Source: Chthoniobacterales bacterium
GTDB taxonomy: Bacteria > Verrucomicrobiota > Verrucomicrobiia > Chthoniobacterales > UBA10450
DNA length: 54,032 bases
Direction of reading: 5' to 3'
Assembly: GCA_013821455.1 (NCBI GenBank)
Contig: JACDGS010000028.1
Coordinates: forward strand, 1-54,032
Shown: piece by piece, positions 1 to 54,032 of the stretch
How positions within the stretch are numbered: position 1 is the stretch's first letter
How the letters are laid out: each line of letters starts with the position of its first letter
The notes under the pieces: model-generated
What the model saw: only the letters and a program-made list of their open reading frames with translations
Databases searched by the model: none
What the model was told of the DNA's origin: nothing
Program-made: the position numbers and the translations under genes

Positions 1-470
1 AGGTGATGCAGATCGCGCATGAGCTCGGTTTGAAATCGAGTGCGACGATGATGTTCGGCCATGTGGAGACGATCGCGGAGCGGGTGGAGCATTTGCAGCG
101 TGTGCGCGACCAGCAGGATGCGAGCGGCGGCTTCACGGCTTTTATTTGCTGGACGTTTCAGCCGCAACACACGGTCTTGAAAGTCGAGCACCCGACGGGC
201 TCGGCGGAATATCTGCGGATGCAGGCGCTGGCGCGGATTTTCCTCGATAACATCCCTAACATTCAAAGCTCGTGGGTGACGCAAGGTCCGCAGATCGGGC
301 AGGTGGCGCTGAAATATGGCGCGAACGATTTTGGCTCGGTCATGATGGAGGAAAATGTGGTGAGTAGTGCGGGCACGACTTTCCGCCTCGATGCGGACAA
401 GATCGAAGCGCTCATTCGCGCGGCCGGCTACGAGCCGCGCCGGCGCAATAATTGGTATGAACTCCTCTAG
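1..470 (+). CDS. mqnC: Cyclic dehypoxanthinyl futalosine synthase MqnC (C-terminal part)
   Basis: The gene enters from outside the window; about the last 155 residues are present, in frame from base 3. MqnC is a radical-SAM enzyme that cyclises dehypoxanthinyl futalosine in the futalosine route to menaquinone. The visible half carries family-typical blocks: SSATMMFGHVET, GGFTAFICWTFQP, FLDNIPNIQSSWVTQGP, GANDFGSVMMEENVVS and a GYEPRRRNNWY tail. The N-terminal cluster cysteines lie outside the window. The related enzymes MqnE and CofH share the fold, but the WTFQP and NIPNIQSSWVTQGP blocks favour MqnC. It implies that menaquinone is made by the futalosine pathway. Confidence 0.9.
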   Translation, partial: VMQIAHELGLKSSATMMFGHVETIAERVEHLQRVRDQQDASGGFTAFICWTFQPQHTVLKVEHPTGSAEYLRMQALARIFLDNIPNIQSSWVTQGPQIGQVALKYGANDFGSVMMEENVVSSAGTTFRLDADKIEALIRAAGYEPRRRNNWYELL

Positions 471-661
471 GCTGGCCGTTTGCCGCAGCCGGCGTCGCTG
501 TGCCTAACGATGCCGCGGGGCGCTCGCGACGAACGCGAAAAGCCGCACCAGAAGGAAAATCTCCAACACGAAATTCGCAACTCCTGCCTTGACGTTATCG
601 TCCGCGTTACCCATCTAGTACGCCAATTCTCCATCCGCCTGGCTTGGCGGTCGCTTTTCTT
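471..661. other. Intergenic, bamA leader
   Basis: This 191-base gap holds no convincing gene. A short open frame from base 480 has no recognisable protein and runs into bamA. One copy of the 9-mer GCCTAACGA lies at 502-510. No clear terminator is seen after mqnC. Confidence 0.5.
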
Positions 662-2971
662 ATGAAACTATTCATCTCGTTAGGCCGCTTCTCGGCGCTA
701 TGTCTTTTGTCAGGCCTGATCCTCGTCTGCGCGCGGACGGCTCGGGCGCAGGGTATCGAGGGAGCCACGATCACGGCGATCGAGGTGAGCTATGTCGGCC
801 CGCAGACCGTGAGCAAGGATCGGGTGCTGGCGAACATGCGCACCAAAGTTGGCGCGCATTATTCCGAGGCGACGGTGGAGGACGATATTCGTGGTCTTTA
901 TCAGACGGCGAAAATTCAAAATGTCCGCATCTTTGGCGAGCCAACTGCGGGCGGCGTGCGGGTGCAGGTAATTCTCGCGACGCGCGCGCTGGTGACCGAA
1001 ATCGAGGTCGACGGAGCGCATGAGTTGTCGGCGACCTCGGTGCGCAAGCGCGTGAAAGTCAAACTCCCCGCGGCGGCTGACGCGGAGAAGCTGGAGGAAG
1101 GCCGCGAGGCAATTAACGATTACTACCAGGCGAAGGGCTTCACCGATGTAAAGGTCGATCTACAGTTAGTGAATAACGAGGCGAAGGGGACAGCGCGGGC
1201 CGTTTACACCATCCAGGAAGGAGAGAAAGGGGCCGTGCGCGTGGTTCGTTTCGAAGGCAACAAGACCTTCGGCGCTCGCAAGCTGCGGAAGGTGATGAAG
1301 ACGCGGCCGAAAACAGTCATCTCCTTCCTCGATAAATCAGGCCGGCTCGATCAGGCGCAATTGCAACAGGATCTCGATAGTATTCGCGAGTACTACCAAA
1401 ACCATGGCTACATCGACATCGCCATTCCCGAAGTGCGGCAGGAACGTTTCGCCGGCGGCGTCCGCCTCGTCATCGTGATTAAGGAAGGTGTTCAATATCA
1501 TGTGCGCCAGGTGGGTTTCTCGGGCGAGCAGGCGACGAACGAGCAAAAGCTGCGTGCGATTTTGAAAATGAAGGAAGGCAGCGTTTACACTCCGGAGGCA
1601 CTGGGAAAAGACACGAAGGCGATCACGGATGGTTACGGCACCGGTGGCTATGTTGATGTAGACGTGCATCCGGATGGAACGCCGGCTGGGCAGGGCCTGG
1701 TTGATCTCCACTACACCATCACGGAGGGGGAGCGCTCTTTTGTCGAGCGCGTGAATATAGTCGGCAACACCCGCACGAAAGACAAAGTCATCCGGCGCGA
1801 GGTCCTCGTTTTGCCGGGGGATGTGTACGACACGGTGCGCGTCGATATTACAAAGCAGCGTCTCGAGAACCTGGGTTACTTTGAAAAGGTCGAAACCTTC
1901 CCAGAGCAGACCGGGATTCCGAGCCGGCGCAATCTGCTCGTGCAGGTAGAAGAGAAGCGCACCGGTTCCCTGCAATTCGGCGCGGGCTACAGCACGATCG
2001 ACAGCGTGATCGGTTTCGTCGAATTTTCCCAGGGCAACTTCGACTTGCTCAACTATCCGACCTTCACCGGCGCCGGCCAGAAGTTCCGCGCCCGGGCGCA
2101 GTTCGGATCGCAACGGCAGGATTATGAAGTTTCGCTCACCGAGCCGTATTTTCTCGGCTATCGCTTTTCGTTAGGCGGCGACGTTTTTTATCACGGAGCG
2201 AGTTTCCTTAGCTCGGTTTACGATGAGCGCGATTACGGGTTTTCGCTCACGTCGCGGTTGCCTCTCACGACCTTCTCTTACGGCACACTCACTTATCGCT
2301 TGGAAGACGTAGAGATTTACAATGTTGATCCGAACGCTTCGGCACTTATTCAAATCGAAGCCGGCACGCGCTTGAAGAGCGAGCTAACGCCTTCCTACGT
2401 TTACGACACGCGCGACAACGTTTTCCTTACTCGTCACGGCCACCGGTTCATTTTCACGCCGCACGTCGCCGGTGGTTTCCTGGGCGGTGACGTGCAGACT
2501 TATGGGTTTGATTTTCAAGCGTCGCAATACTTCCTGCTCCCGCTCGATAACATTCTCCTCTTCAACGGCGAGGTCGCGGTCATCGACACCTGGGGCAGCG
2601 GCAACGAGGTGCCGATTTTCGATCGCCTCTTCCTCGGGGGCGCGAACGATTTGCGCGGCTTCAATTACCGCGACGTCTCACCGCGCGACGTGAACGGCGA
2701 ACCGCTCGGCGGCAAGACTCTCGCGCGCTTCACGGTGGAAGACACGTTTCCGGTTATTCCCAAAGTGCGCGTCGCGGTCTTTTATGATACCGGTTTTGTG
2801 CATAAAGACGCCTATGACATCGATACCGCCGGGCTCGCGGGCGACGTCGGCGTCGGCGTTCGTCTCGACCTTCCGGTCGGTCCTCTGCGCCTCGATTACG
2901 GGTTTCCGATCCAAGGCAGCAAGGGAAGCAACGGCGGCAAGTTCAACTTCAGCGTCGGCTATCAATTTTGA
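662..2971 (+). CDS. bamA: Outer-membrane assembly factor BamA (Omp85)
   Basis: BamA folds and inserts beta-barrel proteins into the outer membrane. The 769-residue product starts with a signal peptide (MKLFISLGRF, hydrophobic core, cut after ARTARAQ). Five POTRA-like repeats fill about residues 30-420; the FxGN-type turns FEGNKTF and IVGNTRT are visible. A C-terminal barrel follows, with GGANDLRGFNYRD (loop-6 (V/L)RGF motif) and a terminal aromatic residue in GYQF. The ATG at 662 is preferred over an upstream in-frame TTG at 644 because the signal peptide begins there. A TCGTTAGGC word sits in the signal-peptide codons at 678. The gene is followed at 57 bases by ompH, the usual bamA-skp arrangement. 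Confidence 0.96.
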   Translation: MKLFISLGRFSALCLLSGLILVCARTARAQGIEGATITAIEVSYVGPQTVSKDRVLANMRTKVGAHYSEATVEDDIRGLYQTAKIQNVRIFGEPTAGGVRVQVILATRALVTEIEVDGAHELSATSVRKRVKVKLPAAADAEKLEEGREAINDYYQAKGFTDVKVDLQLVNNEAKGTARAVYTIQEGEKGAVRVVRFEGNKTFGARKLRKVMKTRPKTVISFLDKSGRLDQAQLQQDLDSIREYYQNHGYIDIAIPEVRQERFAGGVRLVIVIKEGVQYHVRQVGFSGEQATNEQKLRAILKMKEGSVYTPEALGKDTKAITDGYGTGGYVDVDVHPDGTPAGQGLVDLHYTITEGERSFVERVNIVGNTRTKDKVIRREVLVLPGDVYDTVRVDITKQRLENLGYFEKVETFPEQTGIPSRRNLLVQVEEKRTGSLQFGAGYSTIDSVIGFVEFSQGNFDLLNYPTFTGAGQKFRARAQFGSQRQDYEVSLTEPYFLGYRFSLGGDVFYHGASFLSSVYDERDYGFSLTSRLPLTTFSYGTLTYRLEDVEIYNVDPNASALIQIEAGTRLKSELTPSYVYDTRDNVFLTRHGHRFIFTPHVAGGFLGGDVQTYGFDFQASQYFLLPLDNILLFNGEVAVIDTWGSGNEVPIFDRLFLGGANDLRGFNYRDVSPRDVNGEPLGGKTLARFTVEDTFPVIPKVRVAVFYDTGFVHKDAYDIDTAGLAGDVGVGVRLDLPVGPLRLDYGFPIQGSKGSNGGKFNFSVGYQF

Positions 2972-3027
2972 ACGGTGCCGGGCACTTGCAGTCTAAGGCC
3001 TTCCCGACTACCTGTCTGACCTTACAT

Positions 3028-3639
3028 ATGAAAAAACTCACCCTCGTGCTTCTGATTTCTGCTCTGGTACTGCCGATCGCGGCCTTTGGCCAGGGCCTTA
3101 AAGTCGGCACCATCGACATGAATCGCGCGTTCAAGGAATACAACAAGACCAAGGACGCCGAAGGCAAAATCAACGACGCCAAGAATGCCGCGAAGAAAGA
3201 GTATGACGATCGCGCCGACACCTACAAAAAGGCGATCGATGAAATCAATAAGATCAATCAGCAGCTCGAAGCACCGGCATTAAGCGCCGACGCCAAGACG
3301 CAAAAAGCGAAAGACCGCGACGAGAAGATCGCGAGCGTCAAGAACATGGAGCGCGAAATCAACGAGTTTCGCCAAACCCGCGAGAAGCAACTCCAAGAGC
3401 AAGCCGTGCGGATGCGCGATGGCATTGTGAAGGAAATTACCGATGTCGTGATGGTCAAAGTGAAGGCCGACGCCATGGATCTCGTCTTCGACAAATCGGG
3501 CGTGAGTCTGAACGGCGTCCCGACCGTGATGTATGCGAAGGACACCTTTGATTTTACGAGCGATGTCATCACCCAACTGAACAAAGCCGGTGCCAGCGCT
3601 CCGGCGCCGAAGGCTGCGGCGAGCCCGGTGAAAAAGTAG
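3028..3639 (+). CDS. ompH: OmpH/Skp-family periplasmic chaperone
   Basis: The 203-residue protein has a signal peptide (MKKLTLVLLISALVLPIAAFGQ), then the Skp opening GLKVGTIDMNRAFKEYNKTKD, a long charged coiled-coil stretch (about residues 50-130) and a C-terminal strand region DLVFDKSGVSLNGVPTVMYAKD. Skp trimers hold unfolded outer-membrane proteins for BamA. The ATG at 3028 gives the clean signal peptide; an in-frame upstream start at 2968 would overlap the end of bamA and is not favoured. The tail is rich in Ala and Pro (ASAPAPKAAASPVKK). A strong terminator follows directly. Confidence 0.93.
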   Translation: MKKLTLVLLISALVLPIAAFGQGLKVGTIDMNRAFKEYNKTKDAEGKINDAKNAAKKEYDDRADTYKKAIDEINKINQQLEAPALSADAKTQKAKDRDEKIASVKNMEREINEFRQTREKQLQEQAVRMRDGIVKEITDVVMVKVKADAMDLVFDKSGVSLNGVPTVMYAKDTFDFTSDVITQLNKAGASAPAPKAAASPVKK

Positions 3640-3662
3640 CACCGCGCGCAACGACGAATTTG

Positions 3663-3696
3663 GAACGCACGCCACGAGGCGTGCGTTCTTTTTTTT
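3663..3696 (+). terminator. Rho-independent terminator after ompH
   Basis: A perfect 11-base-pair stem (GAACGCACGCC pairing with GGCGTGCGTTC, loop ACGA) is followed by eight T residues. It closes the bamA-ompH unit 23 bases after the ompH stop. An open frame that would start at 3660 lies inside this hairpin, one reason to start the next gene at 3723. Confidence 0.93.
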
Positions 3697-3722
3697 GCTC
3701 TGATCGCGTGCGAAGATCGCAA

Positions 3723-4526
3723 ATGCTTTCCCGGGTCGTCATCGCGTTCGGAATTTTTGCAGTACTTTCCGGCCACGCGAGTGCCGCCGCGGCTTGGGAG
3801 AAAACCATCAGCAGTTCGGCCCGTGGCATTTTTCCAAATCCCCGGCCGATGCGGGCCACTTATCAATTTGGTTGGAACGAAGTGGTCGCTGCGACGGCCG
3901 AGATTAATTTTAGCGTCGTTAACGGCCATCTCGAATTAGTCGGCACCGGCCAAACATCGGGAGTCGTCCGTGCCCTCTGGAAGTTCGACGTGCAACATCG
4001 CGCCACCGCCGACCCAGCGACTCTCCGGCCGCTACTCATGCATCAGGTCGATGCACTGCGGAGCAAAACCGTCACGACCGATCTGGTTTTCAGCGCGACC
4101 GGCGTTACTCGCATCCGCTCCGACACAAAGACAAAAAAACCTCCGACCCCAAAGAGCTTCGACTTTCCCGGGTTGCTGGATTTGCACTCGGCTTTGCTCT
4201 GCCTCCGCAGCCAGCCGCTCACCGATGGAGCGGTGCAGCGCATCGTCGTCTATCCCGCGACCAACGCCTACCTCGCCACCGTCACGGTCGCGAAGCACGA
4301 AAGCGTGAAAGTGGGCGCCGGCACTTACAAGGCCATCAAACTCGATTTGCAGTTGAGCAAGGTCAACAAACAGCGCGAGCTGGAGCAACACAAGAAGTTC
4401 AGCCAAGCGAGCGTCTGGATTTCCGACGACGCCGACAGGCTCCTTCTGCGCATCGAAGCGCGCGTCTTCATCGGCACCGTTTTCGCCGAATTGCAGTCTG
4501 TGCAATTCGCGAGCGAGAAACATTAG
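3723..4526 (+). CDS. DUF3108 secreted protein
   Basis: The 267-residue protein begins with a signal peptide (MLSRVVIAFGIFAVLSGHASA). The body resembles DUF3108 proteins: MRATYQFGWNEVVAATAEI, a strand-rich region, RTDTKTKK-like linker, FDFPGLLDLHSALLCLRSQP, and a C-terminal block with ASVWISDDADRLLLRIEAR. DUF3108 proteins are envelope proteins of unsettled function. The start was chosen because the longer frame reads through the preceding terminator. It is convergent with the peptidoglycan-binding gene. Confidence 0.78.
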   Translation: MLSRVVIAFGIFAVLSGHASAAAAWEKTISSSARGIFPNPRPMRATYQFGWNEVVAATAEINFSVVNGHLELVGTGQTSGVVRALWKFDVQHRATADPATLRPLLMHQVDALRSKTVTTDLVFSATGVTRIRSDTKTKKPPTPKSFDFPGLLDLHSALLCLRSQPLTDGAVQRIVVYPATNAYLATVTVAKHESVKVGAGTYKAIKLDLQLSKVNKQRELEQHKKFSQASVWISDDADRLLLRIEARVFIGTVFAELQSVQFASEKH

Positions 4527-4575
4527 CGCGCGCTTTGGCCTGGCCGCTTTGACATCCGCCTAACGAGTGGCGCTG

Positions 4576-5331
4576 TTATTCCGGAATCCACTGGCCGCGA
4601 TAAACCGGCCGGCGAAAGATGGGACGTCGCCCAAGGAGACGAGGCCCGTGCTGACCCGGAAGCAAACCAAGCGTCGAAAGAGTTTCCATCGTTAGGCGCC
4701 CGTCCGGCACGAGGCCGTAGCGCCGCTGATAAGCTTGCAAAGCCGCCACCGTCGCCGGGCCAAACTCTCCGTCGATCCCGTTGCGATAAAATCCGAAACG
4801 CGCCAGCAAAGTTTGCGTCCCGACAATCACATGCCGCTGCACGTCCGGAGGCGCCTGCTCGTAGGGCGTGCCGCCAAAAACTCCGGCCGCCCCGGCGCCA
4901 AAACCGGGAGGACGGGGCGAACCGTTGTCGTTAGGAGTCCATGGCCGGGCTCTATTTCCCGGCGGCCGCTCCGGCGGCAGTTCGGCGGATTGCCCTTCTT
5001 CCTCCGAGTTGCGCTCCGCGGGCGCAGGCGCGGAACGCGCCGGCGGAGCGGCCGGTGCGGCCTTGCCCGCCCCCACGCCTAACGATCGCAAAGTTTCCGC
5101 ATCGATCTGGCCGGTGATCTGGAGCCCGTTGCGAATCTGATAGCGCCGGATGGCGGCCGTCGTGTCGGCATTCTTCTCACCCGTGACATCGCCGTAATAA
5201 AACCCCTGATCTTTCAAGACCTGCTGCACTGCGGAAGTCGTTTGATCCGCGCGCGCCGTCGACACGATCGTTAGGCAGAAAAGAACAAAGGCCAACCATC
5301 CCAGTTTCATGACGAAAATCGGACGCTTCAT
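4576..5331 (-). CDS. Secreted protein with two peptidoglycan-binding domains
   Basis: The 251-residue product starts with a signal peptide (MKRPIFVMKLGWLAFVLFCLTIVSTARA). One PG_binding_1 repeat lies near residues 33-85 (VLKDQGFYYGDVTGEKNADT, RRYQIRNGLQITGQID) and a second near 170-225 (LLARFGFYRNGIDGEFGPAT, YQRRYGLVPDGRLT). A Pro/Ala-rich linker separates them. No catalytic domain is visible. It lies 9 bases after the amidase gene and is probably the last member of the UBact-proteasome-amidase run. The 9-mer appears three times inside it (SLG-type reading at 5077). Confidence 0.85.
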   Translation of the reverse strand: MKRPIFVMKLGWLAFVLFCLTIVSTARADQTTSAVQQVLKDQGFYYGDVTGEKNADTTAAIRRYQIRNGLQITGQIDAETLRSLGVGAGKAAPAAPPARSAPAPAERNSEEEGQSAELPPERPPGNRARPWTPNDNGSPRPPGFGAGAAGVFGGTPYEQAPPDVQRHVIVGTQTLLARFGFYRNGIDGEFGPATVAALQAYQRRYGLVPDGRLTMETLSTLGLLPGQHGPRLLGRRPIFRRPVYRGQWIPE

Positions 5332-5340
5332 CGAGCACAG

Positions 5341-6117
5341 TTATTCAGCGGGCGCCGCCCAGGCCAGCGTCGGTTCGTTAGGCAAACTCGCCTCGCGATA
5401 ACGGCAAATCCCGTCGCAGATCGCGCTGGCGATCTGCTGCCGATAGCCGGTCGTCGTCAGTTTCGCGACATCCGCTGGGTTGGTGATAAAGCCGCCCTCT
5501 ACCAAAGCCGATGGATGTCGCACTTGGGCGATGACATAGAACCGCTCCGACTTGATTCCGCGATTCAACGCCTGCGTCCTTTCGACCAGCGCGGCTTGGA
5601 GAAAACGCGCGAGACTTTCACTCTGGGCGAAAAGCGGTTTTGATTCGCGGGGTTGCAGGAACGAAAACCAACCGAAAATCCCAGGGCTCGTCGCGTTTTG
5701 TCGCGCAGCAAAGTATGTCTCCACGCCCGATGCGGCCGCGCGTTCGCCGTCGTTAAAATGAATGCTGACGAAGAGCGAATTCTTCTCGTGGTTCGCGACC
5801 TCAGCGCGTTGCGCGAGCGAGAGATAACGATCCGAATCGCGCGTCAGCCTCGTGGTATAACCGGCCGCGCGCAGAAGCATCTCGGCGCGCCGCGCGACAT
5901 CGAGCGTGAGATCTTTTTCCAGGACTGCGCCGCACATCGCGCCGGAATCCTGTCCACCGTGACCGGGATCGAGCACAATCACCGGCGCTGCTTCGTTCCC
6001 GCGCGCGATGGGACGTGATTTTGCTACCGGCTGCAGCGGCGGCGTGACCAGCAGGAAGCAGACAAACGATATCGCCAGCAGGATCAGGCCGAACCAGGAG
6101 AGAATGGGCCGGAACAT
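5341..6117 (-). CDS. N-acetylmuramoyl-L-alanine amidase (Amidase_3)
   Basis: The 258-residue zinc amidase cleaves the bond between N-acetylmuramic acid and the stem peptide. An N-terminal membrane anchor or signal (MFRPILSWFGLILLAISFVCFLLV) precedes the domain. Motifs in order: VIVLDPGHGGQDSGA (first zinc His), VLEKDLTLDVARRAEML (zinc Glu), SLFVSIHFNDG (second zinc His) and ALVEGGFITNPADV (catalytic Glu). The gene follows the proteasome alpha gene by 15 bases on the same strand and precedes a PG-binding protein by 9, so they are likely cotranscribed. Confidence 0.92.
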   Translation of the reverse strand: MFRPILSWFGLILLAISFVCFLLVTPPLQPVAKSRPIARGNEAAPVIVLDPGHGGQDSGAMCGAVLEKDLTLDVARRAEMLLRAAGYTTRLTRDSDRYLSLAQRAEVANHEKNSLFVSIHFNDGERAAASGVETYFAARQNATSPGIFGWFSFLQPRESKPLFAQSESLARFLQAALVERTQALNRGIKSERFYVIAQVRHPSALVEGGFITNPADVAKLTTTGYRQQIASAICDGICRYREASLPNEPTLAWAAPAE

Positions 6118-6132
6118 TAAGTCCTTTACTCG

Positions 6133-6900
6133 TTAGGCCGAAAGCGTCGCCAACTCGTTAGCGGTCAGCGCACGATAACGAATTGCGGTCGTCACGTTAC
6201 GCTCGAGCACGCAAGCTTCCAACGTCGCGCCGCGTAGCTTTTCCACCCGGAAATCAAGCAGCGCCGGATGCGACGGCAGGTCGCTGGCCGCGTCCTCGGC
6301 GATCGGCATCGCGCCCACGCTCCAAGCATCGAGCGCGACCTTCATCGCGCCGTGCAATGTTGCCTTCGGATCATGATCGCGCCGGAGCAGTTCTTCCATC
6401 GCTTCCGTGGCGCGCGTCGTCCCGCTGATGGCGCAAAAGCCGGGACTCGTTAGGCCAGCCTCGGCTGCGATCGCGCCGTCATATTCGACCCGCAGGAAAA
6501 GATCGGCTTCTGGCTCCGGTCCGACTTCCGCGAAAATCATCCGCGCCAGATAAGGCGCGCCGTAAACCTGCTCGAAGGCCGTCTTCAGCAGCGGGCTGAG
6601 CGAATAGAAAGCCAGCCGCCGCAAAGACACGTCAGCCGCCGAACGCGTGAAACCCTCCGTGCTCGCGAGCTCGATCGCCGCCATGCGCAAGCGCTCGATA
6701 TCGCCCGGATGCCCAATCGCGCCCAAGGCGATTCGGTCGTAAATCTCGAACAGCTTTTGCCGCGCATGTCCAACCGTCACCAGCAGAATGCCGTCGCGAT
6801 AGTTCAGCGCCGCAATGGGACTTCCCGGCGCCAGTTGCGTCTCGATATACTCGCGGCGATTCGCGATCGCCTCGACCCAGCGATAAGGCTCTTCAATCAT
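6133..6900 (-). CDS. prcA: 20S proteasome alpha-type subunit
   Basis: This 255-residue protein resembles bacterial proteasome alpha (PrcA) subunits: MIEEPYRWVEAIANRREYIETQLAPGSP at the N-terminus, then GILLVTVGHARQKLFEIYDRIALGAIGHPGDIERLR, which matches the alpha-subunit strand-turn-helix, and AAIELASTEGFTRS. It has no N-terminal processing threonine, as expected of the gating ring. Its start codon overlaps the stop of the beta gene by four bases (ATGA), so the two are translationally coupled. The identification depends strongly on the beta neighbour; alone the sequence is divergent. Confidence 0.82.
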   Translation of the reverse strand: MIEEPYRWVEAIANRREYIETQLAPGSPIAALNYRDGILLVTVGHARQKLFEIYDRIALGAIGHPGDIERLRMAAIELASTEGFTRSAADVSLRRLAFYSLSPLLKTAFEQVYGAPYLARMIFAEVGPEPEADLFLRVEYDGAIAAEAGLTSPGFCAISGTTRATEAMEELLRRDHDPKATLHGAMKVALDAWSVGAMPIAEDAASDLPSHPALLDFRVEKLRGATLEACVLERNVTTAIRYRALTANELATLSA

Positions 6901-7709
6901 GCGACCGTGCTCTTGAAACGCGCCGCAATTTCCGCTTCCGGCAACGTCCTGATTCCATCACGGGAAATGATCTTGATGATCGGAAATATTTTCGCCGCCC
7001 GATCGACGCCGCCCGTCGCGGTATCAGATTCGGCCGCGGTATCGAGCGCGCGCAAAGCAAGCGTGACTGCGTCTTCTTCACGCAATTTCGGAAGCTTCTT
7101 CTTCCCCCAGTGATTTTCGTAAAACAGAACCCCGCGTACCGCTGGCGATCCGGAGCCGGTAGCGGCGTATTCCGCCACCTCGAAATTCGCGCCCATCGCG
7201 TCGTAAAAGTAAAGGCGTGCCTGTCCGTCGCCCGCAAAATCGTAGGTCGCAAAAATGGGCACGACCACGCCGACTCCCTGAAGGACGAACCCGAAATTAT
7301 CGCGCAAGAGTTTTGAAAGCGCGCGCACTTTGCCGTCCACACTCATCTCTTGCAGTTGGGTGCGACGAAAAAATTGCAACGAATGTTCGAGCACGCGTGC
7401 CATCTCCCACGCGGTCGCGGGCACACCTGCGATCGCCATAATGGAATGGCGATCGATCTCGAGAACCTTGTCCGCGCGATCGTAAACCACCGTATTACCC
7501 GCGGTCGCGCGCCGATCGCCGGCCACGAGCACGCCGCCACTGAATTTGAAGGCAAGGATCGTGGTCGCGTGCGTTTGCATCAGAGCAGGGGCATCCGGCG
7601 AGGCCACCATGGGTCCTATACGACCTATAGGTCCTATGGGACCAATAAGACCATGCCTTCGCAAGAGCGCCGGGAAATCCGCCGCCGCGCCTAACGAGTC
7701 GCTCGTCAC
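6897..7709 (-). CDS. prcB: 20S proteasome beta-type subunit
   Basis: This is the proteolytic ring subunit of a bacterial 20S proteasome. The mature N-terminus is expected at Thr49 (HATTILAFKFSGG). Counting from it, Asp17 (AGDRRATAGN) and Lys33 (DRADKVLEI) are in the canonical catalytic positions, and SGSPAVRG and SDTATGGVD match the later conserved blocks. A 48-residue propeptide precedes Thr1 and contains a GPI-type repeat (see 7611-7653). The frame begins with GTG at 7709, overlapping the UBact TGA (GTGA). An ATG at Met34 is an alternative start that would remove the repeat. Confidence 0.92.
   Translation of the reverse strand: MTSDSLGAAADFPALLRRHGLIGPIGPIGRIGPMVASPDAPALMQTHATTILAFKFSGGVLVAGDRRATAGNTVVYDRADKVLEIDRHSIMAIAGVPATAWEMARVLEHSLQFFRRTQLQEMSVDGKVRALSKLLRDNFGFVLQGVGVVVPIFATYDFAGDGQARLYFYDAMGANFEVAEYAATGSGSPAVRGVLFYENHWGKKKLPKLREEDAVTLALRALDTAAESDTATGGVDRAAKIFPIIKIISRDGIRTLPEAEIAARFKSTVA
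7611..7653 (-). repeat. Nine-base repeat GG(A/T)CC(C/T)ATA in the prcB propeptide region
   Basis: About five imperfect copies of a nine-base unit (read on the minus strand as GGTCCCATA, GGACCTATA, GGTCGTATA and variants) encode GPIGPIGRIGP just ahead of the mature proteasome beta sequence. The unit is not needed by the fold. It may be a simple repeat that expanded within the propeptide, or 5' untranslated DNA if translation begins at Met34. Confidence 0.7.
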
Positions 7710-7882
7710 TGGCCCGTGCGCTGGCGGTAGCGCTTCGATTGGTTCGGATCCACCTTGCGCATTTTCTTCAGCAGATCGCGCGTGTCCGGCTTCGAAACGT
7801 CAGGCGATTTCGGCCCGCCGCCGTCTCCTGGTTGGGGAGCCCACGGCACTGGCGCCACCGGTTTTTCCGTCCGCTCAGGCAT
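7706..7882 (-). CDS. ubact: Ubiquitin-like protein modifier UBact (Pup-like), 58 aa
   Basis: A 58-codon gene too short for usual gene calling. Translation by hand gives a protein that starts MPERTEKPVAPVPWAPQPGD, has a GGGP linker, the segment SPDVSKPDTRDLLKKMRKVD, and ends PNQSKRYRQRTGQ. The C-terminal R-T-G-Q and the DLLKKMRKVDPNQ..RYRQR block match UBact, the ubiquitin-like modifier of some Gram-negative bacteria that is conjugated through its C-terminal Glu/Gln and paired with a 20S proteasome. A Gln end suggests deamidation before ligation, as for Pup. Its TGA overlaps the GTG start of prcB. The start at 7882 has no obvious Shine-Dalgarno sequence. The ligase and the ring ATPase are not in the window. 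Confidence 0.9.
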   Translation of the reverse strand: MPERTEKPVAPVPWAPQPGDGGGPKSPDVSKPDTRDLLKKMRKVDPNQSKRYRQRTGQ

Positions 7883-7964
7883 GAAAAAATGCTACGAGCG
7901 AACCCGCCGAAACGCAAGCTGGGGCATGCTTGCCAGCCTCCGGCGGAGATGCCAAGCTTCGGCC

Positions 7965-8402
7965 ATGAAACCCCGTTGGCTCCTGGTCTTTTTCGCTTGC
8001 GTGTGCCTAACGATCGCGTCCGCCCGCGCCCAGGGCAGCGGCTCCACGCTCTCGGACCTTTCTCAAAAGATTGATGCGCAAAACGCCAAGATCGACGCGC
8101 TCTCCCAGCAGATTCTCAAATTACAGCAGACGATCGAGCAGGGGAAAGGATCCACCGCTCCCACCACTGTCGGGGTGTCTGAGGAAACGCCCGCGGCCAG
8201 CGCAATCCCTGTCGGAAGCGGGAACACGCACGTGGTCGCGCGCGGTGAAACTCTGACTTCCATCGCCAAACATTACAAAGTCGGGATCGATGAGTTGCAG
8301 AAATTCAATCACATCGAGGACGCGCGAAAGCTGCAGCTCGGGCAGACACTCATGATTCCAGGCGCTGCGACGCCCTCCCCCACCGCCACGCCTAACGAGT
8401 AA
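7965..8402 (+). CDS. LysM-domain secreted protein
   Basis: The 145-residue protein has a signal peptide (MKPRWLLVFFACVCLTIASARAQ), a short coiled coil (SDLSQKIDAQNAKIDALSQQ, about residues 29-55), a linker, and one LysM domain (THVVARGETLTSIAKHYKVG to LQLGQTLMIPG, about residues 88-133) expected to bind peptidoglycan. A longer upstream frame has no sensible N-terminus, so the ATG at 7965 is preferred. It ends in PSPTATPNE, where PNE is encoded by the 9-mer at 8390. Its stop overlaps the start of the next gene (TAATG). Confidence 0.87.
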   Translation: MKPRWLLVFFACVCLTIASARAQGSGSTLSDLSQKIDAQNAKIDALSQQILKLQQTIEQGKGSTAPTTVGVSEETPAASAIPVGSGNTHVVARGETLTSIAKHYKVGIDELQKFNHIEDARKLQLGQTLMIPGAATPSPTATPNE

Positions 8403-8935
8403 TGGACGCGGCTGCCAATCAGTCCTGGTTTTTGCGCAAGCACGTCGATGGCAGCGTTTTTGGGCCGCTGCGTTTTGAAGAGGTCCGGCGTTGGGCCGAC
8501 GGCGCGCAGATTGCGCCGCATGACAAAATATCCCATGACCAGGAGATATGGCAGAAGGCGCCGATGTATCCGGAACTGGGCATGGACTGGCTCGTGGAAA
8601 TTACGAGCGATCGGTACTATGGACCGACGACGTTAGGCGCAGTGCGCGAATTCATCCGCCTCGGCGAAATCGGCGAAGAAACTTTCGTCATCAATTCCTG
8701 CGATGGGTCTCGGCGTCAGATCGGCGAGCTGGCGGAGCTGGCACAGGAGCCTAACGATACTTTCGAGCTTTCCGCCAATGCGCCACCCGCTACCCCGATG
8801 TCGATCGACGTCCGCGACCGCATTACGGACCTCGAGCACAGCCTCTTCGAAGAGCGTCGCGCTTTCGACGAATTGGAAGCGCGCTATCGGGAGTTGGAAA
8901 CGAGATACCAGGCGGTCCTCGCGCGCGAATCCTAA
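8402..8935 (+). CDS. GYF_2 (DUF4339) domain protein with coiled coil
   Basis: The 177-residue protein carries two GYF-like segments: WFLRKHVDGSVFGPLRFEEV with IWQKAPMYPELG (residues 9-60), and DRYYGPTTLGAVREFIRLGEI (about 69-110). A charged coiled coil (RITDLEHSLFEERRAFDELE onward) forms the C-terminus. GYF_2 modules often mediate protein contacts; the role here is unknown. The start overlaps the LysM gene stop, which suggests coupled translation. No signal peptide is seen. Confidence 0.78.
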   Translation: MDAAANQSWFLRKHVDGSVFGPLRFEEVRRWADGAQIAPHDKISHDQEIWQKAPMYPELGMDWLVEITSDRYYGPTTLGAVREFIRLGEIGEETFVINSCDGSRRQIGELAELAQEPNDTFELSANAPPATPMSIDVRDRITDLEHSLFEERRAFDELEARYRELETRYQAVLARES

Positions 8936-8970
8936 TGGGGCGAGAACTCTCATCAAGATACGGCGCGTGA

Positions 8971-9094
8971 GTGTCATCCCGATCCGGCGAAGCGCGGAGA
9001 GGGACCCCTCAATGCAAATTGCGCGGCGCGCTTCCTGCAGATGTCTATTGCATTGAGGGGTCCCTCTCCGTCCGCCGGCGGAGCGGGATGACAA
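8971..9094. repeat. Long imperfect palindrome, GTCATCCCG family
   Basis: The left arm (GTCATCCCGATCCGGCGAAG, then GCGGAGAGGGACCCCTCAAT) is the near reverse complement of the right arm (TTGCATTGAGGGGTCCCTCT, then CCGTCCGCCGGCGGAGCGGG ending ATGAC), with about 25 bases between. It fills most of the gap between the GYF_2 gene and the ABC exporter. Related ends occur at 40485-40513 and 44353-44495. It looks like a small non-autonomous repeat. Confidence 0.8.
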
Positions 9095-9144
9095 GCAAGG
9101 CGTGGAGCGTTCTACGAATGACGGCCCGCACCTGGCTTCTTCCC

Positions 9145-10896
9145 TCACCTCGCCGCCAGCGCCGCTTCATTCTCCGGCACCTCGAGCAGACTTTGCTCGC
9201 ACAAGCGCGCATACTTTCCGCCTAACGACAGCAGCTCGTCGTGTGTCCCGCGTTCGATAATCCGCCCGTGATCGAGCACCAGAATCTGATCCGCCCTAAC
9301 GATGGTGGAAAGCCGATGCGCGATCACAATGCAAGTGCGGTGAAACATCAGATTTTCCAGCGCCTGCTGGATCAGCCGCTCCGTCGTCGTATCCACGCTC
9401 GCGGTCGCTTCATCGAGGACGAGAATCGGCGGATCTTTCAGCAACGCGCGCGCGATCGAGAGCCGTTGTTTTTCCCCGACGCTCAGTTTTACTCCGCGCT
9501 CGCCCACCACGCTGCCGAGCTTATCCGGCAGACGATCGACGAAGGCGCGCGCATTCGCCGCCTCGACGGCCTCGAACAATTCCTCATCGGTCGCATCCGG
9601 TTTACCGAGGAGCAGATTTTCCCGGATCGTTCCGTTAAAGAGAAAACTCTCCTGCGCGACGACGCCGATTTTCTCGCGCAGTGCGCGCAAGGCAAAGTCG
9701 CGAATCGGCCGGCCGTCGATCGTGATCAATCCCGAGGTGTATTCGTAAAAGCGGGTGAGCAAGTTCACCAGCGTGGACTTGCCTGCGCCGGTCGCGCCAA
9801 CGAGCGCGATCGTCTCGCCCGGTCGCGCGTGAAAGGTCACGTCGCTCAGCGCCGGAAGACCTTTCGCGTAGGCAAAGCTGACCTCGTCGTATCGAATCTC
9901 GCCTTCGATCTGCGCCATCGCTTCGCCGCCCTGCAAGCCGGGCTCTTGCGGCTCATCGAGGATTTCGAAAACGCGCTCGCCCGCTGCGCGCCCGGCTTGC
10001 ACGAGCTGGTTTAACTGATGCAACCGCGTCACCGGCTCGTAGAGAAATCTCGTTAGGGTAATAAACGCGACCAGCGAACCGACCTGCATCTCGCCGCGCA
10101 AAACGGCGCGTCCGCCGAAACCAATCGCGAGGGCCAAGCCTAACGAATTCACAAAATCCATCGACGGGCTGTACAGCGCCCACGCCCGCATAATCCTCAG
10201 CGTCGCCTGGCGAAGCGCTTCGCTCGCCCGATTAAAACGCGCATGCTCGCTTGCTTCCCTAACGAACGATTTTATTTGCCGAATGCCCGCGAGGTCATCG
10301 AGCAGGAGTGCGTTCAAGGCCGACGCGGCGCGGCGCTGCGGCCGATAGCGGCTCGGTCCTGTCAGGGTATAGGCGAGCGCGCCGCCGAAGAGCAACGGCA
10401 CAGGCACGAGCACGCACCAGGCGAGCCGGCCGTTAAAATAAAAGAGCGTCGCCATAACGATGATCACCTGCAGCACCGCGATCACGCCCTGCTCGATGCC
10501 GTCGATCAGGACGCGCTCGACCGAGTTAACATCCTCGACCACTCGCGTGATCAGATCGCCCGTGGCGCGGTTATCGAACCAGCGCAGCGGGAGCAGCTCG
10601 ATGTGCTGAAAAAGATCGCTTCGCAGATCGAAGATGACTTTTTGCTCGAAGCTGTTGTTGAGCAAAATCCGCAGCCCGTTGAGCACATCCTGGAGAAAAA
10701 ACGAAAGGAGCGCGAGTCCCACCATCGGCAGTAACAGCTCCGGCCGATGACCGGCGATGACGTCGTCGATGATGAACTTCGTCACCGCCGGGAAGACGAT
10801 GATCATGAGCGTGCTCACGACCGCACAGCCGAGCGTGCCCGCGGCCATCCACGGGTAACGTTTGAGATAGGCAAAGACGCGCCAGACGGTTCTCAT
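9145..10896 (-). CDS. ABC exporter, MsbA-like (fused membrane and ATPase domains)
   Basis: The 583-residue protein begins MRTVWRVFAYLKRYPWMAAG, has six predicted membrane helices (about residues 20-320) and one ATPase domain: Walker A GATGAGKST, Q-loop VAQESFLFNG, signature LSVGEKQRLS, Walker B PPILVLDEAT and switch His IAHRLST. This is the layout of homodimeric lipid or drug exporters such as MsbA. The substrate cannot be read from sequence; lipid A export is plausible because MsbA is the only exporter of this type here. The ATG at 10896 is preferred; the frame extends to 11118 but would overlap the divergent MOSC gene. Confidence 0.9.
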   Translation of the reverse strand: MRTVWRVFAYLKRYPWMAAGTLGCAVVSTLMIIVFPAVTKFIIDDVIAGHRPELLLPMVGLALLSFFLQDVLNGLRILLNNSFEQKVIFDLRSDLFQHIELLPLRWFDNRATGDLITRVVEDVNSVERVLIDGIEQGVIAVLQVIIVMATLFYFNGRLAWCVLVPVPLLFGGALAYTLTGPSRYRPQRRAASALNALLLDDLAGIRQIKSFVREASEHARFNRASEALRQATLRIMRAWALYSPSMDFVNSLGLALAIGFGGRAVLRGEMQVGSLVAFITLTRFLYEPVTRLHQLNQLVQAGRAAGERVFEILDEPQEPGLQGGEAMAQIEGEIRYDEVSFAYAKGLPALSDVTFHARPGETIALVGATGAGKSTLVNLLTRFYEYTSGLITIDGRPIRDFALRALREKIGVVAQESFLFNGTIRENLLLGKPDATDEELFEAVEAANARAFVDRLPDKLGSVVGERGVKLSVGEKQRLSIARALLKDPPILVLDEATASVDTTTERLIQQALENLMFHRTCIVIAHRLSTIVRADQILVLDHGRIIERGTHDELLSLGGKYARLCEQSLLEVPENEAALAAR

Positions 10897-11001
10897 TTGG
10901 TGGGTGGGAAAGTCCGCGCCGCGCGTGCCGAGTGCAAGCCGCGCTGACAGGTTGCGCCGACCGGCGCTTACCGGCATCGTGATCGAGCGAACGCTTCCGC
11001 G

Positions 11002-11490
11002 ATGATCATCGAGCAAATTTTCACCTCTCCCGGCCACAATTATTTTGGCCACTTCGACCGCGCGCCGGACTCTTTTCCTCTCGAAGAACAAACCGAAATC
11101 GAATGCGTCGCCGGCCACGGCATTCGTGGCGATCGCTTCTTTGATTTTCGCGATGATTACCAGGGCCAGATCACGTTTTTTGCCCGCGATGTTTTCCTGG
11201 AGCTGGCTAAAACTTTTGGCCTAACGAATAAATCTCCGGGCATTCTCCGGCGTAACGTCATCGTCTCCGGAGTGCAGTTAAACGATCTGATCGGCGCCGA
11301 GTTTGAGCTGCAAGGTGTGCAATTTTTCGGGACCGCGCATTGTAAACCGTGCGCCTGGATGGATATCGCCTGCGCGCCGGGCGCGGAAAAATTTCTCGCG
11401 CGGCAGGGCGGGTTGCGGGCGCGGATCGTGACCGACGGCCGGATCAGAGTCGGCGACGCTCGGCTGCAAGTGTCGCGCGCGCTGGCCTAA
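11002..11490 (+). CDS. MOSC-domain protein
   Basis: The 162-residue protein is a single MOSC domain (the family of molybdenum-cofactor sulphurase C-termini): VAGHGIRGDRFFDFRDDYQGQITFFARDV, RRNVIVSGVQLNDLIGAEFEL, then GTAHCKPCAWMDIACAPGAE with the conserved cysteine, and GGLRARIVTDGRIRVGD. It may handle sulphur or bind Moco. It is the first of three tightly packed Moco genes (MOSC, mobA, fdhD). Its stop is the TAA inside the 9-mer at 11485, which also contains the A of the next ATG. Confidence 0.9.
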   Translation: MIIEQIFTSPGHNYFGHFDRAPDSFPLEEQTEIECVAGHGIRGDRFFDFRDDYQGQITFFARDVFLELAKTFGLTNKSPGILRRNVIVSGVQLNDLIGAEFELQGVQFFGTAHCKPCAWMDIACAPGAEKFLARQGGLRARIVTDGRIRVGDARLQVSRALA

Positions 11491-11492
11491 CG

Positions 11493-12038
11493 ATGCGCTG
11501 TAGCGCGGTTCTGCTCGCCGGGGGAAAATCGACCCGCATGGGCCGGGATAAAGCGACGCTCGAGTTCGAGGGGGAGCCGCTTTGGCAGCGGCAGCTTGCG
11601 ACTTTGCGGGGACTCACGCCGGAATTGCTGATGATTTCGGGCCCCCCGCGACAGGGCGCGGAAACGGTGACTGACGAAATGGAGAATGCCGGGCCGCTCG
11701 CAGGCGTGTCGGCTGCTTTGCGGAAATGTCCGTCTTCGCATCTGGTCGTGCTTGCAGTCGATTTGCCGCGGATGACGACGGCGTTTCTGCTCGTCCTCCT
11801 CGCGTTGCGCCACGAGGGAAAAGGCGTGGTTCCCCGTGATCCGGAATTTTTTGAGCCACTGGCGGCGGTTTACCCTGCGGCCTGCGCCGAATTAGCTGCC
11901 TCACATTTGCGGCGCGGCGATTTTTCCATGCAAAATTTCGTGCATGCAGCGATCGAACAGGAGTTACTGACAACGCGCGCCATTTTGCCTAACGAGCAAA
12001 CACTTTTCGTTAACCTGAACACTCCGGCCGATCTGTGA
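11493..12038 (+). CDS. mobA: Molybdenum cofactor guanylyltransferase MobA
   Basis: The 181-residue enzyme attaches GMP to molybdopterin to make the guanine-dinucleotide cofactor. The nucleotide-binding signature LAGGKSTRMGRDKATLEFEG lies at residues 7-26, followed by SGPPRQGAE, NAGPLAGVSAAL and LAVDLPRMT. The ATG at 11493 was chosen because it places the LAGG motif at the N-terminus; the frame runs open upstream inside the MOSC gene. The stop overlaps the fdhD start by three bases. MobA and FdhD together point to a bis-MGD formate dehydrogenase elsewhere in the genome. Confidence 0.92.
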   Translation: MRCSAVLLAGGKSTRMGRDKATLEFEGEPLWQRQLATLRGLTPELLMISGPPRQGAETVTDEMENAGPLAGVSAALRKCPSSHLVVLAVDLPRMTTAFLLVLLALRHEGKGVVPRDPEFFEPLAAVYPAACAELAASHLRRGDFSMQNFVHAAIEQELLTTRAILPNEQTLFVNLNTPADL

Positions 12039-12841
12039 GGACGAATTCTGCCACAGTCGTGCGCTATCGCGATCGCGTTTGGCGTTCTCCCGAAGCGGAT
12101 GAAGTGGCGGCGGAAGAGCCGCTCGAAATCCGCGTCGAAGGAAACAGCGTCGCGGTGGTGATGAGAACACCGGGCGACGATCGCGAGCTCGCCGCCGGCT
12201 TCGCCTTGACCGAAGGCATCGTTAGGCGGCGCTCGGATATTTTTGAGATCACAGCTTGCCTAACGAACGATCCATCGCGCGGGAATGCGGTCGATATTAC
12301 GCTGACCAATCCCGCGAGTTTCGACGCGGCTAAACTGAGCCGCCATGTCTTCAGTTCCTCGAGCTGCGGCATTTGCGGGAAGGCGACGATCGCAGCGGCG
12401 ATGCAGCAGTTTCCCGCGATCGGCGACGCGCCGCAGATCGCTGCGCCGGTCTTGCTCGATCTTCCCGAAAAATTACGCGCGGCGCAGGAGACTTTTGCGC
12501 GCACCGGCGGCCTGCATGCCTGCGCGTTGTTCGATCCGCAGGGGAACTTGTTGCTCTTACGCGAGGATGTCGGCCGGCATAACGCGCTGGATAAGTTAAT
12601 CGGGCACGAGTTGTTCGAAGACCGCTTGCCGTTAGGCAACCGCATCCTGCTTTTGAGTGGGCGCGTTTCGTTCGAGATGGTGCAAAAAGCTCTCGCTGCC
12701 GGAATCGCGATCATCGCGGCGATCTCCGCGCCGACTAGTCTCGCAGTGGATTTCGCACAGGCGAACAATCAGACGCTGATAGGGTTTCTTCGTGGCGAAA
12801 CGCTCAACGTTTATGCGGGCGCGGGACGGTTGCTCGGGTAG
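12035..12841 (+). CDS. fdhD: Formate dehydrogenase sulphurtransferase FdhD
   Basis: FdhD moves sulphur from IscS to the Mo-bis-MGD cofactor of formate dehydrogenase. The 268-residue protein has the ELAAGFALTEGIV block, the active loop SSCGICGK (Cys about 110 and 113), TGGLHACALFD, REDVGRHNALDKLIG and LSGRVSFEMVQKA, all family-typical. It starts with GTG at 12035 within the mobA stop (GTGA). The TAG stop at 12839-12841 lies inside the left end of an interspersed repeat. Confidence 0.95.
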   Translation: MRTNSATVVRYRDRVWRSPEADEVAAEEPLEIRVEGNSVAVVMRTPGDDRELAAGFALTEGIVRRRSDIFEITACLTNDPSRGNAVDITLTNPASFDAAKLSRHVFSSSSCGICGKATIAAAMQQFPAIGDAPQIAAPVLLDLPEKLRAAQETFARTGGLHACALFDPQGNLLLLREDVGRHNALDKLIGHELFEDRLPLGNRILLLSGRVSFEMVQKALAAGIAIIAAISAPTSLAVDFAQANNQTLIGFLRGETLNVYAGAGRLLG

Positions 12842-12948
12842 CGCATGCGTCCCGCGTGCTGGCGACGGTGTTCCACCGTCGCGAACTTTTCGTTAGGCGT
12901 GATGGTGGGAACGGCCGTACCGGCACATGGGACGTGTGTGCTACCCGA
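12835..12948. repeat. Family A palindromic repeat, copy 1 (degenerate right end)
   Basis: The left end reads CGGGTAGCGCATGCGTCCCG then CGTGCTGG, followed by a perfect hairpin GCGACGGTG-TT-CCACCGTCGC and GAACTTTTCGTTAGGCG. A weakened right end (GACGTGTGTGCTACCCG) closes it near 12948. The TAG of GGGTAG is the fdhD stop. The element also carries a TCGTTAGGC word at 12890. Confidence 0.8.
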
Positions 12949-13238
12949 GCAAGGCGAGGGCGGCCATTGTGGCCTAACGAGTCCCGGAAATCTCCGGGGA
13001 GGACGGGCTGGTAGCCCGTCGTTCGGTGGAGTCTCCACCGAACTTCCCAGAGGGTCGCGCCACCCGAAAACTGCGGGCCACGAGTTGCGCTGCGCGCAAA
13101 TGCATGGGGCGAGACTCGCCCCATGCGAACGGGCTGGCAGCCCGTGCTCCCCGGACTTTGAATTCCGCGCCTAACGAGTAGACCGGAACCCTTCGTGGCT
13201 CGGAGATACGATTTATCGGGCGAAGGCGAACTTATTTT
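12949..13238. repeat. Hairpin-rich intergenic stretch between two family A repeats
   Basis: No gene is supported here. Several short hairpins follow each other: GACGGGCTGGTAGCCCGTC (13001-13019 region), CGGTGGAGTCTCCACCG near 13023-13039, GGGGCGAGACTCGCCCC near 13106-13122, and ACGGGCTGGCAGCCCGT near 13129-13145. Two 9-mers occur at 12972 and 13169. The hairpins resemble short REP-type units; related ones occur at 40560-40665. Confidence 0.65.
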
Positions 13239-13386
13239 CGGGTAGCGCATGCGTCTCGCGTGCTGGCGAGGGTGCTTCACCGTTGCGAACTTTTCGTTAG
13301 GCGTAACAACTGGGAACGGTCCAACCGTTCAAAAGTTCGTCGCGCTGGAACAGCGCGACCAGCACACGCGACGTGTGCGCTACCCG
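13239..13386. repeat. Family A palindromic repeat, copy 2 (complete)
   Basis: The left end CGGGTAGCGCATGCGTCTCG then CGTGCTGG faces a right end CCAGCACACGCGACGTGTGC then GCTACCCG, about 148 bases in all. Each end carries an inner hairpin (GAGGGTGCTTCACCGTTGC; GTCGCGCTGGAACAGCGCGAC), and GAACGGTCCAACCGTTC lies in the middle. The complement of its terminal CTA at 13380-13382 is the TAG stop of the DUF309 gene. A TCGTTAGGC word is at 13294. Confidence 0.85.
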
Positions 13387-13868
13387 GATCTTTCCGCGCC
13401 GCTCAACTCGAGCTGCGGCGCCCTCTCAGGCGACCAGGGATTTTTGCGATGATCGGATGCGACAATAGCGTCCACTTCTTTTCGCAAAAGGCCGAGAAAT
13501 TTCGCCACTTCAAAACGATGCCGCACCGGCGCAAACGGCGTGAGATTTTTCCCCGCCAAGCGAAAGAGCCGCACCGCCGGGAACATCCGCCGGCCATCCT
13601 TGGGATGCGTCGGTCGCAGGAATTGTTTCTGCAAATGAACGAACCCGCCCGCGGCCTGAATCAACCCTTTGAAATAATTGGCGTCCTCTGTTTCCGTGCG
13701 CAGCCAGAGGTGCTCGAGGACATCGTGCGCTTCGTAGTAACGCTGCGCATTCCAGCAGCGGAAAAATCCGAGGTAACAAGGATGATCGGCCACATCGTCG
13801 CTCGCTCGATTCGCGGGCGCGCCGCTTAGTTCTTCGACCAGACGGGAAATTCTTTGGTCTTTGTTCAC
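13380..13868 (-). CDS. DUF309 domain protein
   Basis: The 162-residue reading starts at a GTG (FVNKDQRISRLVEELSG) and contains the DUF309 signature: GFFRCWNAQRYYEAHDVLEHLWLR and EDANYFKGLIQAAGGFVHLQK (about residues 34-80). The frame is open further upstream to 14066, but that part overlaps the divergent DUF21/CBS gene and looks non-coding. Function is unknown; the family may bind metal through its His/Glu helices. The last residues and the stop lie in a family A repeat, so the C-terminus may have been changed by the insertion. Confidence 0.75.
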   Translation of the reverse strand: MNKDQRISRLVEELSGAPANRASDDVADHPCYLGFFRCWNAQRYYEAHDVLEHLWLRTETEDANYFKGLIQAAGGFVHLQKQFLRPTHPKDGRRMFPAVRLFRLAGKNLTPFAPVRHRFEVAKFLGLLRKEVDAIVASDHRKNPWSPERAPQLELSGAERSG

Positions 13869-13965
13869 GAAGAGTTTAATCTCGTTCCGCAGAGATGACC
13901 GGCAACCGAGCAGGCAGTATTTTCGTGAGGGAGGGCTCGTGCGCGCGCATAGCCGCGGGCACCGG

Positions 13966-15255
13966 ATGACGGAGATCGGTCTCATTCTTCTCCTCGGCGC
14001 GATCGTCGTTCTGATTTTTTGTTCCGCGCTTTTTTCCGGTTTGGAGACGGCGCTCTTCTCGCTCAAGAGCCATCAGATCCAGCGGCTGCACGAGCATCAT
14101 CCGTCGCTGACTGATTTCCTGCGGCTCTTCCGCGACAGTCCGCGCCGGGTGCTCAACGTCCTGCTTCTCGGCGGCGCGCTCGTCAATGTGCCGCTGGTTA
14201 TTCTTTGTCTCGTTCTCATTTGGGAAGGGCCGCTGGCGGGGCGAATGCCTTCGTGGGTGGCGGCGCTCGCGATTTTTGCTGTCATCGTTTTGGTTTGCGA
14301 TTTAACTCCGAAACTCCTCGCGATTTCGAAGCCGTATCGCCTTTCCACGCTGGGCGTGTTCACGCTCAAGGTGATGATGCCCGTGCTCGATCGGGTCGGG
14401 CGCGCGCTGGAGAGTGTTAGCGCGGGGGTGATCGATCGACTGACCCCCGCGCACCTGCGCGTGCGGCGGCGGATGAGCGACGAAGAACTCGAGACGCTCG
14501 TCGAGATGGGCGAGGAGGAAGGCACGCTGCAGGAAGCCGAGGGCGAGATGATTCAGGAAATCATCAAGCTCGGCGACAAGACGGCGAAGGATTGCATGAC
14601 GCCGCGGGTCGATACCTTTGCGGTGCCGAACGATTTGCCTAACGACGAAGCGATCGCGCTTTTTCAGGAACGGCGGCATCGGCGCGTGCCGGTGTATGCG
14701 GAAACGCCGGACAACATTATCGGCATCGTCGATGTGAAAAAATTTCTGCTCGATCCCGCGCGGCCCTACACGGAGGCATTGATCGCGCCTTCTTACGTTC
14801 CCGAAACGATGGCGGCGGCCAATCTCCTCCGGCGTTTTATTTCACACCCGCCAGGACTCTTGATCGTGGTCGATGAATTTGGCGGCACGGAAGGGATTAT
14901 CACCCTGGCTGATATCATCGAAGAGCTCATCAGCGACGCGGCTCCGTTAGGCGACGCCGATCTTTACATCGAGCCGCTGGAGGAAGGGCGCTTTCTTGTC
15001 AGCGGCAACGCGCGCCTCGACGACCTGACCGAGCACCTCGGCTTCGAGCTGGAAGCGGACGGCATCGATACCGTGGGCGGTTACGTTTTTAATCGACTGG
15101 GTTATTTGCCTAACGTTGGCGCGAAGCTGGAAATGCCGCGCGTCATCTTCACCGTCCGGCGCGTGAGCCGTAAACGGATCGAGGAAGTGCTCCTCGAACG
15201 GACCAACGCCATGGCCGAAGAAAACCCCGCGGAGGATGACGCCCTCGCACCATGA
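13966..15255 (+). CDS. DUF21/CBS-domain membrane protein (CorC/hemolysin-like), first of a pair
   Basis: The 429-residue protein has a DUF21 membrane domain with about four helices (MTEIGLILLLGAIVVLIFCS to about residue 145), then paired CBS domains (CMTPRVDTFAVPNDLPNDEA, RRVPVYAETPDNIIGIVDVK, VVDEFGGTEGIITLADIIEE) and a CorC_HlyC C-terminal domain (VSGNARLDDLTEHLGFEL). Such proteins are linked to magnesium or cobalt handling. The ATG at 13966 starts the first helix. The stop overlaps the next gene by four bases (ATGA). Confidence 0.9.
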   Translation: MTEIGLILLLGAIVVLIFCSALFSGLETALFSLKSHQIQRLHEHHPSLTDFLRLFRDSPRRVLNVLLLGGALVNVPLVILCLVLIWEGPLAGRMPSWVAALAIFAVIVLVCDLTPKLLAISKPYRLSTLGVFTLKVMMPVLDRVGRALESVSAGVIDRLTPAHLRVRRRMSDEELETLVEMGEEEGTLQEAEGEMIQEIIKLGDKTAKDCMTPRVDTFAVPNDLPNDEAIALFQERRHRRVPVYAETPDNIIGIVDVKKFLLDPARPYTEALIAPSYVPETMAAANLLRRFISHPPGLLIVVDEFGGTEGIITLADIIEELISDAAPLGDADLYIEPLEEGRFLVSGNARLDDLTEHLGFELEADGIDTVGGYVFNRLGYLPNVGAKLEMPRVIFTVRRVSRKRIEEVLLERTNAMAEENPAEDDALAP

Positions 15256-16199
15256 TCGCCTGGCTCGGAATCGTTTTTTGCTGGGTCGTTTCGTTTGTTT
15301 TTTCCGGCATCGAGGCCGGTCTTCTCTCGCTCGATCAAGTGCGGCTGCGCCATCAAGTGAAGCTGCGCAATCGCTCGGCCATGCTGCTCTATCGGCTCCT
15401 GAAAAAGCCGGAGCGCCTGCTGGTGACGATTTTGCTCGTCACGAACTTGGCCGACATCGCGGGCCTGCTCCTGCTCACGCGCCGGCTTGTCTTTTCGTTA
15501 GGCTGGTGGGCCTATCCCGTCGCGCTCCTGCTCGCCGGACCGATTTATCTTTTCATGCTCGGCGTTCTCCCGAAGTCGCTCTTTCGTCGGTTTCCCTATC
15601 GCGCGCTCGCGGCGCTGGCCGGTTTGCTGGAGTTTACTTCGCGTCTTTTCTGGCCGGTCTTGGAATTGGGCGCGCGCCTCGGCGGGCTCTGCTTGCCGCG
15701 CAAGGAATCGACTCCGCGCATGTTCGCCGCGCGCGAGGATCTGAAGCAGTTGACGGTGGAGAGCGAGCTGCAGGGATCGCTCACTTCCGCGGAGCGCGCG
15801 ATGATTCATAACGTTGTGGACTTTCGCACCGTCAAAATTTCCGACGTCATGCGACCGCTGCGCAGAGTCATTTCCGTGCGGCCAGAGACGACGTTGCCGG
15901 AATTGTTGCAACTCAGTGCGAAAACAGGCGTCGATCGGGTGCCGGTGATTTCCGGGAAAGGCGACGCGCTCGGGCTGGTCAATGTTTTCGACGTACTGCT
16001 CGATCGGCAACGCCGCAGCACTCTGCGCGATTACACCCGGCGCATCGTGACCGCGGGCGAGAACGAATCCGCCTACCGCATCATCCGCCGCTTGCGCGCG
16101 GCCCGGCTGACCCTCGCGGCGGTGGTCGATTCGCGGCAAAAACTCACGGGCATCGTCCTGATCGAAGACCTGATCCGCCGCCTCGTCCAGAGCGCCTAA
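15252..16199 (+). CDS. DUF21/CBS-domain membrane protein, second of a pair
   Basis: The 315-residue protein repeats the layout of its upstream neighbour but is shorter: DUF21 helices (MIAWLGIVFCWVVSFVFSGIEAG), a region FRTVKISDVMRPLRRVISVRP and two CBS segments (VDRVPVISGKGDALGLVNVF; LTLAAVVDSRQKLTGIVLIE). It lacks the CorC_HlyC C-terminal domain. The pair probably acts together in ion transport or sensing of adenine nucleotides through CBS. It ends in GCC-TAA within the 9-mer at 16194, with a second direct copy two bases later. Confidence 0.88.
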   Translation: MIAWLGIVFCWVVSFVFSGIEAGLLSLDQVRLRHQVKLRNRSAMLLYRLLKKPERLLVTILLVTNLADIAGLLLLTRRLVFSLGWWAYPVALLLAGPIYLFMLGVLPKSLFRRFPYRALAALAGLLEFTSRLFWPVLELGARLGGLCLPRKESTPRMFAAREDLKQLTVESELQGSLTSAERAMIHNVVDFRTVKISDVMRPLRRVISVRPETTLPELLQLSAKTGVDRVPVISGKGDALGLVNVFDVLLDRQRRSTLRDYTRRIVTAGENESAYRIIRRLRAARLTLAAVVDSRQKLTGIVLIEDLIRRLVQSA

Positions 16200-16213
16200 C
16201 GACTGCCTAACGA
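16194..16213 (+). repeat. Close direct pair of the 9-mer GCCTAACGA
   Basis: Two direct copies (16194-16202 and 16205-16213) are separated by two bases. The first provides the TAA stop of the CBS protein; the second lies in the 18-base gap before the convergent lipoprotein gene. This is the tightest spacing of the word in the window. Confidence 0.9.
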
Positions 16214-16217
16214 ATCC

Positions 16218-16733
16218 TCAATAAGCCGGCGAGAGGTATTGGAAGGCGATCACTCGTCCGCGCTGAAACGAAACCGTCTTCACCGGCTGAGTTACGGTCT
16301 GGGCAAACGGATAGTAATACGGGTCATAGAAAGGATCGTAGAAAGCCCCGTAAAAACGGCGCCCGCCATGCCTGCCGTAGTAACCGACGGGGCCGGAAAA
16401 CCCGCCGCCATAAAAGCCACCACCGTATCCATAGCCGTAGCCATAGGGAGTGGTCGTCGCAATCAGGTAGACCCACGTTTCCGTCGGGACGCCATGGATT
16501 TCGCCCACCGCCTTTTGCTCCGGCCGGCCCCACGCGATGTAAACCGCTTCCTGCGACATGCCGCCGCGGATTTTCCCCTCAGTCACCAGCGCTTTATCGC
16601 TGGCCGAGAGACGATCGAAGTTGGTGCGATTTTCGTCGATCCGCGACTTCACCGTTGAACAGCCGGTAACGACTAACGCGCTTGCGGCCACCCACGCCAG
16701 CAGCGCCCGGGAAAGAGAAGGCCGACGTTTCAT
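16218..16733 (-). CDS. Lipoprotein with BamE/SmpA-like core and Gly/Tyr-rich tail
   Basis: The 171-residue protein starts MKRRPSLSRALLAWVAASAL and has a lipobox VVTGC (Cys near residue 24). The middle (DKALVTEGKIRGGMSQEAVYIAWGRPEQK) recalls the SmpA/BamE fold, where a GMs..V...GxP pattern is usual. The second half is rich in Gly and Tyr (TPYGYGYGYGGGFYGGGFSG, FYDPFYDPYYYPF). The start at 16733 was chosen for the signal peptide; a longer frame overlaps moaA. Function is unknown. Confidence 0.75.
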   Translation of the reverse strand: MKRRPSLSRALLAWVAASALVVTGCSTVKSRIDENRTNFDRLSASDKALVTEGKIRGGMSQEAVYIAWGRPEQKAVGEIHGVPTETWVYLIATTTPYGYGYGYGGGFYGGGFSGPVGYYGRHGGRRFYGAFYDPFYDPYYYPFAQTVTQPVKTVSFQRGRVIAFQYLSPAY

Positions 16734-16826
16734 CCTTCCATCATCGGTGACGTAAAAACTTCGGTCAACCGTCGCGCCGGGCCTCCTCATCTTGCGCCGC
16801 GAAACGCACCATCGTAGCCTCGCCTC

Positions 16827-17828
16827 ATGGAGGACCGCTTCGGCCATCGCATCTCGTATTTACGCGTCTCCATCACCGACCGCTGCAATGAGCGCTGCAC
16901 TTACTGCATGCCGCAGGAACTTCAGGAATGGCTCCCGCGACACGACATCCTCACCTTCGAGGAAACGCTCCGCCTCATCCGCATCGCGACTGATCTCGGC
17001 GTAACGAAGATCCGCCTCACCGGCGGCGAGCCGCTCACCCGGCGCGACGTGATCCAGCTCTTCCGCCAGCTTCCCAGCCTAACGAGACTCCGCGACATCG
17101 GTCTTTCCACCAACGCCACTTTGCTCACGCGCGAAGTCGAGCCCGGCCTAACGATGGCCCAAGCCGTGCGCCGTTGCGGTTTTCGTTCCGTTAACATTTC
17201 CCTCGATACCCTTGACCGCGCGGAGTACGCGAAAATCACTGGCCGCGATTTGCTGCCCGCAGCGCTCGCGGGGATCGACGCCGCCATTGCCGCGGGTTTT
17301 CCGCAGGTCAAAATCAACTGTGTCCTCATGCGCGGGCGCAACGCTTCTGGCCTAACGAAGCTGGTCGATTTTGCAGCGGAGCGGAATCTTCTCCTGCGCT
17401 TCATCGAGCTGATGCCCGTGAGCACCACCGATGTCCTGACCGAAGAAAATTTCCTGCCTGTGGCCGAAGCGCGACGCACTATCGAAGCGAAATTTGGCAG
17501 CCTCATTCCGCAACCGGAGTTCAAGACCAACGGCCCGGCGATCTACTACCAACTGCCGGGACGCTCGCAACGCATCGGCTTCATCGGCGCCATGACCAAC
17601 CTGCACTTCTGCGAGAGCTGCAATAAACTCCGGCTCACTTGTGACGGAAAACTGCGCCCGTGTCTCGGCAGTTATCTCGAGTTTGACATCATGAAGCCGC
17701 TCCGCGCCAACGCGAGCGACGACGAGCTGCGGCAATTCTTCCTCGACGTCGTCGAGCGCAAACCGGAGCAGCACGACTTCCGCACGACCTACAAACCCGA
17801 CCGCAAAATGGTCGCGATCGGTGGCTGA
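16827..17828 (+). CDS. moaA: GTP 3',8-cyclase MoaA
   Basis: MoaA is the radical-SAM enzyme that starts molybdopterin synthesis from GTP. The 333-residue protein has Cys20, Cys24 and Cys27 in DRCNERCTYCMPQ for the SAM cluster, KIRLTGGEPLTRRD, and the C-terminal cluster cysteines in CESCNKLRLTCDGKLRPCLGS. It ends in GG, the di-glycine end needed for MoaA activity. It heads moaA-moaC-mog; the gaps between these genes hold palindromes. Three 9-mers lie within the gene. Confidence 0.97.
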   Translation: MEDRFGHRISYLRVSITDRCNERCTYCMPQELQEWLPRHDILTFEETLRLIRIATDLGVTKIRLTGGEPLTRRDVIQLFRQLPSLTRLRDIGLSTNATLLTREVEPGLTMAQAVRRCGFRSVNISLDTLDRAEYAKITGRDLLPAALAGIDAAIAAGFPQVKINCVLMRGRNASGLTKLVDFAAERNLLLRFIELMPVSTTDVLTEENFLPVAEARRTIEAKFGSLIPQPEFKTNGPAIYYQLPGRSQRIGFIGAMTNLHFCESCNKLRLTCDGKLRPCLGSYLEFDIMKPLRANASDDELRQFFLDVVERKPEQHDFRTTYKPDRKMVAIGG

Positions 17829-17833
17829 GAATG

Positions 17834-17904
17834 ATCCACAGATTTCACAGAAAGGTCGAAGACACCTTGCTTCTAATCTGTGTTCCTCTGTGAAATCTGT
17901 GGAT
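17834..17904. repeat. Inverted repeat between moaA and moaC
   Basis: The arms ATCCACAGATTTCACAG and CTGTGAAATCTGTGGAT are near-perfect complements with a loop of about 37 bases. It lies 5 bases after the moaA stop and could act as an attenuator or terminator, or be a dispersed repeat. Confidence 0.8.
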
Positions 17905-17927
17905 AAGTCTGCTTCCTTGCCTAACGA

Positions 17928-18392
17928 ATGCCGCAACTGACACATATCGCGAGCGACGGCAGCGCAAAGATGGTCGATGTCTCGGCCAAACCGGTCAGCC
18001 GGCGCGAGGCCGTGGCTAGCGGACGGATTGAGTTACAGGCAGCGACCCTCGACTTAATCGCGTCGGATCGTATCGCCAAAGGCAACGTCTTCGCGACCGC
18101 GCGACTCGCCGGGATTCAGGCGGCGAAACAGACTGCGCAGCTCATCCCGCTCTGTCACACGCTGGGCTTGAGTCATGTCGAGATTGGCCTAACGAGTAAA
18201 GGACTTGGTGTAACTGCCACCTGCACCGCGCGCACGACCGCGCAGACCGGCGTGGAAATGGAAGCGCTCACCGGCGTCGCGGTGGCTTTGCTTACGATCT
18301 ACGACATGTGCAAAGCCGTCGATAAGCAGATGCGGATTGGCGAGATACACTTGGTTTCCAAGACGAAAAAGAGACAGGATTTACAGGATTAA
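17928..18392 (+). CDS. moaC: Cyclic pyranopterin monophosphate synthase MoaC
   Basis: The 154-residue enzyme works after MoaA. Family motifs are DGSAKMVDVSAKPVSRREAVA, AAKQTAQLIPLCHTLGLSHV, TGVEMEALTGVAVALLTIYDMCKAVDK and the LVSKTKK end. The catalytic Lys and Asp of the DMCKAVDK block are present. The last few residues (RQDLQD) and the stop lie in an inverted repeat, so the natural C-terminus may have been slightly extended. Confidence 0.96.
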   Translation: MPQLTHIASDGSAKMVDVSAKPVSRREAVASGRIELQAATLDLIASDRIAKGNVFATARLAGIQAAKQTAQLIPLCHTLGLSHVEIGLTSKGLGVTATCTARTTAQTGVEMEALTGVAVALLTIYDMCKAVDKQMRIGEIHLVSKTKKRQDLQD

Positions 18393-18466
18393 CAGGATGG
18401 GGAGAGAAGCTCTGCCAAATCCCTTCCTCTTTGCTTCAATCCAGTAAATCCTGTTAATCCTGTCTC
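18371..18466. repeat. Inverted repeat overlapping the moaC 3' end
   Basis: The arms GACAGGATTTACAGGATTAA(CAGGAT) and ATCC(A)GTAAATCCTGTTAATCCTGTC pair with a loop of about 40 bases. The left arm is read as the last codons of moaC; the right arm ends 5 bases before the mog ATG. The structure could influence mog translation. Confidence 0.8.
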
Positions 18467-18470
18467 AAAA

Positions 18471-18953
18471 ATGCAAATAACCGTTGGCATCGTTACCATT
18501 TCCGACCGTGCGAACGCCGGCGTTTACGACGATCTCGGCGGTCCGGCGTTGCAAGAAGCCGCCGCCAAAAATGGCTGGCAAGTCCTGAGCGAAGCCATCG
18601 TCCCCGACGACATTACCCGCATCCAGGAAACCATCCGCGCCTTCGCCGCCCAGGGCTGCGGCCTTATTCTTACTACCGGTGGCACCGGCATCGCGCCGCG
18701 CGACGTCACTCCCGAAGCTATCCGTGGATTGATGCGGATAGAGCTGCCAGGTTTCGGCGAAGTCATGCGCGCGGAGTCGATGAAGATCACGCCTAACGCG
18801 ATCCTGTCGCGCAACCTCGCCGCGCTCGTAGAGCAATCACTGGTCATCGCGCTACCGGGCAAACCGAGCGGCGCGGTCGAATGTCTCGGCTTCGTCACCG
18901 GGGCTATCCCGCACGGTGTCGCTCTGGCGCAACGCCTGCCGACTTCTTGTTAG
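18471..18953 (+). CDS. mog: Molybdopterin adenylyltransferase (MogA/MoaB family)
   Basis: The 160-residue protein adenylylates molybdopterin before molybdate insertion. Motifs: VGIVTISDRANAGVYDDLGG, LILTTGGTGIAPRDVTPEA (the GTG-x-P/R-D signature) and VIALPGKPSGAVECLGFV. The MogA/MoaB split cannot be settled by eye; the Asp-rich and LPGKP blocks fit either. It completes the moaA-moaC-mog unit. Confidence 0.93.
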   Translation: MQITVGIVTISDRANAGVYDDLGGPALQEAAAKNGWQVLSEAIVPDDITRIQETIRAFAAQGCGLILTTGGTGIAPRDVTPEAIRGLMRIELPGFGEVMRAESMKITPNAILSRNLAALVEQSLVIALPGKPSGAVECLGFVTGAIPHGVALAQRLPTSC

Positions 18954-19010
18954 AAGCAATTTTTTTGAATCCAAAGGGCTTCCCCGTCGCATCCCAATCG
19001 AGATAATGCC

Positions 19011-19658
19011 ATGAAAACAAAAACTCTTTTCCCTACTCTTGTCCTTACACTTCTCTTCGCTGGTTGCGACTGGCACCACGTTCGCGGTAACGGGGAGACT
19101 AAGACCGAGACGCGCCCGGTCTCTGCTTTCACCCAGATCGAGGCGTCCGGTTACTATGAGTTGGAGTGGAGTCCCGGAAACCCTTCCCTAAGTATCACGA
19201 CGGACGAGAACCTGCTTTCTCATATCAGCACCAGCGTCCAGGGTAGCCAGCTTAAGATAGATATCGATGGACCGATCGCGCCCTCGCACGGCATCACAAT
19301 CATCGTCTCAAGTCCGTCGCTGACTACGGCAGAACTCAGCGGAGCGGTGGACTTCACGGCCAAGCCGATCAACGGCGCGAAGTTTAGCCTGGAAACAAGC
19401 GGCGCCGCCAAGGTAAACCTGGGCGGTAAGGTAAGTCGCCTGCTCGCCAATCTCACCGGCGCATGCAAGCTGGAAGCGGCAGATTTATCCACGGATGACG
19501 TCGAGTTATCCGTCACGGGCGCGGGGAGAGCAGATGTAACTGTGGCTAACTCACTGCGCGCTGCGATAACGGGCGCGGGCAAAGTTACCTACGGTGGAAA
19601 TCCCAAGACAGTCGATCGAAATGTCATGGGCGCGGGCAAGATCGAGCCGCGCGATTAG
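19011..19658 (+). CDS. Lipoprotein with GIN (DUF2807) domain
   Basis: The 215-residue protein has a lipoprotein signal (MKTKTLFPTLVLTLLFAGCD, Cys near residue 19). The rest is a repeating right-handed strand pattern typical of DUF2807: IEASGYYELEWSPGNPSLSI, then ELSGAVDF, LETSGAAKVNLGG, LTGACKLEAADLS and VTGAGRADVTV. These are cell-surface or periplasmic proteins of unknown role. From here codon choice shifts toward A/T-ending codons (CTT, ACT, TCT) relative to the genes upstream. Confidence 0.85.
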   Translation: MKTKTLFPTLVLTLLFAGCDWHHVRGNGETKTETRPVSAFTQIEASGYYELEWSPGNPSLSITTDENLLSHISTSVQGSQLKIDIDGPIAPSHGITIIVSSPSLTTAELSGAVDFTAKPINGAKFSLETSGAAKVNLGGKVSRLLANLTGACKLEAADLSTDDVELSVTGAGRADVTVANSLRAAITGAGKVTYGGNPKTVDRNVMGAGKIEPRD

Positions 19659-19782
19659 CACCTGCGAGCAGTTGGACATCTGGGAGTTAGTTAGCAGGAC
19701 GCCTTTAACGTTGCGTTTAGGAGATAGGCGCGACTAGGCTACCTGAGTCTGCCCGCAGTGGCGGAGAGTGCCGAGCCTACTT

Positions 19783-20502
19783 ATGCAACCCGCGCCAGTG
19801 TTCCGGCTTTTTGGCCCGGCGCATCTCGTAGTCATCCTTCTCACGATCGCGCTTCCTGTAGGTTTGGGTATTGCCGTTCGCCTAACGAGATCTCGGCGCG
19901 TCGATCGTGCGGTGGCGACCTGTCTCTCTCTGCTCCTTGTTATCAACTACTGCGGTTACGCGATCTATCTCATGCAGCGCCAGCAAATGGTCTGGCAACA
20001 GGCGCTGCCTTTTCAGCTTTGCGATTGGGCGATGGTTACAGTTATCGTCGCGCTCCTTACTCGTCGCCACAGTTGGACCGAGGTTTCTTACTTCTGGGGA
20101 ATAGGCGGGACCTTCCAGGCTATTCTCACTCCTAACTTACAAGTCGGCTTTCCTGATATTCGCTTTCTCAGTTTCTTTATCGGTCACTGCGGAATCGTGG
20201 CGGGCGTTATCTATCTTCTCGTGGCGCGACGTTTTCGGCCATCGTTAGGTTCCATCTGGCGCACGCTCGCCTGGTCGGAGCTTTATCTTATCGCCACGCT
20301 GCTGGTGGATCGCCTAACGAATGTTAATTACGGCTTCCTTCTGCACAAACCGCAAGCTGCCTCTATCCTGGATTGGCTCTCTAATGTTCATTGGCTCTAT
20401 CTGGTGGAACTCAATGGCCTGGCCTTACTTTTCTTCGCGCTCCTTTATCTCCCCTTCGCGATGGGGGACGTGCGCGGTCTCGCTAGACAGCCGAAGAGCT
20501 AG
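19783..20502 (+). CDS. YwaF-like (TIGR02206) integral membrane protein
   Basis: The 239-residue protein has about six or seven hydrophobic helices and the family opening FRLFGPAHL, followed by QALPFQLCDWAMVTVIVALL, YFWGIGGTFQAILTPNL and NVNYGFLLHKPQAASILDWL. Function of the family is unknown. An in-frame GTG at 19768 is an alternative start. The stop codon overlaps the stop of the convergent patatin gene. It contains two 9-mers (19880, 20312), which the following genes lack. Confidence 0.85.
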   Translation: MQPAPVFRLFGPAHLVVILLTIALPVGLGIAVRLTRSRRVDRAVATCLSLLLVINYCGYAIYLMQRQQMVWQQALPFQLCDWAMVTVIVALLTRRHSWTEVSYFWGIGGTFQAILTPNLQVGFPDIRFLSFFIGHCGIVAGVIYLLVARRFRPSLGSIWRTLAWSELYLIATLLVDRLTNVNYGFLLHKPQAASILDWLSNVHWLYLVELNGLALLFFALLYLPFAMGDVRGLARQPKS

Positions 20503-22664
20503 GGAGTCTTACCACCAAGAGAAGCAACGATCTGCTCCCGCATCGCCTTATTCCAAGTCTGGACATTAGTAGTCTTGGAAGCGCCGCGATCGTATAACTC
20601 CTCCTGCATGGAGCGGGCCGCGCCGTTGGAAAGCATCCAGCCAAGTGGCAAAGGAACCGGGGCCGGCGCGAGCGAGAAGAAGTAAACCTGAGTCTTATCG
20701 CTCGCGGAATCCTTGCGACTTAGCTTCTCGTAGAAGGTCTTCTGCGCTTCGCCGATCTCGCGCTGCGCGTAGATACCCCGAGCGTCGCGGGTGGAAAGCA
20801 GGGCGAAAACGGGCGCCAGCGCATCCTCGAGGAATTGGCCTGGCTTATTATGCGCCGAGTCTCGCTTCGTTGTCGGGGCCTTATCGGATTGGTCCTTGGC
20901 CGCTGCGACCGTGCGCGTACCGGCGCCCGCGCCGCGCGGATCGTTGCTAATCATGATGAGTTTTGGAATGACATCTTCCATCTGACTATCCGGCGCAGTT
21001 ATCTCTCGATTAACCTGGCGCAGGATATCCAGCGCCGTGGTCGCGCCGGAGTTTTCGAAGTAACCACCATCAACCACATGACTGCCATCACGAGCGAAGC
21101 GTCCGGCCGGACTGACGTAAGTAAACCTGGCGCTAAGATGCGCAGCCGTACTTAATGGTAGGTCCAGGTTTGACTCATACTTACTCGCGCCTTCTTCCGC
21201 CGCGAGATAGTCGGAGTTAATAGCCATATTAGAGACGATAACGCGGTTGCCAGTCTCGACTGAGGTGCCATTTAGCAGAAGCGCCGGCACATAGGAGTTA
21301 GGATCATTCCATAGGTCGAGAAGTGGCTCGGCGAACCTGTTGTTATGAGTAGCATGGCGCCAGGACTGCTCCCAACTCTGCTCCAGCCAGCGACCTCGAT
21401 CGAGGTAGGGAAATGGCCAGGGAATAAAGCGCTGGAGGAAATCAGGATAAAGCATCGCTGCTATCGCGGGGGATAGGAAATCCTGCCCTAACATAGTCTG
21501 AGCGGTCTCAGCCATCTTTCCTGGGGGCGGTGGACTGGCGACGAGGGCGGCAAAGACCGCGCCTCCGACGCTGCCTCCCGAGACACCACTTATGACAAAG
21601 ACATGATCGGCAAAGGACGGCTCTGCATCCTGCAAGGACCCAAGCACACTCGCTGTCCAATAAGCCGCACGAATCCCGCCGCCTTCCGAAGCGACAATGA
21701 ACAAAGGCTGCACCGTGCGCCCGGGATATTTCTGGTTGATCCGCATGTGCCAGTCGCGGAGCGCAGTCGCGATATCCTTGGCTGGAGTAGGATTTCCCCG
21801 CGCGATGGTGCGGACCTCATGATTATCATTATTAAAGCTGCAAAGAACTATCCAAAGGGCGAGGAAAGTAAGAACAGGGAGATGATGCCGGCTGCCGAAA
21901 TAGATCAGCGCGCTACCCCAAAAAGCCCACGAGGCCGCGGCGAACATGAGGATGGCTCCTGTGCCCAGGCTACCTGCGCAGCGGACCGGATTTAGGGTGA
22001 AGAGAAGTAGCAATAAGAGTGAGAGAAATGCCATCGTACCCAGGACGAAGTGACTGGTGCGTTCCATTTCGCCCAGCTCGGAGGGTATCGTTTGCGGCGG
22101 AGTAAGAGCTAGGTGGCTCCGTTTCAGAATAGAGCGTCGCAAAACAAACAGAATCCACAGAACAAAGCCGCCCGCGATCGCGCATATCCCTCCATAGAGT
22201 AAGGTTGGCGGAGGGTTAGCCTCATAAGTGCCGCGTGCGCGCAAGAGACTTATCCCTACGAGCCACGCTGGCGCGGCTCCCAGGATGCGCGGGACATTGC
22301 GTTGCGACCAGTTATGCAGCCCTAGCCACCAGCCTTCGCGGTCAGGATGCCAGTCCTCGGAAGTCGCAAAGTCGAAATACAGAAGGACACGCGCAGTGTA
22401 CCAACTAACAAGGCACCATATCAGTAAGCCAATCCAAAAGGCCGAGAAGCGAGCAACATTGGTCGCGCCCGTAAGACTGCCCGCCTCGGCGAGAGCGCGC
22501 AGCACTTCCGTCCCTTGATCGACGCAGAGAAAGATAGCTCCACCGATGAGCGCGACGATAAAACTAAAGCGGCATGGCTTTAGTTGGTGATAGAGATCCT
22601 GCAGGTGCCAAAGGAAGACGGTGAACTTATTGCCGGTTCGTTTCATTTTAATTGAAGGATCCAT
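20499..22664 (-). CDS. Membrane-anchored patatin-like phospholipase
   Basis: The 721-residue protein combines an N-terminal half with about seven or eight membrane helices (residues 33-275) and a C-terminal patatin domain. The patatin parts are present: oxyanion loop SEGGGIRAAYW (about 327-336), nucleophile GVSGGS (Ser362) and DGGY with the catalytic Asp (about 532). It is therefore predicted to be an acyl hydrolase held at the inner membrane. Codon use includes CTA, TTA and AGT, unlike the flanks, and no exact 9-mer is present. The specific function is not recognised. Neighbours are a wall-hydrolase-like fusion and an unknown membrane protein. Confidence 0.85.
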   Translation of the reverse strand: MDPSIKMKRTGNKFTVFLWHLQDLYHQLKPCRFSFIVALIGGAIFLCVDQGTEVLRALAEAGSLTGATNVARFSAFWIGLLIWCLVSWYTARVLLYFDFATSEDWHPDREGWWLGLHNWSQRNVPRILGAAPAWLVGISLLRARGTYEANPPPTLLYGGICAIAGGFVLWILFVLRRSILKRSHLALTPPQTIPSELGEMERTSHFVLGTMAFLSLLLLLLFTLNPVRCAGSLGTGAILMFAAASWAFWGSALIYFGSRHHLPVLTFLALWIVLCSFNNDNHEVRTIARGNPTPAKDIATALRDWHMRINQKYPGRTVQPLFIVASEGGGIRAAYWTASVLGSLQDAEPSFADHVFVISGVSGGSVGGAVFAALVASPPPPGKMAETAQTMLGQDFLSPAIAAMLYPDFLQRFIPWPFPYLDRGRWLEQSWEQSWRHATHNNRFAEPLLDLWNDPNSYVPALLLNGTSVETGNRVIVSNMAINSDYLAAEEGASKYESNLDLPLSTAAHLSARFTYVSPAGRFARDGSHVVDGGYFENSGATTALDILRQVNREITAPDSQMEDVIPKLIMISNDPRGAGAGTRTVAAAKDQSDKAPTTKRDSAHNKPGQFLEDALAPVFALLSTRDARGIYAQREIGEAQKTFYEKLSRKDSASDKTQVYFFSLAPAPVPLPLGWMLSNGAARSMQEELYDRGASKTTNVQTWNKAMREQIVASLGGKTP

Positions 22665-22747
22665 ATCCTGGAAACGCGCATCACCTTAAAGCTCACAGCA
22701 ACCAGAGCTCCGACGGTTCGTAAGGCGTTATTCTTAGCTTGTTAGAT

Positions 22748-24208
22748 CTAACTCTGATTACAAAAGCTTTTAAAGAGCGCACGACCTAGGCTCTCGACCT
22801 CGGCCGCACTCCTTTGCGAGCGAATCGCGCCTGGCGGAACATCACTCGACCCTACAAACACGATATGCATCACTCCCTTTCCCATCTCATGGATATCTCT
22901 ATCATTGAAACCACCATTGCTGGGGTTTGATGGGATAGCTAGTGAATCAGCCATCTTGATCGAGCCTTCACCCAACGCGTTCGGTGGCCCTTTATCGGCG
23001 TAAACGAAGACTGCGCTCTGCTTACCCCAGAACGCAATCCCTATGTCGCCAAGACGAAGCCCTACCCCGCCGAAATCCGGAATCCCGGGAAGTTTCATGA
23101 GACCTTCTCTACGCGCCTCCCCAGCGTCTAGCGGTATGACTCCGAACGAATCTTTTCGCGCATCCAGACTGCTATTATCTGCATGTCTCAAACTGGTCTT
23201 ACCCTGATGGTCCGGATCGCTCGCGTTCGAACTGCCATCGCTATCGATAGCGAACTTACACTCATAGATGGCTGCGGTGCTCACTCCAGGCAGCGGCATC
23301 TTTAGCAGGTTGTGGAAGAGGCAAAAACTCCCTGCCATGATTCCTTTGTAAGAGTCAAATTGGGGCATCGCTCCTGCCTTCGCCCATGGAATCCCGGCCG
23401 CGGCACTGAGGATATCCCAAGCATAATCGGGCAGGCGCTTTGGTAAACCGCTTGGGACTAAATGTAGTTGTTTTAAGTCAGCCGTGTCATCGCTATGTGG
23501 ATCGATCGCATCGTCCGGAAAAACCGGAAGCGGCACGTTACCCTTCCCGATGCGCATACTTAGGAAATGGGCGAGCAAGGCTCCCATCCAGAGCAGACGG
23601 GGTTTCATCCACTGCGCCTCCTTCAATGAGCCGAGGTCACCGAACTCGATCAGAAATTCCGCATCGGTCGTGATGGTAAATTTGAATCCGTAATAACCAG
23701 ACTCATCCGCTGTGAAGTTATCGGGCATGAATCGAAAGGGGAAGAAGGTCCCATAAAGTTTCTTCCACTCTAAGGCGGCCGGCTGATCACTTAGTCCCTT
23801 ATAACCCACGGAAGCGCCGCTCTCTCCGGTATCTGGGTCATCAAAATGAAGGAAGACGGCCACCTTTACCCGGAAGCGTTCGTTCCTGCGCTCCGGCCGT
23901 TTTAGGCTCGCGTCCTCGCGAATGGTGCAAACTCCCGCCGCGCGCAGAATCCGCGTGGCTTCGTTAGCAACCACGGGAGTCCATTCTATTTCCCTACCCA
24001 AAGGTCCTTCTCCACCTGTCTTATCGTCGGGAGTATTCTCGTGGCCAGCCTGGATAAACACATCCCCGTCGAAACCGTCCTCCGGCGTGGGATTCACCGG
24101 CGGTGTTACAACGAGACTGACTTTCTTCTTTCTCCGAGGCTTACTCTTGGTTAGTGCCTTGCTCTTCGCCGGGGCCTTGCTTTTTGTCGTCTTTCGTTTC
24201 GTAACCAT
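22748..24208 (-). CDS. Fusion of Amidase_3-like and GH75 chitosanase-like domains
   Basis: From the ATG at 24208 the product is 486 residues. A Lys/Arg-rich N-terminus (about 1-30) has no signal peptide. Residues about 47-220 fit a zinc amidase: IQAGHEN (His56), REIEWTPVVANEA (Glu73), VAVFLHFDD (His121) and FLIEFGDLGSLKEAQWM (Glu188). Residues about 310-480 fit GH75: KFAIDSDGSS, SFGVIPLD, GIAFWGKQ, VYADKGPPNALGEGS with the paired Asp405 and Glu414, and HIVFVGSS. Both active sites look complete. Two carbohydrate or wall hydrolases on one chain without an export signal is odd. A TTG at 24247 behind AGGAG is an alternative start. Confidence 0.72.
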   Translation of the reverse strand: MVTKRKTTKSKAPAKSKALTKSKPRRKKKVSLVVTPPVNPTPEDGFDGDVFIQAGHENTPDDKTGGEGPLGREIEWTPVVANEATRILRAAGVCTIREDASLKRPERRNERFRVKVAVFLHFDDPDTGESGASVGYKGLSDQPAALEWKKLYGTFFPFRFMPDNFTADESGYYGFKFTITTDAEFLIEFGDLGSLKEAQWMKPRLLWMGALLAHFLSMRIGKGNVPLPVFPDDAIDPHSDDTADLKQLHLVPSGLPKRLPDYAWDILSAAAGIPWAKAGAMPQFDSYKGIMAGSFCLFHNLLKMPLPGVSTAAIYECKFAIDSDGSSNASDPDHQGKTSLRHADNSSLDARKDSFGVIPLDAGEARREGLMKLPGIPDFGGVGLRLGDIGIAFWGKQSAVFVYADKGPPNALGEGSIKMADSLAIPSNPSNGGFNDRDIHEMGKGVMHIVFVGSSDVPPGAIRSQRSAAEVESLGRALFKSFCNQS

Positions 24209-24305
24209 AAGAAGGGTTGCTTTATTATTCGTGTATCTTTCTGACAAGGTCTCCTACTACGAGATATCGTCGCGTCGGCTCAAGTTATAGGACATGTTCT
24301 AACTG

Positions 24306-25625
24306 TTAGGCGTTCCGGTCGATCGGCACCTGGGCTAGGGAAAGCGAGCTCTGCGGACGACGCTCGATCAGGGTAGCGACTGCGGGGCGAAGGTTCATCA
24401 GGTTCTTGAGCAGATTAAACCAAAACGGCGCACCAAGAGTAAGAAGCGCCGCGGTAATTAAAGTACCCGTAAGATGATCAAAAAGATGCAGGCGACGCGG
24501 ATGACCCCAACGACCGAGGAAGGACTCGGGCACCAAGTCAAAGCCCGCGTCCGCGAGCCTCTGTTGTAAGTGGTCGACGTTTTGCTGTTGTTGCTTAAAC
24601 AATTCCGCTGCGTCGTTAGGTGCGCGGCTGCCGCTCAGGATAGGCTGAGCATCTGTGACCGAGGCGGGAGCTGACTTTACCAAGGCAGCGACCATCACAG
24701 GTTGGGTGCGAAGCTGACGCAGGATGTTGATCGTATCCAACTGCAGGAGGAGCGCGATAACGACAGAAAAGAAAATAGTTATTCCGCGCACATGAATCTG
24801 GAACCATTGTTCGGCGCGATCCTGAGCGCTGCCGAACCAGCGTTGGAATCTGTCGTAGGCCTGAGTCGTCGCGCCTTCTACCGCCAACCCAAAGTTAGCT
24901 AGAGAATCGAGCACCGCTTTTTTCTGCTCGGGGGTAGCGAAGAGGTCCGCGACATTGGCAACCGCTTGCAACTTACTTTTTGCTTCTTGCGCCGTCTGAT
25001 CGGGAACGGCTAGCGCGCGCAGAAGATCGCTCGCCTTTTCCGGTAGGATAGCCGGGATTTTATGAAGAGTCGCTTCCGTAGGCGTAAGATGACTTATATC
25101 GTGTAGGATACGGTAAACCTCGCCAGGCCTGATCGCGGTCGCTAACTTCATGCTTTCGTTGCGACTGAGAAAGCTCCAGGCTTGTGTCGAGATAAGTGCC
25201 ACTTTGTCCGGCATCTTGCCTGCAGGAACGAGCGCCTTAGCCGCAGCGACGTTAGTCTCAGCCGTAGTTATATCGGCGGTCTTATCTCCAGCTTTTGCGA
25301 GAAACGTAGTCGCGATAAGCTGCTTTTCCGCACTGATAACTGCCGCCAGATGTGAGCCCTGAGCTGGTATGACCGGTGAGCGATCCTTCGGTGCGAAGAG
25401 CGAGTCGCTTAGTATCGGATCACTTAGAATCTGAGCGGCCAGCGCATGGGCGTATTCTCCGAGCGTTGGGTCGATAGTTTGAAAGGTGAGTGAGAGCGCA
25501 TTCGCGAGGTTCTTACCGCGCAGGGCGAGGGCGGAGGAGGTCATCTGCACCAGGGTGGTGATGAGCAGGCTCACCACGGTCATGATGACCGCGAAGGCGA
25601 TGACGGTATCGAGGGTTTGGAGCAT
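24306..25625 (-). CDS. Unknown membrane protein of the patatin/amidase cassette
   Basis: The 439-residue protein is not recognised. It has one N-terminal helix (TVIAFAVIMTVVSLLITTLV, about residues 7-26), a long Ala-rich soluble region (about 40-275) that includes a coiled-coil-like stretch, a second helix (ITIFFSVVIALLLQLDTI, about 280-297), a linker with NVDHLQQRLADAGFDLVPES, and a third hydrophobic stretch (LITAALLTLGAPFWFNLL, about 385-402). It shares strand, spacing and codon style with the two genes after it, so it is likely part of the same unit. It has only an 8/9 copy of the 9-mer (24613). Confidence 0.75.
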   Translation of the reverse strand: MLQTLDTVIAFAVIMTVVSLLITTLVQMTSSALALRGKNLANALSLTFQTIDPTLGEYAHALAAQILSDPILSDSLFAPKDRSPVIPAQGSHLAAVISAEKQLIATTFLAKAGDKTADITTAETNVAAAKALVPAGKMPDKVALISTQAWSFLSRNESMKLATAIRPGEVYRILHDISHLTPTEATLHKIPAILPEKASDLLRALAVPDQTAQEAKSKLQAVANVADLFATPEQKKAVLDSLANFGLAVEGATTQAYDRFQRWFGSAQDRAEQWFQIHVRGITIFFSVVIALLLQLDTINILRQLRTQPVMVAALVKSAPASVTDAQPILSGSRAPNDAAELFKQQQQNVDHLQQRLADAGFDLVPESFLGRWGHPRRLHLFDHLTGTLITAALLTLGAPFWFNLLKNLMNLRPAVATLIERRPQSSLSLAQVPIDRNA

Positions 25626-25646
25626 CGGTTATGAGAGATCGCGAGA

Positions 25647-25934
25647 TCAGTTCATGGCGCAGGGGAGGCAGTGATTGCTGGCGTCGCGGGAGCTACGGAG
25701 GGTGGCGGGAGAACTGGGTGCATTCGCGTGCAGCGCCGGAGCGGCTGTTCCGCTGGTGTTTCCTGCCGATTCTTTTAGGTCTTGTAAGGCTGGAATATTT
25801 CCGGCGAGGGCATCGTCAAGGACTTTGAGAATTTTGGTTATCTTGTAGTAAAGCGTCTCGCCGTCCGGAGTAAGAATGGCTGAATTAGGAATGTTTTCCG
25901 GTTGGGCATCGGCGATCTTGGAGTAATCCACCAT
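25647..25934 (-). CDS. Small hypothetical protein heading the cassette
   Basis: A possible 95-residue protein starts MVDYSKIADAQPENIPNSAI, continues LTPDGETLYYKITKILKVLDDALAGN and ends in a low-complexity Ala/Ser tail. It lies 21 bases before the unknown membrane protein on the same strand. No family is recognised. The frame is open upstream to 26045, but that part is Arg-rich and looks non-coding. It could be the remnant of a longer gene. Confidence 0.4.
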   Translation of the reverse strand: MVDYSKIADAQPENIPNSAILTPDGETLYYKITKILKVLDDALAGNIPALQDLKESAGNTSGTAAPALHANAPSSPATLRSSRDASNHCLPCAMN

Positions 25935-26266
25935 GACCTTGCCGCATTTGGCACGATCGTCTTTGAATCCGCGGGATGTTGATAACCGGCCTCCGCGGCC
26001 TGCCTGTCTTCTACGGGCGAGTGCGATGGGGCGGGGTCTCTGCATGTTCCCATCTCAACAAATGGAACGTAGATCGCCTATCGGGTGCATCACCTGAATT
26101 ACGCATGTGGAACGATCCGCGTGCGGCGCCCATCGACTATCGGGGATTACCTGACATCTGCCGTCAGGGATGTCAGGGATGAAAAAATCTTTCGCTCCCA
26201 CAGGATTTTTCTTTTTTGTCAGAGGCTCTCCTGATAAATCACTGATTTCTCGCGGCATAGAATCAA
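25935..26266. other. Divergent intergenic region
   Basis: About 330 bases separate the minus-strand cassette from the regulator on the plus strand. No gene is convincing. A hairpin CCTGACATC-TGCCGTCAGG-GATGTCAGG lies near 26150-26178, and the bases just before the regulator are AT-rich (TTTTTCTTTTTTGTC). Promoters for both directions are expected here but none is clear. Confidence 0.45.
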
Positions 26267-26971
26267 ATGGGTTTCCCTGAAAAACTCTCGGTGTTGATCG
26301 TGCATCACGCTCCGTTGATGCGCTTCGGCTTGGCTACTTTAATTCGCTCGAGCCGGCGTTTTCGAATTGCCGGTGAAACGGGCGAAGCGCCAACTGCGCG
26401 CCGCCTTTTTGCGCAGACTAAGCCGAGCCTGGTCGTTCTCAGCCTGAGTTTGCGGCAGGGTGATGGCTTTTCGCTGCTGAAAGACTTTCGGAAGATGGAC
26501 TCATCCGCGCGGGCGGTGGTGGTGACGGCACGGCAGGATTCTCTCTCGCTCCAGCGCGCGTTTAAAGCGGGGGCGCGAGGCTTTGTCGTGACCGAGGATG
26601 AGGCGGTCGAGGTTCTAGATGCCCTTGAGCAGGTCGCCGCGGGAGAGCTGTATGCGAGCGGCACGGTGTCGCGCCGGCTTTTGCAAATGCTGGCGCGCGG
26701 GCAGGTGGAGATTCCGCAAGATGGTTGCGGGAGATTGAGCGACCGCGAGTTGCAGGTCTTCCGGCTCATCGGCAGCGGACTAGGAACCTCGCGTGTCGCG
26801 AGCGAGATGCATCTCAGCGTGAAGACGATTGAGACGCATCGCCAACGGATCAAGCAGAAGCTCGGCCTAACGACGGGGACGGAGTTGACCCAGCGCGCCA
26901 CGCAATTCTTGCTGGAGGCGGCGCGTCGCCGCAGCCGGCCCGGCGGTTTCAGCCTCTCCTCTTCGCGCTGA
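26267..26971 (+). CDS. LuxR/NarL-type regulator with degenerate receiver domain
   Basis: The 234-residue protein has the receiver + LuxR-HTH layout, but the receiver lacks its chemistry. The acidic pair is His13-His14 (VLIVHHAPLMR), the phospho-acceptor position is Ser59 (SLVVLSLSLRQGDG), and the conserved Lys is Thr109 (GFVVTED). Thr87 is kept. The HTH is intact: LSDRELQVFRLIGSGLGTSRVASEMHLSVKTIETHRQRIK (about residues 155-195). It is therefore probably not controlled by aspartyl phosphorylation. Its stop overlaps the start of the next gene (TGATG). No histidine kinase is near. Confidence 0.9.
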   Translation: MGFPEKLSVLIVHHAPLMRFGLATLIRSSRRFRIAGETGEAPTARRLFAQTKPSLVVLSLSLRQGDGFSLLKDFRKMDSSARAVVVTARQDSLSLQRAFKAGARGFVVTEDEAVEVLDALEQVAAGELYASGTVSRRLLQMLARGQVEIPQDGCGRLSDRELQVFRLIGSGLGTSRVASEMHLSVKTIETHRQRIKQKLGLTTGTELTQRATQFLLEAARRRSRPGGFSLSSSR

Positions 26972-27714
26972 TGGGAATGCGACGGCCCTTTCGGATTCTT
27001 ATATTCCTAGTCTTTGCTTCGCCACTTAACGAAGGTCAGGGCGCGAGCGATTTGTCGCCTCCCATCGACGCGTTGATTCCGTGGTTGCTGCGCGAAGACA
27101 CGCAACTGCGGGGGATTCCCTTTGCGGAAGTGATCTTCGATGCCACGGGCAAGAAGGTAATCGCGATCGGTCCGAAGAATGCGACGGATCGCCGCGTCGT
27201 CGGACAGATCTCGACCGTGCTCGATGAAGTCGTTAGGCGACTGAATGCGCCGGAAAGCGTGATCCAAGGTATCCCGAGGATTAACGAGGTGAGCAGTCAC
27301 TTCGAGGATACGATGCGGACGCTACTGGATGCAGTTCCGGGATTGAGCTGCGATTTCCCGCGAACGGTCGAGGGACACGTGCAGCGCTCCGGTTATCCAG
27401 ATTTGCGCCTGGTCGATAAGGAAACCAACCACGTCTTCTATCTCGATCCGAAGCTTTATGCGGCGGGCAGCCGGGACAGCAGCTTTCGCACGTTTTATTT
27501 TGAGCCGAAGAACTCGACCAACAAGGTACGCGAAGACGCGGTCCACTTCATCGTCGGGTTCGAGCACGCGCCGGGAAAGGATGGACACTGGAAATTTACC
27601 CGCTGGGATTTGGTCGATCTGGCGCATTTTCAAGTGAAGCTGAAAGCGGAGTTCCAGGGGAGTAATCACGATATGTATCGCCCGGATGCCATCGTGGCGA
27701 AGAGTGCTCGTTAG
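26971..27714 (+). CDS. Unknown exported protein with PD-(D/E)XK-like motif
   Basis: The 247-residue product starts with a probable signal peptide (MRRPFRILIFLVFASPLNEG). It is not recognised. A segment SGYPDLRLVD followed by NHVFYLDPKLYAAG (about residues 137-162) spaces a PD, and then D-x-K, as in the PD-(D/E)XK nuclease fold; FRTFYFEPKNS and AVHFIVGFEHAPG follow as strands. This is only a motif-level resemblance. It is coupled to the degenerate regulator upstream, and its TAG stop lies in a reverse 9-mer at 27708. Confidence 0.6.
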   Translation: MGMRRPFRILIFLVFASPLNEGQGASDLSPPIDALIPWLLREDTQLRGIPFAEVIFDATGKKVIAIGPKNATDRRVVGQISTVLDEVVRRLNAPESVIQGIPRINEVSSHFEDTMRTLLDAVPGLSCDFPRTVEGHVQRSGYPDLRLVDKETNHVFYLDPKLYAAGSRDSSFRTFYFEPKNSTNKVREDAVHFIVGFEHAPGKDGHWKFTRWDLVDLAHFQVKLKAEFQGSNHDMYRPDAIVAKSAR

Positions 27715-27720
27715 GCTGAG

Positions 27721-30700
27721 CTAAGTCTCGGAAGGAGTCGCTGCGATGGCAGCGGGTTTCGCAGCGTGCGCCGACGCCTTTGTGTCGGAGGCAAAACCGC
27801 GAATCACCACGTAGAAAACCGGCGTCAACAACAGCCCGAAGAAGGTTACGCCGAGCATCCCGAAGAAAACCGCTGTGCCTAACGACTGCCGCATTTCCGC
27901 GCCCGCCCCGCTCGCGATGACCAGCGGGACGACGCCGAGAATGAAAGCGAACGAGGTCATGAGGATCGGGCGCAAACGCAGCCGGCACGCTTCGACTGCG
28001 GCGGCGAAACGATCCTTCCCTGCGTGCTCCTGTTGTCGTGCGAACTCAACGATGAGGATGGCGTTTTTGCTCGCCAACCCGACGAGCACGACGAAGCCGA
28101 TCTGGGTGAGAATGTTGTTGTCGAAGCCGCGCAACATCACGCCGACTATTGCACTCAGCAGACACATCGGCACGATCAGGATGACGGCGAGCGGCAGGGT
28201 CCAGCTCTCGTATTGCGCGGCCAACGTGAGGAAAACGAAGAGCACGCAGAGCGGAAAAATATAAAGCGCGGTGTTGCCCGCGGCGCGCTGCTGGTAGGCG
28301 AGATCGGTCCACTCGAAGCTCATTCCGTTAGGCAAATTTTCGCGCGCGAGCCGCTCCATGGTGTCGAGCGATTGCCCGGAGCTGAAGCCTTTCGCGGTGT
28401 CGCCGTTGATCTCCGCCGCGGGGAAAAGGTTGTAGCGCACGACGCGATCGGGGCCGGTCGTTTCCTTGATGTTCATGACCGAACCGAGCGGCACGATGCC
28501 CCCGGCGGCGTTGCGTGTTTTCAAACGCGCGATGTCGGAAACATCATCGCGAAATTGTGAGTCGGCCTGCGCGGTCACGCGATAAGTGCGGCCGAAAAGA
28601 TTGAACTCGTTCACAAAAGTCGAGCCGAGATAAATTTGGAGCGTGTCGAAAATATTGCCTAACGGGACGTTCAACATCTTCGCTTTGGTTCGATCGACTT
28701 CGGCGAAAAGCTGCGGGGTCGAGGCGCGAAATTGGGTGAAGACCTGGACCAAACCGGGATCGGCGCGTGCGGCTTGAATCGTCTTGTCGGTCGCGGCCTG
28801 GAGCGCGCGCAGGCCGGCGCCGGAACGATCCTGCACTTCCATTTTGAAGCCGCCGCCCGTGCCGAGCCCGCGCACCGGCGGCGGTGGAATGACCGCGATC
28901 TGCGCGCCTTGCACGCTGGCCAGTTGCTTGCGCAGATTGCCGATCACGGCGGGGCCATCGAGCTTCCGTCCGCGTTGGTCGAAAGGTGCGAAAACAGGAA
29001 AGAGCGCGGCGGCGTTCGAGCTGTTCGCGCGGGTCGCGCCGGAGAATCCGGTAAAGGCGACGACCTGGCTGATGCCGGGCGTTTTCAGGGCGAGCGCGAT
29101 GGTTTGCCTAACGACGGCATCGGTCCGCTCGAGCGACGCGCCATCCGGCAATTGCATGGCGATGATCGCGTAGCCTTGGTCGAGCGCGGGAATGAATCCG
29201 ACCGGCACGCGCTTGAAAGCGAAGAAGGTGAGCACGAGCAGGATCGCGTAAACGACGAGGGCGAGGCCGCTGCGCCGGATCAGTCGCCCAACTGTGGGCA
29301 CATAAACGCCCACGGTTTTTTCGAAGAACCGATTAAACCCGCGGAAGAGCCAGCCGAAAACGCGGTCGAGCAAGCGGCCGAACCAATCGCGTTTTGCCTC
29401 GCGCGGCTGGAGCAAAATGGCTCCGAGCGCCGGACTCAAAGTGAGCGAAACGAAGGCCGAGATCATGGTCGAAACCGCGATCGTTAGGGCGAATTGCCGG
29501 TAGAATTGTCCGCTGATTCCGCTGATGAAGGCGGTCGGGACGAAGACCGCCGCGAGCACGAGCGCGACCGAAACGACTGGGCCGCCGACTTCGTCCATGG
29601 CTTTGCGCGCGGCGTCGGCGGGCTTGAGTCCTTCCTCGATGTTGCGCTCGATATTTTCGACCACCACGATGGCGTCATCGACCACGATGCCGATGGCAAG
29701 AACGAGGCCGAAAAGTGAGAGGTTGTTGAGCGAAAATCCGAGTGCCGACATGGCCGCGAAGGTGCCGATGAGCGAGACCGGAATCGCCACCAGCGGAATG
29801 ACCGTCGCGCGCCACGATTGCAGGAAAATCATGACCACGAGCACGACCAAAATAACGGCCTCGAAGATGGTGTGGAAGACCGCGTTGACCGATTCCTCGA
29901 CGAAGACGGTTGGGTCGTAAACGATGGTGTAGCCGAGACCTTTCGGGAAATCCTCGGCCAGCTTCGCCACGGTGGCCCGAATGGCGTGGGCGGTGGCAAT
30001 CGCGTTCGAGCCGGGCCGCTGCTGGACGACGAGCGCGACGGCCGAGGTCGCGTCCTTTTCGTTAGGGAAACCGAGGTAGCTGTTGACCGAATAATCGAGC
30101 CCGCCGAGCTGGACGCGGGCGACATCTTTTACCCTAACGACGCGGCCCTGGTCGCCGGTCTTGATCACGATATCGCCGAACTGCGCCGGATCGACCAGCC
30201 GGCCGAGCGTGTTCACGGAAAGTTGAAAAGCGTGCCCGGGCCCGACCGGTTGCTGGCCGATGACGCCGGCGGCGACCTGCACATTTTGCTCGCGCAACGC
30301 GGTCACGACGTCGGTCGCGGTCAGGTTGACCGAGGAAAGTTTCTCCGGATCGAGCCAGATGCGCATGCTGTATTCGCGCCCGCCGAAAGCATTCACGGCG
30401 CCGACGCCGTCGAGCCGCCGCAGCACGTCGATCACATGCAGCGTGGCGTAGTTGCTGATGTAGAGCTGGTCGTAGCGTTTGTTAGGCGAAAGCAGGTGCA
30501 CGACGAGAAGCAAATCGGGTGAACTCTTGTCGGTCGTGACGCCGATGCGCTGCACTTCCTCGGGCAAGCGCGGTACCGCGGTGGCGACGCGGTTTTGCAC
30601 GAGGACCTGCGCTTTATCGAGGTCGGTCCCGAGCTTGAACGTGATCGTTAGGGTCATCGAGCCGTCGGTCGTGCATTGCGAGGTGAGGTAGAGCATGTCC

Positions 30701-30924
30701 TCGACGCCGTTGATCGCCTGCTCGAGCGGCGTGGCCACGGTCTCGGAGATGACCTGCGGATTTGCGCCTGGGTAACTGGTGGTCACGACCACGGTCGGCG
30801 GCGCGACTTCGGGATATTGCGCGATCGGCAAGGTGAAATAGGCGATGCCGCCGACGATCATGATCACGATCGAAATCACCGCCGCGAAAATCGGACGGCT
30901 GATAAAGAAGTGAGAAAAGTTCAC
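27721..30924 (-). CDS. RND multidrug efflux permease (AcrB/MexB type)
   Basis: The 1067-residue inner-membrane pump has 12 helices and two large periplasmic loops. It begins MNFSHFFISRPIFAAVISIV and keeps the proton-relay acids in GIVVDDAIVVVENIERN and the Lys in LASKNAILIVEFA. HAE1-type features (PIAQYPEVAPPTVVV, SGATRANSSNAAALF) support drug or hydrophobe efflux. It overlaps the adaptor gene by four bases. No outer-membrane factor (TolC-like) gene is adjacent, so that partner must be encoded elsewhere. Confidence 0.95.
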   Translation of the reverse strand: MNFSHFFISRPIFAAVISIVIMIVGGIAYFTLPIAQYPEVAPPTVVVTTSYPGANPQVISETVATPLEQAINGVEDMLYLTSQCTTDGSMTLTITFKLGTDLDKAQVLVQNRVATAVPRLPEEVQRIGVTTDKSSPDLLLVVHLLSPNKRYDQLYISNYATLHVIDVLRRLDGVGAVNAFGGREYSMRIWLDPEKLSSVNLTATDVVTALREQNVQVAAGVIGQQPVGPGHAFQLSVNTLGRLVDPAQFGDIVIKTGDQGRVVRVKDVARVQLGGLDYSVNSYLGFPNEKDATSAVALVVQQRPGSNAIATAHAIRATVAKLAEDFPKGLGYTIVYDPTVFVEESVNAVFHTIFEAVILVVLVVMIFLQSWRATVIPLVAIPVSLIGTFAAMSALGFSLNNLSLFGLVLAIGIVVDDAIVVVENIERNIEEGLKPADAARKAMDEVGGPVVSVALVLAAVFVPTAFISGISGQFYRQFALTIAVSTMISAFVSLTLSPALGAILLQPREAKRDWFGRLLDRVFGWLFRGFNRFFEKTVGVYVPTVGRLIRRSGLALVVYAILLVLTFFAFKRVPVGFIPALDQGYAIIAMQLPDGASLERTDAVVRQTIALALKTPGISQVVAFTGFSGATRANSSNAAALFPVFAPFDQRGRKLDGPAVIGNLRKQLASVQGAQIAVIPPPPVRGLGTGGGFKMEVQDRSGAGLRALQAATDKTIQAARADPGLVQVFTQFRASTPQLFAEVDRTKAKMLNVPLGNIFDTLQIYLGSTFVNEFNLFGRTYRVTAQADSQFRDDVSDIARLKTRNAAGGIVPLGSVMNIKETTGPDRVVRYNLFPAAEINGDTAKGFSSGQSLDTMERLARENLPNGMSFEWTDLAYQQRAAGNTALYIFPLCVLFVFLTLAAQYESWTLPLAVILIVPMCLLSAIVGVMLRGFDNNILTQIGFVVLVGLASKNAILIVEFARQQEHAGKDRFAAAVEACRLRLRPILMTSFAFILGVVPLVIASGAGAEMRQSLGTAVFFGMLGVTFFGLLLTPVFYVVIRGFASDTKASAHAAKPAAIAATPSET

Positions 30925-32129
30925 TGGCCGGACGCGCTCTTCTTCTTCGCGTCGGTGCTCACCGGCGCCGTGGTATTCCCGGCCGCGCCGGCGACAAAAT
31001 TCTGGATCGGTTCTTCCTTCGCCTCGACCGCGATTCCGGGTCGGACGTTTTGCAATCCGAGCACGATCACGCGTTCGTTAGGCTTGAGTCCTTCGCTCAT
31101 GACGCGCAGCCCGTCGTTCAGCGGACCGGGTTTTACCTTGCGATATTCCGCCTTGTTTTCGGCGTTCACGATCCAGACGAATTTTTGCGATTGATCGGAC
31201 ACGACCGCTTCGTCCGGGATCAAAACCGCCTGGTGAGGTGAACTTCCGAGCAACTGCAGCCTAACGAATTGTCCCGGGATTAAAATGAAATCGGGATTAT
31301 CGAAAACGGCGCGGCCCTGAATCGTCGCCGTGTCCACGTCGATGCGATTTTCGACGAAATTCATTCGGCCCTGATGCGGATAACCTTCCTCGTCGGCGAG
31401 AGCGAGCCGGACCGGATTGGCTACGTCGCGCGAGCTGCGGCGCTCGCCTGATTTGTCGAGGCGGACGTATTTCATGTAGGCCTGCTCATCGGCTTCGAAG
31501 TAGGCGTAGATCGGGTCGAGCGACACGATGGTGGTGAGGAGCGTAGCGGTCGCCGCGCCGCCGCTGATCAGGTTGCCTTCGCTCACGACATGGCGGTTGA
31601 TCCGCCCACTCACCGGCGCGGTGATGCGGGTGAAATCGAGATTTAATTGGGCGGCTTTCACTTCGGCCTGCGCCACCTGCAACGCCGCCGCAGCCCCGAG
31701 TTGCTTGCTCCGCTGATCGTCGAGATCCTGCGAGGCCACGACTTTTTTCGTAGCGAGCTCTTCCGTGCGCTTGAGGTTGGCGTCGGCGAGCGCGAGCCCC
31801 GCTTCGGCCTCCTTCTGTTGCGCGGCCGCGCGATCAAAGACCGCCTGATAAGGCCGCGGATCGATCACGAAAAGAAGGTCGCCCTTTTTCACCATCTGCC
31901 CGTCCTTGAAATGAATAGACTCGAGGTAGCCGCTGACCTGCGCGCGCACGTCGACTTCATCCACCGCCGCGAGCCGGCCGGTATAATCATCCCAATCCGT
32001 CACCTCTTTTTGCAAAGCCTTGATTACGGTGACCGCAGGCGGCGGCGGTCCCGGCGGCTTCTTCCCGCCGCCGCAAGCGGCTAAGAGCAGGGCCAACCCG
32101 AGCGCCATGCTTCGTGCAAATATTTTCAT
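30921..32129 (-). CDS. RND efflux periplasmic adaptor (AcrA type)
   Basis: The 402-residue lipoprotein starts MKIFARSMALGLALLLAACG (lipobox AAC). Adaptor parts in order: VDVRAQVSGYLESIHFKDGQ (lipoyl half), a coiled-coil hairpin (about residues 95-160), LDFTRITAPVSGRINRHVVS (second lipoyl half), and beta-barrel and membrane-proximal domains with ALADEEGYPHQGRMNFVENR. The ATG at 32129 starts the lipoprotein signal. The operator-like dyad at 32185-32203 lies 56 bases upstream, between this gene and the divergent Rrf2 regulator. Confidence 0.95.
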   Translation of the reverse strand: MKIFARSMALGLALLLAACGGGKKPPGPPPPAVTVIKALQKEVTDWDDYTGRLAAVDEVDVRAQVSGYLESIHFKDGQMVKKGDLLFVIDPRPYQAVFDRAAAQQKEAEAGLALADANLKRTEELATKKVVASQDLDDQRSKQLGAAAALQVAQAEVKAAQLNLDFTRITAPVSGRINRHVVSEGNLISGGAATATLLTTIVSLDPIYAYFEADEQAYMKYVRLDKSGERRSSRDVANPVRLALADEEGYPHQGRMNFVENRIDVDTATIQGRAVFDNPDFILIPGQFVRLQLLGSSPHQAVLIPDEAVVSDQSQKFVWIVNAENKAEYRKVKPGPLNDGLRVMSEGLKPNERVIVLGLQNVRPGIAVEAKEEPIQNFVAGAAGNTTAPVSTDAKKKSASGQ

Positions 32130-32184
32130 GACGTGGTAGTCTTCAATGCCTCCGAGAACGACTTGGGGAAACGAATCTTTAAAG

Positions 32185-32203
32185 TGTAACGGAAACAATT
32201 ACA
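32185..32203. promoter_or_regulatory. Operator-like dyad, copy 1 (rrf2 / RND pump)
   Basis: TGTAACGGAAACAATTACA has half-sites TGTAA and TTACA nine bases apart and is followed by GTTTT. It lies between the divergent RND operon and the Rrf2-type gene, 10 bases before the latter's start. The same dyad (TGTAACG-N7-TTACAGTT) recurs at 33646. It is the likely binding site of the adjacent regulator. Confidence 0.7.
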
Positions 32204-32213
32204 GTTTTACCTC

Positions 32214-32630
32214 GTGGTCAACCAACAGTTCACTTTTGCCGTTCATATCCTGACCGCGCTCGCATTTGCGGACGAGACGATGGATTCGCAAGAACTGGCC
32301 GAAAGCGTCAATACTAATCCCGTGGTCATCCGCCGGCTTCTACTGGGGCTGCGCCACGCCCATCTGGTCGAGACTTACACGGGCAAGCATGGCGGTACCA
32401 AACTGAGCCGCAAGCCGGCGCAGATTTCGCTGCTCGAAGTCTACGACGCGGTCCAGCCGCGGCCTGTCATCGCGATTAACGAGCGCAAAGCGTCGAAGCA
32501 TTGCCGGGTGAGTTGCAACATGCGCGAGATCATGAGCGGCGTGGCCGCGGGTGCGGAAGGCGCGGTGCGTGAGCATCTGCGTGGGATTACTTTGCAGAAG
32601 CTGCTGCGCAAAGTGCGCCGCGCTGCCTAA
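32214..32630 (+). CDS. Rrf2-family transcriptional regulator
   Basis: The 138-residue protein has the Rrf2 winged helix (FAVHILTALAFADETMDSQE, LAESVNTNPVVIRRLLLGL, HLVETYTGKHGGTKLSRKP). Two cysteines in KHCRVSCNM could be redox-reactive, though the Fe-S triad of IscR/NsrR is not evident. The start is GTG at 32214. Its position beside an RND pump and the shared dyads suggest that it represses the pump, itself and the SDR/MFS pair. The stop TAA lies in a 9-mer (32625). Confidence 0.85.
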   Translation: MVNQQFTFAVHILTALAFADETMDSQELAESVNTNPVVIRRLLLGLRHAHLVETYTGKHGGTKLSRKPAQISLLEVYDAVQPRPVIAINERKASKHCRVSCNMREIMSGVAAGAEGAVREHLRGITLQKLLRKVRRAA

Positions 32631-32697
32631 CGAGCGAACTTCGTCAGGTCTTTGGTCGATCGCGCAACTCCGTGCGACGGCGTCGCCCATCTGCGTC

Positions 32698-32810
32698 GCG
32701 TAACACAGGCTTCCAGCCTGTCAGGTCGAGCGGGCTTCCAGCCCGGCGTTTCGCAAGCTGCGGGCAAGATGCCCGCGCGACCTGACGGCCAGGATGGCCA
32801 TGTTACGCCG
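32698..32810. repeat. Family B palindromic repeat, copy 1
   Basis: The ends GCGTAACACAGG and GGCCATGTTACGCC are complementary at their tips. Inside are short hairpins CAGGCTTCCAGCCTG, CGGGCTTCCAGCCCG and GCGGGCAAGATGCCCGC. The element fills most of the gap between the Rrf2 and SDR genes. A second copy is at 38591-38676. Confidence 0.8.
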
Positions 32811-32842
32811 TCGCAGTCATTCCCCCGGCGGTGCTATTCTCG

Positions 32843-33598
32843 TTAGGCTGCCCCTCTCTGGGCCATGCCGCCATCGACGAGCAACTCGGTGCCCGTGACA
32901 AACGCACTATCATCGGAAGCGAGATAGGACACAGCCTTGGCAATCTCTTCAGACTGGCCTATCCGGCCCAAAGGCACTTTGGCGGCCATGCCTTTTGCCA
33001 TCTTCTCCACTTCTTCCTTCGCCAAACCCATCTTCCCGAAAATCGGCGTTTCGATCGGCCCGGGACTGACGACGTTGACGCGGATCTTTTTGCTCGCGAG
33101 TTCGATGGCCAGAGTCTTGGCCAGACTGTTCAGGGCCGCTTTACCCGCGGCGTAAATGCTCGCGCCCGGCATCCCCAAATGGACTGCCACGGTGGAAGTG
33201 AAGATGACCGACGCGCCGTCGCTCAGCAGCGGTAGCGCGCGCTGCACGGTGAAGTAGGCGCCTTTGAAATTCGCGTCTGTCATTTCATCGAAGAGCGCTT
33301 CGTCCGCCTCCGCCAAAGGCGCGAATTTGCCGATCCCGGCATTGACGAAGAGCACGTCGATGCGGCCGACTTGCGCGCGAATGGTCTCGAAGGCGCGATC
33401 GAGATCGGCCACGCGCGAGACATCCGCGGTCACGCCCAGGGTGTCGTCGCCAATTTCTTTCGCCGCTTTTTCCACGGCGTCGGCCTTGCGGCCGATAATG
33501 ACGACCCGCGCTCCCTGCGCCTTGAATTCGTGCGCGGTGGCGAGGCCGATGCCGCTGTTTCCGCCGGTGACGACCGCAATTTTATTATTGAGTTTCAT
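32843..33598 (-). CDS. Short-chain dehydrogenase/reductase
   Basis: The 251-residue classical SDR has the cofactor loop VVTGGNSGIGLA, NAGIGKFAPL, the catalytic Ser and Tyr-Lys in ASVIFTSTVAV and SIYAAGKAALNS, and the end FVTGTELLVDGG. The residues after strand 2 (IIGRKADAVE) suggest NADP(H). Such enzymes beside Rrf2-type regulators often act on quinones or aldehydes, but the substrate is not known. An operator-like dyad lies 48 bases upstream of its start. Confidence 0.93.
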   Translation of the reverse strand: MKLNNKIAVVTGGNSGIGLATAHEFKAQGARVVIIGRKADAVEKAAKEIGDDTLGVTADVSRVADLDRAFETIRAQVGRIDVLFVNAGIGKFAPLAEADEALFDEMTDANFKGAYFTVQRALPLLSDGASVIFTSTVAVHLGMPGASIYAAGKAALNSLAKTLAIELASKKIRVNVVSPGPIETPIFGKMGLAKEEVEKMAKGMAAKVPLGRIGQSEEIAKAVSYLASDDSAFVTGTELLVDGGMAQRGAA

Positions 33599-33645
33599 AA
33601 GGTTGGTTTGTTGGAGTTGTGACGCGCTTGACCCACTGGCCAGTT

Positions 33646-33664
33646 TGTAACGAACATTATTACA
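33646..33664. promoter_or_regulatory. Operator-like dyad, copy 2 (SDR / MFS pump)
   Basis: TGTAACGAACATTATTACA has half-sites TGTAA and TTACA with the same nine-base spacing as copy 1, and the shared flank GTT follows. It lies between the divergent SDR and MFS genes, 48 and 68 bases from their starts. Confidence 0.7.
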
Positions 33665-33731
33665 GTTATCCGAGAATGGTCAAATCACGGTTGCTTTTCG
33701 TCGGCCCCGCGGGCGACCGTAGAATCAACCG

Positions 33732-35318
33732 ATGACTAATTCGCTCCCGACTCCTTGCGCGGAGACTTCCGTCCGCCCGAGCGACGGTGCGGGCGTTTGT
33801 TCGAAAGCCTCCGCGCGCTGGGTTCTGGCCGCGACCATTCTTGGCTCCAGCCTCGCCTTCATCGATGGCACCGTGGTTAACATTGTCCTCCCGGCGCTTC
33901 AGCAGAAGCTCCACGCCACGGCGACCGATGTGCAGTGGGTGGTGGAAGCTTACTCGCTCCTCCTTGCGGGGCTTTTGCTCGTTGGCGGTTCGTTAGGCGA
34001 TCACTACGGCAGACGGCGGATCTTTATTATCGGGGTGGCGCTTTTCGCGCTCGCTTCCACCGCTTGTGGACTGGCGGCGAACATCGCGCAATTGATCGCC
34101 GCGCGCGCGGTTCAGGGTCTGGGCGCGGCGTTGCTCGTCCCTGGCAGTCTCGCCATTATAAGCAGCTCATTCCGCGAAGAAGAACGCGGACGCGCCATCG
34201 GCACGTGGTCGGGATTCAGCGCGATCACGGCGGCGATCGGGCCGGTCCTTGGTGGTTGGCTGATCGAGCACTTTTCCTGGCGCGCGGTGTTCTTCATCAA
34301 TCTTCCGCTGGCCGCGATCGTGATCGCGCTCTCCTACTGGCACGTGCCGGAAAGTTCCGCCGAAACGAAAGAGCCGCTTGATTGGTGGGGCGCACTGCTG
34401 GCTGCGCTCGGTTTGGGCGCGCTGGTTTATGGCTTGATCGAGTCGTCGCGCCTCGGCTTCCGCCATCCCGCCGTCGTAAGCGCGCTCGTGGCAGCGGCGC
34501 TTCTTCTCGCGCTCTTCGGGTTACGCGAGAGCCGGGCGAAGAATCCCATGCTGCCCTTCGACCTCTTCCGCTCGCCGACTTTTACGGGCGCGAATTTGCT
34601 CACGCTTTTTCTCTACGGCGCGCTCAGTGGCGCGCTTTTTTTTCTGCCACTCAACCTCATCCAAGTGCAGCGCTACTCTCCCGCCGCGGCCGGCGCGGCC
34701 ATCCTGCCGTTGATCCTCATCATCTTTTTTCTTTCGCGCTGGTCGGGCGGACTCGTGGAAAAATACGGCGCGAAAATTCCATTGATCATCGGTCCGCTGA
34801 TCGCGGCGTGCGGGTTCGCACTTTTTATTTTGCCGGGAATTGGCGGGAGTTACGCGCGCACTTTTCTGCCGGCGGTCTTGGTCCTGGGAGTCGGCATGGC
34901 GATCAGCGTCGCGCCCCTCACGACGGCGGTGATGAACTCCGTCGCGCAAAGTCGCGCCGGCATCGCTTCCGGGATTAACAATGCCGTCTCGCGCGCGGCC
35001 GGCCTGCTTGCGATCGCGGTTTTCGGCATCGTCATGCTCCAAACTTTCGACCGCGCCCTGCAGAGGAATCTGGCGCAGCAGAATTTGCCTAACGAGATCA
35101 AAATGTCGATTGCCGGCCAGAGCGCGAGACTCGCCGCGATTGAGCTGCCACAGGAACTGAACGGAGCGCAGCGTGCCGCCGCGACCGAGGCGATCGATCA
35201 GTCTTTCCTGCGCGGCTTTCGCCTAACGATGGCGATTGCCGCCGGTCTGGCGCTGGCCAGTTCTTTCAGCGCTGGCACCCTGATCAGCGGTAAGACCAAG
35301 CCTCGGGCTTCGCCTTGA
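33732..35318 (+). CDS. MFS drug exporter, EmrB/QacA type (14 helices)
   Basis: The 528-residue protein begins after a soluble N-terminus with SLAFIDGTVVNIVLPALQ (motif D1 of the DHA2 family), then GGSLGDHYGRRRIF (motif A) and GPVLGGWLIEHFSWRAVFFI (motif C), with about 14 helices. It is predicted to expel drugs or other toxic compounds with protons. It shares an upstream region with the SDR gene and its dyad, so may belong to the same regulon. Confidence 0.92.
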   Translation: MTNSLPTPCAETSVRPSDGAGVCSKASARWVLAATILGSSLAFIDGTVVNIVLPALQQKLHATATDVQWVVEAYSLLLAGLLLVGGSLGDHYGRRRIFIIGVALFALASTACGLAANIAQLIAARAVQGLGAALLVPGSLAIISSSFREEERGRAIGTWSGFSAITAAIGPVLGGWLIEHFSWRAVFFINLPLAAIVIALSYWHVPESSAETKEPLDWWGALLAALGLGALVYGLIESSRLGFRHPAVVSALVAAALLLALFGLRESRAKNPMLPFDLFRSPTFTGANLLTLFLYGALSGALFFLPLNLIQVQRYSPAAAGAAILPLILIIFFLSRWSGGLVEKYGAKIPLIIGPLIAACGFALFILPGIGGSYARTFLPAVLVLGVGMAISVAPLTTAVMNSVAQSRAGIASGINNAVSRAAGLLAIAVFGIVMLQTFDRALQRNLAQQNLPNEIKMSIAGQSARLAAIELPQELNGAQRAAATEAIDQSFLRGFRLTMAIAAGLALASSFSAGTLISGKTKPRASP

Positions 35319-35341
35319 CGTCCCGAGCCTTCGCAGCTCGG

Positions 35342-36733
35342 TCACGCTGTGGAATCACCCGCCACTTGCAGGGACTGCTCCTCATCCACCACGATGCGGC
35401 GAAGATCTTTCCCGAAACGATGGCGAACGCGCAGCAGAAGTAGAACTGCGACGACGCCGAGCCCGGCCACTAATCCGTCCCAAAGCCCGACCGCGCCTAA
35501 CGAAGTCCGGAAGCCAAGAAAAAGCGAGAGCGGCATCATGACCAACCAATAAGCGACGAGATTTATCAGCATCGGCACACGCGTATCGCCCGCGCCGCGC
35601 AGAATTCCGCCTGCGACCACTTGGAGGCCGTCGAAGACCTGGAAAATACCGGCCACCGGAATGAGCTGCGCCGCCAAAAGAAGAACCTCGGCCTGCTTCG
35701 TGTAGAGCGATGCGAGCTGTGCCGGAATGGCGATAAAAGTGATCGCGCTTAGAACCATAAAACCCGTTCCGCAGACCAGCGCCGCGCCGGCTTGGCGACG
35801 CGCGGCCGCGGGATCGTGACGTCCGATGGCGTTCCCCACCAGCACCGCCGCCGCCGCGCCCACTCCGAGAGGCACCATAAAAGTTAGTGCGGCCAGATTG
35901 ATCGCGACCTGATGGCTCGCGAGCTGTGCGGTGCCGATCCAACCCATGAAAAAACCGATAAAAGCGAAAGCCCCATATTCGATCTGAAGTTGCAAACCGA
36001 TCGGCACCCCGAGCGAAAGCATGCGGCGCAGCGGCGCGAATTCGAAGGCACGTTTGCTCCACGGAAAAAGGTGAGCGCGGAGACTGCGCCAGCCCACGCC
36101 CAGCATGACCACCGCCATGAACCAGCGGCTCAGCGTGGTCGCGATGGCCGATCCGGCGACTCCTCCGGCCGGCATCCCGAGACGCCCAAAAACCAGCACC
36201 CAGTCGAGCCCCGCGTTGAGCAAATTCGCGGCGACGATCGTAATGACGATCGACCGCATCCGATGTTGCGCTTGCAGCGTTTGGCGGAGAACGAGGAAGG
36301 CGAAAAATGGAAAAATTCCCGGAATGGAAAGCCGGGCGAAACGCGCCGCCACCGGCACGATCGAGGCCGGTTGTCCAAGCCAACGCAAGAGCGGCTCAGC
36401 CGGCAGCATGATCGCGATCGCCGGGATGGTGAAGAGGACGGAGAGAATCAAACCGCGCTGTAACCCGCGACTCACCGCCAGATCGTCCTGCGCGCCGACG
36501 GCTTGAGCGATGATTGGATCGAGCGCCATGAGCGCGCCCATGCCGAAAATCACCGTCCCGAAAAAATAAATATTGCCCAGCGCAACCGCGGCCAGCGCCA
36601 TGCCGGAGACGTGGCCGACGATGATGACATCGACCACGCCCATCGTCGTCATCCCGACTTGCACGAAAGCAACCGGCGCCGCGAGGCGGATGGTGCGACG
36701 CATATCGTCGAGAGTGGGAATGAAAGCGCGCAT
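35342..36733 (-). CDS. MATE-family efflux transporter
   Basis: The 463-residue protein has about 12 helices in two homologous halves. It starts MRAFIPTLDDMRRTIRLAAP and has QVGMTTMGVVDVIIVGHVSG and QAVGAQDDLAVSRGLQRG in the first half, and VGVGAAAAVLVGNAIGRHDP in the second, as in NorM-like pumps. It probably exports cationic drugs with Na+ or H+. The ATG at 36733 is preferred over a longer frame that overlaps pepF. Confidence 0.92.
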   Translation of the reverse strand: MRAFIPTLDDMRRTIRLAAPVAFVQVGMTTMGVVDVIIVGHVSGMALAAVALGNIYFFGTVIFGMGALMALDPIIAQAVGAQDDLAVSRGLQRGLILSVLFTIPAIAIMLPAEPLLRWLGQPASIVPVAARFARLSIPGIFPFFAFLVLRQTLQAQHRMRSIVITIVAANLLNAGLDWVLVFGRLGMPAGGVAGSAIATTLSRWFMAVVMLGVGWRSLRAHLFPWSKRAFEFAPLRRMLSLGVPIGLQLQIEYGAFAFIGFFMGWIGTAQLASHQVAINLAALTFMVPLGVGAAAAVLVGNAIGRHDPAAARRQAGAALVCGTGFMVLSAITFIAIPAQLASLYTKQAEVLLLAAQLIPVAGIFQVFDGLQVVAGGILRGAGDTRVPMLINLVAYWLVMMPLSLFLGFRTSLGAVGLWDGLVAGLGVVAVLLLLRVRHRFGKDLRRIVVDEEQSLQVAGDSTA

Positions 36734-36791
36734 GCGAAGGGCAGAGTCTCGACTTCGTCGAGGATAACGGCATTTTGCCCGAGAAAAAATT

Positions 36792-38594
36792 ATGATCGAC
36801 GAGACAAAAATTCCGACCCGCGACGAGATTCCCGAAGCCGACAAATGGGATCTCTCGCATCTCTTCGTCAGCACCGATAAGTGGAGCGAAGACTTCGCCT
36901 GGATTCAGGCGACTTATCCGAGCCTAACGAGTTGGAAAGGCCGGCTCAGCGAAGCGGCCGCGACGCTGGCGGAGATGCTCGAATTTGAAAAGACACTCGA
37001 CTTGAAGATCGAGCGCGTCGCTCATTTCGCCTCGCTCCAGCTCGCGGAGGACAGCGCCAATCCCGAATACCTCGCACGCATGGGTCAACTGCAGAATCTG
37101 CTCACGACGATCGGCGAAGCGACGGCCTTCATGGGCCCTGAAATCCAGGCGATCGCGGATGACCGCTTCGCGCAGCTTCTGGACGATCCGGCGCTCGCGG
37201 CGTGGCGGATTAGCCTAACGAAGATTCGGCGGATGAAGCCGCACGTCCTTTCGGAGAAAGAAGAACGCCTGCTCGCGCTCGGCCGTTCCGCTCTCGACGG
37301 CTACGACGACGCCTTCTCGCAGCTCACGAATGTCGATATGAAATTCGGCCTGCTCGTGGATGAGAAAGGCGAGGAGCGCCCACTCACGCAAAGCTCCTTC
37401 GGCTCGTTCCTGGTCAAGCGCGATCACGAGCTGAGGAAGCGCGCGTTTCATCAGTTCTACGAGGAGTTTCAGGATCATCAGTTCACGCTCGCGGCGGCGC
37501 TTTCCTATTCGGTGAAGGCCGATGTTTTCCGCGCCAAGGCCCGAAATTATCCGTCGGCGCGCGAGGCATCACTCTTCAAGGACGACATCCCGGTTACGGT
37601 TTACGACAACCTCATCGCATCCGTTAGGCAAAACTTGTCCCCGCTCTTCCGCTACTACGAATTACGCCGGCGCGTGCTTGGGCTCGACGAGCTGCATCAT
37701 TACGACACCTACGTCCCATTGGTCGCAGAGATCGAAACGGACGTTTCCTTCGACGAAGCGATCGACAAAGTGCTCGCTTCGTTGGCGCCGTTAGGCCGCG
37801 AATATGTGGACTCGTTAGGCGCAGGTCTGCGCGGACGCTGGTGCGATCGCTATGAATCGAAAGGCAAACGGAGCGGCGCTTTTTCCAGCGGGAGTTACGG
37901 TGCGCCGCCTTATATCCTGATGAACTACAAGCCGGATGTTTTCTCCGACGTTTACACCCTCGCGCACGAGGCCGGCCACTCCATGCACACCTGGCTCGCG
38001 CAACACACGCAGCGTTATCAGGATTCCGATTACCCGATCTTCCTCGCGGAAGTGGCGTCCACTTTTAACGAAGAGTTGCTTACCCATCATCTCCTCGCGC
38101 AGACCGACGATCCGAAGATGCGCGCCTACATCATTAATCGCCAGATCGACGACATCCGCGGCACGCTCTATCGGCAAACCATGTTTGCCGAGTTCGAGAA
38201 AGTCATTCACACGATCGAAGAAAGCGGCGAAGCGCTGACCCTCGATGTTTTCAAAAGCGAGTATCGCAAACTTCTCGAAGCCTATTTCGGCGACACCGTC
38301 GCGCTCGATCCGCAGCTCGATCTCGAGTGCCTGCGCATCCCGCATTTCTACAGCGCGTTCTATGTTTACAAATATGCCACCGGTGTTTCCGCCGCGATCG
38401 CTTTGGCTGAACGCGTGGTCGCCAGCGCGCCGGGAGCGGTCGAGGCGTATCTCGGTTTCCTGAAATCAGGCGGCTCGAAATTCCCCCTCGAGACATTGCA
38501 GAAAGCCGGAGTCGATATGACCACGCCCGCCCCCGTGGAAAGCACGCTCGCGCTCTTCGAACGCCGCGTCGCCGAGCTAGAAACGCTGCTGTAA
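36792..38594 (+). CDS. pepF: Oligoendopeptidase F (M3 family)
   Basis: The 600-residue cytoplasmic zinc peptidase has ADKWDLSHLF at the N-terminus, and the active site LAHEAGHSMHTWLAQ near residues 389-400 with the third ligand Glu in FLAEVASTFNEELL. It cleaves short peptides. Length and the C-terminal SGGSKFPLETLQKAGVDM block are typical. Its TAA stop begins a family B repeat. Confidence 0.96.
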   Translation: MIDETKIPTRDEIPEADKWDLSHLFVSTDKWSEDFAWIQATYPSLTSWKGRLSEAAATLAEMLEFEKTLDLKIERVAHFASLQLAEDSANPEYLARMGQLQNLLTTIGEATAFMGPEIQAIADDRFAQLLDDPALAAWRISLTKIRRMKPHVLSEKEERLLALGRSALDGYDDAFSQLTNVDMKFGLLVDEKGEERPLTQSSFGSFLVKRDHELRKRAFHQFYEEFQDHQFTLAAALSYSVKADVFRAKARNYPSAREASLFKDDIPVTVYDNLIASVRQNLSPLFRYYELRRRVLGLDELHHYDTYVPLVAEIETDVSFDEAIDKVLASLAPLGREYVDSLGAGLRGRWCDRYESKGKRSGAFSSGSYGAPPYILMNYKPDVFSDVYTLAHEAGHSMHTWLAQHTQRYQDSDYPIFLAEVASTFNEELLTHHLLAQTDDPKMRAYIINRQIDDIRGTLYRQTMFAEFEKVIHTIEESGEALTLDVFKSEYRKLLEAYFGDTVALDPQLDLECLRIPHFYSAFYVYKYATGVSAAIALAERVVASAPGAVEAYLGFLKSGGSKFPLETLQKAGVDMTTPAPVESTLALFERRVAELETLL

Positions 38595-38676
38595 CACAGG
38601 CTTCCAGCCCGGCGCTTCTCACACTGCGGGCAAGATGCCCTCTCGACCCGACGGCCAGGACGGCCATGTTACGCCG
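38591..38676. repeat. Family B palindromic repeat, copy 2
   Basis: It starts in CTGTAACACAGGCTTCCAGC, shares GCGGGCAAGATGCCC and GACGGCCAGGACGGCCATGT with copy 1, and ends TTACGCCGG. The TAA of its left tip is the pepF stop codon. It is about 25 bases shorter than copy 1. Confidence 0.78.
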
Positions 38677-38752
38677 GCTCACCCCAACAAAAAACGCGCG
38701 GTCCCAACAGGCGAAAATCCGCGCAGGCGCGACATTTGCTTTTACCTCGCGG

Positions 38753-39220
38753 ATGAAGCTCGACTGGCTCCTTCGTTCCGCCTGCGGCTACGCCGAACTC
38801 GGCATGGATCGCGAATCCATCGCCGAGCTCAACGCCATTCCCAAAACCCAACAGGACCTGCCCGAAGTGCTCCTGCTACGCCTGCACCATTTGATGCAGC
38901 GGAAATCGTGGACGCGCGCTCTCACCCTCAGCCGTCGCCTCTGTCGCGTCGCACCGGAAAGCGGCGCGGGATATCTGCACGCCGGTTTTTGTTTAAACCA
39001 ACTCGGCAAAACCGCGGAGGCGCGCCAGACCTTGCTCAAAGGTCCATTGGCTTTGCGCAGCGAACCGATTTTTTATTACAACATGGGCTGCTACGAGGCG
39101 CTTCTCGGCAACACGCAAAGGGCGCGCAAGAATTTGCAGATCAGTTTTCAGATGGACGCGAGTTTCCGCGACGTCGCCAAATCCGATCCGGATTTGAAGG
39201 CCGTGCACTCGCTCTTGTGA
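38753..39220 (+). CDS. TPR-repeat protein
   Basis: The 155-residue protein contains about three tetratricopeptide-like helical pairs: LLRSACGYAELGMDRESIAE, AGYLHAGFCLNQLGKTAEAR and IFYYNMGCYEALLGNTQRAR. These usually mediate protein contacts. The ATG at 38753 opens the first helix; the longer frame back to 38666 runs into a repeat. No partner is evident from the neighbours. Confidence 0.82.
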   Translation: MKLDWLLRSACGYAELGMDRESIAELNAIPKTQQDLPEVLLLRLHHLMQRKSWTRALTLSRRLCRVAPESGAGYLHAGFCLNQLGKTAEARQTLLKGPLALRSEPIFYYNMGCYEALLGNTQRARKNLQISFQMDASFRDVAKSDPDLKAVHSLL

Positions 39221-39231
39221 GGAGTGCGAAT

Positions 39232-39361
39232 CTGGAAACCAGGAAGCCAGGAAAAGCGGGGAATTAGGAAATTGGAACAAAGGAACCAGAGGCTGAGCGA
39301 GATTCGGCAGCTTGGTTTGATGCCCGATGGCATTCTTAAATTCCTGGTTTCCTGGCTTCCA
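39232..39361. repeat. Long inverted repeat between the TPR and methyltransferase genes
   Basis: The arms TGGAAACCAGGAAGCCAGGA(A) and (T)TCCTGGTTTCCTGGCTTCCA are perfect complements of about 21 bases with a loop of about 88 bases. No gene is supported between them. Confidence 0.88.
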
Positions 39362-39423
39362 AATTCTCTTCTTCTTCTTCCTGCCGCATCGACGCGCTGG
39401 GGAGCGTCTGCGAAGGTGCGCCC

Positions 39424-40491
39424 ATGGCGCGCGAAGTGGAACTGGTGATCGACGACATCGCCTTTGGCGGAAAAGGCGTCGGCCGCGCGGAGGGCAAGGC
39501 AGTCTTCGTCCCCTTCACCATTGACGGCGAACGCGTCGCCGCGCGCATCGTTAGGGAGAAGAAGTCCTTCGCCGAAGCTGAACTCGTTAGGCTGGAAAAG
39601 TCGTCGCCCGAACGCGTCGCGCCGCCGTGCCCTTATTTCGGCCGTTGCGGCGGTTGTTCCTACCAGCATATGGGCTACGAACATCAGCTCCATTGGAAGT
39701 CCCGGCAGGTCGCGCAAGCGCTGCAGCGGATCGGGAAATTTCGGGAGCCTCCGCTGCAGCCGATCGTCCCTTCTCCGCTCGAATACGGCTATCGCAACCG
39801 TATCACCGTTCACGTGGAAGACGGTGTCGTCGGATTTTTCCGGCGCGATCTCCATCGCCTGATCGATATCGAGCAATGCCCCATCTCCGCTCCGGAAGTG
39901 AACGCGGAACTAACAAGCCTGCGCGCACGGCGTCCGCGCGACGGGCATTACACTTTGCGGGCGCGCTCCGGTCCGCGCGTTTTTTCCCAAAACAATGACG
40001 CCGTCGCGGAAAAATTGGCGGAGGCGATCGCCGGGCTCGTTCCGGCGGGACAGACGCTGCTGATGGACGCTTATTGCGGCGCGGGATTTTTTGCCAAGCG
40101 ATTGTTAGGCAAGTTCGCGCGCACGGTTGGTTTGGATTGGGACATCCACGCCATCGCCGCCGCGGAAGCCGGCGCCGGGCCTAACGAAAAGTATTTTGCC
40201 GGCGATCTCGCGGGCCGCCTCGCAGCGGAATTAAGCCAGGCCGATCCCGCCCTAACGACCGTGATTGTCGATCCGCCCGCGACCGGTCTCCAGGAGGAGG
40301 TGCGGGAAGTTTTGCGCGCTTATCCGGTCGGGACATTGCTCTACGTCTCCTGCAATCCGCCGACCTTGGCGCGCGATCTGGCGGAGCTGGGCGCGCGCTG
40401 GACGCTGCGCAGCGTCCAGCCGTTCGACATGTTCCCACAGACCGCCGAGATCGAAGCGCTCGCCCATCTCACTTCCGCTGCGTCATCCTGA
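39424..40491 (+). CDS. RNA uracil-5-methyltransferase, RumA/RlmD-TrmA family
   Basis: The 355-residue SAM enzyme has an N-terminal TRAM domain (VELVIDDIAFGGKGVGRAEG), the Fe-S cysteines CPYFGRCGGCSYQH with a later IEQCPI, the SAM loop DAYCGAGFFAKRLLG, and the catalytic motifs IVDPPATGL and LLYVSCNPPTLARDL. It makes m5U in rRNA or tRNA; the exact target is not readable. It is about 80 residues shorter than E. coli RlmD. The last codons and stop fall in a GTCATCCTGAGCG repeat end. Confidence 0.9.
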   Translation: MAREVELVIDDIAFGGKGVGRAEGKAVFVPFTIDGERVAARIVREKKSFAEAELVRLEKSSPERVAPPCPYFGRCGGCSYQHMGYEHQLHWKSRQVAQALQRIGKFREPPLQPIVPSPLEYGYRNRITVHVEDGVVGFFRRDLHRLIDIEQCPISAPEVNAELTSLRARRPRDGHYTLRARSGPRVFSQNNDAVAEKLAEAIAGLVPAGQTLLMDAYCGAGFFAKRLLGKFARTVGLDWDIHAIAAAEAGAGPNEKYFAGDLAGRLAAELSQADPALTTVIVDPPATGLQEEVREVLRAYPVGTLLYVSCNPPTLARDLAELGARWTLRSVQPFDMFPQTAEIEALAHLTSAASS

Positions 40492-41206
40492 GCGAAGTCG
40501 AAGGATCCCGTGGAACAACCGGGAAGCGATCGCAGTCATTGCCCTCACACCGTGGAGCACCGCGCGCAGAGTGCGGTCGGCGCTTAGGAAATCTCCGCCC
40601 GCAGATTTCAGACGGGCCGCCGGGAAACTCCCGGCGGCGACGGGGTGACACCCCGTCCTCCCGGATTCCGCACACCTCGTTGAAGATCGCTCGGCGTTGC
40701 GCTTGTTCCGCATCCGTGAACACCGGCTGCAACTGCAAATCCGCCGGCGGCTCCGGCAAATCGACCCACGAACGACACCCACCGTAGCGCGACGAATCCG
40801 CGAACCGCCACGGCCGCTCCAGCCGATAAACGCGCACCAACGCCACCTGCACCCCGGGCGCATCGTCATAGTCGAACCGTTCGCGCACCACGCTTTCCTG
40901 CAAAATATGGAGCGGCTCGAGTCCTCGCGCGGTTGGCCAATCAGTTACGACTCGTGTCTCCTCAATTCTCGCGCAGAACCGAATCTCGATCTCGTTAGGC
41001 AACTTTTCCGGCAACGGCGCATTCGTTAGGCAAACCCGCTCGATCTGCTCATGGAAAAAAGTCGGGAACAGAAAAAACTCCCGATGCCGGAATTGAAAAC
41101 CGTCACGCCCTTCCGCGATCCCGCCTTTGCGCACGAGGACGCATTGCCGCCCGTCGCCCAGCGCCGCGCAGACCAACGCCCACTCTTTGAAACCAACTCT
41201 TTCCAT
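40469..41206 (-). CDS. DUF1802 protein with repeat-derived C-terminus
   Basis: The first part of the 245-residue product is DUF1802: VGFKEWALVCAALGDGRQCV, LVRKGGIAEGRDGFQFRHRE, FFLFPTFFHEQ, and EPLHILQESVVRERFDYDD. The family role is unknown. After about residue 178 (FNEVCGI) the sequence becomes Arg/Pro-rich and is encoded by hairpin repeats (40560-40665), ending antisense to the last codons of the methyltransferase gene. The true protein is probably about 180 residues of native sequence plus a repeat-derived tail. Confidence 0.8.
   Translation of the reverse strand: MERVGFKEWALVCAALGDGRQCVLVRKGGIAEGRDGFQFRHREFFLFPTFFHEQIERVCLTNAPLPEKLPNEIEIRFCARIEETRVVTDWPTARGLEPLHILQESVVRERFDYDDAPGVQVALVRVYRLERPWRFADSSRYGGCRSWVDLPEPPADLQLQPVFTDAEQAQRRAIFNEVCGIREDGVSPRRRREFPGGPSEICGRRFPKRRPHSARGAPRCEGNDCDRFPVVPRDPSTSLRMTQRK
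40485..40665. repeat. Repeat-end and hairpin cluster inside the DUF1802 frame
   Basis: GTCATCCTGAGCGAAGTCGA then AGGATCC (40485-40511) matches the GTCATCCCGAGCG repeat ends at 8971 and 44353. Hairpins follow, including GCCGCCGGGAAACTCCCGGCGGC and GACGGGGTGACACCCCGTC (about 40615-40658). They are read through as the DUF1802 C-terminus on the minus strand and overlap the methyltransferase 3' end on the plus strand. Confidence 0.7.
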
Positions 41207-41235
41207 TGCCCGGCGCGCAAACTAGCCTCCTGCCC

Positions 41236-41955
41236 ATGCCCTTCAAGATCGACCTGCACACGCATTCGTTCTTTTCCGGCGACGGCGTTTCCAGCCCTGA
41301 GCAGAACATCGCGGCTGCGCGCGCCAAAGGCCTTGATGGTTTTGCCCTGACCGACCACAACACCAACGAAGGCGTCGATTACCTGCGCGCCAAAGGCTTG
41401 ATCCGCGAGGACGGTCAGGCGGTGGATGGGTTCCTGATTATTCCGGGAGTCGAGGTCACCACTGCGGAGGGACATCTGCTCTCCATCGGCGCGTCGCTGC
41501 CATTTCTAAAAGGCCATCCCGCGCAAGAAGTTTGCGACCTCATTCACGAGCGCGGCGGCCTCGCGATTCCGCCGCACCCTTACGATCTTTTTCGCGCCGG
41601 CATTCGCTTTTCCACGCTGGAGGATTTGCCGATCGACGCGCTCGAAGTCTTTAACGCTGCGACCACATTGCGCCGTTATAATCGCTATGCGTTTAAGTAT
41701 GCGCAGGAACGCGGCCTGCCGATGACGGCGGCGAGCGATGCGCATCATCACGCGGCCATCGGGACCGCCTATACGATTTTGAACACGGAAGACTTTTCGT
41801 TAGGCGGAATCCTCGCGCAGATCTTGAAAAGCAACGAGCTGAATCAGGAATATCTCACGCCGAAAGACAGCGTGCGGAAGACGTGGAATAACTGGATGCG
41901 CCTGCGCCGCCGCCGGCCGCAGAGCACGGCCGACGTCTCGAAAAACGGCGGCTAG
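41236..41955 (+). CDS. PHP-domain metal-dependent phosphoesterase
   Basis: The 239-residue protein has the PHP motifs: KIDLHTHSFFSGDGVSSPEQ (HxH), FALTDHNTNEG (DHN), IPGVEVTTAEGH, GGLAIPPHPYDLF and ASDAHHHAAIG. These arrange metal ligands for phosphoester hydrolysis, as in nucleotide phosphatases of this family. The substrate is unknown. The ATG at 41236 directly precedes the first motif. A family A repeat follows 13 bases after the stop. Confidence 0.88.
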   Translation: MPFKIDLHTHSFFSGDGVSSPEQNIAAARAKGLDGFALTDHNTNEGVDYLRAKGLIREDGQAVDGFLIIPGVEVTTAEGHLLSIGASLPFLKGHPAQEVCDLIHERGGLAIPPHPYDLFRAGIRFSTLEDLPIDALEVFNAATTLRRYNRYAFKYAQERGLPMTAASDAHHHAAIGTAYTILNTEDFSLGGILAQILKSNELNQEYLTPKDSVRKTWNNWMRLRRRRPQSTADVSKNGG

Positions 41956-41967
41956 TCAACCTTCCTC

Positions 41968-42116
41968 CGGGTAGCGCATGCGTCTCGCGTGCTGGTCGCG
42001 CTGTTTCAGCGCGACGAACTTTTGAGAACGTGCGAAGCGCCTGGCGGGTGGAAGGATTACGAAAGTTCGCGACGGTGAAACACCGTCGCCAGCACGCGAG
42101 ACGCATGCGCTACCCA
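41968..42116. repeat. Family A palindromic repeat, copy 3 (complete)
   Basis: Left end CGGGTAGCGCATGCGTCTCG then CGTGCTGG; right end CCAGCACGCGAGACGCATGC then GCTACCC. The two ends are perfect reverse complements over about 27 bases. Inner hairpins are GTCGCGCTGTTTCAGCGCGAC and GCGACGGTGAAACACCGTCGC. Length is about 149 bases. It lies between convergent genes (PHP and YyaL-like). Confidence 0.9.
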
Positions 42117-42126
42117 GACAGTTTGC

Positions 42127-44301
42127 CTAACGAGTGAGTAACTTTCGTAGGTCGTCGGGCGACGTTACCGGAGCTTTGCAGGTGAAATTTTCGCAAACAT
42201 ACGCGGCGGCTTTTCCATCGACCGGCTTCATCTCGCGAATTTCCGCCAGCTTTTCGCCCAGATATTTCTGCCCCTCTGCGCCATCGGCCAGGAGCATAAT
42301 CGTGTCCGGCAAAAAATGACGCCGCGCTTCCGCCAAAAGCGCGACGGTGTCCGCGCCCTCGCGTTCGCCCGCGATCACGATCTGTTTCGGCTTCGTTAGG
42401 CTAAAATCGAGCGCGACCAGCATTTGCGGCAGCGCAGTCGGGAAATGTTGCAAGGCCGGCGCGAAAGCCGCGATCGTTTTCTCGCCGCGTTCGCGCAGAT
42501 CCTTCGCGTCGCGCATCTGCGCGAGCCGGAAAAGATTGAGCGCCGCGACCGAACTCGGCGCCGGCTCGGCATTGTCGTTATCCTCTTTCAGGCGCAGGAG
42601 AATGCTCGCGTCCAGCCCGGTGCTGGTGAAATAACCGCCCGCTTTTTCATCCCAGAAAAGGCGATCCTGCGTGGTCTGAAGTTGTTCCGCGAGGCGCAGC
42701 CACTGCACATCGAAGGAGGCTTCGTAGAGATCGAGCAATCCCTGAATGTAAAAAGCGTAGTCGTCCGCGAAGCCGGGAATGTCGGCCGGACCGTTGCGAT
42801 AACTGCGCAGCAACGTGTGCTCGGATTCGCGATAAAGTTTTTGCCTAACGAACTCGGCGGCGCGAATGGCGGTCTTCAAATAAGCGTCGTCGCCCAGCAC
42901 CTGCGCGCCGCGAGCGTAGGCGGAAATCATCAGGCCGTTCCAGGCCGTGATGATCTTGTCGTCGAGATGCGGCCGCGGCCGCCGGCCGCGCACTTCGAGC
43001 AGCTTGGCCGCGCTCTTGCCTAACGAGTCGCGAACTTCGGCTTCCGTCAGCCCGAATTTCTTCGCCGTTTTCGCCAGAGAATGGCGAGCGAGAAGCACGT
43101 TTTGCCCGCGCAATTCTCCATGTGGGTCGCTCCCTTCCGGCGTATTGCCGCCGGCTTCCACCCCGTAGCGGAAATCGAAAAGACCCGCCGCCGAAGTGCC
43201 GAGGATTTCGTCGATCTCGTCTTTCGTCCAAACGTAGAAAGCGCCTTCCACTTTCTCGGTGCTTTTCTCGTTAGGCAGACTGTCCGCGTCCTCTGCGGAG
43301 TAGAAGCCGCCTTCCGGCGAAGTCATGTCGCGCCGCACGTAATCGAGCGTGTCGCGCGCGATCGATTCGAAAGTCGCGTCGCGCGTGATTTGAAATGCAG
43401 TGAGATAAGCGCTCGCGAGCTGCCCCTGATCGTAGAGCATTTTCTCGAAGTGCGGCACGTGCCAGAGCGCGTCCACGGAGTAGCGATGAAAGCCACCGCC
43501 GAGCTGATCGTGCATTCCGCCATCGGCCATTTTGCGCAGGGTAAAAAGGTTCATCGCCAGCGCGTTCTTGCCGGCATCTGAATTAGCGCCGGCGCGCTGG
43601 TAGTAGTGAAAAAGAAAGTTGAGCGTAACCGGCCGCGGGAATTTCGGCACGCCCCCGAAGCCACCTTCCACTTTGTCGAGGGAGCGAGCCAGTTGCTCGT
43701 AGGCCGTCTGCAAAACCTTCTCGTTAGGCTGAGCCGCTCCGCCGGCCGCGGGCGCATTCGATTTCGCGAGCGCGGCAACGATTTGATTTCCGCTCTCGAC
43801 GATTTTGTCGTGGTCTTTTTCCCAGGCGTCGGCAATGCGCTGCAGCACCTTGGGAAAACCCGGCTGCCCGTAACGATCGTCCGGCGGGAAATAAGTGCCG
43901 CCGACAAAAGGTTTCAGCTCCGGCGTTAACCAAACGCTCATCGGCCAGCCGCCGCCACCGGTCGTGGCCTGGACGAAAGTCATGTAAACGCGATCGACGT
44001 CGGGCCGCTCTTCGCGATCGACTTTGATGTTCACGAAATCTTTGTTCATGATGGCGGCCACCTCCGGCTTCTCGAATTCCTCGCGCTCCATCACGTGGCA
44101 CCAATGGCAGGTGGAATAACCGATCGAGAGAAAGATCGGTTTGTTTTCCGCGCGCGCTTTCGCGAAAGCTTCTTCGCCCCAGGGAAACCAATCGACCGGA
44201 TTGTGGGCGTGCTGGAGGAGATAGGGCGATTTTTCGTGGAGCAGCCGGTTGCTGTGCTCGCCCTGAGCGGGCTGGATTTCGGCGGCGGGAGTAGGCGTCA
44301 C
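42127..44301 (-). CDS. YyaL/SSP411-like protein with thioredoxin-like domain (DUF255)
   Basis: The 724-residue protein starts with GTG. It has the DUF255 thioredoxin-like domain: [56 protein letters not shown] (CHWCH) and [16 protein letters not shown]. An (alpha/alpha) toroid-like C-terminal region follows ([33 protein letters not shown]). The biochemical role of the family is unsettled. Eight 9-mers or near copies fall inside or next to it. Confidence 0.92.
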
Positions 44302-44352
44302 GCGGCGAGTTTAAGGGCAAACTGACGGCTACGCGATTGGCGGTCCAAGTAT

Positions 44353-44495
44353 GCCGTCATCCCGAGCGGAGCCGAAAGGCGCAGTCGAGGGATCCCGCCG
44401 GGTTTCCGCGACGATTCGATGGCCGGCCGCGGAGCTGCGAGGAGATGCGACTGGATCCCTCGACTCCGCTTCGCTCCGTTCGGGAGGACGGTCAT
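44353..44495. repeat. GTCATCCCG-family palindrome, copy 3
   Basis: The left end GCCGTCATCCCGAGCGGAGC then CGAAAGGCGCAGTCGAGGGATCC is mirrored by GGATCCCTCGACTCCGCTTC then GCTCCGTTCGGGAGGACGGTCA. It lies between the YyaL-like and modB genes, with the same ends as 8971-9094. The remaining bases to modB hold a near 9-mer (TTGTTAGGC at 44496) and no gene. Confidence 0.8.
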
Positions 44496-44555
44496 TGTTA
44501 GGCGGGGGCAGAGCGCGCCGCTTGTGCTCGGCACCCGGGCCGCGAAGATTCGCCG

Positions 44556-45227
44556 GTGCAACCCGATGAATGGCAAGCCGTGCGTTTCACTCTCGCGGCT
44601 TGCGCGGGCAGCACGCTGCTCATCGCGCCTTTCGGTCTCGCGATCGCGTGGCTGCTCGCGCGGCCGCGATGGTTAGGCAAATCGTTCGTCGAAACAATCG
44701 TCACGCTCCCGTTGGTCATGCCGCCGGTCGCCACCGGCTTGATTTTACTCAAGCTCCTCGGGCGACGCGGTTCGTTAGGCGGCTGGCTTCATCGCGCCTT
44801 CGATTTCGATATCGTCTTCACCTGGCGGGCCGTGGTCATCGCCGCCGCGGTGATGTCGTTTCCACTTCTCGTTAGGTCGTCGCGCGTTGGTTTCCAGGAA
44901 GTAAACCGTCGTTACGAGCAAATGGCGCGAACGTTAGGCGCGGGTGAGTGGCGTGTCTTCTGGACGATCTCGCTGCCGCTGGCCTCGCGCGCAATCTACG
45001 GCGGCGTGCTCCTCGCCTTTGCGCGCGCGGTCGGCGAATTCGGTGCCACCATTTTGCTCGCGGGAAATATCCCGGGCGAAACGCAAACGCTCTCCTTGCG
45101 CATCTACGAAGCGGTGCAGCTTGGGCACGATGCAACCGCTTATCGCTTATTGCTGGTCTGCGTCTGCATCGCATTTGCGGCGGTTTTCAGCGCGGAGTGG
45201 CTCCTGCGAAAAAAGGAGGTGCGATGA
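44556..45227 (+). CDS. modB: Molybdate ABC transporter permease ModB
   Basis: The 223-residue protein has about five helices and the binding-protein-dependent permease loop: SFVETIVTLPLVMPPVATGL, FTWRAVVIAAAVMSFPLLVR, ARTLGAGEWRVFWTISLPLA (EAA-like loop) and ARAVGEFGATILLAGNIPGETQTL, which is typical of ModB. It starts with GTG at 44556. No modA (periplasmic molybdate-binding protein) lies upstream. It overlaps modC by four bases. Confidence 0.93.
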   Translation: MQPDEWQAVRFTLAACAGSTLLIAPFGLAIAWLLARPRWLGKSFVETIVTLPLVMPPVATGLILLKLLGRRGSLGGWLHRAFDFDIVFTWRAVVIAAAVMSFPLLVRSSRVGFQEVNRRYEQMARTLGAGEWRVFWTISLPLASRAIYGGVLLAFARAVGEFGATILLAGNIPGETQTLSLRIYEAVQLGHDATAYRLLLVCVCIAFAAVFSAEWLLRKKEVR

Positions 45228-45889
45228 AGCTGTCGTTAGGCAATGTACGGCTGCCGCTCTCGGCGTTCGATCTCGAAGTGAATGCCGAGTTGACCGCCAG
45301 GCGCACGGGAATTTTCGGACCATCGGGCGCTGGAAAAACCTCCCTCCTCGAGACGATTGCCGGCCTGCGCGAGACGGCTTCTGGCGCGATTTATTTCAAC
45401 GAAACGAGTTTCACCGGTCTCCCGGTGCGGATGCGGCAGATCGGTTATGTGCCGCAGGACGACTCGCTTTTTCCGAATCTCGATGTCCGCCGAAACTTGC
45501 TCTACGGCCGTCCGTCTGCGGCAAACCAACCGGCCTTTTCCTTCGAGCACGTGACGCAATTTCTCGGGATCGAGCCGCTGCTTGCGCGCGATGTGCGGCA
45601 GCTCTCGCGGGGTGAGCGGCAGCGGGTGACGATAGGCCGCGCTCTTCTCTCGGAGCCGCGCTTGCTCCTACTCGACGAGCCGCTCACCGGACTCGATCGC
45701 GACCTGCGCGAGATCATTCTCAAGCAGTTAAAAAAACTGCCTAACGAATTCGATTTGCCCATGCTCTACGTGACGCACGATCGCGCGGAAGCGATCGCGT
45801 TGTGTGACGAAGTACTGTTGATCGAGCGCGGGAAGATCGTCGGGCGCGGCGCGCCGGGCGAAGTTTTGCGTTCTCACATCTCCGGGTAG
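45224..45889 (+). CDS. modC: Molybdate ABC transporter ATPase ModC (no TOBE domain)
   Basis: The 221-residue ATPase has Walker A FGPSGAGKTSL, Q-loop YVPQDDSLFP, signature LSRGERQRV, Walker B RLLLLDEPLTGLD and switch His LYVTHDRAEA. It lacks the C-terminal molybdate-binding TOBE domain of full-length ModC (about 350 residues). The start ATG sits in the modB stop, 4 bases after a strong AAAGGAGG. The TAG stop at 45887 is provided by the left end of a family A repeat, so the loss of the C-terminal domain may be linked to that insertion. Confidence 0.9.
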   Translation: MKLSLGNVRLPLSAFDLEVNAELTARRTGIFGPSGAGKTSLLETIAGLRETASGAIYFNETSFTGLPVRMRQIGYVPQDDSLFPNLDVRRNLLYGRPSAANQPAFSFEHVTQFLGIEPLLARDVRQLSRGERQRVTIGRALLSEPRLLLLDEPLTGLDRDLREIILKQLKKLPNEFDLPMLYVTHDRAEAIALCDEVLLIERGKIVGRGAPGEVLRSHISG

Positions 45890-46029
45890 CGCATGCGTCT
45901 CGCGTGCTGGCGACGGTGTTCCACCGTCGCGAACTTTTTCTGGCGCGCCACCCGTCCGTAAGCTCGCACCGGCAAAAGTTCGTCGCGCAGGAACAGCGCG
46001 ACCAGCACGCGAGACGCATGCGCTACCCA
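45883..46029. repeat. Family A palindromic repeat, copy 4 (complete)
   Basis: Ends CGGGTAGCGCATGCGTCTCG then CGTGCTGG and CCAGCACGCGAGACGCATGC then GCTACCC are perfect reverse complements. Inner hairpins are GCGACGGTGTTCCACCGTCGC and GTCGCGCAGGAACAGCGCGAC. Length is about 147 bases. It lies between convergent modC and mntR and supplies the modC stop. Confidence 0.9.
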
Positions 46030-46041
46030 GAAGGCGAAACC

Positions 46042-46488
46042 CTACGCGATTTTCGTTTTGCGCAGGTGCTTCTCGAAAGCCTGGAGCGTTTCCCGGCTGA
46101 CGTGATGTTCGATCCCCTCGGCATCGGATTGCGCGACCACCTTCGGCACGCCTAACGACTTGAGAAAATCGACCACAGTGGTGTGCCGGGAACGGGATTC
46201 CTCGGAAAGTTTGCGCCCGCTCGGTGTGAGGAAAATCGAGCGATAAGGCAAGCTGGTGACGAGACCTTCGCGTTGCAGCCGTTTGATCGTGCGCGCGACC
46301 GTGACGTGCGTGACTCCGAGGCGACGGGCCAGATCGATGACACGCGCTTCACCGGTCGAGGCGATGAGCTCGGCGATGATCTCAACGTAATCCTGCGCGG
46401 TCTCGTGTGAGTGCTCTTCGCGGGTGCGTCGCGGGTGACGATGCGGGAGCGCGAGACTTGATTTCTCAGCGAGAGCGGAGCGCGCCAT
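46042..46488 (-). CDS. mntR: Manganese-responsive repressor MntR (DtxR family)
   Basis: The 148-residue protein opens with a His/Arg-rich tail (PHRHPRRTREEHSHETAQDY), which resembles the E. coli MntR N-terminus, then the winged helix VIDLARRLGVTHVTVARTIK and RLQREGLVTSLPYRSIFLTP, and the dimer and metal region with VAQSDAEGIEHHVSRETLQ (Glu and His ligands). It is divergent from mntH with a palindrome between them, so it is expected to repress mntH when manganese is plentiful. Confidence 0.93.
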   Translation of the reverse strand: MARSALAEKSSLALPHRHPRRTREEHSHETAQDYVEIIAELIASTGEARVIDLARRLGVTHVTVARTIKRLQREGLVTSLPYRSIFLTPSGRKLSEESRSRHTTVVDFLKSLGVPKVVAQSDAEGIEHHVSRETLQAFEKHLRKTKIA

Positions 46489-46538
46489 GCCCGGGAGCTA
46501 ACCAAGGAATCTCGCTTTCGCCAGCCAAAAGATTAATG

Positions 46539-46554
46539 TGTAGCATTAGCTACA
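46539..46554. promoter_or_regulatory. MntR-type operator palindrome
   Basis: TGTAGC-ATTA-GCTACA is a perfect 6-base dyad in the 87-base space between divergent mntR and mntH, 22 bases before the mntH ATG. The position and symmetry fit a metalloregulator site that controls mntH and perhaps mntR. Confidence 0.8.
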
Positions 46555-46575
46555 AAAGTAAGCGTTTGCTCCCAG

Positions 46576-48003
46576 ATGAAGAACCTGCTAAGTCAGAGCC
46601 CAATGCCGGAAGCGCCTGACCAACTCGCGGCCACGTCTGCGCCCGGGTGGCGGCGCGGGGGCGGGCTGGTCTCGCTGCCCGAGGTGCACCGCAGCGTCAC
46701 CATCCCCGCGGGCGCTTCTTTCTGGCGCAAGCTGGCGGCTTTTTCCGGGCCAGGATTTTTGGTCGCGGTTGGTTACATGGACCCGGGCAATTGGGCGACC
46801 GATCTCGCGGGCGGTGCGCAGTTTGGTTACACGCTGCTCTCCGTCGTTCTGATTTCGAATTTGATGGCGATTCTGCTGCAGCATCTCGCGATCAAGCTTG
46901 GGGTCGCGACCGGCCGCGATCTCGCGCAGGCCTGCCGCGATCATTACTCGAAACCGGTCGTGATTTTCCTCTGGATTCTGTGTGAGATCGCGATCGCAGC
47001 CTGCGATCTCGCGGAAGTGGTCGGCTCGGCCATCGCCTTGCAATTGCTTTTCGGCATTCCGCTGATCTGGGGTTGCCTGATCACGGCGGCGGATGTTTTC
47101 GCGGTGCTTTATCTGCAGCACAAAGGCTTCCGGCGCATGGAAGCGATCGTCATCATTCTCATCGGCACGATCGCGCTTTGCTTCGTCTCCGAGCTGTTTT
47201 TCTCCCGGCCTAACGTTGCCGGCGTGCTCGCCGGTTTTATTCCGCGCGCGCAGATTCTTTCCCAGCCTGCGATGCTCTACGTCGCCATCGGGATCATCGG
47301 CGCCACGGTGATGCCGCATAATCTCTATCTGCATTCTTCGATTGTGCAGACGCGCAAATTCGCGCAGACGCCTAACGGAAAGCGGGAGGCGATTCTTTTT
47401 GGGACGCTCGATTCGAGCGGCGCGCTCATGTTCGCACTGCTCATTAATGGCGCGATCCTCGTCCTCGCGGCCTCGGCTTTTCACTGGTCGGGGCATCAGG
47501 ACGTCGCGGAAATTCAGGACGCGTTCAAGCTCCTGAGTCCATTGTTAGGCGTGGGCGCGGCGAGCGCGCTCTTTGCGGTCGCGCTGCTCGCGTCGGGTCA
47601 GAATTCCACGCTCACCGGCACGCTCGCCGGACAAATCGTGATGGAAGGTTTCCTCAATTTCCGCATCGCGCCCTGGCTGCGGCGCGTTATCACGCGCGCG
47701 CTCGCACTCGTGCCCGCGATCGTGGTCATCGGGATTTTTGGCGAGAAGGAGACGACCAAATTACTTATCGCGAGCCAGGTCGTGCTGAGCATGCAGCTCG
47801 GATTCGCCGTCTGGCCGCTGCTGCGTTTCACCGATGAAAAAACGAAGATGGGTGAGTTCGCGAATCGCCCGTGGATCAAACTTCTCGGCTGGGCGACGGC
47901 CGTGATCATCATCGTGTTGAACGTGAAGTTGCTCGGCGATTTTTTTGTGCCGGCCACCTGGATGTCCGCCATTTACGGCGCGGTGGGTCTGCCGCTGCAG
48001 TAG
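46576..48003 (+). CDS. mntH: Manganese transporter MntH (Nramp family)
   Basis: The 475-residue protein has about 11 helices and the Nramp metal-site motifs: VGYMDPGNWATDLAGGAQFG (DPGN) and GATVMPHNLYLHSSIVQTRK (MPHN). It imports Mn2+ and similar ions with protons. An ATG nine codons in (MPEAPDQ) is an alternative start. No exact 9-mer lies in the gene, though three one-mismatch copies do. Confidence 0.95.
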   Translation: MKNLLSQSPMPEAPDQLAATSAPGWRRGGGLVSLPEVHRSVTIPAGASFWRKLAAFSGPGFLVAVGYMDPGNWATDLAGGAQFGYTLLSVVLISNLMAILLQHLAIKLGVATGRDLAQACRDHYSKPVVIFLWILCEIAIAACDLAEVVGSAIALQLLFGIPLIWGCLITAADVFAVLYLQHKGFRRMEAIVIILIGTIALCFVSELFFSRPNVAGVLAGFIPRAQILSQPAMLYVAIGIIGATVMPHNLYLHSSIVQTRKFAQTPNGKREAILFGTLDSSGALMFALLINGAILVLAASAFHWSGHQDVAEIQDAFKLLSPLLGVGAASALFAVALLASGQNSTLTGTLAGQIVMEGFLNFRIAPWLRRVITRALALVPAIVVIGIFGEKETTKLLIASQVVLSMQLGFAVWPLLRFTDEKTKMGEFANRPWIKLLGWATAVIIIVLNVKLLGDFFVPATWMSAIYGAVGLPLQ

Positions 48004-48076
48004 AAATTTAGCCTAACGAAAAGCGGCCTTCGCTGGACAGCGCGCACGATTTGGCTTAACCAACCGAACTTTCCCC

Positions 48077-48397
48077 ATGCTCTCTCCCGCCAAGATTTAT
48101 TTCCTCGTTTTCGGCCTGCTCACCATCGCGGGCGGCGTTCTCGGTTACGTCAAAGCCGGCAGCACGGCGTCCCTCATCGCGGGTTCGATCAGCGGCGTGC
48201 TTCTGCTCGTGGCCGCATTCCTTTTGCCTGCGCACCTGGTTGTCGGCCTAACGATCGCGATTGTGGTTTCCTTTCTTCTCGCGGGGCGTTTTGTGCCGGC
48301 GTTTTTCAAGACCGGCAAGCTCATGCCGAACGGGATCATGGCGCTTTTGAGCATCGTCGGAATCGTTTTTGCGATTGTTGCCTGGGTGCGCAAATAG
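48077..48397 (+). CDS. TMEM14-like small membrane protein
   Basis: The 106-residue protein has four short helices and the TMEM14/UPF0136 pattern: YFLVFGLLTIAGGVLGYVKAGSTASLIAG, VVGLTIAIVVSFLLAGRF and FFKTGKLMPNGIMALLSIVG. Function in bacteria is unknown. An upstream 9-mer lies at 48011 and another within at 48246. Confidence 0.85.
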   Translation: MLSPAKIYFLVFGLLTIAGGVLGYVKAGSTASLIAGSISGVLLLVAAFLLPAHLVVGLTIAIVVSFLLAGRFVPAFFKTGKLMPNGIMALLSIVGIVFAIVAWVRK

Positions 48398-48409
48398 CAG
48401 CGGCTTCGC

Positions 48410-49795
48410 GTGCGCAAATTCCGCTTGAGGACGCTGCGCTGGTTTGCGCTGCTCCTCTTTCTGGGGCTGTTCGCGGCCATCGTGCTGCGCTGGATTTCGC
48501 TCGAACGTTTGCGCGAAAGTCTGCTGCGATTCCCGACGCAACAGATCGTCCCGACGCCCGCGCCGCCCTCGCCCGTGCCGATGGCGACGCGCCCGCCTCC
48601 GATTGGCGGCAAACTCGATACCGCGAAATTGTGGAGCGGGATCACGGTGCACGCGCAGGTTGACCCCACGACCGGAGTCGCGGCGTCGGTCGAGCGGATG
48701 GACCCGCAGAGTTACACCATCGATTTGAACCTGAAGGTGCGAGTGCCCACGCCTAACGACAGCATGGACGAGCTGGCGACGGTGACGCCCGAGCTCGCAA
48801 AACTGCTGCCCGGCCTAACGACCTTGATTAAGAGCGGATCGGTCTCGCCGCTTTTTCACGAGCTCTACGACGTGAAGGTGCAGGAACTCCGCCAAAATCT
48901 CGTGCGCCTCGAGCAACTCCTCTCGCGCCATAACTTCTACGATTGTCAGACGATCCTGCAGTTGCGCGATCCGACGACGAAGCGGCAGGCAGTGCTGCTG
49001 CAGGCGGACATGGATGTCGATGCCGACGGCTCCGACGCGGATCGGTTGCCGATCAGCGCGGGCGATTCGATGAATTTCAAACCGTTCACGAGCTATCGCT
49101 GGAAAAAGAAAACCGCGGCGCCAAATGCCTTTCTCGTTCCGGCGGAAGCGACGCTGTTGCGCTACCAAACGGAGTTCGCGCACAAAGGCCTCACGATGGA
49201 GCGGAACCGTGATTTGCGCATCGGCATCCAGCGTGTGCGCGAAGAAGTGGACTCGCTGAAGGGGTTCAGTTTTCTCATCGCGGCGACCGATCCTTACATC
49301 GTAATTCCGGGAATCATGGCGCGCGCGAAGGGAGCGGGCGGTGTAGGGGATTACGCGATCGTGGCGGTGGGGAGCCAGCTTTATCCGGCGATCGTGGGGG
49401 ACGTTGGGCCTAACGATCGAGTCGGCGAAGCGTCGCTCCGCATCGCGCAGGAGGTCAATAAACTGGCCACGCCTAACAATCGGCCGGTGAGCGATCTGAA
49501 GGTGAGTTATGTCATCTTTCCCGAGACGGCGGAGAAGCCTTTCGGTCCGCCGGACCTCGACAAAATTCAGGCGCGTTGCGAGGGCTTGGTAAAGGAGATC
49601 GGCGGCGCGAGTGTGCCGTTGCATCATTGGGAGAATCTGATTCCGCCCCCGCCGACCCCAACTCCGTCGCCAACCGCGACTCCAACACCAACCGCTTCCG
49701 TTTCTTCGTCGCCAAGTCCGACCGCAGCGGTCTCGCCGACGTTCGCTTTTCCTACGCCGAGCCCCAGCTTTTCGCCGTCAGCGAGCGCCCCCTGA
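48410..49795 (+). CDS. Membrane-anchored GH75 chitosanase-like protein
   Basis: The 461-residue protein has an N-terminal membrane helix (WFALLLFLGLFAAIVLRWIS, about residues 11-30), a Pro-rich spacer, and a GH75-like domain at about 165-400: LLQADMDVDADGSD, PYIVIPGIMARAKGAGG, YAIVAVGSQLYPAIVGDVGPNDRVGEASLRIAQ with the paired Asp331 and Glu340, and VSYVIFPET. A long Pro/Ser/Thr tail ends the protein. GH75 enzymes cut chitosan; the natural target here is unknown. It starts at GTG 48410. The Pro/Thr-rich ends suggest that it lies outside the cytoplasm. Confidence 0.78.
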   Translation: MRKFRLRTLRWFALLLFLGLFAAIVLRWISLERLRESLLRFPTQQIVPTPAPPSPVPMATRPPPIGGKLDTAKLWSGITVHAQVDPTTGVAASVERMDPQSYTIDLNLKVRVPTPNDSMDELATVTPELAKLLPGLTTLIKSGSVSPLFHELYDVKVQELRQNLVRLEQLLSRHNFYDCQTILQLRDPTTKRQAVLLQADMDVDADGSDADRLPISAGDSMNFKPFTSYRWKKKTAAPNAFLVPAEATLLRYQTEFAHKGLTMERNRDLRIGIQRVREEVDSLKGFSFLIAATDPYIVIPGIMARAKGAGGVGDYAIVAVGSQLYPAIVGDVGPNDRVGEASLRIAQEVNKLATPNNRPVSDLKVSYVIFPETAEKPFGPPDLDKIQARCEGLVKEIGGASVPLHHWENLIPPPPTPTPSPTATPTPTASVSSSPSPTAAVSPTFAFPTPSPSFSPSASAP

Positions 49796-49909
49796 TCCCC
49801 GACGCCGACCGCTGCTCCTCTCGTCACGCCTTCCGCCTAACGAAAAATCGTCGCGCAATTGTAACAATCCAAGTTTTGCCGCGTCCTCTCCGTCCAGCTA
49901 GAAAGCGGC

Positions 49910-50803
49910 GTGGTGACCAATCGCACGAATCACTATCGTGCCGCCTGGATTTCCGACGTCCACCTGGGCACACGCGGGAGCAACGCCGCCGCCTTTCTCG
50001 CTTTCCTGAAAGAGAACGAGTTCGAGACCCTTTATGTCGTGGGCGACCTGATCGACATCTGGTCGCTGCGGCGTGGCATTTATTGGCCGCAGGAGCATAA
50101 CGACGTCATCCAAAAAATCCTGCGCAAAGCCCGCAAGGGGACGCGCGTTATCTACATTCCGGGGAATCACGACGAGTTCCTCGGTGGCCATCTCGGCGCG
50201 TACGGCGCGATCACCATCCAGAAGCACGCGCTCCATGTGACCGCGGATGGCCGGCGCATCCTCGTCATGCACGGGCACGAGCTCGACACCGTGGTGCAGA
50301 ACATCCGGTGGCTCGCGTTTCTCGGCGACGTTGGTTACCAATTCCTGCTCGCGCTCAATCCGCTCGTGAATGCCGTGCGCCGGCTTTTTGGTTTTGGTTA
50401 TTGGTCGCTCAGCAAAGCAGTGAAGAAGCGGGTGAAGGACGCGGTCAGTTTCATCGGCGCTTACGAAGATGCGATCGTTAGGTATGCGGAAAAGTTTCAC
50501 GTCGATGGCGTGCTTTGCGGGCATATTCATAGCCCGGTCGTTAGGCAAATCGGGCCGACGACCTATTATAATTGCGGCGACTGGGTGGAGAATTGTTCCG
50601 CTCTGGTAGAGCTGGATGATGGTAAGATCGAGCTGCTGACTAACTGCGTCGCACCCCGCCTCGAGCCGATCGAACCGGCCCCACCGCTCTCAGGCCGACT
50701 CGGTTTGAGCGAGAGGAAATATTATGAAAAAGAAACAAAACGAACGCCGGACGAAGACCCACGAGACCTCTCCCGCAAGATCATTGATTACCGACCTCGT
50801 TAG
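49910..50803 (+). CDS. LpxH-like metallophosphoesterase (UDP-diacylglucosamine pyrophosphatase type)
   Basis: The 297-residue protein has the calcineurin-like metal motifs: WISDVHLG (D-x-H), YVVGDLIDIW (GD), IPGNHDEF (GNHD), VMHGHELD and VLCGHIHSPV (GHxH). The spacing resembles LpxH/YkuE-type enzymes that cleave UDP-diacylglucosamine in lipid A synthesis, or remodel related lipids. It starts at tandem GTG codons. Its last 80 bases overlap the next gene in another frame. Confidence 0.87.
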   Translation: MVTNRTNHYRAAWISDVHLGTRGSNAAAFLAFLKENEFETLYVVGDLIDIWSLRRGIYWPQEHNDVIQKILRKARKGTRVIYIPGNHDEFLGGHLGAYGAITIQKHALHVTADGRRILVMHGHELDTVVQNIRWLAFLGDVGYQFLLALNPLVNAVRRLFGFGYWSLSKAVKKRVKDAVSFIGAYEDAIVRYAEKFHVDGVLCGHIHSPVVRQIGPTTYYNCGDWVENCSALVELDDGKIELLTNCVAPRLEPIEPAPPLSGRLGLSERKYYEKETKRTPDEDPRDLSRKIIDYRPR

Positions 50804-51065
50804 CCTGCGCCAGACTTTGCGCCAAACCGGACGCGCCTACCTGCGGCGCTTGGAATCCGAGATCGACGAAGTGACGGCGTGGGCGAGCGAGCAGGCGAAG
50901 GAAGCCGATCTGCCCAAAGCGCGCATCCGCGATCTCGGCGACATGATCACGCTCGTGCGCAAAATCGACGCCAAGCCCCTCAAAGGCCGGCGGCGCGATC
51001 TGAAGAAAATCGATGCCACGGTGGGCGATTTGCGGGAGCTGAGCGGGAGCAAAGCGGATCGTTAG
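50724..51065 (+). CDS. Small hypothetical charged helical protein
   Basis: The 113-residue product starts MKKKQNERRTKTHETSPARS behind a GAGAGGA Shine-Dalgarno and continues with a helical region SLRQTLRQTGRAYLRRLESE and ARIRDLGDMITLVRKIDAKP. No family is recognised. It overlaps the end of the phosphoesterase by 80 bases, and its own TAG stop lies in a reverse 9-mer and overlaps the convergent CHAD gene. Confidence 0.6.
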   Translation: MKKKQNERRTKTHETSPARSLITDLVSLRQTLRQTGRAYLRRLESEIDEVTAWASEQAKEADLPKARIRDLGDMITLVRKIDAKPLKGRRRDLKKIDATVGDLRELSGSKADR

Positions 51066-51967
51066 GCATTGTTAGGCAACGGCGGCGCGGGCCATTTTTT
51101 GGCGTAGCGGAGCAGGCGTTTCGCAAAGTCCTTCGGTTTTTCGGCAAAGAAGCGCGCCCCGAGATCGAGCACGATTTCCTGCAATTCGCTTTCGCGGGCG
51201 CAAATCAAACCGAGCAGCAACGCCCGCTCGGGCTCGGGCAAGGTTTCGGTGGTTTCGAGGCGGGCGCGGAAAAATGCGAGATCGTGCAGCTCGCCCAGAT
51301 GACGACCGAGGGTTTTCGCCCCCGCCGCCAGTTCGTCAAGGACGATTAATTGCAGAGGTTGCAGCAGCAGCGCCTGATACCAAACGTCCTTCACCCGTTT
51401 GCGCCATCGATGGAAATTTTCCGCCGTTGGATCTTTCTCAGCGAGACGCAGCGCCCTGCGTCCGCGCCGGTAGAAGCGATGCAGCGCGCAGCTGAGATTT
51501 TCGGCAGTGAGGCCATCGAGCGGCCAGCCTTCTATGCGATCGCTGATCGCTTGGAGGGTTGTTCGCGCGGCCTGCTGTTCCGCGCCGAGATCGTGCGAAG
51601 CCGCGGCGATTTCGCGGCGCAGCAGCGCCGTCGTTAGGCGAAACGCCGCTTTCGGTTGGCTTGCCCGCTCACGCAGTTTTCGCAGAACCTGTAACTGCAC
51701 CGCGGCGTCGCGCGCGCCGGAAAGCGACTGGCCGATATCGCGGAGACGGCGATTTTCCTCCGCGAAAATTTCCTCGCCCATCTGATCGCAAATCAGCCGG
51801 AGAAGAGCGCGGATTTTTTTGATGTGCTTGCGGGCAGAGTGGACGGATTTCGCTGTCTTGGCGGTCTGGAGTTTAGAGATTTCTTCGAGGGATTTTTGCA
51901 ATTGCTCCCGCGCGATGCGGCGCACGCCCTCACTGGGGATTTCGCCGGGTTCGAGCTGATAACTCAT
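51062..51967 (-). CDS. CHAD-domain protein
   Basis: The 301-residue protein is a CHAD domain: SVHSARKHIKKIRALLRLIC, NRRLRDIGQSLSGARDAAVQL, NFHRWRKRVKDVWYQALLLQ and GRHLGELHDLAFFRARL, with the conserved His and basic residues that bind polyphosphate. It may bind polyphosphate granules. The ATG at 51967 (MSYQLEPGEIP) is preferred; the open frame upstream crosses a repeat and overlaps the divergent thioesterase gene. Confidence 0.88.
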   Translation of the reverse strand: MSYQLEPGEIPSEGVRRIAREQLQKSLEEISKLQTAKTAKSVHSARKHIKKIRALLRLICDQMGEEIFAEENRRLRDIGQSLSGARDAAVQLQVLRKLRERASQPKAAFRLTTALLRREIAAASHDLGAEQQAARTTLQAISDRIEGWPLDGLTAENLSCALHRFYRRGRRALRLAEKDPTAENFHRWRKRVKDVWYQALLLQPLQLIVLDELAAGAKTLGRHLGELHDLAFFRARLETTETLPEPERALLLGLICARESELQEIVLDLGARFFAEKPKDFAKRLLRYAKKWPAPPLPNNA

Positions 51968-52012
51968 GCAGAGATGATTCGCCCCGCACGGTGCGGCCGG
52001 CCTTTTCTCCGG

Positions 52013-52044
52013 GGAGCGCACGCGCGACGCATGCGCTACCCGGA
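52013..52044. repeat. Family A repeat, solitary right end
   Basis: GCGCACGCGCGACGCATGCG then CTACCCGG matches the right end of the family A elements. No left end is seen nearby. It lies between divergent CHAD and thioesterase genes. Confidence 0.7.
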
Positions 52045-52110
52045 CGAGTGCCTCCGAAAAGTATGGGGACGATCGTCGCTCTTGTTTGCAACGAGGGCTA
52101 GATTCGCCGG

Positions 52111-52554
52111 ATGGACGTCGCTGCACTTCGCGAAACCGAGCGGTTCCTCCACGAGCAAATCCCGCTGACGCGCGCCATGCAAGTGCGCGTGGAAAATTAC
52201 GGCGCAGGGCAACTCACTTTGACCGCGCCGCTGGATGCAAATCACAACCACCTCGGGACCGCTTTCGGCGGCAGTCTCGCTGCGTTGGTGATGGTAACGG
52301 GTTATGCGCTCCTCTGGCTGGAACTCGGCGATCGCACTGCGCACATCGTCATCAGCGAGAGCGCGCTGAAGTTTCGCCAGCCGGTGCGCGACGTTCTGCG
52401 GGCTATTTGCCTTCGACCAGGGCAGGCGCCGCTGGCGCAATTCAAGGCCGATTTCGCGGCGAACGGGAAAGCCCGGCTTCGCCTCGAAGTGGTGATCGAA
52501 GAGAACGGCGAGACCGCAGTAGAATTCGCCGGAACCTACGTCGCGCGTCGGTAA
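52111..52554 (+). CDS. YiiD C-terminal-like thioesterase (hot-dog fold)
   Basis: The 147-residue protein has the hot-dog pattern of the YiiD_C family: LRETERFLHEQIPLTRAMQVRV, ITLTAPLDANHNHLGTAFGG (HLGTAFGGS with the active-site region) and LKFRQPVRDVLRAICLRP. It probably hydrolyses acyl-CoA or acyl-ACP. In E. coli the domain is fused to an acetyltransferase; here it stands alone. Confidence 0.83.
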   Translation: MDVAALRETERFLHEQIPLTRAMQVRVENYGAGQLTLTAPLDANHNHLGTAFGGSLAALVMVTGYALLWLELGDRTAHIVISESALKFRQPVRDVLRAICLRPGQAPLAQFKADFAANGKARLRLEVVIEENGETAVEFAGTYVARR

Positions 52555-52567
52555 CCGGAGCTTTAAT

Positions 52568-52628
52568 CTTACACTTACACCTGCACTTACACTTTCCGAG
52601 AGAGTGTAAGTGTAAGTGTAGGTGCAGG
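52568..52628. repeat. Inverted repeat after the thioesterase gene
   Basis: CTTACACTTACACCTGCACTTACACTT and AGTGTAAGTGTAAGTGTAGGTGCAGG form a long stem of alternating hexamers around TCCGAGAG. It lies between the thioesterase stop and tRNA-Gln and may act as a terminator for either. Confidence 0.8.
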
Positions 52629-52651
52629 GATAAAGTGGGCGCTACGCGCCG

Positions 52652-52722
52652 CTACCCCGCATGGATTCGAACCATGAATAACGCCTCCAAAGGGCGCTGT
52701 GTTACCGTTACACCACGGGGTA
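52652..52722 (-). tRNA. tRNA-Gln (anticodon TTG)
   Basis: On the minus strand the acceptor stem TACCCCG pairs with CGGGGTA, discriminator G (as expected for Gln). The D arm is GTGT-AACGGTA-ACAC, the anticodon arm GCGCC-CTTTGGA-GGCGT with anticodon TTG, and the T arm CATGG-TTCGAAT-CCATG. The CCA end is not encoded. It decodes CAA. Confidence 0.95.
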
Positions 52723-52852
52723 TTGGGATGACCGATTCTGTTCGCCGGTTGCTGATTTAATTTCGGAACCGCCCGTCCGCAATCTCTAATCCCACTCGCC
52801 CGGTTTCGCCATTCGCAAAACTCCCGATTCTCGCGTAGATTGAAGGTTCAAT

Positions 52853-53617
52853 ATGCAGCAGCTCTCCATCGAAAATTTGCACGTGTCGATCGGCGACCAG
52901 GAGATCATTCGCGGTCTCACCCTGAGTGTTCCGCGCGGTGAAGTCCACGCCATCATGGGCCCGAACGGCTCAGGCAAAAGCACTCTCGCCAAGGTCCTCG
53001 CGGGCCATCCCGATTACATCGTGACAGAAGGCTCCGTGACGATGGACGGCGAGAATATTCTCGAGTGGGAACCGGACGAGCGCGCGCGCAAAGGCATCTT
53101 TCTCGCCTTCCAATATCCGAGCGAAATTCCCGGTGTGACGATCGCGAATTTCCTCCGCGCGGCGGTGCAGTCGCGCATGCCTGACGGCGAAGAACTGGAG
53201 GCGACCGATTACTACGCGCAGCTCTATAAAAAAATGGATCTGCTGGCGATGGATCGCTCTTTCACCTCGCGCTCGGTCAACGAAGGTTTTTCCGGCGGCG
53301 AGAAAAAGCGCAACGAAATTTTACAGATGGCCATGCTGGAACCGAAGTATGCGGTGCTCGACGAAACCGACAGCGGCCTCGATATCGACGCGCTGAAAAT
53401 CGTCTCGCACGGCGTGAACTCGCTCCGCGGACCGAATCTTGGCGTGCTTTTGATTACTCATTATCAGCGGCTCCTGAATTACATCGTGCCCGATCGCGTG
53501 CACGTGATGGTGCGCGGCCGCATCGAGCTCAGCGGCGACAAAGAGCTGGCCTTGCAGCTCGAAGAAAAAGGCTACGACTGGGTCAAGGACGACATCGACG
53601 AGCCCGCGCTTGCCTAA
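52853..53617 (+). CDS. sufC: Fe-S cluster assembly ATPase SufC
   Basis: The 254-residue ABC-type ATPase has Walker [17 protein letters not shown]-loop [11 protein letters not shown], signature [12 protein letters not shown] and Walker [17 protein letters not shown], all typical of SufC. It drives SufB-SufC-SufD cluster assembly. It ends in GCC-TAA within a 9-mer (53612) and is followed 13 bases later by sufB. Confidence 0.97.
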
Positions 53618-53630
53618 CGAAAAGGAACAA

Positions 53631-54032
53631 ATGGTCAAAGAAAATACCTCACTCGAAATCGAACGGAACATTGGCGATTTCGCCTATCCGGAAACCCACA
53701 CCCACGACGCCGGCGTCGGTCTGACCGAGAAGACAATTCATTACATTTCGGATGTGAAACAGGATCCCGATTGGGTCCGCGAATTTCGTCTCAAAGCCTT
53801 CAAGATTTTCCAGAGCAAACCGATGCCGACGCATTGGGCGAGCAGAGATTTGGAAGCGATCGTCTTCGATAACATCCGCTATTATCTCAGCGGCGGCGTG
53901 CAGCCGAAACGCAATTGGGAAGATGTGCCCGAGGACGTGAAGCGCACCTTCGAGCGGCTCGGTATTCCTGAGCAGGAACGCAAATTCCTCGCCGGCGTGG
54001 AAGCGCAGTTCGACAGCGAGGCGGTTTACTCC
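53631..54032 (+). CDS. sufB: Fe-S cluster scaffold SufB (N-terminal part)
   Basis: The gene runs off the window; 134 codons are visible. The protein begins [20 protein letters not shown] and continues with [40 protein letters not shown] and [20 protein letters not shown], which match the SufB N-terminal region. A Shine-Dalgarno-like AAAGGAAC precedes the ATG. It follows sufC in the usual order. Confidence 0.95.

Follow-up and report, generated by a model that had tools for sequence, protein, structure and literature searches.

What question is posed by a proteasome core and a candidate protein tag encoded side by side in a soil bacterium? The window, a 54,032-nucleotide stretch of contig JACDGS010000028.1, holds two 20S proteasome genes and a small gene that a first-pass annotation had read as a Pup-like modifier, calling the three a complete unit. 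The locus raises the question of whether this trio belongs to a working tagging and degradation pathway and, if it does, how its core particle could be docked and opened by an ATPase. The genome that carries the trio comprises 4.3 Mb in 117 contigs and is 97% complete. Its closest prcB loci are found in Chthoniobacterales/Spartobacteria metagenome assemblies, mostly from soil, and the host is a verrucomicrobial soil bacterium that belongs to the Chthoniobacterales.

The UBact, prcB and prcA genes

The smallest gene of the trio (7706..7882, minus strand) encodes UBact, a Pup-like protein modifier of 58 amino acids with the C-terminus RTGQ. This agrees with the first-pass annotation, since both curated models are passed by about 50 bits (PF20513, 79.7 bits against a cut-off of 27.8; NF033388, 84.1 bits against 35). 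Of 98 related genomes, 69 carry a match to the modifier, whereas 14 control genomes gave no match at all. Comparison of the window gene with 69 further non-identical genes that share its length (177 nt) gave 537, 552 and 1828 changes at codon positions 1, 2 and 3, respectively, and the median pN/pS of the 70 distinct genes is 0.18. Against the five nearest relatives, dN is 0.015–0.027 and dS 0.32–0.82 (dN/dS < 0.1). Judging from these substitutions, UBact is under purifying selection; the conservation in relatives on which the earlier reading had been made to depend is thus found, in a frame that is also syntenic. A chance small frame beside ordinary proteasome genes, of the kind that GC-rich DNA often offers, was rejected as vanishingly improbable in view of the HMM scores, in-frame conservation in those 69 of 98 relatives and a dN far below dS.

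Of 106 UBact frames from relatives, all but one close with RTGQ or RTGE (105 of 106). Parsimony on the PrcB tree (83 rows) places 11 Gln/Glu changes at the final residue, eight of them forced by well-supported branches, and the clustering of the two states is hardly above that of shuffled labels. Gln and Glu appear to be interchangeable at this position over evolutionary time, as would be expected if Dop were retained mainly for tag removal. UBact is accompanied by prcB and prcA at the locus and by PafA/Dop in the same genome, and its covalent attachment to substrate lysines is putative.

The prcB gene (6897..7709, minus strand; PF00227, 106.5 bits) encodes a 20S proteasome beta subunit of 270 amino acids, including a 48-residue propeptide. 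The prcB stop contains the ATG of prcA, just as the GTGA at the UBact stop contains the GTG start of prcB, so that both of the overlaps described earlier measure 4 bp. The PrcB score against TIGR03690 is 177.1 bits, below the actinobacterial cut-off of 191.9, and its PDB matches are the Rhodococcus and M. tuberculosis beta subunits. The mature subunit begins at HA/TTILAFKF, with the catalytic Thr1 codon at 7563..7565 (minus strand), placed by the sequence itself and by an alignment of 98 relatives. Thr1, Asp17 and Lys33, which the first-pass annotation had called exact, are so, and are conserved in essentially all of these relatives (Asp17 and Lys33 in 98 of 98–99).

The propeptide (7566..7709, minus strand) contains a DFPALLRRxGL box, conserved in the aligned relatives, and ends at the processing site THA/TTI. 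Judged by its position, the box is probably the counterpart of region II in the propeptides of Actinobacteria (PMC7210456). A 9-bp degenerate GGWCCYATA repeat (7612..7652, minus strand; IGPIGPIGRIGPM; Tandem Repeats Finder period 9/18) lies in frame in a flexible propeptide segment, after the DFPALLRR box and ahead of the cleavage site. In-frame inserts resembling it were found only in loci L042 and L060 and, weakly, L036. The first two belong to another lineage on the PrcB tree, and their repeats are apparently independent of that in the window. Elsewhere in the genome, a repeat of this kind is present at a single further site (C61:78669). A high-copy mobile repeat is unsupported, as a 20-base pattern occurs at two places in the genome and in 3 of 58 genomes. 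An alternative prcB start, at an ATG inside the frame near 7613, would make the repeat intergenic; it was rejected on account of the DFPALLRR box, which lies further upstream and which relatives conserve. Dimerisation of half-proteasomes in Rhodococcus is controlled by the matching flexible region III (PMC7210456); that the window repeat might affect this step is speculation by analogy.

The prcA gene (6133..6900, minus strand) encodes the 20S proteasome alpha subunit (255 amino acids). Its TIGR03691 score of 95.8 bits is below the cut-off of 139, its profile matches M. tuberculosis PrcA with an E-value of 6e-19, and its AlphaFold model (pLDDT 85) matches the M. tuberculosis proteasome in Foldseek (E 8e-18). 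A non-proteasome protein, suggested by a Pfam score of 21.8 against a threshold of 22.4, was rejected on the basis of profile, fold and synteny. Residues 1–23 (6832..6900, minus strand; MIEEPYRWVEAIANRREYIETQL) form the gate helix H0, with a helix at residues 5–23 in the model. H0 is the most conserved part of PrcA, with a mean column identity of 0.95 over residues 1–20 compared with 0.40–0.50 near the C-terminus.

The order BamA-Skp-DUF3108 / PG-binding-amidase-prcA-prcB-UBact / LysM-GYF-ABC is kept across relatives. All three genes of the trio stand together in 73 of 80 loci, and in 64 of the 80 the amidase is beside them; both counts are lower bounds, because loci cut by contig ends were scored as lacking the genes. 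In locus L102, from a Chthoniobacter-like assembly, prcB and prcA are about 2 kb apart; elsewhere they overlap. The amidase, an Amidase_3 N-acetylmuramoyl-L-alanine amidase (5341..6117, minus strand; PF01520, 170.7 bits), follows prcA by 15 bp. Given this spacing and its retention, it may share a transcript with the proteasome genes; it is a neighbour of the trio and at most a candidate member of the system. A promoter scan upstream of UBact gave no sigma-70-like site.

Putative ligase, deamidase and ATPase elsewhere in the genome

The first-pass annotation had proposed searching the genome for a PafA/Dop-like ligase and an Mpa/ARC-like ATPase, and both searches returned matches, so that the lack of a ligase homologue, named there as a refuting condition, did not arise. 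Exactly two PF03136 proteins were found (559.7 and 420 bits). One, at locus L001, scores 490.7 bits against the Dop model TIGR03688 (cut-off 492.3), has Dop as its best PDB match and contains both the Dop loop DPHRDARGF and the catalytic motifs NGARFYNDHAHPEY; by these features it is identified as Dop. The other, at locus L002, is without the full Dop loop (57 versus 87 residues between motifs) and by sequence is assigned as the PafA paralogue. Its TIGR03686 score of 324.5 bits is far below the actinobacterial PafA cut-off of 551.3 and almost equals its own Dop score, so its predicted ligase activity is argued from paralogy and from the absence of the Dop loop. The Dop/PafA tree has two clades, and actinobacterial PafA groups with L002 at weak support (78/51). 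The PafA proteins of UBact systems (L002, 1495–2928; L103; L215) carry a short DLHYRDYEEPPGNGGF segment at the site of the Dop loop, where actinobacterial PafA has nothing, and their catalytic strand motif is shortened to YLDMGHIEY from YLDVGSHPEY. At locus L192 (G062:C23) of a relative, pafA is split into two overlapping frames, by either a frameshift or an assembly error.

The ATPase, of the pup_AAA proteasomal type, is encoded at locus L003. It scores about 470.7 bits against TIGR03689 (cut-off 504.75), and its alignment to M. tuberculosis Mpa spans the coiled-coil, OB, AAA and C-terminal domains. PrcB, PrcA, PafA and the ATPase all fall under the respective cut-offs of TIGR03690, TIGR03691, TIGR03686 and TIGR03689, as homologues outside the actinobacterial equivalog range.

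The description of the locus as a complete unit therefore holds for the tag and the 20S core and fails for the system, whose genes are scattered over four contigs carrying the trio, Dop, PafA and the ATPase. Methylacidiphilum-like genomes of the same class have a single six-gene operon (ATPase-dop-UBact-prcB-prcA-pafA). Most Chthoniobacterales keep the ATPase gene with dop and have UBact-prcB-prcA on its own; within the genus to which the window belongs, the ATPase gene is parted from dop as well, each lying well inside a contig. Chthoniobacter flavus and two genomes from a different family retain pafA close to the trio. Pup and PafA homologues were neighbours in all lineages known by 2008 (Iyer et al., PMC2588565), to which the window genome is an exception because its pafA is on another contig.

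Dispersed as they are, the genes occur together. Among the 98 relatives, UBact and PafA/Dop are both present in 68, UBact alone in one, PafA/Dop alone in six and neither in 23. For PafA/Dop and the ATPase, the corresponding numbers are 71 with both, three with PafA/Dop alone, none with the ATPase alone and 24 with neither. All three components are found in 65 genomes and none in 23. Genome G081 (96% complete) has a divergent trio on locus L176 (G081:C66; UBact at 6337–6690, minus strand) and gave no match to PafA, Dop or the ATPase in the same genome searches. The trio may thus persist without the rest, as a decaying system, or both other loci may be missing from the assembly.

The trio very probably provides the tag and the core particle of a functional UBact (Pup-type) proteasome pathway. 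The six genes of this pathway, their conservation and co-occurrence, and their catalytic residues are recorded here at the sequence level; the reactions and their order would be those of the Pup system, in which the chemistry of Dop and PafA, unfolding, and cleavage by Thr1 are established. Deamidation by Dop would turn the C-terminal Gln of UBact into Glu, and PafA would ligate the gamma-carboxylate of this Glu onto lysines of the substrate. The ATPase, as a hexamer of the Mpa/ARC type, would then capture UBact with its coiled coils before unfolding the substrate and feeding it into a PrcA7-PrcB7-PrcB7-PrcA7 barrel for cleavage by Thr1. Tag removal would also fall to Dop.

The ATPase tail and the alpha pocket

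Published bacterial, archaeal and eukaryotic 20S caps dock by C-terminal HbYX-type tails, that of Mpa being GQYL (PMC9599533, PMC12288473, PMC11475706). The 50 intact distinct ATPase sequences of the tail set, all from Verrucomicrobiota, end instead in [VI][VI]-COOH after a variable linker (VI in 38, VV in seven, II in four and IV in one). Tyrosine occupies position -2 in 0 of 51 tails and is absent from the last 10 residues, and position -3 is mostly small (G/A/S). Two actinobacterial control ATPases end in TGQYL. The last two positions have the lowest entropy of the last 25 (0.76 and 0.60 bits, compared with about 3 at -5 to -13), and the C-terminal dipeptide is therefore under selection. 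One odd tail (L143, ...THTQHLT) was set aside, as its frame starts at the locus edge and its last residues depart from the family; it is the sole such tail, and decay or an assembly effect was rejected as the source of the tyrosine-less ending. No ATPases from other phyla were found in viral_contigs.

The alpha ring is altered as well. The alpha-subunit partners of the Mpa tail in the M. tuberculosis complex are Arg26 or Glu119 for the tyrosine, Lys52 for the carboxylate, and Asp144 and Ser146 for the glycine (PMC9599533). By profile alignment, Arg26, Glu119, Lys52, Asp144 and Ser146 correspond to positions 25, 118, 49, 141 and 143 of the window PrcA. Across 87 distinct PrcA cores, Lys49, Asp141 and Leu118 are each present in all 87; Arg is never found at position 25, which is mostly Pro, Ser, Thr, Ala or Gly. 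The PrcA of Nonomuraea, an actinobacterial control, has Arg and Glu at the Arg26 and Glu119 sites. The ATPase tyrosine and both of its alpha contacts are thus absent together and the carboxylate anchor is kept, since the tails lack tyrosine, Arg26 and Glu119 are replaced and Lys49 is invariant.

We favour, with modest confidence, docking and gating of the verrucomicrobial UBact proteasome that dispenses with tyrosine: with Arg26 and Glu119 lost and the lysine kept, the V/I-V/I carboxylate of the ATPase would pair with PrcA Lys49 and the V/I side chains would enter the hydrophobic pocket. The gate could then open through occupancy of this pocket, through ATPase contacts on the near-invariant H0, or both. 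In M. tuberculosis, the Mpa beta-grasp hairpin touches H0 (PMC9599533), and in an engineered archaeal barrel pocket occupancy can suffice for gating (PMC12352868), which by analogy might extend to the UBact proteasome.

The missing tyrosine could also be read as a decayed docking motif, in a 20S core acting mainly without ATPase or tag and with UBact as a signalling mark. Retention of tag and core in G081, where PafA, Dop and the ATPase gave no match, fits such an arrangement, as do the Pup ligases of Plesiocystis and Rhodopirellula that are unlinked to a proteasome (PMC2588565). A decayed tail would drift, however, and here the last two residues are the least variable; the ATPase accompanies PafA/Dop with few exceptions, and pocket residues Lys49 and Asp141 do not vary, all of which makes this arrangement improbable. 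It is similarly hard to credit that another cap with a canonical HbYX motif, a Bpa/PafE-like ring or a Cdc48-like ATPase, is the main partner in place of the Mpa-like ATPase. Bpa and Cpa act as alternative caps in Actinobacteria (PMC4254994, PMC6017811). The BPA family search gave no match in the genome of the window, which carries the less weight as it drew none from the controls either; the two other ATPase matches in the genome are without an HbYX ending, and the equivalents of Arg26 and Glu119 are lost from the pocket for any tail bearing tyrosine.

Relation to known proteasome systems

UBact/Pup with a proteasome is already known from Verrucomicrobia, and the trio is a further member. Pup orthologues of Verrucomicrobia and Methylacidiphilum were described by Iyer et al. 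in 2008 (PMC2588565), the UBact-proteasome of Gram-negative phyla by Lehmann et al. in 2017 (as cited in PMC12751074), and a Gram-negative proteasome cluster includes verrucomicrobia (PMC5666114). Within the open literature searched, the tyrosine-less ATPase tail combined with an altered alpha pocket appears to be new: no report of such a tail was found in the HbYX literature on Verrucomicrobia and Nitrospira, most subscription papers, including Lehmann 2017, falling outside the search.

How HbYX tails divide binding from gate opening is an active question, and in an archaeal 20S proteasome 'YX' binding has been separated from 'Hb' gating (PMC12352868). An ATPase without the tyrosine, paired with an alpha ring that has lost the contacts and kept the lysine, offers a natural evolutionary test of the HbYX model, with few genes to reconstitute. 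At the level of the phylum, Dop/PafA were reported in 2020 as very sporadic in Verrucomicrobia (PMC7947786); in contrast, several Chthoniobacterales families are found here to share the UBact system as a conserved trait in a syntenic setting, and other families lack it.

The system of the window shares with the Gram-negative UBact system its modifier family (NF033388 equivalog), the same six components and a C-terminal G[EQ], and differs in the dispersal of its genes over four contigs. It also differs from that system, as presented in the papers searched (Lehmann 2017 being outside them), in an ATPase that ends in [VI][VI] without HbYX. With the M. tuberculosis Pup-proteasome it has in common the tag-prcB-prcA order, Thr1/Asp17/Lys33, the Dop loop, the Mpa-like domain order, the equivalents of alpha Lys52 and Asp144, and a long beta propeptide with a central box. 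Unlike actinobacterial Pup, its modifier is UBact, with RTGQ instead of GGQ/GGE; unlike the actinobacterial system, it has alpha Arg26 and Glu119 replaced, an ATPase without GQYL, and alpha and beta subunits below the equivalog cut-offs. The ATPase resembles HbYX caps in its AAA ring (as in PAN, Rpt and Mpa), in a conserved tail after a variable linker and in the conserved alpha lysine that faces it, whereas it differs from PAN, Rpt2/3/5, Mpa and Bpa in having no tyrosine, with mostly G/A/S at -3 and V/I at -2 and -1.

What the first reader, a model, noticed from the sequence alone, without database searches (positions are those of the whole stretch)
20499..25934. Possible undescribed membrane-hydrolase cassette
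Three confident minus-strand genes (plus one small doubtful one) combine a patatin with 7-8 membrane helices, an amidase + GH75 fusion without a signal peptide, and an unknown three-helix protein. Lipid, peptide-bond and glycan hydrolases packed together, in DNA unlike the flanks, could form an envelope-attack, lysis or defence module. No toxin-immunity or phage gene confirms this.
Basis: inference. Interest (0 to 1): 0.62.

Follow-up and report, generated by a model that had tools for sequence, protein, structure and literature searches.

The report
Swappable envelope-hydrolase gene cassette
A soil bacterium carries a small exchangeable gene block that pairs an undescribed membrane protein with enzymes that cut cell walls and membrane lipids, and related blocks with different enzymes sit at the same chromosomal sites in relatives, which suggests an undescribed lysis or attack module.

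Summary
At 20499-25934 (-) of a Verrucomicrobiota contig lie a membrane patatin, an Amidase_3+GH75 fusion without a signal peptide, a three-helix membrane protein ("MP3") and a truncated lipoprotein remnant, in DNA of 55% G+C against 60% outside. MP3 has no family in Pfam, NCBIfam, PHROGs or PADLOC, yet its relatives occur in Verrucomicrobiota, Pseudomonadota, Bacteroidota and Cyanobacteriota. In the window's own family I count an envelope hydrolase within three genes of MP3 at 16 of 21 determinable places (13 without an unverified lysozyme-like family). The enzymes change from place to place: GH75, M15, C1, CHAP, DUF2272, lipase, amidase, patatin. One relative fuses MP3 to a lipase. Between the window and a congener, the same site (TMEM164-like gene | cassette | CL10) holds cassettes with MP3s from opposite clades. 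The exact trio of this window was seen nowhere else, and hydrolase sets also occur without MP3. My best reading is an exchangeable conflict/lysis cassette in which MP3 places or exports signal-less hydrolases at the inner membrane. Existence and exchange are shown; function is inferred. No T6SS sheath was found in any MP3-bearing family genome.

The parts
20499..22664 (-). Patatin-like phospholipase with a membrane-embedded N-terminal half (721 aa)
   Evidence: PF01734 34.3 bits; S362/D532 motifs and about 5 N-terminal hydrophobic segments; 59% identical relative next to an Amidase_2 gene in G166
22748..24247 (-). Amidase_3-fold + GH75 chitosanase-like fusion, Lys-rich N-terminal tail, no signal peptide (499 aa from TTG; 486 aa from the ATG at 24208)
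24306..25625 (-). MP3: three-helix membrane protein, N-terminal helix and C-terminal LGAPFWF(N/D) motif, core of the cassette family (439 aa)
25647..25934 (-). Remnant of a lipoprotein gene (last ~83 residues of a 244-aa relative; lipobox part missing)
26267..26971 (+). Divergent LuxR-type regulator with a degenerate receiver domain (no acidic pair, no phospho-acceptor Asp)
   Evidence: beside cassettes in L078, L101, L102, L148
26971..27714 (+). CL10: conserved protein with a likely signal peptide, no family match, coupled to the regulator (1-bp overlap); anchors the cassette site
19768..20502 (+). TMEM164-related gene, the other border of the site (not part of the cassette)
   Evidence: PF14808; 79% identical gene borders a different cassette in congener G328

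Best explanation
This is one member of an undescribed, exchangeable class of envelope-hydrolase cassettes. The most constant part is MP3, a three-helix inner-membrane protein; the variable parts are hydrolases without signal peptides, each cutting a different bond of the envelope (amide, glycan, peptide or lipid ester). Small helical proteins, lipoproteins and a nearby atypical LuxR regulator with CL10 recur at a subset of places. Inferred mechanism: the hydrolases stay harmless in the cytoplasm, MP3 docks them at or lets them across the inner membrane when the cassette is switched on, and amidase, GH75 and membrane patatin together open the envelope, either of the cell itself (regulated lysis) or of neighbours. 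Shown: gene content, catalytic residues, recurrence of MP3 beside unrelated hydrolases, an MP3-lipase fusion, and replacement of cassettes at fixed sites. Inferred: export or docking, the trigger, and the target.
For: 16 of 21 determinable MP3 places in the family (25 places; 4 undeterminable) have a hydrolase within 3 genes, 13 if the LYZ29 family (no Pfam match) is not counted. Of 10 cassette-type GH75 hits in 83 genomes, 6 lie within about 6 kb of MP3, chance 7e-11 under random placement. MP3 fused to lipase-3 and next to a patatin in G023. Outside the phylum: MP3 beside an amidase in Caballeronia and Hymenobacter, beside a patatin (M15 gene next) in Rhizobium NXC14, beside a cell-wall hydrolase in R. 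phaseoli, beside a lipase and a GH-like gene in Kovacikia. Exchange: TMEM164-like | cassette | CL10 in G000 and congener G328, flanks 65-90% identical, MP3s in opposite clades (100/100 branch), other genes different. At the nucleoside-phosphorylase/ribB site, seven genomes carry seven different contents. Cassette hydrolases lack an N-terminal hydrophobic segment with few exceptions.
Against: 5 of 21 determinable MP3 places have no hydrolase nearby; 3 of 10 plasmid MP3 loci read sit by a haloperoxidase instead, 1 by nothing fitting and 1 is unclear. Hydrolase sets also occur without MP3 (C1-DUF900-Amidase_2 in L123-L127; Amidase_2-patatin in L012 and L128; patatin alone in several). The exact trio was seen only here. 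Several MP3 copies are broken (L081, L102), and the lipoprotein here is a remnant, so this copy may be decaying. MP3 is rare in the phylum at large (2 of 276 genomes). The MP3 model has modest confidence and no fold match. No experiment.
Confidence: 0.5

Rival explanations
1. Antibacterial effectors exported by a contractile injection system (eCIS), with MP3, small helical proteins and lipoproteins as membrane or periplasmic immunity proteins.
For: The hydrolase repertoire resembles that of injected antibacterial effectors (recalled). The window's genome has an eCIS-like contig (L153) and eCIS-like loci were read in G328, G364 and G327 (named from recalled sequence features). Sheath hits in 14 of 83 genomes overlap 7 of the 22 MP3-bearing ones (Fisher p 0.036).
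Against: MP3 is kept while the hydrolase changes, the opposite of a toxin-specific immunity protein. 15 of 22 MP3-bearing genomes have no sheath hit. VipB (T6SS) is in 2 of 83 genomes, neither with MP3. The overlap is not corrected for relatedness.
Confidence: 0.2
2. Self-lysis as anti-phage defence (abortive infection).
For: Exchangeable content at fixed sites and low G+C, as in defence islands; atypical regulator next door.
Against: No convincing PADLOC match, no sensor or nuclease in the cassette, no known defence gene among the neighbours labelled.
Confidence: 0.12
3. Ordinary housekeeping or nutrient-releasing hydrolases that gather in permissive insertion sites, MP3 being an unrelated passenger.
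For: Hydrolase sets without MP3 exist at similar sites (L123-L128); 5 of 21 determinable MP3 places are alone.
Against: MP3-lipase fusion, and the same pairing in other phyla on plasmids; no signal peptides, so no simple route to outside substrates.
Confidence: 0.18

Closest known systems
Phage holin-endolysin-spanin lysis cassettes
   Same: Wall hydrolases without signal peptide beside a multi-helix membrane protein and a lipoprotein
   Different: Chromosomal; most MP3s are about 290-570 aa with a large non-membrane part; lipases and cysteine peptidases among the enzymes; MP3 (Caballeronia relative) and the window amidase not found in 50,697 phage records
Polymorphic toxin and injected effector systems (T6SS, eCIS)
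   Same: Exchangeable hydrolase repertoire at fixed sites
   Different: Constant MP3 with changing enzymes; no trafficking domain or toxin-specific immunity gene identified; no T6SS sheath in MP3-bearing family genomes
GH75 chitosanases (V-Csn, 7TVL-7TVP)
   Same: Active-site acids D335, D337, D418, E427 line up with V-Csn
   Different: Fused behind an Amidase_3 domain; substrate may be peptidoglycan rather than chitosan (inference)
Amidase_3 N-acetylmuramoyl-L-alanine amidases (CwlV, AmiC)
   Same: Fold and metal/catalytic residues
   Different: Below Pfam detection; cytoplasmic by prediction; C-terminal part is exchanged (GH75, or another tail in L016)

Membership tests
Phage-type lysis cassette | Endolysin without signal peptide | tested here: met
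   (hydropathy only)
Phage-type lysis cassette | Small holin | tested here: not met
   MP3 is 439 aa with a large non-membrane region; that holins are small is recalled
Phage-type lysis cassette | Phage or prophage context | tested here: not met
   No match of an MP3 relative or of the window amidase in phage records; one IMG/VR contig with MP3
T6SS effector-immunity | T6SS in the genome | tested here: not met
   VipB absent from G000 and from 22 of 22 MP3-bearing genomes
T6SS/eCIS effector-immunity | Immunity gene specific to each effector | tested here: inconclusive
   MP3 is shared across different effectors; lipoproteins recur with several enzymes
Known anti-phage defence systems | Match to a described defence protein | tested here: not met
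   PADLOC: only DrmC at E 0.024 for the window genes and one weak hit in 1 of 21 MP3s
Polymorphic toxin system | Long trafficking protein with exchanged C-terminal toxin and immunity gene | tested here: not met
   gene content
Patatin | Ser-Asp dyad motifs and profile score | tested here: met
GH75 | Four conserved active-site acids | tested here: met
   Pfam score 1.3 bits under the cut-off
Amidase_3 | Fold and H-E-H plus catalytic E | tested here: met
   (that these are the metal and catalytic positions is recalled); no Pfam hit
Amidase_3 / GH75 | Enzyme activity | not testable with these tools

The most novel reading that the evidence does not exclude
MP3 is the core of a new class of bacterial device: a membrane platform that accepts interchangeable signal-less hydrolases of many unrelated folds (those named) and deploys them on the envelope, traded between phyla and swapped at fixed chromosomal sites in a family of Verrucomicrobiota.
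Probability: 0.27. Interest if true: 0.87.

Novelty: new variant of a known kind. Interest (0 to 1): 0.66.

Why it matters
If MP3 deploys many unrelated hydrolases, it would be a new answer to how bacteria move enzymes without signal peptides across the inner membrane, and a new lysis or antagonism system in soil bacteria. It is directly testable with two genes. Even if MP3 proves a passenger, the sites with exchanged hydrolase sets are a tractable case of fast-evolving envelope-active cassettes.

Tried and rejected
Looked for the trio as a unit: the amidase-GH75 query gave 3 of 288 phylum genomes and 2 loci in genome contigs; the patatin query 4 of 288; no second trio was seen. Most weak GH75 hits in the family (60 of 83 genomes match) are a membrane-anchored chromosomal GH75-like protein of about 460 aa (the window has one at 48410-49795) and were not counted as cassette members; I sorted them by hand from length, context and score. 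T6SS rejected. Phage origin rejected for the collections searched. The promoter/terminator scan was at chance level. The Lys-rich N-terminal tails looked like a shared tag but also occur on an unrelated enzyme (L140), so I dropped them as evidence. A PD-(D/E)xK reading of CL10 rests on a motif seen by eye only. The structure of MP3 gave no fold match. Paper searches for a described system: (listings only), passages of PMC12419801 (its patatin and amidase passages do not describe this system) and of PMC9485262; a guess that the organism is Udaeobacter-like, listing only, not tested; listing, which gave PMC9485262. Nothing else was read. Names of organisms behind G handles are not given by the tools.

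Full report
What is there. The window lies in a Verrucomicrobiota genome (G000, 4.3 Mb, 117 contigs; phylum judged from the titles of the nearest records). On the minus strand of 20499-25934 stand a patatin with a membrane N-terminal half, an amidase+GH75 fusion, a three-helix membrane protein that I call MP3, and a 95-aa ORF. The catalytic residues of the three enzyme domains are all present. The amidase domain escapes Pfam, but the predicted domain (residues about 52-250; mean pLDDT of the whole model only 48) hits nothing but Amidase_3 enzymes among 31 of 31 Foldseek matches at E<=0.001. The 95-aa ORF is the tail of a lipoprotein whose full form (244 aa) stands in a relative's cassette. The block is poorer in G+C than its surroundings (55.1 against 59.9%) and its genes have GC3 of 57-62% against 71.5 +/- 3.5% for 47 other window genes of at least 100 aa; the TMEM164-like gene beside it is also low (GC3 61%).

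MP3 is a real, undescribed family. The window's MP3 and a second type ('DVAIGLIF...') align as profiles with 99.8% probability, E 3.9e-28. Shared features are an N-terminal helix, a W-F/Y...DR...WF/Y block before a second helix, and a C-terminal helix with LGAPFWF(D/N). No Pfam, NCBIfam, PHROGs or PADLOC family matches more than 1 of 21 members at E<=0.01, no solved structure matches by sequence (best E 0.2), and the model (mean pLDDT 69) has no fold match. MP3 is sparse in the phylum (2 of 276 genomes) but stands in 22 of 83 genomes of the window's own family, and in 13 plasmid records of Rhizobium, Agrobacterium, Caballeronia, Hymenobacter, Paracoccus, Vitreoscilla, Kovacikia, Nonomuraea and Nostoc. 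The window's own MP3 as a single query finds none of these; the link runs through the second type.

Its neighbours are envelope hydrolases, and they change. One search gives 25 MP3 places in the family. I could judge 21 (L056 and L087 are cut by contig ends; two fragments, G363:C162 and G344:C256, were not fetched). Within three genes of MP3 I find: patatin and amidase-GH75 (window); lipase, then C1 and GH75 further on (L078); GH75 (L079 as a remnant; L080 with a PG-binding domain; L081, L082, L094, L095); the LYZ29 family (L085, L089, L091 as a fragment); LYZ29 and C1 (L090); CHAP (L088); C1, GH75 and DUF900 (L100); DUF2272 (L101); M15 with PG-binding (L102). That is 16 of 21; five are alone (L083, L084, L086, L092, L093). 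LYZ29 has no Pfam match and its lysozyme-like reading is mine; without it the count is 13 of 21. The reverse test is less exposed to how loci were chosen: of 10 cassette-type GH75 hits in 83 genomes (sorted by hand from the chromosomal GH75 of about 460 aa) 6 lie within about 6 kb of an MP3, against a chance of 0.8% each (P 7e-11 under random placement; shared descent of sites is not removed). In G023 MP3 is fused to a lipase-3 domain and followed by a patatin.

Beyond the phylum the pairing persists. Of 10 plasmid MP3 loci read (of 13 records), 5 have a hydrolase at or next to MP3: Caballeronia (Amidase_2, then a PG-binding enzyme), Hymenobacter (Amidase_2), Rhizobium NXC14 (patatin beside MP3, then M15), R. 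phaseoli (cell-wall hydrolase) and Kovacikia (lipase and Rv2525c-like GH). Three have a haloperoxidase gene instead, Vitreoscilla has none, and in Nostoc a glycoside hydrolase lies beyond transposases.

Cassettes are swapped at fixed sites. CL10, the partner of the regulator beside the window's cassette, has relatives in all 5 genomes of the genus. In G000 and its congener G328 the site is TMEM164-like | cassette | CL10: six flanking genes are 65-90% identical, but G328 has another MP3 and a PG-binding GH75, and the two MP3s fall in opposite clades separated by a 100/100 branch. G327 has lipoprotein, small protein, broken MP3 and M15 beside the pair; G325 has a DUF900 hydrolase there. In other genera the site lies between a pyrimidine-nucleoside-phosphorylase gene and ribB (families checked): G310, G314, G309, G308, G315, G325 and G295 each hold a different set, G308 showing only one of the two borders and some contigs ending inside the site. 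Other shared sites lie by an SIS gene (L083-L089), by EamA (L079, L081, L095, L127, L128) and by PfpI/CDP-alcohol transferase genes (L012, L092, L097). Some of these carry hydrolases without MP3 (C1-DUF900-Amidase_2, Amidase_2-patatin, GH75-patatin), so MP3 is not obligatory.

How it might work. The cassette hydrolases lack signal peptides by a simple hydropathy test (exceptions are the chromosomal GH75, the MP3 fusion, the L130 membrane protein and the M15 of L134). Phage endolysins share this trait and wait for a membrane protein (recalled). Because MP3 stays while the enzyme changes, and is once fused to an enzyme, I read it as a platform or passage for hydrolases rather than as an immunity protein, which should change with its toxin. 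The neighbouring regulator has lost the phospho-acceptor Asp and the acidic pair in 5 of 5 aligned sequences (the expected positions are recalled), so if it controls the cassette it does so without phosphorelay; that control is a guess from position. Target and trigger are open: self-lysis, attack on neighbours, and release of contractile particles all fit. T6SS does not fit (sheath in 2 of 83 genomes, neither with MP3). eCIS-type sheaths overlap MP3 genomes slightly more than chance (7 of 14; p 0.036, uncorrected for kinship).

Limits. Loci were chosen because they matched, gene starts were called by my own script, several genomes are fragmented drafts, and labels beyond those checked with Pfam come from my own profile searches seeded with checked members. 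The exact three-gene set of this window was seen once only. No function was tested.

Noticed in passing
window 48410-49795: A second GH75-like gene (461 aa, N-terminal membrane anchor), conserved in most genomes of the family and apparently chromosomal housekeeping.
   Followed up: partly
window 26267-26971: LuxR-type response regulator whose receiver domain lacks the acidic pair and the phosphorylation site; same in 5 of 5 sequences aligned.
   Followed up: partly
window 26971-27714: CL10: very conserved protein with a likely signal peptide and no Pfam or NCBIfam match above cut-off; by eye a PD...DPK pattern reminiscent of PD-(D/E)xK nucleases.
   Followed up: partly
L153 (G000:C38:1-14000), L154, L155, L156: eCIS-like contractile injection loci in the window's genome and in MP3-bearing relatives; cargo not examined.
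   Followed up: partly
L123-L127: Recurrent three-gene block papain-like C1 peptidase + DUF900 hydrolase + Amidase_2 without MP3, in five genomes.
   Followed up: partly
L109, L117, L118: In Paracoccus, Rhizobium rosettiformans and Agrobacterium plasmids an MP3 gene follows a vanadium-type haloperoxidase gene, with further conserved unknown genes upstream.
   Followed up: no
L101 2144-2467, L102 7222-7557, L135 4679-5011, L078 11179-11508, L056 2001-2324: Small (107-111 aa) helical proteins, most with a hydrophobic C-terminal end, next to a cassette lipoprotein; no family.
   Followed up: no
window 22748-24247 N-terminus; L080 5049; L128 7474; L142 4606: Lys/Ala-rich N-terminal tails on several cassette hydrolases, also on an unrelated enzyme in L140; meaning unknown.
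   Followed up: partly
window 19768-20502: TMEM164-related integral membrane gene overlaps the patatin gene tail-to-tail by 4 bp and shares its low G+C.
   Followed up: no
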